Source: Patescibacteria group bacterium (GTDB taxonomy: Bacteria; Patescibacteriota; Patescibacteriia; UBA10025; JAHIVO01). Taken from it: a DNA stretch of 33,233 nucleotides. The position numbers were made by a program, and so were the translations under genes. Below the pieces are notes generated by a model. The model saw nothing but the letters and a program-made list of their open reading frames with translations, ran no database searches and was not told the origin of the DNA. The DNA is taken from positions 1 to 33,233 of the forward strand of contig JADFTK010000008.1 of NCBI GenBank assembly GCA_022560375.1, written 5' to 3'. Of this stretch, positions 1 through 33,233 are shown piece after piece. How positions within the stretch are numbered: the first letter of the stretch is position 1; every line of letters begins with the position of its first letter.

Positions 1-1
1 T

Positions 2-172
2 GATCCCAGGCAATGTGTCTATGTAGGCGATCTGGAGAATGATGTCATAGCTGCTAAAGCAGCTGGTATGAAAGCTATTATTTATTCAAAAAATAAGATT
101 AAAATTGGCGGCGCGGATGGCTGCACCTCATCATTTAAAGAAATACCCAAGTTGGTAGAGGAGTGTTTATAA
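2..172 (+). CDS. HAD-superfamily hydrolase, C-terminal fragment
   Basis: Only the last 56 codons are inside the window; the gene starts upstream of position 1. The frame reads YVGDLENDVIAAKAAGMKAI near its start, which is the HAD motif IV region (GD..ND, the Mg2+-binding acidic pair) followed by the typical A-x-x-A-G-M/W turn of phosphoglycolate-phosphatase-like or beta-phosphoglucomutase-like enzymes. The family hydrolyses phosphate monoesters in the cytoplasm through an aspartyl-phosphate. The nucleophile Asp and the cap domain lie outside the window, so the substrate cannot be suggested. It ends at TAA and is followed by a 72-base spacer carrying the promoter of the next gene. Confidence 0.85.
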   Translation, partial: DPRQCVYVGDLENDVIAAKAAGMKAIIYSKNKIKIGGADGCTSSFKEIPKLVEECL

Positions 173-227
173 ATTAGGATTTATCATCTAATTAACTGCT
201 AGACTCCGGATAGCCCGAAACGTTATA

Positions 228-233
228 TATAAT
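228..233 (+). promoter_or_regulatory. -10 box (TATAAT) for the P-loop kinase gene
   Basis: A perfect TATAAT lies 11 bases before the ATG at 245, so the transcript would have a leader of only about 5 bases. No convincing -35 is visible and there is no ribosome-binding site. Confidence 0.5.
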
Positions 234-244
234 TTAACTTTTTT

Positions 245-730
245 ATGCTCTTAATAGTATTTGGTCTCCCTGGTACGGGAAAAAACTATATATGCAAGAT
301 ACTTAGAAGAGATTTTGGTTTTTTCTTTCACGATATTGATGACGATATAACACCTGATCTGAAAAAGATAATTTCTCAGGGTCAAATAGTTAGCGATGAA
401 GTTAGGACTAAATTTTTTAGCAAGGTTGTTCAAAATGTAAAAAAAATGTATGCTAAAAAAAATAAAATTGTGATTGCCCAAGCCCTTATTAAAGAAGAGG
501 ATCGTAAATTATTTCTTAGAAACTTTCCTGATGCAAAATTTATATTTGTTAAGGCAAAGCAAGAAGTTATAAATTTAAGATTAAATTCCAGAAAACATCT
601 TATAACTAAAGATTACGCTGAGAAAATAAAAAAAATATTCGAGGAGCCTAAAATTTCACATTATGTAATTGAAAATAGTAGTGATGGAGAGGAAAAAATA
701 AAAAAACAGGTACATAAAATTTTTAACTAA
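245..730 (+). CDS. P-loop nucleotide kinase-like protein
   Basis: 161 residues, cytoplasmic. It opens with a beta strand and a Walker A-like loop GLPGTGKN (residues 7-14), as in small kinases of the gluconate/shikimate/AAA_33 group, and the length fits that fold. A later stretch (FIFVKAKQEVINLRLNSR, about 98-115) resembles the region after strand 4 where these kinases carry lid arginines. The usual Ser/Thr after the Walker Lys is Asn here, which is unusual because that hydroxyl normally helps hold Mg2+. The substrate is unknown. The protein is Lys-rich and the gene AT-rich. It is preceded by its own -10 box and followed by a separate small membrane protein gene. Confidence 0.75.
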   Translation: MLLIVFGLPGTGKNYICKILRRDFGFFFHDIDDDITPDLKKIISQGQIVSDEVRTKFFSKVVQNVKKMYAKKNKIVIAQALIKEEDRKLFLRNFPDAKFIFVKAKQEVINLRLNSRKHLITKDYAEKIKKIFEEPKISHYVIENSSDGEEKIKKQVHKIFN

Positions 731-787
731 ATTGAGCTAAGTGTTTTTGGTTAGGTTAAATGTGATATTATGGTATATAGTATAAGA

Positions 788-988
788 ATGACTAAACACA
801 ATCAATTTTATCGAGGAATATTATTTGCGCTAACCGCCGGCCTAGCTCTGGACTTTTTATTGGTGCATCAACTTTTTAATCACCATCATCTGTACGATGG
901 CCCCTCGGTGAATATAGTAGAGCCAGCTCTAGCAGTTGTTTTTATAATTATTGCTGTAATAGCTTTACGGAGGGAGTTCAAAAGTTAG
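788..988 (+). CDS. Small two-helix membrane protein (DUF2243-like)
   Basis: 66 residues from the ATG at 788; an in-frame ATG at 770 would add six residues, but it lies in the AT-rich promoter-like stretch. Two hydrophobic segments (about 8-28 and 43-60) flank a His-rich turn (VHQLFNHHHLYDGP). The Asp-Phe...His...His-His pattern at the end of the first helix resembles DUF2243 membrane proteins, which carry conserved Asp and His residues in the same place, but this protein is far shorter. Function is unknown; metal binding by the His cluster is speculation. The gene stands alone between the kinase and a hydrolase. Confidence 0.55.
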   Translation: MTKHNQFYRGILFALTAGLALDFLLVHQLFNHHHLYDGPSVNIVEPALAVVFIIIAVIALRREFKS

Positions 989-1004
989 TTTTTAGCTGAA
1001 GTCT

Positions 1005-1031
1005 TTGAACGCCAGATTTTTTTGGTATACT
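1005..1031 (+). promoter_or_regulatory. Promoter of the YdeN-like hydrolase gene, leaderless type
   Basis: TTGAAC (1005-1010), a 15-base spacer and TATACT (1026-1031) with an extended TG two bases upstream. Only 6 bases separate the -10 from the ATG at 1038, so the predicted +1 is the A of the start codon. This decides the start: the longer frame beginning at 1005 would overlap the promoter itself. Confidence 0.6.
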
Positions 1032-1037
1032 ATGCAT

Positions 1038-1589
1038 ATGTCAAAAATTAAAGTCATCTTGATTCACGGCAATAATACTACACGTTGGTCTTACAAATGG
1101 ATGCCCTGGGTAAAAAAAGAGCTTGAAAAATTAGAACTTGAAGTAATAGGAGAAACTTTTCCAGACTCTATCCTAGCCAGAGAAAAATATTGGATTCCCT
1201 TTCTCAAAGAAAGACTACACGCCGATCAAAACACCATACTGATTGGTCACTCCTCTGGTGCCGATGCGGCCATGAGATATGCAGAGAATAATAAATTACT
1301 TGGCACAATACTAGTCAGCCCTGCTTATACTGATCTTAATGATGACTTGGAAAAACAAAGTGGCTATTTTAATCGACCATGGCAATGGGATAAAATCAAA
1401 GCAAATCAAAAATGGATTATCCAGTTTGGTTCCCAAGATGATCCTTATATTCCACTGAAGGAATTTAGGCATATTCATAAAATGCTAGATACCCAATATT
1501 TTGAGTTTGCGGATAGAGGCCATTTCATGGAGAATCAAGATACTTTCCCAGAGATTATCAAGGTTATTAAAGAAAAATTGAAATTGTAG
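1038..1589 (+). CDS. RBBP9/YdeN-type alpha/beta hydrolase
   Basis: 183 residues, cytoplasmic. It starts with the fold's first strand and oxyanion loop (VILIHGNN, about 7-13). The nucleophile elbow is GHSSG (Ser72), the acid lies in SQDDPYIP (Asp134/135) and the base in GHF (His162), so the triad is complete. The size and the early HG-N motif fit the compact RBBP9/YdeN serine hydrolases, whose natural substrates are mostly unknown. The start at 1038 is chosen because a strong -10 sits exactly 6 bases upstream. A hairpin with a T-run follows the stop. A second hydrolase of similar plan lies at 5640. Confidence 0.85.
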   Translation: MSKIKVILIHGNNTTRWSYKWMPWVKKELEKLELEVIGETFPDSILAREKYWIPFLKERLHADQNTILIGHSSGADAAMRYAENNKLLGTILVSPAYTDLNDDLEKQSGYFNRPWQWDKIKANQKWIIQFGSQDDPYIPLKEFRHIHKMLDTQYFEFADRGHFMENQDTFPEIIKVIKEKLKL

Positions 1590-1595
1590 TTTACG

Positions 1596-1620
1596 CCTCG
1601 TACAAGTGAGGAGTTTTTTT
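1596..1620 (+). terminator. Rho-independent terminator after the hydrolase
   Basis: Short GC stem CCTC (1596-1599) / GAGG (1608-1611), extendable by one G-T pair, followed by a run of seven T (1614-1620). The stem is weak. Confidence 0.5.
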
Positions 1621-1633
1621 GTCGTCTTAAATA

Positions 1634-1642
1634 TGATATAAT
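1634..1642 (+). promoter_or_regulatory. Extended -10 promoter of the SatP-like gene
   Basis: TGATATAAT, a perfect TATAAT (1637-1642) with the extended TG, 30 bases before the ATG at 1673. The -35 is poor, as is common with extended -10 boxes. The resulting leader of about 24 bases has no clear Shine-Dalgarno motif. Confidence 0.55.
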
Positions 1643-1672
1643 GATTACAATTAATTGGATTAATCAAAAAGA

Positions 1673-2281
1673 ATGACAGATGAAACAAACCAGGAACAAA
1701 GCGGAGTGCTAACAGAGATAAAAGACACTACCTCCAACCCAGCGCCGCTGGGCCTGATGGGGTTTGGTATGACCACTGTCCTGCTAAACTTACATAATGC
1801 CGGACTTTTCCCCTTAGGAGCTATGATACTAGCTATGGGGATATTTTATGGTGGTTTTGCCCAGATCATTGCCGGGATTATGGAATGGAAGAAAAATAAT
1901 ATATTTGGGGCCACAGCCTTTACCTCCTTTGGCTTTTTTTGGTTATCTTTAGTGGGCATATGGGTGTTTCCTGCCTTGGGTTGGGGAGAGGCGCCAACCG
2001 CTTCAGCTATGGTGTCGTATCTGATAATGTGGGGGGTGTTTACTACGGTTTTGTTTATTGCTACGCTAAAAATAAATAGAGCCCTGCAGTTTGTGTTTGG
2101 CTCCTTAGCCCTGTTATTTTTCCTGCTGGCCCTAGCAGATGCCACTGGTAGCACATTGATAAAACAAATTGCCGGTTATGAGGGAATTATCTGCGGGCTA
2201 TCCGCGATTTATACTGGTCTAGCTCAGGTGCTAAACAAAGTTTATGGCCGCGTAGTAGCGCCTATTTGGCCGGTTAATTAA
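1673..2281 (+). CDS. SatP/YaaH (GPR1/FUN34) acetate-type transporter
   Basis: 202 residues, the usual length of the family. The signature [11 protein letters not shown] (about residues 23-33) lies at the start of helix 1, and six hydrophobic helices follow. The [15 protein letters not shown] segment is also typical of helix 2. Characterised members move acetate and succinate across the cytoplasmic membrane, probably as hexameric channels coupled to protons. In a fermentative, small-genome cell this would fit acetate uptake or release, which is inference. Transcribed from its own extended -10 promoter, with the Ca-repeat protein gene 19 bases downstream. Confidence 0.9.
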
Positions 2282-2300
2282 TACTAAATTATTATTAATT

Positions 2301-3143
2301 ATGCCTGATCAACCGCCACTAAAAAACCCACCAATATCACGAATGCCTGATCATTCTAACTTACCCCAATCTTCGTCACCTAATAGAAGTGGTATCGGAG
2401 TTGTATTAATAGCCATTATAATTATTTTATTAACTGGTGCTGCACTGTATTACTTCTTGGTTTATTCTAAGCAGGATGAGGGGAAAAATATGGTTAATAC
2501 ACAAGTAAATGCCGTAGTCAGTAATCTTAACAATGCGAAATCGACTAACACTAATTTAGCATTTGTGGTAAATTCCAACACAAATTCTATTGGTACGAAT
2601 TTTGGAATTAATGTTAATGCTGTAATTAACACAAATTTTGATAATTTGGGAAGCCTACCTCCCAGAGAAGTGCTAGATGAGATCAATGACGCCGATGGAG
2701 ATGGATTGCTGACAGGTGTAGAGTCGTTATATGGAGCAAATCCGAATATTGCTGATACCGATGGCGATGGATTTGATGATTTAACAGAGGTAAACAATTG
2801 TTTCAACCCAAATGGGGACGGAGCAATGAATATAGCTTTATATAAAAGCTATTGTATGAATTTTTTTACTAATCATGTAGAAGAGGGAATAATTAATAAT
2901 GAAGCAGCAATTGCGCTGTGTGATTTATGGACTCAGCAAGTTCAAGAGGAAATTACGTTAAAGATTGCAGGAGAGTCTTCAGATGCTGTCTGGTATGATA
3001 TGGATTTATCTGAAATAAATAATGTATGTATCCAATTTGAGAGCCAGCATCAGGTGAATATGGACGAGGATGGTAATACAATATGTGAAGCTTCATTATT
3101 TATTGCAGGGTTATTTTGTGACCAAATAGATTATAATAATTAA
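2301..3143 (+). CDS. Membrane-anchored protein with thrombospondin type 3-like calcium repeats
   Basis: 280 residues. A Pro-rich cytoplasmic tail (1-30) is followed by one membrane helix (about 32-54), then an Asn/Thr-rich low-complexity linker (about 65-115). Next come two Asp-rich calcium loops of the DADGDG and DTDGDG type (about 130-160) with a third NPNGDG (169-174), as in thrombospondin type 3 repeats. The last 100 residues contain five Cys that could form disulfides outside the cell. No enzyme domain is recognised. It is probably a surface or adhesion protein. The MFS gene starts 1 base after its stop, so the two are likely co-transcribed. Confidence 0.75.
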   Translation: MPDQPPLKNPPISRMPDHSNLPQSSSPNRSGIGVVLIAIIIILLTGAALYYFLVYSKQDEGKNMVNTQVNAVVSNLNNAKSTNTNLAFVVNSNTNSIGTNFGINVNAVINTNFDNLGSLPPREVLDEINDADGDGLLTGVESLYGANPNIADTDGDGFDDLTEVNNCFNPNGDGAMNIALYKSYCMNFFTNHVEEGIINNEAAIALCDLWTQQVQEEITLKIAGESSDAVWYDMDLSEINNVCIQFESQHQVNMDEDGNTICEASLFIAGLFCDQIDYNN

Positions 3144-3144
3144 T

Positions 3145-4266
3145 ATGCATTGGCCCCATTACCATTTACATTTTTTTAAAAATAGAGAATTAAATGAATT
3201 GTACATTAGTGTTGCCATCAGATCATTTGCTCTGTCAATGATTAGTGTTTTTATCCCTATCTTTCTACTCAAACTGAACTATTCCTTATCCACTGTTTTT
3301 ATATTTTACGCCGTACTCTTTACTACCCACGTATTATTTATAATTCCCGCTACAAAAATTTCGTCTAGATTTGGATTTAAGCATTCAATTTTCTATAGCG
3401 TTCCAATATTGATTATTTTCTATTTTGGTTTATTCACACTAGAACAGTTTAACTGGCCTATCTATTTATTAGCCGTAATTTATGGCATTTGCAATTCTTT
3501 GTTTTGGATGGGTTATCATGTTGATTTTTCCAAGTTCAGCGATGAAAAGAACAGAGGTAAAGAGGTAGGAGTGACCAAGATCGTAAGTTTAATTTTCCAT
3601 ACTATCGGTCCGGTAATTGGTGGTTTGATTTTAACATTTATTGGTTTCCAAGCATTATTTGCCACTGTATCTGTTTTATTGATAACATCAGTAATACCTT
3701 TATTTTTCTCAAAAGACATTCATGATTCAATACGGTTTTCCATTAAAGAAATTTTCAAAGGACAGACAATAAAAAATGCACTTGCTTTTGCCGGTCATGG
3801 TATTGAACTGGGAATATCCTCTGTAATATGGCCAATTTTTATCTTTTTTACCATACTAAATAACTTCACAACATTAGGATTAGTCTCCTCATTATCCATC
3901 CTTTTTTCACTAATTTTTGTATTTATCGTAGCTAAGTATTCAGATATTCACAGAAGATTAATTCTAAAAATTGGGGCCATCATGAATGCCCTTATTTGGG
4001 GTGTAAGATTCTTTATCAAAACTACTTTTCAAGTATTTATTATTGATTCATTCTATGGTGTATCTCAATCATTGATTTCTATACCATTTGATGCTTTAAG
4101 TTATGATAAAGCAAATAAATCGAATATTGTAAAATTCATAATATTTAGAGAAACGATTGTTCAGACTGGAAAAGTCATCCTTTTTTTGGTTATGACGTTG
4201 ATTACCACACTAACTACAGGTTTCTTTTTTGGCGGTGGGGCATCTCTTCTTTATTTGTTATTCTAA
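3145..4266 (+). CDS. Major facilitator superfamily transporter
   Basis: 373 residues, nearly all hydrophobic, with 11-12 predicted membrane helices in two halves. The segment after helix 2 (ATKISSRFGFKHS) resembles the MFS loop 2-3 motif, and KYSDIHRR occupies the matching place in the second half. At this length the protein is somewhat short for MFS but still covers both halves. The substrate cannot be told from sequence. It lies 1 base behind the calcium-repeat protein gene and 10 bases ahead of the TfoX-N gene, suggesting one operon through the channel gene at 5609. Confidence 0.8.
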   Translation: MHWPHYHLHFFKNRELNELYISVAIRSFALSMISVFIPIFLLKLNYSLSTVFIFYAVLFTTHVLFIIPATKISSRFGFKHSIFYSVPILIIFYFGLFTLEQFNWPIYLLAVIYGICNSLFWMGYHVDFSKFSDEKNRGKEVGVTKIVSLIFHTIGPVIGGLILTFIGFQALFATVSVLLITSVIPLFFSKDIHDSIRFSIKEIFKGQTIKNALAFAGHGIELGISSVIWPIFIFFTILNNFTTLGLVSSLSILFSLIFVFIVAKYSDIHRRLILKIGAIMNALIWGVRFFIKTTFQVFIIDSFYGVSQSLISIPFDALSYDKANKSNIVKFIIFRETIVQTGKVILFLVMTLITTLTTGFFFGGGASLLYLLF

Positions 4267-4276
4267 GCTTAAGCTC

Positions 4277-4618
4277 ATGGCTAAGGAGTATTTAGAAAAA
4301 TTAACCGTATTGTTTGAGGGGCTAAGTTCCAATAAAATTAAGAATTCTGATTTCACTATCAAACATTTTTTTAGTGGGGCAGCTGTTTATATTAGTGGAA
4401 AAATTTGTATTTCCTTAACCCCGGTTGGCTTAGCCATGAAATTGTCGGAAGTGTCCAGACAGGAACTGATGAAGAAAAAGGGAACCAAACCACTTCGTTA
4501 TTTTCCTCAAGGGCATATCAAAAAAGAATATGTGGTACTATCCAAGGGAATGATTGATGATAAAACATTACTCAGAAGATTGATAATTGAAAGTTTTGCT
4601 TATGGACGAAGTAAATAA
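4277..4618 (+). CDS. TfoX N-terminal domain protein
   Basis: 113 residues from the ATG at 4277; an earlier in-frame start at 4229 would lie inside the MFS gene. The core KHFFSGAAVYISGKICISL (about 32-50) and the following lysine and KPLRYFPQG segments match the TfoX_N fold, which in Sxy/TfoX supports competence-gene activation. It lacks the C-terminal helical domain of full TfoX, as do many single-domain relatives of unknown role. A TATTCT box with an extended TG (4256-4264) lies within the end of the MFS gene. Its last 17 bases overlap the start of the channel gene, so the two are translationally linked. Confidence 0.75.
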   Translation: MAKEYLEKLTVLFEGLSSNKIKNSDFTIKHFFSGAAVYISGKICISLTPVGLAMKLSEVSRQELMKKKGTKPLRYFPQGHIKKEYVVLSKGMIDDKTLLRRLIIESFAYGRSK

Positions 4619-5609
4619 ATTAAAGGTAGGAATATCTCTTTTCCCGCCACTCATTATCAAAACTGGAGAAAAATATACTGGTTTTGAAATAGAATTATGG
4701 GAAAAAATTGCTCCAGCAATATCAGTAGATTTTATTTACCAAGAGATGCCCTTTAAAGAGCTACTAAAAAAGTTGACAATTAAAGAAATCGATCTGGCCA
4801 TGGCTGGAATAAAGAGGACGAATGAACGAGAGAAAATTATTGATTTTTCTCATTTCACACTTAGATCTGGTTTACTAATTTTGATATCTAAAAAGTCAAA
4901 ACTCAATTTGTTCAGTTTCATTAAAAATATAATAACTGAAAATTATAGAAATCTATTATATATACTTATCCTGATTTTGTTTTTTGTCGTAGTTATCGCC
5001 CATGGCATCTGGCTAATCGAGAGAAGTAGTGGCACTTTTGATTATTCATATTTCAAGGGGATTGGTGAGTCTATCTGGTGGACGATAGTTACTATCAGCG
5101 CCGTTGGTTATGGAGATTTTGCTCCACAGACTGTAGCCGGAAGACTAGTGGGAATATTTACAATAGTAACAGGCGTATCTATATTTGGATTGATTATCGC
5201 TAAATTAGCCTCTTTATTTACTTTAACAACATTGAAATATCAAATAAATTCTTATGGAGATCTAAATGGAAAAAAAGTGGCGACCAAGTCACATACCGTA
5301 GGGGTAGATGAGTTATCCAAGATTGGAGCAAAAGTCGTAACTGTAGACGAGATAGAGCAGGCTTTTGCCTTATTAGAGAATAATGAAATTGAGGCTGTTG
5401 TATTTGATGCCCCGGTGATACAACATTTTTTGCAGACCCAAGATGGTGAAAAGTTTATTTCTGTGGGCGGTGTCTTTGCTCCAAATACGTATGGAATAGC
5501 AGTGCAGTCCAATAGTAGATTGAGAGAGTTGATTAACCGAGAAATATTAAGATTGGTAGAATCGGGGGAGTACGATATGTTATATAAAAAATGGTTTAGT
5601 AAATTTTAA
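4602..5609 (+). CDS. GluR0-like ligand-gated potassium channel (SBP_bac_3 split by a pore)
   Basis: 335 residues from the ATG at 4602. Lobe S1 (about 6-97) is a family 3 solute-binding domain ending in the conserved TNEREKIIDFS block, with Arg76 at the ligand-carboxylate position. M1 is about 118-139, the pore helix about 154-165, the filter AVGYGD 167-172, and M2 about 181-208. Lobe S2 (about 219-334) follows, with Asp269 at the amino-group-binding position and a normal C-terminal end (YKKWF). This is the S1-M1-P-M2-S2 order of prokaryotic ionotropic glutamate receptors. Two oddities: the usual filter Thr is Ala167, and no signal peptide exists, since TAA at 4584-4586 closes the frame. A TTG at 4587 could add five residues. 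Overlaps the TfoX-N gene. Confidence 0.85.
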   Translation: MDEVNKLKVGISLFPPLIIKTGEKYTGFEIELWEKIAPAISVDFIYQEMPFKELLKKLTIKEIDLAMAGIKRTNEREKIIDFSHFTLRSGLLILISKKSKLNLFSFIKNIITENYRNLLYILILILFFVVVIAHGIWLIERSSGTFDYSYFKGIGESIWWTIVTISAVGYGDFAPQTVAGRLVGIFTIVTGVSIFGLIIAKLASLFTLTTLKYQINSYGDLNGKKVATKSHTVGVDELSKIGAKVVTVDEIEQAFALLENNEIEAVVFDAPVIQHFLQTQDGEKFISVGGVFAPNTYGIAVQSNSRLRELINREILRLVESGEYDMLYKKWFSKF

Positions 5610-5639
5610 TATCATCGAACGTTACCAAAATAACAAAAT

Positions 5640-6263
5640 ATGCCTAAACAAAAAACTCAAATATTTTACATTCATGGAGGGGCAACCTTTAAAACAAAAA
5701 GGGATTATTTGCGTTTTTTAAAAACTAGAACCCCGGCCATCCAAAAAAAGATTGTCTGGAATGGCGCTTATCTAGATAAAAAGCTGGGAGCTAACTTTCA
5801 CATCATAAGACCCCGCATGCCACTTAAAGATTATGCGAAGTATAATGAGTGGGCAATACACTTTGAACGATTCTTCCCTAAATTAAAAAATAATCTAATT
5901 TTAATAGGTGAGTCTTTAGGCGGTGTATTCTTAGCCAAGTATTTATCTGAAAATAGATTTCCTAAAAAGATACTATCTACGTATCTAGTCTGTCCTCCGT
6001 TTGACAATACACTGCCCCAGGAAGCTCTGGTCGGCGGTTTCAAACTAGGGTCAGATCTATCAATGATGGAAAAAAATTCTAAAAGACTTACTCTGCTTTT
6101 TTCAAAAAATGATGACGTAGTCCCTATCGCCCAAGCTAAAAAATATACCGCTAAATTGAAAAATGCAAATATTATTATCTACAAACATATCAAGGGGCAT
6201 TTTCAAGTACCTGAGTTTCCCGAGATAATAAAAATGATTAAAAGTGATGTAAAAAGAAAGTAA
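5640..6263 (+). CDS. Small alpha/beta hydrolase (RBBP9-like)
   Basis: 207 residues. First strand and loop are FYIHGGATF (9-17). The nucleophile elbow is GESLGG (Ser92), the acid lies in KNDDVVP (Asp158/159) and the base in GHF (His187), so the catalytic triad looks complete. The layout resembles the hydrolase at 1038, but the sequence between motifs is quite different, so this is a paralogous subfamily and not a recent duplicate. The natural substrate is unknown. Starts 30 bases after the channel gene with no ribosome-binding site. A GC-rich inverted-repeat patch follows the stop. Confidence 0.8.
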   Translation: MPKQKTQIFYIHGGATFKTKRDYLRFLKTRTPAIQKKIVWNGAYLDKKLGANFHIIRPRMPLKDYAKYNEWAIHFERFFPKLKNNLILIGESLGGVFLAKYLSENRFPKKILSTYLVCPPFDNTLPQEALVGGFKLGSDLSMMEKNSKRLTLLFSKNDDVVPIAQAKKYTAKLKNANIIIYKHIKGHFQVPEFPEIIKMIKSDVKRK

Positions 6264-6284
6264 TGTTTTTATTAAAGTGCATAA

Positions 6285-6319
6285 CACGGCGTATCTGGTA
6301 CGCTCGCCGGCCCGCCGTG
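6285..6319. repeat. GC-rich inverted repeat
   Basis: Perfect 7-base arms CACGGCG (6285-6291) and CGCCGTG (6313-6319) with a GC-rich 21-base loop, followed by another short palindrome GACATGTC (6330-6337). There is no T-run, so it is not an ordinary terminator. The GC richness stands out in AT-rich surroundings. Confidence 0.5.
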
Positions 6320-6369
6320 ACCGCCGTCAGACATGTCAGGCGCGCTAAAAAGTTATTCCATTGAAAAAT

Positions 6370-6804
6370 ATGCCACAATCAATAAATGTAACCAGAGTCG
6401 GAATTGGTGTTATCATAGTAAATCAAAATAAAGAAATTCTGATCGGTAAGCGCACTGGCAGCCACGCTCCTTACTATTCCATTCCGGGTGGTCATGTAGA
6501 GCTAGGCGAAACATTTGAAGCCAGTGCTATCAGGGAAATAAAAGAAGAAACGAATCTAGATATTACTGACCCGCAGGTAATTGCTGTAACTAACAATCTG
6601 GAAACTTATCGTAAAGAAGGGTTGCACTATATTTCTATAGTTCTGTTAGTTAATGATTTTTCCGGAACACCAAAAATCATGGAACCGGATAAGTGTGACG
6701 ATTTGCACTGGGTGGATCCACATAACTTAACCAAGCCTCATTCTGATGCCAGCCAAAGGAGCATCACCTGTTATCTAGAGAGGAAGTTTTATAAAAAAAT
6801 TTGA
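6370..6804 (+). CDS. NUDIX hydrolase (NUDT15/MutT-like)
   Basis: 144 residues from the ATG at 6370; a TTG nine bases earlier is less likely. The Nudix box runs from GGHVELGE through REIKEETN (about residues 38-59) with all the metal-binding Glu residues. The Gly near its end is Asn. The GKRTGSHAPYYSIPGGH lead-in and the EPDKCDDLHWVD segment near the C-terminus resemble the NUDT15/dNTP-cleaning subgroup, which hydrolyses modified nucleoside triphosphates to monophosphates in the cytoplasm. Exact substrate is inference. A rho-independent terminator follows at 6855-6886. Confidence 0.88.
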   Translation: MPQSINVTRVGIGVIIVNQNKEILIGKRTGSHAPYYSIPGGHVELGETFEASAIREIKEETNLDITDPQVIAVTNNLETYRKEGLHYISIVLLVNDFSGTPKIMEPDKCDDLHWVDPHNLTKPHSDASQRSITCYLERKFYKKI

Positions 6805-6854
6805 GTAGCATGTTGACCACTCTTATTTATTAGTATATATTAGCGTTGTAAATA

Positions 6855-6886
6855 AAAGCCTTCCCACTAAGCACGGGAAGTTTTTT
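6855..6886 (+). terminator. Rho-independent terminator after the NUDIX gene
   Basis: Stem CTTCCC (6860-6865) / GGGAAG (6875-6880), 9-base loop, T6 tail, with an A-run on the 5' side so it can also work for the opposite strand. Confidence 0.8.
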
Positions 6887-6907
6887 ATGCATTTATCAAA
6901 CCACTCT

Positions 6908-6949
6908 TTGTCACTTCGACCGGAGTGGAACGGAGCGGAGAAGTGACAA
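6908..6949. repeat. Palindromic intergenic repeat, type 1
   Basis: Arms TTGTCACTTC (6908-6917) and GAAGTGACAA (6940-6949) are perfect 10-base complements around a GC-rich core of GGAGTGGAAC/GGAGCGG type. This looks like the dispersed repeats known between genes of many environmental bacteria. An apparent reading frame through it on the minus strand is not a gene. Confidence 0.7.
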
Positions 6950-6989
6950 GGTTGGTTAGGCATTGGATGATAGAAAAGGTACTGGTATT

Positions 6990-7074
6990 GAGATTGCTTC
7001 GCTTCGCTCGTAATGACAAACCACACCCTTGTCATTGCGCGGAGTCTACCAGAGGTGGACGACAAAGCAATCTC
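6990..7074. repeat. Nested palindromic intergenic repeat, type 2
   Basis: Outer arms GAGATTGCTT (6990-6999) and AAGCAATCTC (7065-7074) are perfect, as are inner arms AATGACAA (7012-7019) and TTGTCATT (7030-7037). The CTTCGCTTCGCTCG segment is characteristic of a widespread class of short intergenic repeats. No transposase lies nearby. Together with type 1 it fills most of the 305 bases between the NUDIX gene and priA. Confidence 0.75.
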
Positions 7075-7109
7075 TAAGGGTCTCTCCACGTTAGTCGAGA
7101 CGACAGTTC

Positions 7110-8981
7110 TTAAAGTAAATTTTCCGGATCCCGATCAATTATCCAGTTGTCGGGAATTTTTTGCATTACGCTTTTAATCACTTTAATTGGTGTTTTGTCC
7201 GTATACTTAATAATTACATACATCTGCCACTTACCGTGCTGATAGGGCGTTAAGGGGGTAATTTTGGATACAGCCAGCGGTGTGGCCACCAGGGATTTGT
7301 AGAGCCGGTTAGTTTCGTTGACCATTGCTTGTTTATCCCTATGGGAGAATATGAGCTTGATCAGGCGGCCGTGCGGGGGATACTCGAGTAATTTACGATC
7401 ATCAATTTCAGTGGTGTAAAATGATTTAGCATCGCCTTTAGCAAAAGACTTAATAGCATTATTATCAGGTGAGTGCGTTTGAATAACCAGGGGAGCATTT
7501 GAGTAGAATTTAATATCGTGTAAAAGTTGCCAGGTTTTTTCCTGGGATCTGTAGTCAGGTAAATGAAGAAGTGTGTCAGCTGATATTATACCGATGAGTT
7601 TAATATTATCCCAGTCGAGAATTTGCCAGGCACGTACCGTGCCGATGATGATTTGGGTATGCTTATCCGGTAAGGCATCAGTATCAGAGTCATATCTGGC
7701 CAGGGATACTTTAGGCCATAGTTTTTTTATCTCTTGCTCCACTGACTGAGTGCCCATACCTATCATTTTGAGATTGGTGCCCTGGCATTTGGGGCAAGAA
7801 GCCGGTAGCTCCGTTTTATTATTGCAATGGTGGCAAAAAAGCGTTTTGCTTTTACTGTGGTAGGCCATAGTCGTCCCGCATTTTGGGCAGGGCAGTATAT
7901 GGCCGCAATCCTGGCACATAACCGCGGATGAGGAACCTCGTTTATTTATAAACAAAAATATTTTACCTCCTGATTGAATATTACTATCTATTTCCTTTTG
8001 TAGTTTATCCGAGAGTAATCCGTAGTTTCCCGATCGCCGCTCTTCCTTCATGTCCACGATAGTTGGGGTTGGTGATTCGGTGTTAACTAACGGAAGTAGC
8101 ATCACTTGGTGGTTGATAATTTTGTGATAAAGAGCGACGGTTGGTGCCGGGTCAACGAAAATTAGTTTAGCCTGGTACAGTTTTTGTAATTGCTGGGCCA
8201 CGATCCTGACATCATAACGGGGATTTTGCTCGGATTGTTTATGATTCTGGTCTGAGGCGCTATCAATGATAATGCGCTGTAGATTATGCAGAGGTAGGAA
8301 CAGGGCTTGCTTAGTGCCGATGACTATACTGCGTTTATCAGTCATAACTCGCTGCCAGGCGGTATAGGCTTGGTTCTTGTTCAGTTTACTATGAAATACT
8401 ACCACATGCCTTTGTAATTGCTCGGGGACTAGTGATTGGATACCCGCCATAGCGTTAACAGTCGGCACAATGATCATAGTTGCTCCTGAACATTTTTTTA
8501 TAATAGCCTGATAGAAGCTGTGTTTTTGGGGAAGGCTGGTCGGGGTCAGGACAAATGTATTTTGTCTATGATGGCAGACTGTATCAGCTAGTTTACGTGT
8601 GTCAGACTCGGAGGGGATTTTTTTTGGTATTATCTTTTTTTCCGTCTTAGCATGTGTGCGTTTAGGAATTGGCGGCAGCATGGTTTTTAGTACCGTACCT
8701 ATCGATACGAAATAGTAGCTAGCCATCCACTCGGCCAGAGATATTTGTTCAGATGTTATAATTGGCTGAGGATTAGTAATTGAATTAATGTTCTTTATTT
8801 TTTTTCCGACGATAGCTTTGTCCTTGAGCCTGACCACCACACCCTCACGCTCCGAAGAGCGAAAGGGAATTGATACTAGCTGACCTATTTGAATTTCCGT
8901 TCCTAAATGATCAGGGATTTTATAATCAAATATCCCTAAGTGTTTAGGAAATCGCTGGGAGAGTATTACTTCGGCGTACAT
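7110..8981 (-). CDS. priA: Primosomal protein N' (PriA), helicase motifs degenerate
   Basis: 623 residues, shorter than E. coli PriA (732). The N-terminal 3'-DNA-binding domain (about 1-105) is intact in outline. All eight zinc-binding Cys are present as four pairs (C356/C359, C365/C368, C383/C386, C396/C399), and the C-terminal domain is recognisable. The motor motifs are gone: the Walker A region GVTGSGKT is replaced by residues around LTPTSLPQK (145-153), the DEEH box by DSAS (240-243), motif III SAT by DPA, and the motif VI arginine region by KFYSNAP. PriA reloads the replisome at stalled forks. This copy probably acts as a DNA-binding and primosome scaffold without ATPase, as already noted for actinobacterial PriA. 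The gene stands alone on the minus strand. Confidence 0.92.
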   Translation of the reverse strand: MYAEVILSQRFPKHLGIFDYKIPDHLGTEIQIGQLVSIPFRSSEREGVVVRLKDKAIVGKKIKNINSITNPQPIITSEQISLAEWMASYYFVSIGTVLKTMLPPIPKRTHAKTEKKIIPKKIPSESDTRKLADTVCHHRQNTFVLTPTSLPQKHSFYQAIIKKCSGATMIIVPTVNAMAGIQSLVPEQLQRHVVVFHSKLNKNQAYTAWQRVMTDKRSIVIGTKQALFLPLHNLQRIIIDSASDQNHKQSEQNPRYDVRIVAQQLQKLYQAKLIFVDPAPTVALYHKIINHQVMLLPLVNTESPTPTIVDMKEERRSGNYGLLSDKLQKEIDSNIQSGGKIFLFINKRGSSSAVMCQDCGHILPCPKCGTTMAYHSKSKTLFCHHCNNKTELPASCPKCQGTNLKMIGMGTQSVEQEIKKLWPKVSLARYDSDTDALPDKHTQIIIGTVRAWQILDWDNIKLIGIISADTLLHLPDYRSQEKTWQLLHDIKFYSNAPLVIQTHSPDNNAIKSFAKGDAKSFYTTEIDDRKLLEYPPHGRLIKLIFSHRDKQAMVNETNRLYKSLVATPLAVSKITPLTPYQHGKWQMYVIIKYTDKTPIKVIKSVMQKIPDNWIIDRDPENLL

Positions 8982-9096
8982 TTAGCTTAAGTGATTATTA
9001 ATAATGGTTGGCCATCGCTTGTTATATGCTCAGGACGGCTTCTCTGGATTCTTTCCCCTGAAACAAGTATCAGGGTTATAGCGTCAAGAGTTATCG

Positions 9097-9102
9097 ATTA
9101 TA
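9097..9102 (-). promoter_or_regulatory. Candidate -10 box for priA
   Basis: TATAAT on the minus strand about 115 bases before the priA start. The leader would include a CCCTGA/TCAGGG hairpin (arms 9056-9061 and 9070-9075). The -35 is weak, so confidence is low. Confidence 0.3.
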
Positions 9103-9125
9103 TTTTAGCACTGTTTTGACATACC

Positions 9126-9151
9126 AAAAAGCCGCGGGTTTAAAGCGGCTT
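9126..9151 (-). terminator. Rho-independent terminator of the 12120-9165 operon
   Basis: Perfect 7-base stem AAGCCGC / GCGGCTT (9129-9135 and 9145-9151 on the plus strand) with a T-run on the minus strand, 14 bases after the stop of the membrane protein gene. Confidence 0.85.
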
Positions 9152-9164
9152 ATAATGATTTAGC

Positions 9165-9857
9165 CTAGAGATTTTTTAGCAACTGTCGTGACCAGGTGTA
9201 TTCTGGCTGGACCATTTTTTGCAGCGAAGGCATATGCAACTTTTGAGATAGCCATTGGACTAAGCTGTTCATGGTGACATAGCTGAGGGCAATGCCGCCG
9301 GTGAACATCATCCTCTCGATAAAGACTATAGGGATGAGGGCGATCCACACCTCGGCGGGCAGGTTGAGGGCGTACAGGAAGCCAACACCGCCAATAGCGT
9401 GAGCGGTAAAGGTGGCACCGAGGCTGTTTAATACCAGGCTGCGCTTCTTAGCAAAGACAGCGGCTACCGGGATTAGCCAGTACAATGAGTAGAACCAGGC
9501 CTGACGTCCCTCCGGATGGGCTATAAATAAAGCCACACATACCAGAGGTATCAGGGCTACTACAAATTTGTATTTACGGGCACCGAAGTAGAGCGCGCCC
9601 AGAGCCAGTGGGAATAACCGTATAATTGTTACTGTGTCAAACTCTTGGCCCTGAATGACCGCATTCACTAGCTTGACGCCTATGACAGCCATAGCTCCCC
9701 AGACAGAGGTAAGTAAAGCTCCTACGGTAGGGGCAAAGAAATCAAAGAGGCTGAAGGTTTGATCCGCACCAAACAATTTCGAAAAGGGAATATTGAGTAG
9801 CACTAAACCTATGCCGATAAAGGTCAGTAAGTAGAGGATCCTTTTTTTTAATATCAT
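9165..9857 (-). CDS. Multi-pass membrane protein, ECF S-component-like
   Basis: 230 residues with about six hydrophobic helices. After the first helix comes FDFFAPTVGALLTSVWGAM (about 38-56), which resembles the early helix and glycine pattern of ECF vitamin-transporter S components. The C-terminal 35 residues are polar and cytoplasmic. No ECF ATPase or T component is in the window, so the comparison is only by layout. It is the last gene of a three-gene minus-strand operon, 34 bases behind the LigB/Memo-like gene, and is followed by a strong terminator. Confidence 0.5.
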   Translation of the reverse strand: MILKKRILYLLTFIGIGLVLLNIPFSKLFGADQTFSLFDFFAPTVGALLTSVWGAMAVIGVKLVNAVIQGQEFDTVTIIRLFPLALGALYFGARKYKFVVALIPLVCVALFIAHPEGRQAWFYSLYWLIPVAAVFAKKRSLVLNSLGATFTAHAIGGVGFLYALNLPAEVWIALIPIVFIERMMFTGGIALSYVTMNSLVQWLSQKLHMPSLQKMVQPEYTWSRQLLKNL

Positions 9858-9891
9858 AACTTTTTAAATCTTTTTTAAGTTAGATTAAATA

Positions 9892-10689
9892 CTATCTCGC
9901 AAGTTTCATATTAACTGTCAGGTAGCCTACGCCAAAGGGGTTCTCGTAGGAGTATATTTCCGGTTGGTAGGTGACGCTATTCAGTATTCCTAAAAGTGTG
10001 ATAATTGGCCTGAGCCCACATTCACCGACTTCCTCAGTGAAGTCATTATCTAGTTTAATAATGCCATTATTATCCTTATGTTTAATTTTATTAATCATAG
10101 TTTCGTCAAATTTTTTGGCCCAGTGTGAAAAACCTGCTGGGGCAGCTTCGGAGAGACGATGAGAGAGATCACCGGAAGCGATCACGGCTATCCTTCTAGT
10201 ATCATTTATTATATCTTCCTGAAGTTTCATGCCAAATTGGTAATGCTCTTCATTACTGGCCAGAGACGGACCCATCGGCACTATTTTAATTTTTGTACTA
10301 TCCAGTCCTTGGGCAAAAAAGTATAGTGGCACACCCGCCCCGTGATCCAGCAGAGGTTGGTTCACTAAAACTATAGGTAACTGCGCCTCCAGAATTTCTT
10401 TGTAATGATGGATTAATCTAACATCACCAGGAAATTTTATACTAGTTTTGAGGTCCCCAAAATCTTTGAAATTAACCTCAAATTGCTGGGCCATATTAAT
10501 ACTGAAAGCATCAGGCAGTATTTGCCCATGCGGGGTGATAATAATGATGGTTTCAGGGTTGGAAGCATATAGCTCTTCGCTAAGTCTGACCATGCTTTTT
10601 ATTGTTTTTTCGACGAAGCGGAGATTAGCATCTCCAATGGCCGGAATTAGAATAGGTGGGTGGGGAGTAATAGCACTGAAAACAATCAT
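9892..10689 (-). CDS. LigB/Memo-like protein (AmmeMemoRadiSam B or class III dioxygenase superfamily)
   Basis: 265 residues, cytoplasmic. It opens with ITPHPPILIP (His10), followed by IITPHG (His54), LLDHGAGVPLYF (115-124), SGDLSHRLS (172-180) and EVGECGLRPI (220-229; Glu220, Glu223, Cys224). These are the metal-site and fold landmarks of the extradiol dioxygenase LigB superfamily. The Cys-Gly near the end is also conserved in Memo and in AmmeMemoRadiSam protein B. It may bind iron or copper; the reaction is unknown. The usual partners, AMMECR1 and a radical SAM protein, are not in the window. It sits 18 bases behind the lytic protein gene and has no ribosome-binding site. Confidence 0.8.
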   Translation of the reverse strand: MIVFSAITPHPPILIPAIGDANLRFVEKTIKSMVRLSEELYASNPETIIIITPHGQILPDAFSINMAQQFEVNFKDFGDLKTSIKFPGDVRLIHHYKEILEAQLPIVLVNQPLLDHGAGVPLYFFAQGLDSTKIKIVPMGPSLASNEEHYQFGMKLQEDIINDTRRIAVIASGDLSHRLSEAAPAGFSHWAKKFDETMINKIKHKDNNGIIKLDNDFTEEVGECGLRPIITLLGILNSVTYQPEIYSYENPFGVGYLTVNMKLAR

Positions 10690-10707
10690 TTTTTATTTTT
10701 TTATTAA

Positions 10708-12120
10708 TTATTGACCAATATCGATAGGAGATCCCAGTGGATGGATGGCTAAGGCCTCATCACTGGTCCAGATGATGTTGTTCCATTTTAGTCCCAGGGA
10801 ATCAAAGACTCCTTGAGAAGCTATGCCTCGACGCTGGCCGTTTGATATAAAATACACTCCTCTCGATCCGGGTGAGGTTATTAGTTCGCCATCCTTAAAC
10901 TTGATAGGGTCTCCTTGAGGGTATTGATCAATAGTAGTTTGCTCCACTACTACTGGTACTCGGTTGGTAAATCTATTTTTTAATATTTCACGGGACCAGA
11001 TTGAATAGCGTATGCCATTTTCCACGTAAGTGATACCACCTGTGGTTAGCGATTGTAATAGTACGCCCGTAGGATGGATACTCTGCATATTGATATTAGG
11101 ACCCAGGGAATATGGCTTGAGATCACTTTCAGGAACTTCGACTACTTCTTCAGGATTAAAACCAATGGATCTAAAAATTTCCGGCGTTTCTATTAATCTT
11201 TTGTCATCACCGTCGATTAGCCAGATTCTGCCTGATGAATTAGAGCGGAGTAATGAATAGTTGGCAAATTTGATCGGCAATCCCTCTTCATACAAATCTA
11301 AACTACTAGGAGAAACTATGATGATTCTGCTTAGATCAAATCTAGATATCAGGGCGGTGCGCGATAAAAAGCCTCGTCTCTTGCCATTTTGTATGAGATA
11401 GACGCCGCGCTCACCCTGTACTTGCAGCAGAGATCCATCAGGGTAATTTTTTGTAAACCAGTCATTGAAAAAAGTCCAAACATTGAAGTTGGCATTATAA
11501 ACGTGAGGGGTATAAGTATACATGGCCGCTGTAGCCCTGTTGGCCGGTGTTACTAAAAATGTGCCAAAACCGTCAGTTATAGTTTTAGTGATGCCTACTC
11601 CCCAGCCAGAAATAGTGGTGCCCCGGGTGTCCAGGTCAGTTAAATAGCTCTCACGAATTCTACGCGCGGCCCAATTTACCTGGTTAAAAAAACCTTTAAA
11701 TTTTTGTATGGCCGGGTCGTCCGTAGAGCAACTGTCACATACGGCATAGCCACTAGCCCAATCAAGCTGTTTTTGAGTTGGATTGGCCCTGGTGATTAAA
11801 CTTTGCTCCACTTGCAGCCTGACCATCAAATACTGAGGGTTAATGGTCCAAAATTGGCCGGCATCGTATATTATTTGAGCTGCCGTTTTCTGAATTCCTG
11901 AGGGGTCGTTGGTCTTGATAGAGGCCAGTCCACTGCCTTTTAGCTCCAGGAAACGCTGAATCCTACTAACCGACATGGTAGAAGAGGACTCCAGGTCGCT
12001 GTCAGAGAGAATGAAATTTTGGTTAAAGGTAGCAGCTATTACTGCCTGAGGGATAGTTATAACACCTATAAGTGCTAACACTACCGCTCTTTTTATTTGT
12101 TTGGCGTATCTTTTTTTCAT
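10708..12120 (-). CDS. Secreted lytic-enzyme-like protein with four C-terminal KRRG-type repeats
   Basis: 470 residues. Signal peptide 1-29 (basic start, hydrophobic core, AVIAA cleavage). Residues about 75-215 resemble a lysozyme-like or glucosaminidase wall-lytic domain: YLMVRLQVEQSLITR supplies a candidate catalytic Glu, followed by WASGYAVC, two nearby Cys and GWGVG. The remainder is four repeats of about 55 residues, each built as G-V-Y-hydrophobic-NG-K-R-R-G...hydrophobic...PxG-x-PI, likely binding the wall or another surface polymer. First gene of a minus-strand operon with the LigB/Memo-like and membrane protein genes. An extended -10 (TGCTAGAAT) lies 11 bases upstream. Confidence 0.7.
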   Translation of the reverse strand: MKKRYAKQIKRAVVLALIGVITIPQAVIAATFNQNFILSDSDLESSSTMSVSRIQRFLELKGSGLASIKTNDPSGIQKTAAQIIYDAGQFWTINPQYLMVRLQVEQSLITRANPTQKQLDWASGYAVCDSCSTDDPAIQKFKGFFNQVNWAARRIRESYLTDLDTRGTTISGWGVGITKTITDGFGTFLVTPANRATAAMYTYTPHVYNANFNVWTFFNDWFTKNYPDGSLLQVQGERGVYLIQNGKRRGFLSRTALISRFDLSRIIIVSPSSLDLYEEGLPIKFANYSLLRSNSSGRIWLIDGDDKRLIETPEIFRSIGFNPEEVVEVPESDLKPYSLGPNINMQSIHPTGVLLQSLTTGGITYVENGIRYSIWSREILKNRFTNRVPVVVEQTTIDQYPQGDPIKFKDGELITSPGSRGVYFISNGQRRGIASQGVFDSLGLKWNNIIWTSDEALAIHPLGSPIDIGQ

Positions 12121-12131
12121 ATGGTTTTTCT

Positions 12132-12140
12132 ATTCTAGCA
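12132..12140 (-). promoter_or_regulatory. Extended -10 promoter of the lytic protein operon
   Basis: TGCTAGAAT on the minus strand (hexamer at 12137-12132), 11 bases before the ATG. The -35 is poor. It lies back to back with the glycosyltransferase promoter. Confidence 0.5.
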
Positions 12141-12183
12141 TAACTTGACTATGGAATAAAGAGGTTTAATGAGTAGCAACATT

Positions 12184-12211
12184 TTGCTTTATTAGCCATT
12201 GAGGCTATACT
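12184..12211 (+). promoter_or_regulatory. Promoter of the TagA-like glycosyltransferase
   Basis: TTGCTT (12184-12189), 16-base spacer, TATACT (12206-12211). It leaves a leader of about 65 bases with no evident ribosome-binding site before the ATG at 12283. Confidence 0.5.
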
Positions 12212-12282
12212 AAGAAAGTGCCTTATCAAATATTTTCTATAGATTTGCGCCTCTGACGCCTTATAAATAACCGTTTTATCCC

Positions 12283-13020
12283 ATGGAATTGCAAATACTT
12301 GGTGTGAGAATTGATAATATTACTTTAGACGAAGTGACTGATAAAATTCGTCATTTTTTTCAGCAGGACTCTCAACACCAGATTGTTACCGTAAATCCAG
12401 AATTTATAATGGCGGCTCAGAATGACGAGGAGTTTATGAATATATTAAATTCGGCTGATTTATCAATAGCTGATGGAGTTGGATTGAAATATGCAGCCAG
12501 AAAATATAATCATAAGCTGGTGCAAAGGATAACCGGGGTCGACCTGATGATGCAAATTTTAGCTATTGCCGCCGAGGAGGGTAAATCAATTTACTTACTC
12601 GGAGCCAAGCGCGGCATAGCTGAGCAGGCGGCTTTTAAAATTTTAGAAAAGTTCCCTAATATAAAAGTAGTTGGCGCTGAGAGTGGCTATCGGCACTGGC
12701 ACCGCCGGATCAAAGACGCTAAGCTTGTCGAAAAAATTAATCGGAAACAGCCAGACATTTTGTTTGTGGCTTTTGGACAAGTTAAACAGGATAAGTGGAT
12801 TGCTCACCATTTGTCCAAAATTACTTCGGTCAAAGTAGCTATGGGAGTCGGTGGATCATTTGACTACATTTCCGGCAAGGTAAGTCGGGCCCCAAGTATA
12901 GTCAGGCGGATGGGATTGGAATGGCTGTTTCGATTATTTAGACAACCGTGGCGGCTGCCCAGAATCATTACCGCCGTCATACGTTTTAGCTGGGCTGTAT
13001 TGCGCCAAAAAAATAATTAA
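12283..13020 (+). CDS. WecG/TagA/CpsF family glycosyltransferase
   Basis: 245 residues, full length. Family landmarks in order: TVNPEFIMAAQ (about 36-46), ADGVGLKYA (64-72), YLLGAKRGIAE (104-114), FVAFGQVKQDKWI (about 162-174) and GVGGSFDYISGKVSRAP (about 189-205). The C-terminal GLEWLFRLFRQPWR appendage binds the membrane in TagA. Characterised relatives transfer ManNAc (or ManNAcA) from UDP to a lipid-linked GlcNAc, building teichoic-acid linkage units or enterobacterial common antigen on the inner membrane face. Here it probably helps make a surface glycan; the donor sugar is unknown. It is divergent from the lytic protein operon and is monocistronic. Confidence 0.93.
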   Translation: MELQILGVRIDNITLDEVTDKIRHFFQQDSQHQIVTVNPEFIMAAQNDEEFMNILNSADLSIADGVGLKYAARKYNHKLVQRITGVDLMMQILAIAAEEGKSIYLLGAKRGIAEQAAFKILEKFPNIKVVGAESGYRHWHRRIKDAKLVEKINRKQPDILFVAFGQVKQDKWIAHHLSKITSVKVAMGVGGSFDYISGKVSRAPSIVRRMGLEWLFRLFRQPWRLPRIITAVIRFSWAVLRQKNN

Positions 13021-13040
13021 GTTCGGATTTTTTTAACCTC

Positions 13041-13069
13041 TTGACAATTAAACTGTTAATAATTATCAT
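13041..13069 (+). promoter_or_regulatory. Strong sigma70-type promoter in front of the candidate ncRNA
   Basis: TTGACA (13041-13046), exactly 17 bases, TATCAT (13064-13069). It is one of the best promoters in the window, yet no protein gene starts within 300 bases; the predicted start is about 13076. Confidence 0.75.
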
Positions 13070-13075
13070 ATAGCT

Positions 13076-13230
13076 AGATACAACTGAATACTCATAGTGT
13101 TGTTTTGCCAGTTCTAATCAGGGATACGCAGACGTCAAACACTAATATAAAAAACCAATAGCAAAATGAAGACAAAAAATGCGTTGGTTTTTTCATTGAT
13201 AATATGGTGTTGGGTGGGACGTCTTTTTTT
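13076..13230 (+). ncRNA. Candidate small structured RNA of unknown class
   Basis: About 155 bases from the predicted start to a T7 run. A 5' hairpin forms from AACTG+AATAC (13082-13091) pairing with GTGTT (13097-13101) and CAGTT (13109-13113). A long 3' hairpin has arms GACGTC (13131-13136), AACAC (13138-13142), ATAT (13145-13148) and AAAAAACCAA (13149-13158). They pair with TTGGTTTTTT (13184-13193), ATAT (13202-13205), GTGTT (13207-13211) and GACGTC (13218-13223), 25 pairs in all. The T7 at 13224-13230 makes this end a rho-independent terminator. The motifs of tmRNA, SRP RNA and RNase P RNA were not seen. A 6S-like role is possible but untested. Confidence 0.55.
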
Positions 13231-13383
13231 AACAAATAGTTGGTTATCAAGTAAGGTAGCAAGGAAAGAAACGGTTTTCCTATACACTTTACCTTGAACC
13301 GGACTCCTTGGAGAGCCAAATGAATTAGGAAAAGTAGAAAATTTGGTCCCACTCAGCTCTATATTATTAATTATTTGGCTCAT
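13231..13383 (+). other. Non-coding stretch with small hairpins before the zinc-ribbon gene
   Basis: No gene. Two further stem-loops are visible: AAGGTA (13253-13258) / TACCTT (13290-13295) enclosing AGGAAA (13262-13267) / TTTCCT (13276-13281), and a bulged GG(A)CTC / GAGCC hairpin at 13301-13317. A TATTAT box (13362-13367) may be the -10 for the zinc-ribbon gene. This may be a second part of the upstream RNA if the T7 terminator is leaky. Confidence 0.4.
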
Positions 13384-13569
13384 ATGAAAGCCAAGACAAA
13401 AAGAGAGCTCCTTGAAGATATACGCTTTCAGCAGATGAAACGATATCTCGGGATCCAGCGAGTGCGGAATTACTGCTCGGGTTGTGGAGAGGAATTCCAT
13501 GAACCCGTTTACTGCGGTGACTGCTCGGAGGAGGTGGAACGCGTCCAGTTCCGTAATAAATTCAAGTAG
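13384..13569 (+). CDS. Small zinc-ribbon protein
   Basis: 61 residues from the ATG at 13384 (a TTG nine bases earlier is less likely). The N-terminal half is basic and helical (KAKTKRELLEDIRFQQMKR). Then two knuckles follow: CSGCG (about 31-35) and CGDC (about 45-48), the CxxC...CxxC arrangement that binds one zinc ion. It ends in a short acidic and basic tail. Such proteins often bind nucleic acid or act as adaptors; no specific family is recognised. It is GC-richer than the surrounding spacers, supporting a real gene. A terminator follows at 13581-13640. Confidence 0.7.
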   Translation: MKAKTKRELLEDIRFQQMKRYLGIQRVRNYCSGCGEEFHEPVYCGDCSEEVERVQFRNKFK

Positions 13570-13580
13570 CTCCTTTTACC

Positions 13581-13640
13581 TACCCTAAATATTTTTTTTC
13601 GAAAAGTTGGTGCCCCAGCTGTGCTTAGGGTATATTTTTT
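13581..13640 (+). terminator. Terminator after the zinc-ribbon gene
   Basis: Perfect arms TACCCTAA (13581-13588) and TTAGGGTA (13625-13632), then a T6 run. A second stem AGTTGG / CCAGCT (13605-13610 and 13615-13620, one G-T pair) sits inside, and an internal T8 run (13592-13599) occupies the loop. Confidence 0.65.
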
Positions 13641-13714
13641 AGTTACCTTTAATTTTTGTAAAAAAATGATGTCCGTGATATGGTAATATTATTATTGATA
13701 AAAGTATTAGAGTA

Positions 13715-15430
13715 ATGTTGGTAAAACGGATTACCTTTGGGCTGGTCGTATTGACGGGTTTGCTGGTCATGAATCATACAGTAGCTGCCCAGGAAGTTGT
13801 CGATAATTTTTCCGCTGATATAATAGTCTCCTCAGACGGTAGCTTCGAAGTTACTGAGACAATAGTATATGACTTTGGTAGCACCCAGCGCCATGGTATT
13901 TTTAGGGATATACCGTACCAGTATAAGCGTGGTGGGACAAATTATAATATACGTATTAGAATTGAGGCGGTAGTCAATGCCGCTGGCTTTGCACTCCCGT
14001 ATACAACCAGCCGATCAGGAGGAGAAATACATTTAAAAATTGGTGATCCTGATATTTTTGTAACGGGTAAAAATACTTATGTCATCTCCTATGTGGTGGC
14101 CAGGGCATTAAATTATTTTGACGATCACCACGAGTTGTATTGGAACGTTACTGGTAATAGCTGGCCGGTTCCTATAAATAAAGCGCAGGCAACAGTCACA
14201 CTGCCTAGGAGTCTGACCGATCCCCAGAGATTAAAACAGTGTTTCACCGGGTTGGTGGGTTCTACGGAAAATGATTGCTCAGTGTCCTCGACTGATGATT
14301 TTACCGTGGCATATAATGCCGATACAATGTATTCTGGTGAAGGTTTAACGATAGTGTTGGGGTGGCCAACTGGGATAACTAGGCAACCCAGCACCTGGCA
14401 GCAGATTAGGTGGTTTGCCCAAGATAACTGGCCGGTGGCTTTGCCGATCATAGTTTTGATAGTGATGTTTTATCTTTGGTATACTCGGGGACGAGATCCG
14501 GCCGGACGGGGGACAATCATACCTATCTATGCGGCACCGGATAAAATATCTCCCGGCCTGCTAGGCACTGTAGTTGACGAAAAAGCTGATCTGAAAGATA
14601 TATCAGCCAGTATTATTCATCTGGCCGTGCGGGGGTATTTAAAAATAAAGGAAATAACCATAGACAGAATAATTGGCCAAAAGACCGATTACGAATTCAC
14701 CAAACTTAAGGAACCAGATGAGTCCATACCAGATTTCGAAAAGGAGATATTGAAGGGCATTTTTGATGCTAGCGACACCATCCAAATGAGTAAGCTAAAA
14801 AATAAATTTTATCTTCATTTACCAACCATCAAAAAGTCACTTTATAAGCTGGTGGTAGCGGATGGTTACTTTCCCACTGACCCGGATAAGGTGCGTAAAG
14901 TTTATGCTATGGCCTCCATTTTTATAACGCCCATCGGGTTTATTATCGCTCTGGCAACAGGGCAGGTGGTTGCTGGTATAGCCATTGGGGTTAGTGGTGT
15001 TATGGTTTTGATATTCTCCAGATATATGCCGCGGAAGACTAAACGGGGTGCGGAGATGCATGAGAAAATTATGGGATTCAAATGGTTCTTGTCAGTGACG
15101 GAAAAGGACAGATTAAAATTCCACCAGGCCCCAGCTAAATCACCTAAAGAGTTTGAAGAATTCCTTCCCTATGCTATGGTATTAGGAGTGGAGAAAGAAT
15201 GGGCTGGTCAATTTGCAGACATGTATGTCACTCCGCCAGAATGGTTTGAAGGAAGTAGCGGTAGCGCTTTTGGCACTCTCTATATGGTTAGTGCCCTGCA
15301 TGACATGTCGACAAATTTTGGTTCAGTGGCGGCTAGCCGGCCTGGCAGCGCCGGATCAGGTAGCTCTGGTTTCGGCGGGGGTGGTTTTTCTGGAGGTGGT
15401 TTCGGCGGAGGCGGAGGCGGTAGCTGGTAA
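13715..15430 (+). CDS. DUF2207 membrane protein with Gly-rich tail
   Basis: 571 residues. Signal peptide 1-25 (ends TVAAQE). The extracellular DUF2207 domain (about 30-235) begins with VDNFSADIIVSSDGSFEVTETI and contains RHGIFRDIPYQY, both family hallmarks. A membrane helix at about 243-261 is followed by a cytoplasmic domain (about 290-395), a pair of helices (about 397-440), another soluble region, and a C-terminal Gly/Ser-rich tail (about 545-571) ending GGGGSW. DUF2207 proteins are widespread and uncharacterised; an envelope role is assumed. The cyclophilin gene follows after 19 bases. Confidence 0.88.
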   Translation: MLVKRITFGLVVLTGLLVMNHTVAAQEVVDNFSADIIVSSDGSFEVTETIVYDFGSTQRHGIFRDIPYQYKRGGTNYNIRIRIEAVVNAAGFALPYTTSRSGGEIHLKIGDPDIFVTGKNTYVISYVVARALNYFDDHHELYWNVTGNSWPVPINKAQATVTLPRSLTDPQRLKQCFTGLVGSTENDCSVSSTDDFTVAYNADTMYSGEGLTIVLGWPTGITRQPSTWQQIRWFAQDNWPVALPIIVLIVMFYLWYTRGRDPAGRGTIIPIYAAPDKISPGLLGTVVDEKADLKDISASIIHLAVRGYLKIKEITIDRIIGQKTDYEFTKLKEPDESIPDFEKEILKGIFDASDTIQMSKLKNKFYLHLPTIKKSLYKLVVADGYFPTDPDKVRKVYAMASIFITPIGFIIALATGQVVAGIAIGVSGVMVLIFSRYMPRKTKRGAEMHEKIMGFKWFLSVTEKDRLKFHQAPAKSPKEFEEFLPYAMVLGVEKEWAGQFADMYVTPPEWFEGSSGSAFGTLYMVSALHDMSTNFGSVAASRPGSAGSGSSGFGGGGFSGGGFGGGGGGSW

Positions 15431-15449
15431 TTATAATAACGAATGAACT

Positions 15450-16103
15450 ATGAGTAAGAACGCAAAAATTATTTCAAGTTTGGTAGTAGCTGTAGTGGTT
15501 ATACTAATTATTATTTTTTTAATGAGCGATAATAACGGCGATTCCTTAGCTAGTGACAACGCCAACTCTTCAGTCAGTAATTCAAATACAAATTTATCAA
15601 TTAATAATTCAAATATAAATATGTCTACCAATGGAACTTATGCTTTTCCTGGTAAATTACCGGACGACAGGATTGTAAATAAAAAAGTAAAACTTGAAAC
15701 AAGCAAAGGAATTATTGAGTTTGAGCTGTATCCTGCCGATGCTCCCAAAACTGTAAGTAATTATATTTATTTGGCGGAAGAGGGTTATTATGACGGACTT
15801 GTTTTTCATCGGGTGGTGCCTGGTTTCGTCATCCAAGGCGGCGATCCTAATGGTACAGGAGCTGGCGGGCCGGGCTACAAGTTTGCAGACGAGCCGGTGA
15901 CTAAGGAATATACACAAGGAATTGTGGCTATGGCTAATTCGGGCCCAGACACTAACGGTTCGCAGTTTTTCATCATGCTGGAGGATAACAGCACCTTGCC
16001 GAAGGATTACACAATTTTTGGAAAAGTAACTAGCGGCCTTGAAGTAGTCAAGCAAATTGAGGTAGGGGATGTCATGAATAAAGTTAGCATTGAGAATAAG
16101 TAA
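15450..16103 (+). CDS. Membrane-anchored cyclophilin-type peptidyl-prolyl isomerase
   Basis: 217 residues. One N-terminal membrane helix (about 6-25), a linker rich in Asn and Ser (about 27-62), then a compact cyclophilin domain (about 78-215). The active-site segments are clear: FHRVVPGFVIQGGDP with the catalytic Arg, SQFFIML, and the GKVTSGLEVV end strand. It catalyses cis-trans isomerisation of prolyl bonds. The anchor places it outside the membrane, where it would help exported proteins fold. TATAAT (15432-15437) lies 12 bases before the start, so it may have its own promoter besides read-through from the DUF2207 gene. Confidence 0.92.
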   Translation: MSKNAKIISSLVVAVVVILIIIFLMSDNNGDSLASDNANSSVSNSNTNLSINNSNINMSTNGTYAFPGKLPDDRIVNKKVKLETSKGIIEFELYPADAPKTVSNYIYLAEEGYYDGLVFHRVVPGFVIQGGDPNGTGAGGPGYKFADEPVTKEYTQGIVAMANSGPDTNGSQFFIMLEDNSTLPKDYTIFGKVTSGLEVVKQIEVGDVMNKVSIENK

Positions 16104-16161
16104 TTCCCAACCAATCTAAGTAATAGCAATTTAAGGCATTCCTTTTTTGGGTAGCCTACTG

Positions 16162-16190
16162 TTGACATTAGGCAGTTTTAGGTTTAAACT
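16162..16190 (+). promoter_or_regulatory. Strong promoter of the small membrane protein gene
   Basis: TTGACA (16162-16167), exactly 17 bases, TAAACT (16185-16190). Predicted start about 16197, leaving a leader of about 67 bases that folds over the start codon. Confidence 0.7.
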
Positions 16191-16218
16191 TACCTACCAA
16201 TAAATAAAGCTCATTCTA

Positions 16219-16268
16219 GATCGTTTCATGAACCCTGATATTTATCATTAATGTATCGGGATCATGAA
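16219..16268 (+). promoter_or_regulatory. Leader hairpin enclosing the start codon
   Basis: The leader's TTCATGA arm pairs perfectly with TCATGAA (16262-16268), and CCC plus GATA pair with TATC plus GGG just inside. About 14 pairs in total place the ATG (16264-16266) inside the stem. It could damp translation until melted; this is inference from the sequence fold. Confidence 0.45.
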
Positions 16269-16458
16269 CATCACACCAGAAACCATGATCCTTTTTGGCG
16301 GCACTATACTAGTGTTCCTGCTGCGCCTCAAACGTAGCCGTGTCAAAAAGAGACGTTATTATGGTTCGGCCATGCTCGTAGCTCTCTTAGTGGAGTTTCT
16401 GACGTTCATAGTAGGAGTCAGTATATTCTTACTAGGAGCCTATCGACTTGTGCCGTAA
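16264..16458 (+). CDS. Small two-helix membrane protein, unknown
   Basis: 64 residues. Two hydrophobic helices (about 7-20 and 36-61) are separated by a strongly basic loop (LKRSRVKKRRYY, about 23-34), which by the positive-inside rule should face the cytoplasm, leaving both ends outside. No known family is recognised. The gene is monocistronic: it has a strong promoter, a leader hairpin that buries the start codon, and its own terminator. That much dedicated control for so small a gene suggests a regulated, possibly stress-related product, which is inference. Confidence 0.65.
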   Translation: MNITPETMILFGGTILVFLLRLKRSRVKKRRYYGSAMLVALLVEFLTFIVGVSIFLLGAYRLVP

Positions 16459-16465
16459 AATCAAT

Positions 16466-16496
16466 AAAAACCCTGTGTCTGTGACATGGGATTTTT
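16466..16496 (+). terminator. Rho-independent terminator
   Basis: A-run, stem CCC-TGTGTC / GACA-TGGG (16471-16490, imperfect), then T5. It closes the small membrane protein gene. Confidence 0.65.
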
Positions 16497-16511
16497 CTTA
16501 TTGACCATGAG

Positions 16512-16551
16512 GTGACTATAGTATATACTAGAGGTATAATAACTATATAAT
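16512..16551 (+). promoter_or_regulatory. Promoter region of the AbrB-rlmH-EamA operon
   Basis: GTGACT (16512-16517), 17 bases, TATAAT (16535-16540). A second TATAAT (16546-16551) lies 11 bases before the ATG at 16563. Either would give a very short leader without a ribosome-binding site. Confidence 0.5.
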
Positions 16552-16562
16552 TAGTATAGACT

Positions 16563-16733
16563 ATGTACAAGCTAAAAATAATTCGAAAGATATTCCAAAC
16601 CGGGAAGTATAGTTACGTTATTACCTTGCCCAAAGATATATTTCGTCATCTGGGATGGCAAAGAGGTGATAGCGTGGAGATAGATTTGGATAAGACTGGC
16701 AAACGCTTGATAATCAAAAAATTTAGAGCCTGA
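16563..16733 (+). CDS. AbrB/MazE-like DNA-binding protein
   Basis: 56 residues. The pattern is that of a SpoVT-AbrB swapped-hairpin domain: YSYVITLPKDIFRHLGWQRG (about 16-35), with the TLPK turn, a hydrophobic helix and the W-x-x-GD loop, followed by strand DSVEIDL and KRLIIKK. Such proteins bind DNA as dimers, as transition-state regulators or antitoxins. The toxin gene expected beside an antitoxin is missing. The next gene, rlmH, starts 1 base after the stop, so the two share a message, and autoregulation of the operon is plausible. Confidence 0.75.
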   Translation: MYKLKIIRKIFQTGKYSYVITLPKDIFRHLGWQRGDSVEIDLDKTGKRLIIKKFRA

Positions 16734-16734
16734 T

Positions 16735-17205
16735 ATGTTTAATATATTGATAGTTACAGTAGGTACTATTAAAGAGAGCTTTTGGAAATTGGCTATAAAT
16801 GAGTACCTAAAGAGGCTGCAGCCTCTTGCGAAAATTAAAATAAGGGAGGTTTCAGAAGAAAAGATAGACTCAGTGGATAATCGCCAGGCCATTTTGAAGA
16901 AGGAGGCCGTTAGGATATCAAAATTCCTCGAGGAAAATTCTGTGATCGTTGCCCTGGATATAAGGGGGAAGCATTATTCTTCCACCGAGTGGGCCGAGCA
17001 GCTAACAGAGTGGTCACAGTTTGGAAAGTCCATTACTTTTATTATAGGTGGACCTTTGGGATTGGATGCGGAGGTTCTAAAAAAATCTAATTCCATCCTG
17101 TCTCTATCCAAAATGACCTTTACCCACCAAATGACACGTGTTATACTCTTAGAACAAATTTATCGGGGAAGTAAAATCTTACAGGGGGGGACTTACCACT
17201 ATTAA
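16735..17205 (+). CDS. rlmH: 23S rRNA (pseudouridine1915-N3)-methyltransferase RlmH
   Basis: 156 residues, the family's usual size. SPOUT knot landmarks are all present: VALDIRGKHYSSTEWA (about 72-87), FIIGGPLGLD (about 102-111, the SAM-binding loop), LSLSKMTFTHQMTRVILLEQIYRG (about 122-145) and the invariant C-terminal YHY. It methylates the pseudouridine at position 1915 of helix 69 in the assembled ribosome, using SAM as a dimer. The gene starts 1 base after the AbrB-like gene and ends 18 bases before an EamA transporter gene. Confidence 0.95.
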   Translation: MFNILIVTVGTIKESFWKLAINEYLKRLQPLAKIKIREVSEEKIDSVDNRQAILKKEAVRISKFLEENSVIVALDIRGKHYSSTEWAEQLTEWSQFGKSITFIIGGPLGLDAEVLKKSNSILSLSKMTFTHQMTRVILLEQIYRGSKILQGGTYHY

Positions 17206-17223
17206 TACGGATTTGCCCAGAGT

Positions 17224-18153
17224 ATGAAAAAATATGCACCCTGGCTGATAGTAATTGCGGCATTTCTCTGGAGTACCGATGCCTTGCTACGGCAACCTTT
17301 AACCGAGCGCTTATCAAGCACGGTGATTGTTTTTTATGAGCATTTATTTGGTGTAATTTTATTATTACCAGTTCTCATTAAGGGCTATAAGCAATTTCTC
17401 AGGCTAGGGCGGCGTGATTGGCTGGCAGTATTATTTATCGGTGTGGGTGGCTCTGCTCTAGCCACTATATTTTTCACGGCGTCTTTTTCTTACGTTTCTC
17501 CTTCGGTATCAATATTACTACAAAAAGTTCAACCCATCATAGCTATTTTATTAGCTACAGTATTGCTCAAAGAACGTTTAGGCAAGAAGTTTTGGCTGGG
17601 CGCTTTGGTAGCGATTACCGGTGCCTATTTCATATCTTTTCCCGATGGTATTCCCAGCTTGGCCTTTGATGAAGCTAAAGGCGTTTATTTTGCCCTGATT
17701 GCTGCATTTTTCTGGGGGGCCTCAACCGTAATGGGCAGATACGTTATTAAGAAAATCAGCTTCCCTAATTTGACGGCACTGCGACTACTAGTGGCCTTGA
17801 TATTTATTACTATCTTAATGACTACTCAGCGCCAGCTTGGGGATCTGGGGTCTATTTCTGGATCCGATATTCGGTCCCTATTACTCATAACGCTGTTTCC
17901 GGGAACCGGAGCTTTATTATTATATTATTGGGGTTTGAAGTACACCAAAGCTTCGGTAGCTACTATTGCCGAATTGTTTTTCCCATTTTCCGCGGTTATC
18001 CTAAACTGGATCTTCCTCGGAGAAACCCTAGTGTTAGTGCAGATAATTGGCAGCTTAGTATTAGTAGCTGGCATATATCAGGTGCAAAAGTCCAATCGGA
18101 TGAATAACCAGCCCAATGCACCACCGCCAGTTGAGGAAATATCTGCATCTTAA
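17224..18153 (+). CDS. EamA-family (DMT) transporter
   Basis: 309 residues with ten membrane helices in two EamA halves. Each half starts with an A-A-x-L/F-W-S/G motif: IAAFLWSTDALL (about 12-23) and IAAFFWGASTVM (about 158-169). The paired glutamate-containing end of each half (VLLKERLGKKFW, IFLGETLV) is also typical. Family members export amino acids, sugars or other small metabolites; the substrate is unknown. The C-terminal tail is short and polar. Last gene of the AbrB-rlmH-EamA operon, closed by a perfect terminator. Confidence 0.9.
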   Translation: MKKYAPWLIVIAAFLWSTDALLRQPLTERLSSTVIVFYEHLFGVILLLPVLIKGYKQFLRLGRRDWLAVLFIGVGGSALATIFFTASFSYVSPSVSILLQKVQPIIAILLATVLLKERLGKKFWLGALVAITGAYFISFPDGIPSLAFDEAKGVYFALIAAFFWGASTVMGRYVIKKISFPNLTALRLLVALIFITILMTTQRQLGDLGSISGSDIRSLLLITLFPGTGALLLYYWGLKYTKASVATIAELFFPFSAVILNWIFLGETLVLVQIIGSLVLVAGIYQVQKSNRMNNQPNAPPPVEEISAS

Positions 18154-18177
18154 AAACGGCCAAGCTGGCCGTTTTTA
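18152..18177 (+). terminator. Strong bidirectional terminator
   Basis: Arms AAAAACGGCCA (18152-18162) and TGGCCGTTTTT (18166-18176) are perfect over 11 bases with an AGC loop. The A/T tails make it work in both directions. It overlaps the EamA stop codon. Confidence 0.9.
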
Positions 18178-18189
18178 GTTATGGTGAAT

Positions 18190-18245
18190 ACTAGACGACT
18201 AGCTTATGTATTTTTTATGTTTTATACTGAATGCTAGTCAGTAGT
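18190..18245. repeat. Inverted repeat in the spacer before nnrD
   Basis: GACTAGC (18197-18203) pairs with GCTAGTC (18233-18239), with flanking ACTA (18190-18193) / TAGT (18242-18245). There is no T-run, so not a terminator. The rest of the 149-base spacer shows only AT-rich sequence and -10-like boxes near 18301 and 18318. Confidence 0.4.
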
Positions 18246-18326
18246 GAGCTAACCTCTAAAAAAACTGTTGTCTTAATGAGTATTTTTATTGTTTAAAACT
18301 TATACTGTTTAGTTTAGTACAATAAT

Positions 18327-19208
18327 ATGAACCGCAAAATTTATATTAAAAAAATAATGACGCCGCGTCCCAAAAATGTCCATAAGAAAAAACTAGGCCA
18401 GATTCTTTTAATTGTTGGTTCCCGTACCATGCCTGGGGCGGGGATACTTTCAGTTTTGGGCTCATTAAGGTCTGGGGCTGGCCTTGCCATAGCAGCCTAT
18501 CCCCAAGAATTGAGAACAGTTATCGTCAAGGCTGTTCCTGAAGCTATTCATCTAAGTTTATCACAAACTAGTACTGGTAGTCTGGCGCTAGGTTCATATA
18601 ATGCCATAATCAAAGCAACTAAAAATATAGATGCTATTGTCATTGGGCCCGGATTGGCCGAGCATCCTCAGACTGGAAAATTGATTATTAAATTGGTAAA
18701 AAATATTAGCCAGCCGTTGATTATTGACGCCAGTGCTCTCAACGTATTATCAAAGTTATCAGATGTTAGCAAACTACTTAAGAAGCGAAAATATTTAACC
18801 ATTTTAACCCCCCATGAGGGTGAAATGGCCATGTTGACTGGGTTGTCATCTAAGGAAATAAGCAGTAAAAGAAAGTTACTGGCCTTGAAAATGGCCAGGC
18901 TATGGAACGTCATCATGATATTAAAAGGACCTCACACCATCATTGCCTCACCTGATAAAAAAATTATCATCAATAATACCGGCGGTCCAGGCTTGGCTAC
19001 GGCTGGTAGCGGTGATGTTTTAGCTGGTATCGTTGCAACATTAGTAGCCCAAAATTTGGATCGTGCATTTATGGCCTCGGCGGCAGCGGTCCAGCTGCAC
19101 GGATTAGCTGGCGATATGGCGACCCAGGCGTTGGGAGAAAAGTCAGTCATTGCCTCTGACGTTTTAGAGTATTTACCCAAAGCCATATTAAAGGTAGAGC
19201 ATTCTTGA
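18327..19208 (+). CDS. nnrD: ADP-dependent NAD(P)H-hydrate dehydratase
   Basis: 293 residues. The kinase-like (YjeF C-terminal) fold is marked by KKKLGQILLIVGS...MPGAGILSVLGSLRSGAGL (about 20-54), VIGPGL (about 110-115), IDASALN (about 131-137), LTPHEGEMAML (about 155-165) and the catalytic loop NNTGGPGLATAGSGDVLAGI (about 212-231). It repairs hydrated NAD(P)H to NAD(P)H using ADP or ATP. The partner epimerase NnrE, often fused upstream, is absent from the protein and from the window. The first 10 residues are probably dispensable, as an internal ATG lies at codon 11. TACAAT lies just before the start. Confidence 0.92.
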   Translation: MNRKIYIKKIMTPRPKNVHKKKLGQILLIVGSRTMPGAGILSVLGSLRSGAGLAIAAYPQELRTVIVKAVPEAIHLSLSQTSTGSLALGSYNAIIKATKNIDAIVIGPGLAEHPQTGKLIIKLVKNISQPLIIDASALNVLSKLSDVSKLLKKRKYLTILTPHEGEMAMLTGLSSKEISSKRKLLALKMARLWNVIMILKGPHTIIASPDKKIIINNTGGPGLATAGSGDVLAGIVATLVAQNLDRAFMASAAAVQLHGLAGDMATQALGEKSVIASDVLEYLPKAILKVEHS

Positions 19209-19262
19209 CATAATGGCTATCTTGAGATAAAGTATTACATAATTTAAAATAATAATTTCTAT

Positions 19263-19817
19263 ATGCCAGTACCAGTATTTGAGCAAGCAGCCATTCTGAA
19301 ACCAGATAAACCGCAAGTAGCTCCTGAAAGAACTTCAGGCGTAGCGGTATTCTTTACCGTCTTATTGGTGAGTGCTTTGACATTCACTGTAGAGCTAGCC
19401 CTGAGAGATGTAAATAGAATTTTCAACCCGCTGTATGAAAAATGCGTGACCCAAGCTAGGAATTTAGCCTCTGTTTTTGATCCGATAGTTGGAACCGATC
19501 AGTGCTTAGTCCAGCGGTATGAAGGGGGACAGCTCTTATTACATGCGGATATAGTTATTCCCTTGATCCTGATTATAGTTTTAATTTTAGCAGTTTTCCA
19601 GCCAAAGACCATGGGATTAATTGCCAGACTATTTAGAACATCACTGCTAATTTTTTCTATTTGGCTATCGATTCGCATCCTGGCTGAAACTGAATATTTT
19701 TTAGTTAAGCATTACCCCATTTACGGAAAATATCTGATTTTGCTGACGGTCATTATTGCTATTGTAATTATAGTAGTGGCTGTCCAGAAAAAAGCACAAA
19801 AGGGGCCTAATATGTAA
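19263..19817 (+). CDS. Four-helix membrane protein of unknown function
   Basis: 184 residues. After a polar N-terminus (1-25) come helices at about 27-46, 95-112, 118-138 and 157-174. The loop between helices 1 and 2 (about 47-93) holds two Cys (CVTQARN and DQCLVQRY) that could form a disulfide outside the cell. No known family is recognised; similar hypothetical proteins are expected in Patescibacteria, but I cannot search. The gene sits between nnrD and the macrodomain operon and is closed by a terminator that interlocks with the next promoter. Confidence 0.65.
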   Translation: MPVPVFEQAAILKPDKPQVAPERTSGVAVFFTVLLVSALTFTVELALRDVNRIFNPLYEKCVTQARNLASVFDPIVGTDQCLVQRYEGGQLLLHADIVIPLILIIVLILAVFQPKTMGLIARLFRTSLLIFSIWLSIRILAETEYFLVKHYPIYGKYLILLTVIIAIVIIVVAVQKKAQKGPNM

Positions 19818-19843
19818 AAAAATTAATCATCCTAGATCTAGTT

Positions 19844-19870
19844 GTAAGCTTGTGCCAGCTTACTTTTTTT
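19844..19870 (+). terminator. Rho-independent terminator overlapping the macrodomain promoter
   Basis: Perfect arms GTAAGCT (19844-19850) and AGCTTAC (19857-19863), 6-base loop, T7. The loop contains the -35 of the next promoter. Confidence 0.85.
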
Positions 19871-19878
19871 TGTATAAT
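19850..19878 (+). promoter_or_regulatory. Promoter of the macrodomain-permease-gltX operon
   Basis: TTGTGC (19850-19855), exactly 17 bases, TATAAT (19873-19878). The ATG at 19889 is 10 bases on, so the message is leaderless or nearly so. Confidence 0.65.
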
Positions 19879-19888
19879 TTAGCTAACT

Positions 19889-20407
19889 ATGGGAATTATT
19901 GAATTATCCAAAGGAGATATTTGCCAAGCTGATGTCGGGGCTATTGTTAATGCGGCGAATAATGATTTGCTACACGGTGGCGGCTTGGCCGCTGCTATTG
20001 TGCAGGCTGGCGGCCAGAAAATACAAGAGCAATCAACCGCCGTAGGTCCTATCCAAATTGGTGAAGCGGCTATTACTGACGGCGGTAAGCTCAAGGCAAG
20101 ATATGTAATCCATGCCGCCTCCATGCGTCTGGGAGGCGCTACAACTGAAGAAAATTTAACCAAAGCCATCCGCAATAGCTTCAAGAGAGTTGCTGAGTTG
20201 GATATATCCAGTGTAGCTTTTCCATCAGTAGGGACTGGTATTGGAGGCTTTCCGATAGAGCAAGGTGCTTTAATAAGTTTACAAGCAGCCCGGGAGTTTA
20301 TTAATAGCCATCCAAAGTTTACCAAGGTCTTATTTGTGTTACACTCCGATGAAGATTTAAAAGCCTGGCAAAATGTGTATGACCGACTCAATAAAGTTGA
20401 CCGATGA
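19889..20407 (+). CDS. Macrodomain (ADP-ribose-binding) protein
   Basis: 172 residues, a single macrodomain. Landmarks: GDICQADVGAIVNAANNDLLHGGGLAAAI (about 9-37), with the Asp that holds adenine, the NAAN motif and the GGG loop, and AFPSVGTGIGGFP (about 111-123), the diphosphate loop. These domains bind ADP-ribose or related ligands, and many remove it from proteins, nucleic acids or O-acetyl-ADP-ribose in the cytoplasm. The N-terminal start coincides with a -10 box 10 bases upstream. Its stop overlaps the permease start by four bases (ATGA), so the two are translationally coupled. Confidence 0.92.
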   Translation: MGIIELSKGDICQADVGAIVNAANNDLLHGGGLAAAIVQAGGQKIQEQSTAVGPIQIGEAAITDGGKLKARYVIHAASMRLGGATTEENLTKAIRNSFKRVAELDISSVAFPSVGTGIGGFPIEQGALISLQAAREFINSHPKFTKVLFVLHSDEDLKAWQNVYDRLNKVDR

Positions 20408-21531
20408 CAAATAAAAAAAGATTCGTTTTTGCCCTAGCTACCTTTGTAGGAACTGTTATGGGCGTTGGTCTGTTTGGACTGCCCTATGTCGGAGTACAAT
20501 CCGGCTATTTAATCCTAGTAATGTACCTATTTATTGGGGCGGGTATTGTCATTGTCATTAATTTTTTATACAGCGAGGTAGCGGTCAATACTAAGGGTTT
20601 GCATAGACTGCCTGGCTACGCGGCCATCTACCTGGGGGCCGGAGGGAAGCGTGCTGCCTTCATCGTCAAATCACTAGCCTTGTTTGGCGCCTTGCTGGCC
20701 TATTTAATTATTGGTGGCCAGTTTTTGGCCAGCCTTTTTGGTGGGCCGGTAATTTTATATACGTTTATTTTTTTAATTTTGGGATCTTTTTTGATATGGC
20801 AGGATTCCAAATCCGTGGGGGCAGTTGAGTTTGCACTACTGTTCGTTTTTTTGGCCATAGTTATATTTTTATTTGCGGCGGGTGTCAGTAAGATAGACTT
20901 GAATAACCTTGTCACAGTGAAAATAAATAATTTTTTTGTGCCTTATGGCATAGTCCTGTTTTCATTATGGGGGGCTTCCATAGTTCCGGAGATAAAAGAA
21001 CAGTTAAAAAATAATTTGAAGCAAGTCAAGCAAGTTGTCTTTTGGGGAGTCTTGATTTGCCTAGCCGTTTATTTACTGTTTAGTACGTTGATCATCGGCA
21101 TTAGTGGTACGGCCACAAGTAGAGATGGCATTTCCAGTCTAAGTGATCACTTTGGCGAATTAATATTATTTATAGGATATGTTTTTGGTATCATCACCAC
21201 TTTTACCTCTTTTATCGCTTTGGGGCTAACTGTGAAAAAACTTTTTTGGTATGATTATCACTTGCCAAAAATAGTGGCTTGGTCTTTGGCCTCATTTATA
21301 CCTCTAGGTCTATTTGTTATAGGCTTACAGGATTTTATCGGTGTGATTGGGATTACCGGAGCGGTCATGCTGGGTTTGGATGGTGTTTTGGTGACCCTGG
21401 TTTATCTCAGTATGAAGCGCCGTCAAAAACCAGCCAATTATATTAAGCTTAAAATATTAGGGTCGTCACTAATATTTTTGCTCTCGGTAGGAGTAGTACT
21501 GCAGATTTTTTATACCATAAATGGATACTAG
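20404..21531 (+). CDS. Amino-acid permease (APC superfamily)
   Basis: 375 residues with 11 predicted helices. The first helix carries GTVMGVGLFGLPYVG (about 16-30), the unwound glycine-rich binding segment of APC/AAAP-type carriers, and helix 6 carries FSLWGASIVPEI (about 186-197). This suggests proton- or sodium-coupled uptake of amino acids, possibly aromatic, for a cell with few biosynthetic genes; the substrate is inference. It starts in the stop of the macrodomain gene and ends 3 bases before gltX, so all three are one operon. Confidence 0.85.
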   Translation: MTNKKRFVFALATFVGTVMGVGLFGLPYVGVQSGYLILVMYLFIGAGIVIVINFLYSEVAVNTKGLHRLPGYAAIYLGAGGKRAAFIVKSLALFGALLAYLIIGGQFLASLFGGPVILYTFIFLILGSFLIWQDSKSVGAVEFALLFVFLAIVIFLFAAGVSKIDLNNLVTVKINNFFVPYGIVLFSLWGASIVPEIKEQLKNNLKQVKQVVFWGVLICLAVYLLFSTLIIGISGTATSRDGISSLSDHFGELILFIGYVFGIITTFTSFIALGLTVKKLFWYDYHLPKIVAWSLASFIPLGLFVIGLQDFIGVIGITGAVMLGLDGVLVTLVYLSMKRRQKPANYIKLKILGSSLIFLLSVGVVLQIFYTINGY

Positions 21532-21534
21532 TAT

Positions 21535-22965
21535 ATGAAAAAAGTTGTCGTAAGATTTGCTCCATCACCAACTGGGTTCTTGCATATAGGAGGTTTGAGA
21601 ACAGCCCTATTTAATTGGCTCTGGGCCCGAAAAAATAAGGGGAAATTTATTTTACGTATAGAAGATACTGATCAGGGGCGTTTGGTCGAAGGAGCGGTAG
21701 ATAATATCAAAGAGGCCTTGCAATGGTATGGACTTGATTTTGATGAAGGTCCTATATTACAGTCGGAGCGTTTGGAGTTATATAAAAAGTATGCCGATGA
21801 GTTACTGGAGAAGGGGAGTGCGTACCAATGTTTTTGTTCCGCCGAACGTCTAGCTGAAGTCAGGAAAGTTCAGGAAGTAAATAAGCAAGCTACCAAGTAT
21901 GATGGCTTGTGCCGATCATTAAGTAAGGAAGATGTCACCCAGAAAATAAAAGCAGGGGATTCCCATGTATTACGATTAAAAGTTCCACAGGATGGAAGTA
22001 CATCATTTGATGATTTAGTGTATGGAAAGATTACTGTAGCCAATGCAAATATTGATGATCAGGTATTATTAAAATCTGATGGCTGGCCTACCTACCATTT
22101 AGCCAACGTGGTCGATGATCATGACATGGCTGTAACCCACGTTATTAGGGCAGAGGAATGGCTGCCGTCAACTCCCAAGCATATTATCTTGTACCAAATG
22201 ATGGACTGGCCACTACCAGTGTTTTCTCATTTACCAATGGTGCTGGGTCCCGACAAGACGAAATTATCTAAACGCCACGGTGCGGTAGCCGCTCTGGAAT
22301 ATAAAAAGCTGGGGTACCTGCCAGAGGCGGTATTAAATTTCATTGCTTTGCTAGGCTGGAATCCAAAAATCGAAAAAGAAATTTTTAGTATTAAAGAGTT
22401 AATTTCGGAATTTGATTTATCAAAAGTAAATAAAGCCAGCGCGATTTTTAATATTGAGAAATTAGATTGGATGAATGGGCAGTATATAAAGAATTTGGAA
22501 TTAGACCAGCTTTTAAATATGTCCAAGAATTTTCTTGAAATAAAAAAAGAGGATAAATTATTTTTTTCGAAGGTTGTCAGGCTCCATCAAGACAGGTTAA
22601 AAAAGATAAAGGAGATTGTCGAGATTGCTAATCACTATTTGGTTGCTAGCTATAAATACGACCCCAAGATACTGGTACCTAAGAGTGGGTCCCCAGAAGA
22701 AACTATCATAATTTTAGGTTTAATAATTACTAAACTAAAAACAGTTGACCAGAAAGATTTTGATCAAGACGACAGATTAAAAAATATTTTCGAGGAGTTT
22801 ATCCAGGAGAAAGAATTGACCAACAAAAGTGTTTTGTGGCCATTACGAGTGGCTATTACCGGCCTGGAAAAGAGTCCCGGGGTATTCGAAATGATGAGCG
22901 CATTGGGGAAACAAAAGGCGCTTCAGCATTTAGAAGAAGGTTTAAAAAAATTGCAAAAAGGTTAG
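21535..22965 (+). CDS. gltX: Glutamyl-tRNA synthetase
   Basis: 476 residues, normal length for the bacterial enzyme. The catalytic domain starts VVRFAPSPTGFLHIGGLRTA (about 4-23, HIGH-type motif) and contains LRIEDTDQ and, about residue 241, KLSKRHG (KMSKS-type). The stem-contact region and the anticodon-binding C-terminal domain (about 330-476) are present. It charges tRNA-Glu with glutamate using ATP. Whether it also mischarges tRNA-Gln cannot be told from the window. It starts 3 bases after the permease. The promoter of the next gene lies inside its last codons. Confidence 0.97.
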   Translation: MKKVVVRFAPSPTGFLHIGGLRTALFNWLWARKNKGKFILRIEDTDQGRLVEGAVDNIKEALQWYGLDFDEGPILQSERLELYKKYADELLEKGSAYQCFCSAERLAEVRKVQEVNKQATKYDGLCRSLSKEDVTQKIKAGDSHVLRLKVPQDGSTSFDDLVYGKITVANANIDDQVLLKSDGWPTYHLANVVDDHDMAVTHVIRAEEWLPSTPKHIILYQMMDWPLPVFSHLPMVLGPDKTKLSKRHGAVAALEYKKLGYLPEAVLNFIALLGWNPKIEKEIFSIKELISEFDLSKVNKASAIFNIEKLDWMNGQYIKNLELDQLLNMSKNFLEIKKEDKLFFSKVVRLHQDRLKKIKEIVEIANHYLVASYKYDPKILVPKSGSPEETIIILGLIITKLKTVDQKDFDQDDRLKNIFEEFIQEKELTNKSVLWPLRVAITGLEKSPGVFEMMSALGKQKALQHLEEGLKKLQKG

Positions 22966-22979
22966 TTTCGTGCTATATT
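22951..22979 (+). promoter_or_regulatory. Promoter of the M23 peptidase inside the gltX 3' end
   Basis: TTGCAA (22951-22956), exactly 17 bases, TATATT (22974-22979) with an extended TG. The -35 lies in gltX codons. The leader is about 20 bases without a ribosome-binding site. Confidence 0.65.
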
Positions 22980-23005
22980 AATTGCACCTGTAATATAAGC
23001 ATAAA

Positions 23006-24316
23006 ATGCGTATTGCTATAAACAAAAATAAAACTTACTCGTGGGTAGTATTGACTGGCCTAAGTATATTATTAGCCAGTTTTTTGTTTTTTCCTATAGC
23101 TGATTTATTGGCCCAAGAGGATATAGCTGACTCTGAGACTACTGAATCCCAGTCCACGGAGGATGATGTGGCCGATAACAGTAATGGATCTATTCTAATT
23201 GATCTGAATGACGAAATTGATGCCAAGCGAGACCAACTGGAGGATTTAAAAAAGAAAACTGATATCTACGAAGATAGTATAAAAACTAAACAGCAGGAGT
23301 CAATTACTTTGAATAATCAGATGGCACTCATCGATCTTCAGGTGGTACAAACCGAGACTGACATCGAGAGGATCAGAGTTGAAATAGAAGGTTTAAATCT
23401 GGAGCTCGAAAAACTCGGAATTGAAATAGATCTGAAATTAGATGAGCTGAACTACAATGAAGAAGTATTAGCGGAGTTCCTGCGGCTCATATATAGGTAC
23501 GATCAACAAACATATTTGGAAATATTCATGTCTAACGGATCATTTTCTGATTTTTTTGATAATTTGAGATATACCCACGAATTGCAAGGCAATGTTGAGA
23601 ATGCCTTAGTCGAAACTAAACTTGCCAAGGCAGATCTAGATTCTAAGCAGGCCTCGACTGAGGAAAAAAAAGACGATCTTTCTTTATTGACTGACAAATT
23701 ATCTGGCAGCATTACTGATCTGAACAGTCAGAAGGACTATAAAGGAGTTCTATTAGACGATACTAAGGAATCTGAAGAAACCTTCCAAGCTCTTTTAGAA
23801 GAAGCTAGGCGGGAGCAAGAGGCCGCCCAAGCTGAGATAGGCACTCTAGAGAAAAAAGCGCGGGAAAAACTTCTTGAGGAGGGAGTTGATCTGGATATTG
23901 AGGCAACACTCATGTGGCCCATCGCACCATTTAGAGGTATTTCCGCATACTTTCATGATCCCACCTATCCATACCGAAAATATTTTGAGCATCCAGCTAT
24001 AGATATTCCTTCCCCCCAAGGTACACCGATCAGAGCAGCAGACAACGGTTATATAGTCAGGGCCAAGAACGCTGGACTGGGATATAGTTTTATCATGATA
24101 GTTCACACAGATACAATAAGTACAGTGTATGGCCATATTAGTCGGATCGATGTAGCTGAGGATGAATTTGTAGTCCGAGGGCAGCAGATTGGACTAGTTG
24201 GAGGATTGCCCGGTACGCCTGGGGCTGGTCGTTTGACCACTGGTTCACATTTACACTTTGAAGTTCGATCTGGGGGAATCCCAGTTAATCCGCTTGACTA
24301 TTTACCAGCAATTTAG
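23006..24316 (+). CDS. EnvC-like M23 peptidase with long coiled coil
   Basis: 436 residues. N-terminal signal peptide or anchor (about 13-36), an acidic linker (37-60), then two long coiled-coil stretches (about 62-160 and 200-295). A C-terminal M23/LytM domain (about 303-436) follows, with H329-x3-D333, His377 and H415-L-H417, so all zinc and catalytic residues are kept. The layout matches EnvC/RipC-type proteins, in which coiled coils regulate or position the domain that cuts peptidoglycan cross-bridges, often at division. Since its own zinc site is intact, it is probably an active endopeptidase. Confidence 0.92.
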   Translation: MRIAINKNKTYSWVVLTGLSILLASFLFFPIADLLAQEDIADSETTESQSTEDDVADNSNGSILIDLNDEIDAKRDQLEDLKKKTDIYEDSIKTKQQESITLNNQMALIDLQVVQTETDIERIRVEIEGLNLELEKLGIEIDLKLDELNYNEEVLAEFLRLIYRYDQQTYLEIFMSNGSFSDFFDNLRYTHELQGNVENALVETKLAKADLDSKQASTEEKKDDLSLLTDKLSGSITDLNSQKDYKGVLLDDTKESEETFQALLEEARREQEAAQAEIGTLEKKAREKLLEEGVDLDIEATLMWPIAPFRGISAYFHDPTYPYRKYFEHPAIDIPSPQGTPIRAADNGYIVRAKNAGLGYSFIMIVHTDTISTVYGHISRIDVAEDEFVVRGQQIGLVGGLPGTPGAGRLTTGSHLHFEVRSGGIPVNPLDYLPAI

Positions 24317-24326
24317 TTTCTCATAA

Positions 24327-24360
24327 AAAACAGGCAAAAGTAATTACTTCAGCCTGTTTT
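24327..24360. terminator. Bidirectional terminator between convergent genes
   Basis: Arms AAAACAGGC (24327-24335) and GCCTGTTTT (24352-24360) are perfect. The loop itself contains the 12-base palindrome AAGTAATTACTT. A- and T-tails on both sides let it serve both the M23 gene and the convergent small gene ending at 24374. Confidence 0.8.
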
Positions 24361-24373
24361 ATGTTTACCAATC

Positions 24374-24622
24374 CTATGGCCTCTCATACGGGATGTAAAA
24401 ATCGGGTAGGTCGTCTAACGGTTCAATGGTCAATGAAGACTCACCAACCTGTGTCAGACCCTCCATCCTTTGAGTTAGAAAATTGCCGGTGGATATCCAC
24501 CGATGGGAAACATCCAATATTTCCCACTCTTCTAGGTCCTCCTGCCAAGTAAGGGCCAGGCAGTCAATGAAACGGCCTTCCAGGACTACATCGTCCATGG
24601 CCAAGGTGAATTTAACAAGCAT
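24374..24622 (-). CDS. Small acidic protein of unknown function
   Basis: 82 residues, soluble and acidic (MDDVVLEGRF, WQEDLEEWEI, EPLDDLPDF). No family is recognised. Its composition is that of a genuine protein and not an antisense shadow. The stop sits next to a bidirectional terminator, and an AGGAAAGG motif lies about 13 bases before the ATG. Upstream lies an unusual structured stretch with a terminator-like hairpin immediately before the start. The overlapping plus-strand frame 24361-24552 is judged a shadow. Could be a regulated orphan gene; moderate certainty that it is expressed. Confidence 0.55.
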   Translation of the reverse strand: MLVKFTLAMDDVVLEGRFIDCLALTWQEDLEEWEILDVSHRWISTGNFLTQRMEGLTQVGESSLTIEPLDDLPDFYIPYERP

Positions 24623-24624
24623 TT

Positions 24625-24648
24625 AAAAAAACGCCTTTCCTGTTGGCG
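24625..24648 (-). promoter_or_regulatory. Terminator-like hairpin directly before the small acidic gene
   Basis: On the minus strand CGCC (24648-24645) and GGCG (24635-24632) form a short stem whose loop holds AGG, followed by T7 (24631-24625) and then the ATG at 24622. It could attenuate transcription or hide the ribosome-binding site. A TTGACA (24744-24739) upstream on the same strand has only a weak -10 (TAAGGT). Confidence 0.35.
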
Positions 24649-24745
24649 CGTCCTATGCTTATTGGTCCAGGTATCCCATATCTGAACGTTTCTGTGAAAG
24701 TACAATTCGACCGTACCTTACCATGCCGCGCAATCGAATGTCAAT

Positions 24746-24840
24746 AAAAAAAGCCCCGCCACGCATATTGGTACAGGTAAGTAGGCGTTTGTTGGCTTGA
24801 TTGCGGTCAAATCCAACAGGACTTTATGCGTTTTGGGGCT
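24746..24840 (-). ncRNA. Structured RNA segment downstream of ribA
   Basis: Nested perfect stems: AGCCCC / GGGGCT (24752-24757 and 24835-24840), ACGCATA / TATGCGT (24761-24767 and 24825-24831), TGTTGG / CCAACA (24790-24795 and 24813-24818), TTGA / TCAA (24797-24800 and 24807-24810). On the minus strand a T7 tail follows (24752-24746), so it ends as a terminator for ribA read-through. Two more hairpins, GTTGCC/GGCAAC (24845-24860) and GAGGC/GCCTC (24879-24892), lie between it and ribA. It is far more elaborate than a normal terminator. No known riboswitch consensus was recognised. Confidence 0.5.
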
Positions 24841-24903
24841 GTAAGTTGCCGGGGTGGCAACTACGTAAAATGAGCGCGAGAGGCATTAGCCTCTGATTAA
24901 ATA

Positions 24904-25617
24904 TTATAACTTTTTTACTGCCCCGTCAATTTGTTCGTCAAGCTTGGCTAGTAAATGGCCGGATTTATCGCGTTTAGTTTCTAGATAAAATTTGTTAAAT
25001 TTGTTTGGTGGTATTTCCAGGGGGATGCGGCCTGTTATTTTTATGCCATGCCGCTTGAGATCTTTAATCTTTTTTTCATTATTGGTAATAAGTTTGACGG
25101 ATTTTATCGTAAGTAATTTTATCATGTGAGCTGCGATGTCATAATCACGCTCGTCGTCAGCAAACCCCAGCATTTTATTGGCCTCGACCGTGTCATAACC
25201 TTCATCCTGAAGCTGGTAGGCTTTTATTTTGTTATTAAACCCAATGCCTCTACCTTCCTGTCTTAAATATAGGATTAAGCCAAATTCCATCTTAGCTATC
25301 ATTTTGAGCGATTCCTCTAATTGATCCCGGCAATCGCAACGCAGTGATCCGATAGTATCGCCGGTCAGGCATTCCGAATGTAGTCGAACTGGCACATCTT
25401 CTTTATTACAGACATCACCGTGGATAAAAGCGGCGTGCTCTTTGTCATCTTGATTATTATAAAAAGCCGCAACCTGATAGCTGCCGAAACGGGTTGGCAG
25501 GTTGCCGATAGCTGTTAATTTTACGCAGTGTTGGCTTTTATCTGGCGGGCAATGATGATCCTCGCTCATCTCAATGAGTTCTTTGATCCGAGGCTTGAGT
25601 ATGTGAGTGGCAGTCAT
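24904..25617 (-). CDS. ribA: GTP cyclohydrolase II
   Basis: 237 residues, a stand-alone enzyme with no DHBP-synthase domain. Signature parts: VRLHSECLTGDTIGSLRCDCRDQL (about 76-99), with the three zinc Cys; YLRQEGRGIGF (about 117-127), with the catalytic Arg; and TNNEKKI near the C-terminus. It opens GTP to the pyrimidine that starts riboflavin synthesis, releasing formate and pyrophosphate. The N-terminal 35 residues are extra and contain His and Cys (DHHCPPDKSQHC), of unknown role. No other riboflavin gene is in the window. TATAAT on the minus strand lies about 30 bases upstream. Confidence 0.95.
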   Translation of the reverse strand: MTATHILKPRIKELIEMSEDHHCPPDKSQHCVKLTAIGNLPTRFGSYQVAAFYNNQDDKEHAAFIHGDVCNKEDVPVRLHSECLTGDTIGSLRCDCRDQLEESLKMIAKMEFGLILYLRQEGRGIGFNNKIKAYQLQDEGYDTVEANKMLGFADDERDYDIAAHMIKLLTIKSVKLITNNEKKIKDLKRHGIKITGRIPLEIPPNKFNKFYLETKRDKSGHLLAKLDEQIDGAVKKL

Positions 25618-25679
25618 TTTTTTGATAAATATTATTAGTGGTAATTATAAATGATTTATCCATTAAAATCCAGTTATGG

Positions 25680-27146
25680 TTAGTCTACAATAGAACGTAT
25701 AGATGTTCGCCTTGAGCTTCGCAAAGAAACTATGGATAGTAGGCCATCTCCTGCTGCCAGGTTGTAGCCACCGCGCCACCAGGTTTCGAAGGCTTGGAAT
25801 GAATTTAGCGGCCGGCCGGTATAATCAAATAGTCTGATATGAGCACCCCCACCACTAGCCGGTACGGTGGCTATTTCCGGAGTGATACTGGATTTATCCA
25901 CGTTGGCTATTTCAATATTTACTCCTCCACGGAATCCTTCAGCATAGGCAAAAAATTGATTTTGTAATTTACCTTGGCTGCTAAAAATTCTGACGTGAGG
26001 ACCACCGCCTATCCCCGCAGCGGTAACTATGACGGATGGAGATTCATTAGTTGCTTCGTAGGCGGCCACATCTATGCCCCCTCGGAATCCCGGTGCGTAA
26101 GCAAAAAACTGTGACTGGAGTTCACCCTGCCTATTAAATATTCGGACATGGGGCCCACCGCCCATGCCAGCACCAGTGATGATTTCATCAATACCATCTC
26201 CGTCCAAATCCGCTGAAGCAACCTTGACTCCACCGCGGAAAGTTTCTAAATAGGCAAAAAATTGGGCCATCAAAGTGCCATCCATCTTAAAGGCTCTGAT
26301 CTGCGGCCCACCTCCCGGTCCGGCACTGACTATTATTTCATCTATGCCGTCCCCATTGATATCGCCGGTAGTAATATCTATGCCACCACGGAAGTTTTCT
26401 GGAAAAGCAAAAAATTGGGAAAGGAGTTTATTGTTTTCGTTGTATACTCTGATCTGCGGCCCACCTCCCGGTCCGGCACCGGTTACTAACTCTAGGCCGG
26501 TGTTTGTGTTGTCCAGGTTTCCGTAAGCGATACTGGCACCACCTTTGAACTCACCATAAGGCAATAATTCATTAGGTAGGGCTGGAGGGATTACCGGTCG
26601 GTTAATATGGGTTGCTGCGGCCAGAGTAGGGTAGGGGTCTATCCAGTTGCCATCGGGCCGGATGATTTCAAAATGCACATGGGGAGGTGTATTCTCAGCA
26701 TTGCCACTATCTCCCATCCAAGCAATTATCTGTCCCTTGACTACTGGCGTGCCGTATATCATGTCAGGGGCATAAGCGTTGATACCGCCGCCCTGACCGT
26801 CATCCGTGCCTGGATTATCGTCATTGATATGTAAATAATTATAGCGATACCCATCTTTGTCTCTAATGGTAATCATAAATCCCCAAGACGGCTCGGGGTA
26901 TACGGCATAAGTAATAGTGCCGTCAATCGCCGCTAATAATGGCTGATGTTTAGTCCCAACAATGTCGTTGCCTTTATGCGTACGTCCGCCTGATCGGGGA
27001 TCCCCAAAATCGTTGTTGTGATTGGCGCTACCAAGTACCGGGAAAATAATATCCCTTAGGTCCGCCGCTTGGCTGGAATTAACCCCAGAGAATAAAAAAA
27101 TACTGGCAAGTAAAATGATGACCAGTACCGCGAAAAGTTTTTTCAT
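25680..27146 (-). CDS. Secreted M23 peptidase with five FG-GAP-like repeats
   Basis: 488 residues from the ATG at 27146, chosen because a TATAAT lies exactly 6 bases upstream and a signal peptide (1-28, ends SQAAD) begins there. The M23 domain (about 33-180) keeps H57-x3-D61, His106 and H156-V-H158, so it should cut peptidoglycan. From about 205 to 470 come five repeats of about 51 residues, each with GGGP-x-I/V-R-hydrophobic-F, a QFFAF/Y turn and FRGG. Several end in a DINGDG or DLDGDG calcium loop, as in FG-GAP/VCBS beta propellers. The repeats probably anchor it to the surface or to a glycan. Two repeats share a 33-base exact DNA match. Confidence 0.9.
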   Translation of the reverse strand: MKKLFAVLVIILLASIFLFSGVNSSQAADLRDIIFPVLGSANHNNDFGDPRSGGRTHKGNDIVGTKHQPLLAAIDGTITYAVYPEPSWGFMITIRDKDGYRYNYLHINDDNPGTDDGQGGGINAYAPDMIYGTPVVKGQIIAWMGDSGNAENTPPHVHFEIIRPDGNWIDPYPTLAAATHINRPVIPPALPNELLPYGEFKGGASIAYGNLDNTNTGLELVTGAGPGGGPQIRVYNENNKLLSQFFAFPENFRGGIDITTGDINGDGIDEIIVSAGPGGGPQIRAFKMDGTLMAQFFAYLETFRGGVKVASADLDGDGIDEIITGAGMGGGPHVRIFNRQGELQSQFFAYAPGFRGGIDVAAYEATNESPSVIVTAAGIGGGPHVRIFSSQGKLQNQFFAYAEGFRGGVNIEIANVDKSSITPEIATVPASGGGAHIRLFDYTGRPLNSFQAFETWWRGGYNLAAGDGLLSIVSLRSSRRTSIRSIVD

Positions 27147-27152
27147 GTAAGC

Positions 27153-27161
27153 ATTATAACA
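27153..27161 (-). promoter_or_regulatory. Extended -10 promoter, leaderless type
   Basis: TGTTATAAT on the minus strand (hexamer 27158-27153), 6 bases before the ATG at 27146. The predicted +1 is the A of the start codon. Confidence 0.65.
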
Positions 27162-27180
27162 CAAAAATGTGTTTTTGATC

Positions 27181-27213
27181 AAAAAAAAGCCGGCGAGTGG
27201 TGTTTCGTCGGCT
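27181..27213 (-). terminator. Rho-independent terminator of purC
   Basis: Stem AGCCG-CGA / TCG-CGGCT (27188-27196 and 27205-27213, one mismatch on the minus strand) with T8 on the minus strand, 20 bases after the purC stop. Confidence 0.85.
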
Positions 27214-27233
27214 GTTTGAGCTGTTCTCCTATT

Positions 27234-28229
27234 TTAGTTTTCAAATAACTTAGTTGAGGCTTCTTGGTATCGTTCGGATGTCCTGGACACAATCTCGTCA
27301 GGCAGAGAGGGGATGGGTGGTTTTTTATCCCACTTGATTGATTCGAGGTAGTTACGGATGATCTGTTTGTCAAAACTTGCTTGACCTTGACCGACAATAA
27401 ATTCGTCAAGAGGCCAAAAGCGAGAAGAATCCGAGGTGAGTACTTCATCAATGATGACCAGAGAGAAATCATCTTGCTTTAATGACAGGCCCAACTCGAA
27501 TTTCGTATCAGCGATGATGATGCCACGTGCCTTGGCACGCTCTCTGGCTGTATTGAATAAAGCCTTGGTGAGCTTGATGGAGTCGTCGACTATGGGGATG
27601 GCCTTGGATCTCCATTCATTTTTTCCTTTCAGCCAGTCGGTGATTATATCAACCATTTGTCTGACGCTGATATTTTCATCATGAACACCGACGGCCGCTT
27701 TGGTTGATGGTGTGAATAGCGCTTCGGGGAATTCTTGTGATTCTTGTAAATCACGTGGTAATTCGTGGCCATGCAATATGACGGTAGATGAATTGTCTTT
27801 AGCGATTAATGCCCGGTATTCTTTCCACCACGAGCCGGTGATATTGCCACGCAGAATGAACTCAACTGGTATGGGATCACATTCCTCTACTATCATTAGC
27901 CGGCCAGCTAGATCCTCTTGGAATGCGTGGAATTGATTTGGCAGGTCGCTGACTGATGTTGAGAGCACATGGTGACGTATTGGCAGATTTGTGGTAAGGG
28001 ACTTGATAGTTTTTTTCAATTCCTCTAGCCAGTTAATAGTCATCCGCGTCAGGATAATGCCGCGTCCCGGAATTGGGTTTGGCAGTACATGATCAAAAGC
28101 CGATACACGGTCGGTCGTGACAATGGCCAAGCGCCCGTCGCCTAGTCGGAAAATGTCCCGCACCTTCCCCTGAGTACGCGGAAAAGCTTTGGCTAGACCG
28201 AAGTGGTCTGTGTTTAAAAGGGCCTTCAT
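27234..28229 (-). CDS. purC: Phosphoribosylaminoimidazole-succinocarboxamide synthase
   Basis: 331 residues, of the longer SAICAR-synthase type also seen in yeast Ade1. Motifs: QGKVRDIF (about 20-27), TDRVSAFDHV (about 39-48), LRGNITGSWWKEY (about 126-138), LFTPSTKA (about 170-177), IIADTKFELG and VIIDEVLTSDSSRFWP (about 255-270). It joins aspartate to CAIR with ATP, step 8 of purine synthesis. Unlike nearly every other gene here, it has a strong Shine-Dalgarno sequence (AAGGAGGG, about 10 bases before the ATG) and a conventional promoter with a leader of about 54 bases, hinting at a different history. No other purine gene is nearby. Confidence 0.96.
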   Translation of the reverse strand: MKALLNTDHFGLAKAFPRTQGKVRDIFRLGDGRLAIVTTDRVSAFDHVLPNPIPGRGIILTRMTINWLEELKKTIKSLTTNLPIRHHVLSTSVSDLPNQFHAFQEDLAGRLMIVEECDPIPVEFILRGNITGSWWKEYRALIAKDNSSTVILHGHELPRDLQESQEFPEALFTPSTKAAVGVHDENISVRQMVDIITDWLKGKNEWRSKAIPIVDDSIKLTKALFNTARERAKARGIIIADTKFELGLSLKQDDFSLVIIDEVLTSDSSRFWPLDEFIVGQGQASFDKQIIRNYLESIKWDKKPPIPSLPDEIVSRTSERYQEASTKLFEN

Positions 28230-28289
28230 AGCAGAAGCCCTCCTTTCTCTTTTGTTAAGTTTCAGTTTTTATTTTGTGTTTAGTATATT

Positions 28290-28318
28290 ATCTTACAAAA
28301 GTAATTCGTTTGAGTCAA
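28290..28318 (-). promoter_or_regulatory. Promoter of purC
   Basis: On the minus strand TTGACT (28318-28313), exactly 17 bases, TAAGAT (28295-28290). Start about 28283, giving a leader of about 54 bases that ends in a strong ribosome-binding site. Confidence 0.6.
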
Positions 28319-28319
28319 A

Positions 28320-28439
28320 TTAATTGTAATTGATAATTAGCGGTGAATACAAGAATCGCTCTCCAAAAAAGATAAACATGTATGTCACTACTACTATCAG
28401 CATGATAACCAACAATAATGTAATAATTTTTTTGTTCAT
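28320..28439 (-). CDS. 39-residue single-helix membrane protein
   Basis: A short gene with one N-terminal hydrophobic helix (about 5-24: ITLLLVIMLIVVVTYMFIFF) after two Lys, followed by a short polar end. Its start lies 6 bases after the stop of the Cys-rich protein gene upstream, so it is the last gene of the 29438-28320 operon. The function is unknown; such mini-membrane proteins may act as subunits or regulators of a neighbour. The purC promoter overlaps its stop codon region. Confidence 0.5.
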   Translation of the reverse strand: MNKKIITLLLVIMLIVVVTYMFIFFGERFLYSPLIINYN

Positions 28440-28445
28440 TAAGGT

Positions 28446-28856
28446 TTATTTGTTTTCAGAATAGAATTGATAAAAGGTATCGAGTCTAGAACCATCACCC
28501 GTTTGGTACTCACAGGCGCAATAGCCTTGGTTAGGATTTAGAACCTCTAAAATATTTCGTTTACCGGTCACTAGGAGTCGCCAGGCAGCTGCTTTGTTAT
28601 TAGTATCTTTCTGCTGCGGAACTAGACATTGGGCTCCAGAAAAGGTACCACAGTAGTTGAAGCAATTAGTGTAGTCAATACAAGTTCGTTCCTGGGGGAT
28701 GGAAGTGGTAAATTTGAATACAATTAGTACCGCCTCTACTGTAAGTGCGGTTATGATAATAATCCATATCACTTTGACTATTTTATCAAAAAAGGCGTAT
28801 ATCTTTCTTTTGGTACTCAGTCTATAATCTTTTTCTTTAGCCTTGCTTTCTTTCAT
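28446..28856 (-). CDS. Membrane-anchored Cys-rich protein
   Basis: 136 residues. A basic cytoplasmic start (1-27), one membrane helix (about 28-50), then an external domain with six Cys spaced C-x5-C-x3-C-x7-C and, after a gap of about 40 residues, C-x-C (YCACEY). A closely similar spacing occurs in the protein at 32583 and part of it in the one at 31619, so these form a local family. The cysteines probably make disulfides outside the cell. No known domain is recognised. It lies 18 bases behind the Gmad2 gene and 6 bases ahead of a 39-residue membrane protein gene. Confidence 0.65.
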   Translation of the reverse strand: MKESKAKEKDYRLSTKRKIYAFFDKIVKVIWIIIITALTVEAVLIVFKFTTSIPQERTCIDYTNCFNYCGTFSGAQCLVPQQKDTNNKAAAWRLLVTGKRNILEVLNPNQGYCACEYQTGDGSRLDTFYQFYSENK

Positions 28857-28874
28857 TAATCAGGGTTTAGCTAC

Positions 28875-29438
28875 CTAAAATAATATAGGTATTACTAGCT
28901 CATCGGAATTCTCTGGTAGCCCCGAAGGATTATCCTTAGCCAGTATCAAAGTGCCTTTGGCGGTTTTCGGTTTCTCGAAAGTTATTTCTCCAGAATAGGG
29001 TATGAAATTCTCTGTAGTCCAGTCATCAGAAGTGCTAATGGGGATGGTGGCAATTTGTTGGCCCTCTCCGTCTATCAGGGTGGCTGTAAATACCGCTTCA
29101 AAAAACCAGGTACCGCGAGCTTCTCCTTCTATGGATAGGGGACTGGTAATTGTTTGGCCAGGGCGTGGATTAGAGGATCTGATCTCATCAATCTTAGCTA
29201 ATTCATTGCCGATGTCTTCGGTGAACGTCTGACTGCCATCAGAGCACTGTCTAGGGTAGATCTCGAGCACGGGATGGCCGGCGGCCACGCAATCGTCGAA
29301 AGACGAGATTATTGATACAGAAATATCTGACTCGGGAATACTTGTATCAAAACCATTTAAAATAAATACTACTGTACCTATTAAAAGAGTAAAGATAATC
29401 ACAATCGTTAGAATAATTATTTTAATATCTATATGCAT
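28875..29438 (-). CDS. Membrane-anchored Gmad2 domain protein
   Basis: 187 residues. N-terminal membrane helix (about 7-28). Then the segment DDCVAAGHPVLEIYPRQC (about 48-65), a two-Cys motif often found in exported proteins of this kind, followed by an immunoglobulin-like Gmad2 domain (about 88-187): RPGQTITSPLSIEGEARG, then FEAVFTATLIDGEGQ, and GEITF. Gmad2 domains occur on spore-germination (GerM-type) and other surface proteins and probably mediate binding. Located 13 bases behind the YdjM-like gene and 18 bases ahead of the Cys-rich gene, in one operon. Confidence 0.8.
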   Translation of the reverse strand: MHIDIKIIILTIVIIFTLLIGTVVFILNGFDTSIPESDISVSIISSFDDCVAAGHPVLEIYPRQCSDGSQTFTEDIGNELAKIDEIRSSNPRPGQTITSPLSIEGEARGTWFFEAVFTATLIDGEGQQIATIPISTSDDWTTENFIPYSGEITFEKPKTAKGTLILAKDNPSGLPENSDELVIPILF

Positions 29439-29451
29439 ATATTGAATTTTA

Positions 29452-29859
29452 TTAAGAATAAATTGAAATAAAAATACTCCATTTTTTTATCCACTGGAAG
29501 TCCCGGTGGTAACGATAGTGCCCTATGGTGTCCAGTAAGATGTGCACCATACTGCCCAGAAAAAATATTAGAAGCCAGGGGTATAGAGCGCTAAATAGTA
29601 ATAATAATAGGTTAAACTCTATCGAGTGGAAAATAAATAATCCCGGCTGCATTTTATTACGCATTGTTTTGCCTACTTCCAGCCATTTTTTGAAACTCAG
29701 GGTACGGTGCTTGAGGGCATAGTAAAAAATATGATCTATATCTATCAAAAAAGAACTCCAGACTATAAAAACAAATATGCTGGAATTGTCAAAATTAAAG
29801 ACATATTTGAGAGGTACGGCCACGGCAGTGCTTAATACTAAATGCGTAGGGAAATTCAT
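29452..29859 (-). CDS. YdjM/DUF457-like membrane-bound metal-dependent hydrolase
   Basis: 135 residues with three to four hydrophobic helices. Conserved polar positions for a metal site are visible: THLVLS (His6), LIDIDHIFYY (about 38-47, Asp-x-Asp-His), FHSIEF (about 77-82) and HILLDTIGHYRYH (about 106-118). This is the pattern of YdjM/DUF457 integral-membrane proteins related to phospholipase-C-like hydrolases; the true reaction is unproven. A TATATC box with an extended TG lies exactly 6 bases upstream of the ATG, implying a leaderless message for this operon. Divergent from ridA. Confidence 0.7.
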   Translation of the reverse strand: MNFPTHLVLSTAVAVPLKYVFNFDNSSIFVFIVWSSFLIDIDHIFYYALKHRTLSFKKWLEVGKTMRNKMQPGLFIFHSIEFNLLLLLFSALYPWLLIFFLGSMVHILLDTIGHYRYHRDFQWIKKWSIFISIYS

Positions 29860-29865
29860 ATTGTC

Positions 29866-29874
29866 GATATATCA
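29866..29874 (-). promoter_or_regulatory. Extended -10 (TGATATATC), leaderless type
   Basis: Minus-strand hexamer 29871-29866 ends 6 bases before the ATG at 29859. The hexamer matches four of six consensus bases and has the extended TG. Confidence 0.45.
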
Positions 29875-29908
29875 TTCTAGTTTCTATATATTGATTCTAC
29901 CTTTGTTC

Positions 29909-29936
29909 TTGACATGAGTAAATGGTGTGTTAGGTT
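29909..29936 (+). promoter_or_regulatory. Promoter of ridA
   Basis: TTGACA (29909-29914), 16 bases, TAGGTT (29931-29936) with an extended TG. The -10 is weak. The leader of about 46 bases ends with AAGGAGG, the strongest ribosome-binding site on the plus strand here, 4 bases before the GTG start. Confidence 0.5.
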
Positions 29937-29988
29937 TAAATACTAGACTAAAACCAAAAACCATTCACTTTACACAAAAGGAGGAATT

Positions 29989-30384
29989 GTGAACTTTCGA
30001 AAAACTGTAACCGATAAAGTTGCTAAGATCCCTAACTTAGCTCATGGGCGACAGGTTCCGCCAAACGCGACTCTGTTTTTCTATACAGGTCAGATGGGGA
30101 TTAACACTGAAGTTCAGCTTCAAGATGAATCATTTGGTTCTGAAGCCCGTCAGGCACTGGACAATATTCAGGAGCTGTTGAAGGCCGATAATTGCACTTT
30201 TTCCGACGTGGTTAATGTCAAAGTGACTCTGGCCGGATCACTGAAGAACTGGAAAGAGTTGATGAGTATTCTTAATGAATACTTTGGAGAGCATGAGCCG
30301 ACCAGGGATTTGCCCTTGGTTACATTGGAGTTGCCATTAAGTGCTCAAGTTGCTATTTCTGTGATGGCTGCCAAAGTAGTCTGA
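29989..30384 (+). CDS. ridA: RidA/YjgF/YER057c family protein
   Basis: 131 residues. The family layout is clear: LFFYTGQMGI (about 29-38), EARQALDNIQELLKADNCTFSDVVNVKVTL (about 52-81), and EPTRDLPLVTLELP (about 103-116) with the substrate-binding Arg106. RidA trimers hydrolyse reactive enamines and imines from PLP enzymes. The glutamate near the C-terminus that activates water in E. coli RidA falls at Ser124 (AISVMAA), so activity may differ and this may be another Rid subgroup. GTG start with a near-perfect ribosome-binding site, unlike the neighbours. A terminator follows. Confidence 0.88.
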   Translation: MNFRKTVTDKVAKIPNLAHGRQVPPNATLFFYTGQMGINTEVQLQDESFGSEARQALDNIQELLKADNCTFSDVVNVKVTLAGSLKNWKELMSILNEYFGEHEPTRDLPLVTLELPLSAQVAISVMAAKVV

Positions 30385-30396
30385 ACAACAATCTTT

Positions 30397-30435
30397 AAAC
30401 CGTAATACTATCCTATAGTAATGCGGTTTATTTTA
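30397..30435 (+). terminator. Terminator after ridA
   Basis: Arms AAACCG (30397-30402) and CGGTTT (30424-30429) with an inner TACTAT / ATAGTA stem, then a T-rich tail. On the minus strand it has little T-tail, so it is mainly for ridA. Confidence 0.65.
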
Positions 30436-30462
30436 TTGGTAAAGTGGGGGAATATGTTTTTT

Positions 30463-31482
30463 TTACATCTGATTTGACATCATTAGTCTCCAAATTGTTT
30501 TTCTGGGATTAGCTTTTTTTAGAACAATACTTTGTAAGCCTTTCAAAATTGGGAAGCGATTATTTATTCTCAACTTATTTAATGCTCGAACTGTATGAAT
30601 GCCTTCCACAACGTTCTTGTGCTGGGATTTCATAATAGCCAGTGCTTTGGCAGTGGAATGACCTTTACCCAGTAGAGTACCAAACTCTCGGTTACGTGTA
30701 TTACCAGTGCAGCTCATCCAGAGATCATTACCCCAGCATTGGCTATACATGGAAAATGTATATGGATCGATGATAATTTTTTTCTTAAGTAGCTGTGTAA
30801 CCTCATGGGCCGCTCTGGTTATAAAGTGTGTTTCCGAGCCATAGGAAAAACCCAGGCCATTAATAATACCGGCCAGAATGGAAATCACGTTTTTGAAGGC
30901 ACCAGCATTTTCTACACCCAAAACGTCAGTAGTAGTGTAAATATTAAAGTTATCTGAAGTAAATATTTTTTTAAGTAATTTTAACGCCTTTTTATCCTTG
31001 CAAGCAATGTCCGCTCCCAAAGGCTCGTGATGGAATAGATCAGATGCAATAGTGCCACCGGAGAGAACAGCATAAGGGCACTTATATTTTCTAATGGCTG
31101 GAATTTTTTCAATAATTTCGGAAAAGGACTTGCCAGATTTATAGTCCAGCGCTTTGGCGGTATTAAGGATGATACTGGGTTGATTAATGAATTTTTGATT
31201 TTTTGTAACTACGCTGACAATAGCGTTGGAAGAGACCGTTAGAATAATAATATCGCTTCCCTCAAAGATTTCCTGAGAATGATGAGTAAAGGTAACTTCT
31301 TTTTTTATGCGGATATTTTTGTAAATGTTTGGGTGTTGGTTGGTTTTTTGCAGGTGCTTTACTAATTTTTTATCCCGATCAAAAGCAAATAACTTTATAG
31401 CCGAGTTTTTTTCGAATTTTACAGTTAGATGTTTAATAATTGCAAAGCCAAAGTTTCCTATGCCGTAGACAGATATTTTCAT
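30463..31482 (-). CDS. gpsA: NAD(P)-dependent glycerol-3-phosphate dehydrogenase
   Basis: 339 residues. N-terminal Rossmann fold ISVYGIGNFGFAI (about 3-15), then VLSGGTIASDL (about 139-149, in place of the usual LSGPSFA), the catalytic-Lys helix ENAGAFKNVISILAGIINGLG (about 192-212) and, in the C-terminal domain, GNDLWMSCTGNTRNREFGTLLGKG (about 249-272). It reduces dihydroxyacetone phosphate to glycerol 3-phosphate for phospholipid heads. The core residues are kept, but the GPS-to-GGT change shows a divergent copy. Possible alternative: another member of the same dehydrogenase superfamily. It is convergent with ridA and has a 136-base AT-rich spacer upstream. Confidence 0.88.
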   Translation of the reverse strand: MKISVYGIGNFGFAIIKHLTVKFEKNSAIKLFAFDRDKKLVKHLQKTNQHPNIYKNIRIKKEVTFTHHSQEIFEGSDIIILTVSSNAIVSVVTKNQKFINQPSIILNTAKALDYKSGKSFSEIIEKIPAIRKYKCPYAVLSGGTIASDLFHHEPLGADIACKDKKALKLLKKIFTSDNFNIYTTTDVLGVENAGAFKNVISILAGIINGLGFSYGSETHFITRAAHEVTQLLKKKIIIDPYTFSMYSQCWGNDLWMSCTGNTRNREFGTLLGKGHSTAKALAIMKSQHKNVVEGIHTVRALNKLRINNRFPILKGLQSIVLKKANPRKTIWRLMMSNQM

Positions 31483-31618
31483 TTTTTATTTAGAAGGTAA
31501 ATAATTAAATTACTAATTTCTAATTAGGTATTCTAGTATTGGAATTTGATCAGATGTTAGTAGTTTATTCATTTGTCAAGCTCCATCATAGTCGTGAGGT
31601 GGGAAAGGGGAATGTAAT

Positions 31619-32122
31619 TTATTGTTTGTAGTCAATAATTTCTACTTCGTTGTATTTTTTTGTGGCGACATCGAAACAGCTGCAGGTAGTCTTACCGTCA
31701 ACTACCGGGCTAAGGCTTGTTCCGGAACCATCATATCCCTTTTCGATACATAAATTTCGACAGACTGTGCTTGATGGTTTTTCAAAGAGGTAGCCGCGCT
31801 GGAAACCAATCATCAGGATAAAAAGTATTACGAATGTTGATAGCGATATGAGGATGTGTTTTTTGTTCGTGGGAGTATTATCAATTTCTAGCCTTTTTCC
31901 TTTAGAGTATCCCATTTTTACAATGAAATAGAGCGCGATAATAAATACTATTATTCCTACTGCCGTTATTGCCCACCATGCCCAAGCCGGCCATTCATTA
32001 TCTCCAAATACTAGAATCCAGAACACTCCTGCTATGGCACCAGCCGGGAGGATGGCTATAAAAGCTGAAATAAAAAGACCCGGCAGGCCATATATAATTG
32101 AATATGAATATCTTTGTTTCAT
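31619..32122 (-). CDS. Three-helix membrane protein with Cys-rich tail
   Basis: 167 residues. Helices at about 9-37, 47-69 and 90-108, then an external tail of about 58 residues with C-x3-C (VCRNLC) and C-x-C (TCSCFD). The C-x3-C...C-x-C pattern matches the inner part of the six-Cys module in the proteins at 28446 and 32583. No known family. Last gene of the minus-strand cassette 33233-31619; its start is 3 bases after the stop of the gene at 32126, so the two are coupled. Confidence 0.65.
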   Translation of the reverse strand: MKQRYSYSIIYGLPGLFISAFIAILPAGAIAGVFWILVFGDNEWPAWAWWAITAVGIIVFIIALYFIVKMGYSKGKRLEIDNTPTNKKHILISLSTFVILFILMIGFQRGYLFEKPSSTVCRNLCIEKGYDGSGTSLSPVVDGKTTCSCFDVATKKYNEVEIIDYKQ

Positions 32123-32125
32123 AAT

Positions 32126-32566
32126 TTATTTTGATAAATAATCCTCAATCGCTTTTGTAAGAGTCATTTTATCTTCTTCATCGGTACCACAAACAACAAC
32201 TAATATCTTCTCGCCGGATTTTGCTACCTGCCGTTTAATATCACCGACAGTTCCCTGAAACTCATCACCTAAATCCTCAGCCCCTTTAAACGTTCTTTTC
32301 TCAGTATCAGCTGGGCCCTCTCCATGCCCAAAAATAATTTTATCGAAATAATCATATGGAGTCTGACCATCCAACTCCTCACGCGTTTCAAATAATTGTA
32401 TTTTCCACATATCAAGTTCGCCTTTGTATTTTTGATTGGGAGCAATAGTAAGTTTGCCCTCTGTATCCATGGCTAATAATTCCTCTCTGGCTTTAGCAAT
32501 TTGCTCAGGGTCAGTATAAGAGGGGTCCTCTTCTACTGAGCTAAATTTTATCTCGGGGTTTGGCAT
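32126..32566 (-). CDS. Soluble protein of unknown family with His-Gly...Cys pattern
   Basis: 146 residues from the ATG at 32566, chosen because the longer frame to 32707 would overlap most of the C-terminal half of the upstream gene. No signal peptide or membrane helix. A hydrophobic strand runs into FGHGEG (His81-Gly82), and 44 residues later another strand ILVVV runs into Cys126-Gly. Strand-HG...strand-C is the dyad layout of clan CD cysteine peptidases (caspase, C80, CHAT-like), but nothing else confirms that and the protein is small. It is flanked by membrane and Cys-rich genes, 3 and 16 bases away. Otherwise unrecognised. Confidence 0.6.
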   Translation of the reverse strand: MPNPEIKFSSVEEDPSYTDPEQIAKAREELLAMDTEGKLTIAPNQKYKGELDMWKIQLFETREELDGQTPYDYFDKIIFGHGEGPADTEKRTFKGAEDLGDEFQGTVGDIKRQVAKSGEKILVVVCGTDEEDKMTLTKAIEDYLSK

Positions 32567-32582
32567 AAGTGGGGTGGGGGAG

Positions 32583-32897
32583 TTAATCAAACCAAATTGT
32601 TGGCTCATCCTGCCCACAGTGGCATCGGTATTCACCGCCCAAACTAATTGGCTGCCATCGCAAACATTTTGTAGTTTTGTCAGGTGCTGTATCGCAGTAT
32701 CCAGCACAAGAATTAACAGATTCGATATTGCATTGTCTTACGTCTGGATATTTAATATTTCTTTGGAATACTAAATATCCAAAATATCCAATAATTATAG
32801 CGCCTATTACAAAAAATAATATTAGGTATATTTTTTTCCTTTTTTTATTATCATTTTTATCCTGGTTGGAAATTGATTGCGATTGTTGTTTGTCCAT
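32583..32897 (-). CDS. Membrane-anchored six-Cys protein
   Basis: 104 residues. A polar, Lys-rich cytoplasmic tail (1-22), one membrane helix (about 23-44), then an external domain with Cys spaced C-x7-C-x3-C-x9-C and, 14 residues later, C-x-C (YRCHCG). This is the same module as in the protein at 28446 (C-x5-C-x3-C-x7-C...C-x-C). Probably disulfide-bonded outside the cell. No known domain is recognised. It sits 50 bases behind the partial gene at the window end and 16 bases ahead of the His-Gly...Cys gene, in the same direction. Confidence 0.65.
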   Translation of the reverse strand: MDKQQSQSISNQDKNDNKKRKKIYLILFFVIGAIIIGYFGYLVFQRNIKYPDVRQCNIESVNSCAGYCDTAPDKTTKCLRWQPISLGGEYRCHCGQDEPTIWFD

Positions 32898-32946
32898 ATA
32901 TTTTTAAGTTAATTTTCAAGTGTGGGCATGGGGTGGGGGAGTGAGA

Positions 32947-33233
32947 TTATTTTAAGTACAACATTACTAAAATATATAGTACTGTCGCAATAATTAACAT
33001 TGGAATGAATAGTCGCATTATTAAACCGGCCTTATCTGGTTCCTCTTTAATATCTTCGAGAATATACGACTTAACTTTTTTAAGGGGATTTATTTTTTGT
33101 CGTTCAAAAGGTAAATATTGTTTTATGTAATTAATAATTTTATCTTTATACTCTGGTGTAACCACAATAGAATCGTATTCAATGGTAATATTTTTCGTAC
33201 TATCGGTATGTGTTTGGCCGTGCAATTCATAGT
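32947..33233 (-). CDS. Tail-anchored membrane protein, 5' end outside the window
   Basis: The frame is open to the window edge, so the N-terminus is missing; a TTG at 33225 could be a start but need not be. At least 94 codons are visible. The soluble part is polar with many Lys and Glu (YIKQYLPFERQKINPLKKVKS region) and is followed by one C-terminal membrane helix (about the last 22 residues) and a final Lys. That is the plan of a tail-anchored protein, with the bulk in the cytoplasm. No family is recognised. First visible gene of the unknown minus-strand cassette. Confidence 0.6.
   Translation of the reverse strand, partial: YELHGQTHTDSTKNITIEYDSIVVTPEYKDKIINYIKQYLPFERQKINPLKKVKSYILEDIKEEPDKAGLIMRLFIPMLIIATVLYILVMLYLK

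Follow-up and report, generated by a model that had tools for sequence, protein, structure and literature searches.

A GluR0-Like Channel Gene Without a Signal Peptide

The window (the whole 33,233-nt stretch of DNA analyzed here, from a Patescibacteria genome of 1.1 Mb that is 97% complete) carries on its forward strand a GluR0-like channel gene, best placed at 4602–5609 and encoding 335 amino acids counted from the ATG at 4602 (stop codon 5607–5609). An in-frame TAA at 4584–4586 limits the open frame upstream, leaving TTG 4587, TTG 4596 and ATG 4602 as the only candidate starts. The initial annotation had placed the feature at 4584–5609; its end stands, but position 4584 belongs to the stop codon and the coding sequence runs from 4602. 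Six residues precede the binding domain, which begins at residue 7 (N-terminus MDEVNK-LKVGISLFPP). An overlapping ORF with a TfoX_N domain (4229–4618, forward strand) fills the 390 nt upstream and extends 17 nt into the channel gene, so there is no space for a lost signal peptide. In the 180 nt upstream, read in any frame, the best hydrophobic 13-mer reaches 0.77 on the Kyte-Doolittle scale, compared with 2.05–3.56 in frame in relatives that have a signal peptide. The earlier proposal that the TAA excludes an upstream signal peptide was thus borne out, and the window channel lacks this GluR0-type feature, as does the rest of the clade described below.

Domain searches matched SBP_bac_3 (8e-25, split over residues 7–333), Ion_trans_2 (5e-13), Lig_chan (1e-7) and Lig_chan-Glu_bd. 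The SBP_bac_3 halves surround the Ion_trans_2/Lig_chan region, giving the GluR0-type S1-M1-P-M2-S2 order that had been proposed from the first reading, and an AlphaFold2 model (mean pLDDT 88.7), the kind of structure prediction which that reading had called for, contains M1, a pore helix and M2. The S1 half of the amino-acid-binding domain (4620–4892, residues 7–97) is followed by a basic segment (4884–4952, residues 95–117) with a predicted short helix at 103–113, M1 (4953–5018, about residues 118–139; 115–140 in the model), the pore helix and selectivity filter (5049–5117, residues 150–166 and 167–172), the M2 inner helix (5148–5216, about residues 183–205; 178–211 in the model) and the S2 half (5241–5600, residues 214–333). 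The cluster of four Lys and one Arg reported before M1 corresponds to K97, K98, K100, K108 and R116, and the further basic residues past M2 to K201 and K212. Foldseek returned AMPA-receptor LBD-TMD chains (best-superposed TMq 0.70–0.74) and GlnH (TMt about 0.9) as the best PDB matches to the model, and the profile of the ligand-binding domain matched the GluR0 and NpGluR0 crystal structures 1ii5 and 2pyy.

The GluR0-type contact residues for an alpha-amino acid, an Arg in S1 and an Asp in S2, are present as R76 (4827–4829) and D269 (5406–5408); in an alignment of 19 sequences R76 never varies and D269 is conserved to at least 90%. They align with R75 and D157 of GlnH, which we take to contact the alpha-carboxylate and the alpha-amine, respectively, and these roles were carried over to R76 and D269. 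At another ligand-contact position the window copy has K71 in place of the Thr/Ser of its relatives, so its ligand binding may differ.

Apart from the channel, its genome contains no match to SBP_bac_3 and none to Ion_trans_2. When the surroundings of the gene were compared with seven homologous loci, only the channel was shared, aside from weak matches that are unrelated. Elsewhere in the window, within the same reduced genome, 1673–2278 encodes an acetate uptake transporter (AceTr_1/GPR1_FUN34_YaaH).

Signal Peptide Status of the Homologs

A search of the class found a match at E ≤ 1e-15 in 13 of 381 genomes. A single-protein query against genome contigs gave no matches, whereas an alignment query of the same contigs did find homologs; phage records searched for channel homologs gave no match. 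Signal peptide status was judged by following the frame upstream of every N-terminus as far as its stop codon. Twelve loci with a visible N-terminus, all from Patescibacteria-type genomes, lack a signal peptide (the window, L002, L006, L007, L008, L010, L011, L012, L013, L017, L019 and L099): in 12/12 the binding domain is separated from the in-frame stop by 5–27 residues, and none of these stretches resembles a signal peptide. L012 has a hydrophobic run before its ATG where a TTG start is possible, without a basic n-region, and the run is absent from its sister L013. Ten of the genes are full length with an intact frame, and nine of these ten share 32–46% identity with the window protein; L010 is cut by a contig end and L011 is frameshifted past its N-terminus. 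A further locus, L022, was counted as lacking a signal peptide in the first charge count and in the tree, but was omitted from the robustness tests as no N-terminus can be seen in its frame.

The more distant channel relatives of the first set carry a signal peptide. In these 14 (L009 and L014 from the same class, L100 from the same phylum, L020, L021, L024–L029 (Flavobacteriaceae), and L031–L033), the signal peptide was seen in 13; that of L031, cut by a contig end, was presumed from its near relatives L032 and L033 (planctomycete type). A held-out set of 10 comprised L118 and L119 from IMG/VR contigs, one from a Kovacikia plasmid and seven from alphaproteobacterial plasmids. Together the signal peptide-bearing proteins span Bacteroidota, Planctomycetota, proteobacteria, one cyanobacterium, two IMG/VR contigs and, with two members, the window's own class. 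Most close homologs therefore lack a signal peptide, contrary to the possibility raised at the outset that all of them would carry one and that the window copy would be frameshifted. Judged from these sequences, the window gene is not a broken copy, and the absence of a signal peptide recurs across the clade.

Several unusual loci were also noted. Three putative viral IMG/VR contigs (395 kb, 119 kb and 211 kb) have channel loci matched by PHROG 10776/7872 profiles; two encode signal peptide-bearing GluR0-like channels (L118:407–1474 and L119:2950–3987) and L120 gave the same match. Six of the alphaproteobacterial plasmid proteins (L122–L125, L127 and L128) are Group 2-like receptors, in which the pore loops are not of the K+ type (e.g., TTSGKITR) and the loop side is strongly positive; where annotated at all, they are recorded only as substrate-binding proteins. 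At L016:979–1935 (G340) an unrelated glycosyltransferase-like N-terminus is joined to the M2-S2 part of a GluR0-like protein in one ORF, which may reflect either a gene fusion or a join made in the assembly. L015 (G313:C1:3999–4373) is a lone S2-like half in a 150-aa ORF whose frame lacks the channel half.

Charge Bias and Predicted Membrane Orientation

Orientation was assessed with a score that subtracts the Lys and Arg residues on the pore-loop side (M1-P and P-M2) from those on the binding-domain side (before M1 and after M2). In the first set, full-length proteins without a signal peptide scored +3 to +7 and those with one −4 to 0, and over 48 choices of segment boundary the 10 full-length members of the former group and the 14 of the latter never overlapped. 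Nine of the 10 held-out signal peptide-bearing proteins were negative, the exception being L118 at +1. Overall, every protein lacking a signal peptide was positive, and 23 of the 24 carrying one were zero or negative. As a positive control we used 64 ordinary K+ channels, whose pore loop is known as a class to enter from outside. With automatic segment finding the means were +4.0 for these canonical channels (range 0 to 8), +3.75 for the proteins without a signal peptide and −1.8 for those with one, although under these automatic boundaries the window protein scored +1 and the signal peptide-bearing L118 +2. As a group, the clade lacking signal peptides was indistinguishable from the K+ channels in its charge bias.

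By the positive-inside rule of von Heijne, positively charged residues mark the cytoplasmic side of a membrane protein. The excess on the binding-domain side in the members without a signal peptide therefore points to N-in/C-in proteins, and this pattern suggests that both lobes are cytoplasmic and that, as in KcsA, the pore loop dips into the membrane from the outer side, the reverse of GluR0. The same rule predicts N-out/C-out for the signal peptide-bearing proteins, in agreement with PhoA fusions to GluR0, which place both lobes and both termini outside (PMC13099474, 2026). The initial annotation had suggested cytoplasmic lobes and an outward-facing pore loop for the window protein; the flip of the charge bias with signal peptide status, and its match to K+ channels, support this orientation. 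On the same basis the window protein would differ from GluR0-type receptors in not having its binding lobes outside the cell.

In a phylogenetic tree, sequences with and without a signal peptide were split by one branch with modest support (61/91). The change in signal peptide and the charge flip are probably a single evolutionary event, and with both on one branch, Mann-Whitney p-values overstate the independence of the comparison. Rooting with plain binding proteins, to learn whether loss or gain of the signal peptide came first, left the outgroup sequences scattered on long branches and gave no order.

Selectivity Filter

The filter of the window protein, AVGYGD (GCC GTT GGT TAT GGA GAT, 5100–5117), differs from the K+ filter TVGYG(D) by a single change at the first position, confirming the Ala for Thr that had been read there. 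This Ala is found in the window copy only and is hence no family trait: TVGYGD is present in L002, L006, L007, L010 and L017 and TIGYGD in L099, and among the remaining members without a signal peptide the filter is TVGFGD, TVTFGD or plainly broken. With AVGYGD, the S4 site is missing its Thr hydroxyls. In KcsA T75A, water replaces the S4 ion and conductance drops, whereas selectivity data for equivalent Thr mutants in other channels are contradictory (PMC11251424). By analogy, a weakened innermost ion site (S4) is plausible in the window channel.

Altered or degenerate filters beside conserved binding domains were seen in L012:209–1192 (HMSFYD), L013:1498–2478 (HLSFYD), L011 (GTDGGF), L022 (TDSFGD) and L008 (TVTFGD). 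Such filters make a K+ channel role impossible for some of these relatives, which are possibly non-conducting or non-selective sensors.

Proposed Mechanism and Alternative Explanations

We consider the window protein to be, with a probability of about 0.7, a cation (K+-type) channel from the GluR0 lineage, two-TM and tetramer-type, that sits in the membrane entirely upside down compared with GluR0 and is gated by a cytosolic amino-acid clamshell. Its most likely form is an MthK-like, cytosol-gated channel with an amino-acid-binding domain in place of RCK. Without a signal peptide, the S1 lobe would fold in the cytosol; M1 would insert N-in, the P loop would enter from outside as in KcsA, M2 would return to the cytosol, and S2 would then join S1 to complete a cytoplasmic clamshell. 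A cytosolic amino acid, its alpha-carboxylate on R76 and its alpha-amine on D269, would close this clamshell and thereby pull on the ends of M1 and M2, the site of the inner-helix gate, much as the RCK rings do in MthK, so that K+ flux would track the internal amino-acid pool. The gate would lie on the binding-domain side in either orientation, and when inverted this becomes the MthK arrangement. A functional chimera of the GluA1 LBD and a viral K+ channel indicates that such a binding domain can drive a K+-channel pore (PMC6385376).

The window protein could instead keep the GluR0 orientation, with its lobes outside, if its N-terminal 117 residues were translocated without a signal peptide and M1 acted as a reverse signal-anchor. 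Every relative that has been measured (GluR0 and the animal iGluRs) has its lobes outside, the binding domain has periplasmic homologs, and two close signal peptide-bearing relatives occur in the same class. We nevertheless regard this as unlikely: the positive residues before M1 and after M2 form the wrong pattern for an N-out protein, a charge flip accompanying the loss of the signal peptide would have no reason, and we know of no established route for signal peptide-independent translocation of a folded domain of ~100 residues. It is likewise improbable that the gene is decaying, with loss of its signal peptide and filter, and that its product is no more than an amino-acid sensor, either soluble or tethered to the membrane. 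The Ala in the window filter, the altered filters of L008, L011, L012, L013 and L022 and the frameshift in L011 would fit such decay, but the frames of the 10 full-length genes are intact even at the divergence noted above, GYGD is retained in the window gene, L002, L006, L007, L010, L017 and L099, the group keeps its charge pattern, and the window gene is the only one of its kind in its genome for both domains. The L011 frameshift, lying near the N-terminus, could also hint at a signal peptide missed through an assembly error or a wrong start. The N-terminus of L011 in the other frame, MRRSAKKLKVAIS, likewise lacks a signal peptide, 12 assemblies show the same arrangement, and the DNA upstream of the window gene is taken up by another ORF that reaches up to and into it. 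An overlooked signal peptide is thus highly improbable, and a frameshift or missing signal peptide in the window was rejected on account of the TfoX_N ORF and the recurrence in homologs.

If the inverted, cytosol-gated reading is true, a K+-type channel would be gated by the internal amino-acid pool in cells of very reduced metabolism, and would provide a naturally occurring scaffold for a channel gated by intracellular amino acids. It also bears on the old puzzle of how glutamate receptors acquired an orientation opposite to that of K+ channels. The fusion protein occurs in two related sets, partly within one class; one set has a signal peptide and the other lacks it, and their charge patterns are opposite, which makes the inversion directly testable. 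More tentatively, and with considerable doubt, the Patescibacteria clade may show the iGluR plan in inverted form, with cytosolic amino acids gating a pore oriented as in K+ channels; this state may lie close to the ancestral fusion between a K+ channel and a binding protein, in which case the upside-down orientation of iGluRs came by gain of a signal peptide (or was undone by loss) with matching charge swaps.

Comparison With Known Systems

Ger et al. (2010) noted four prokaryotic glutamate receptors without a signal peptide, two from Group 1 and two from Group 2, and listed a pseudogene, another insertion route or the opposite orientation as options, with no test (PMC2950845). Beyond this remark, our literature search found nothing about glutamate receptors in Patescibacteria/CPR or about an inverted GluR0 clade without signal peptides. 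New here are a recurrent group whose genes are intact, an inversion of charge that goes with signal peptide status, and the positive control with ordinary K+ channels.

The window protein shares with GluR0 (slr1257, Synechocystis) and the Group 1 receptors (PMC2950845) the S1-M1-P-M2-S2 order, a K+-channel-type filter, an SBP_bac_3-type domain and the conserved Arg and Asp. GluR0, however, has a hydrophobic N-terminus taken as a signal peptide, lobes outside by PhoA fusion (PMC13099474) and a filter that begins with T, whereas the window protein has no signal peptide, the reverse charge bias and a filter that begins with A. It is a GluR0 homolog that lacks the signal peptide and, probably, the outside lobes; hence we treat it as a variant rather than an ordinary member. 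In its predicted pore orientation, with the loop entering from outside and the gate and termini inside, it would resemble KcsA and MthK, with which it also shares a charge bias of the same kind and, but for the first residue, a TVGYGD-type filter; its predicted cytosolic gating domain, however, is a split amino-acid clamshell with the pore inserted, and there is no RCK or C-terminal bundle. GlnH and SBP family 3 share its fold and ligand-contact Arg and Asp; these are exported soluble proteins or lipoproteins, whereas the window domain is interrupted by a channel, lacks a signal peptide and is predicted to be cytosolic. AMPA receptors, the top Foldseek matches, have the same LBD-TMD layout, but the window protein differs from them in having no NTD, no M4, a K+-type filter and the opposite predicted orientation.
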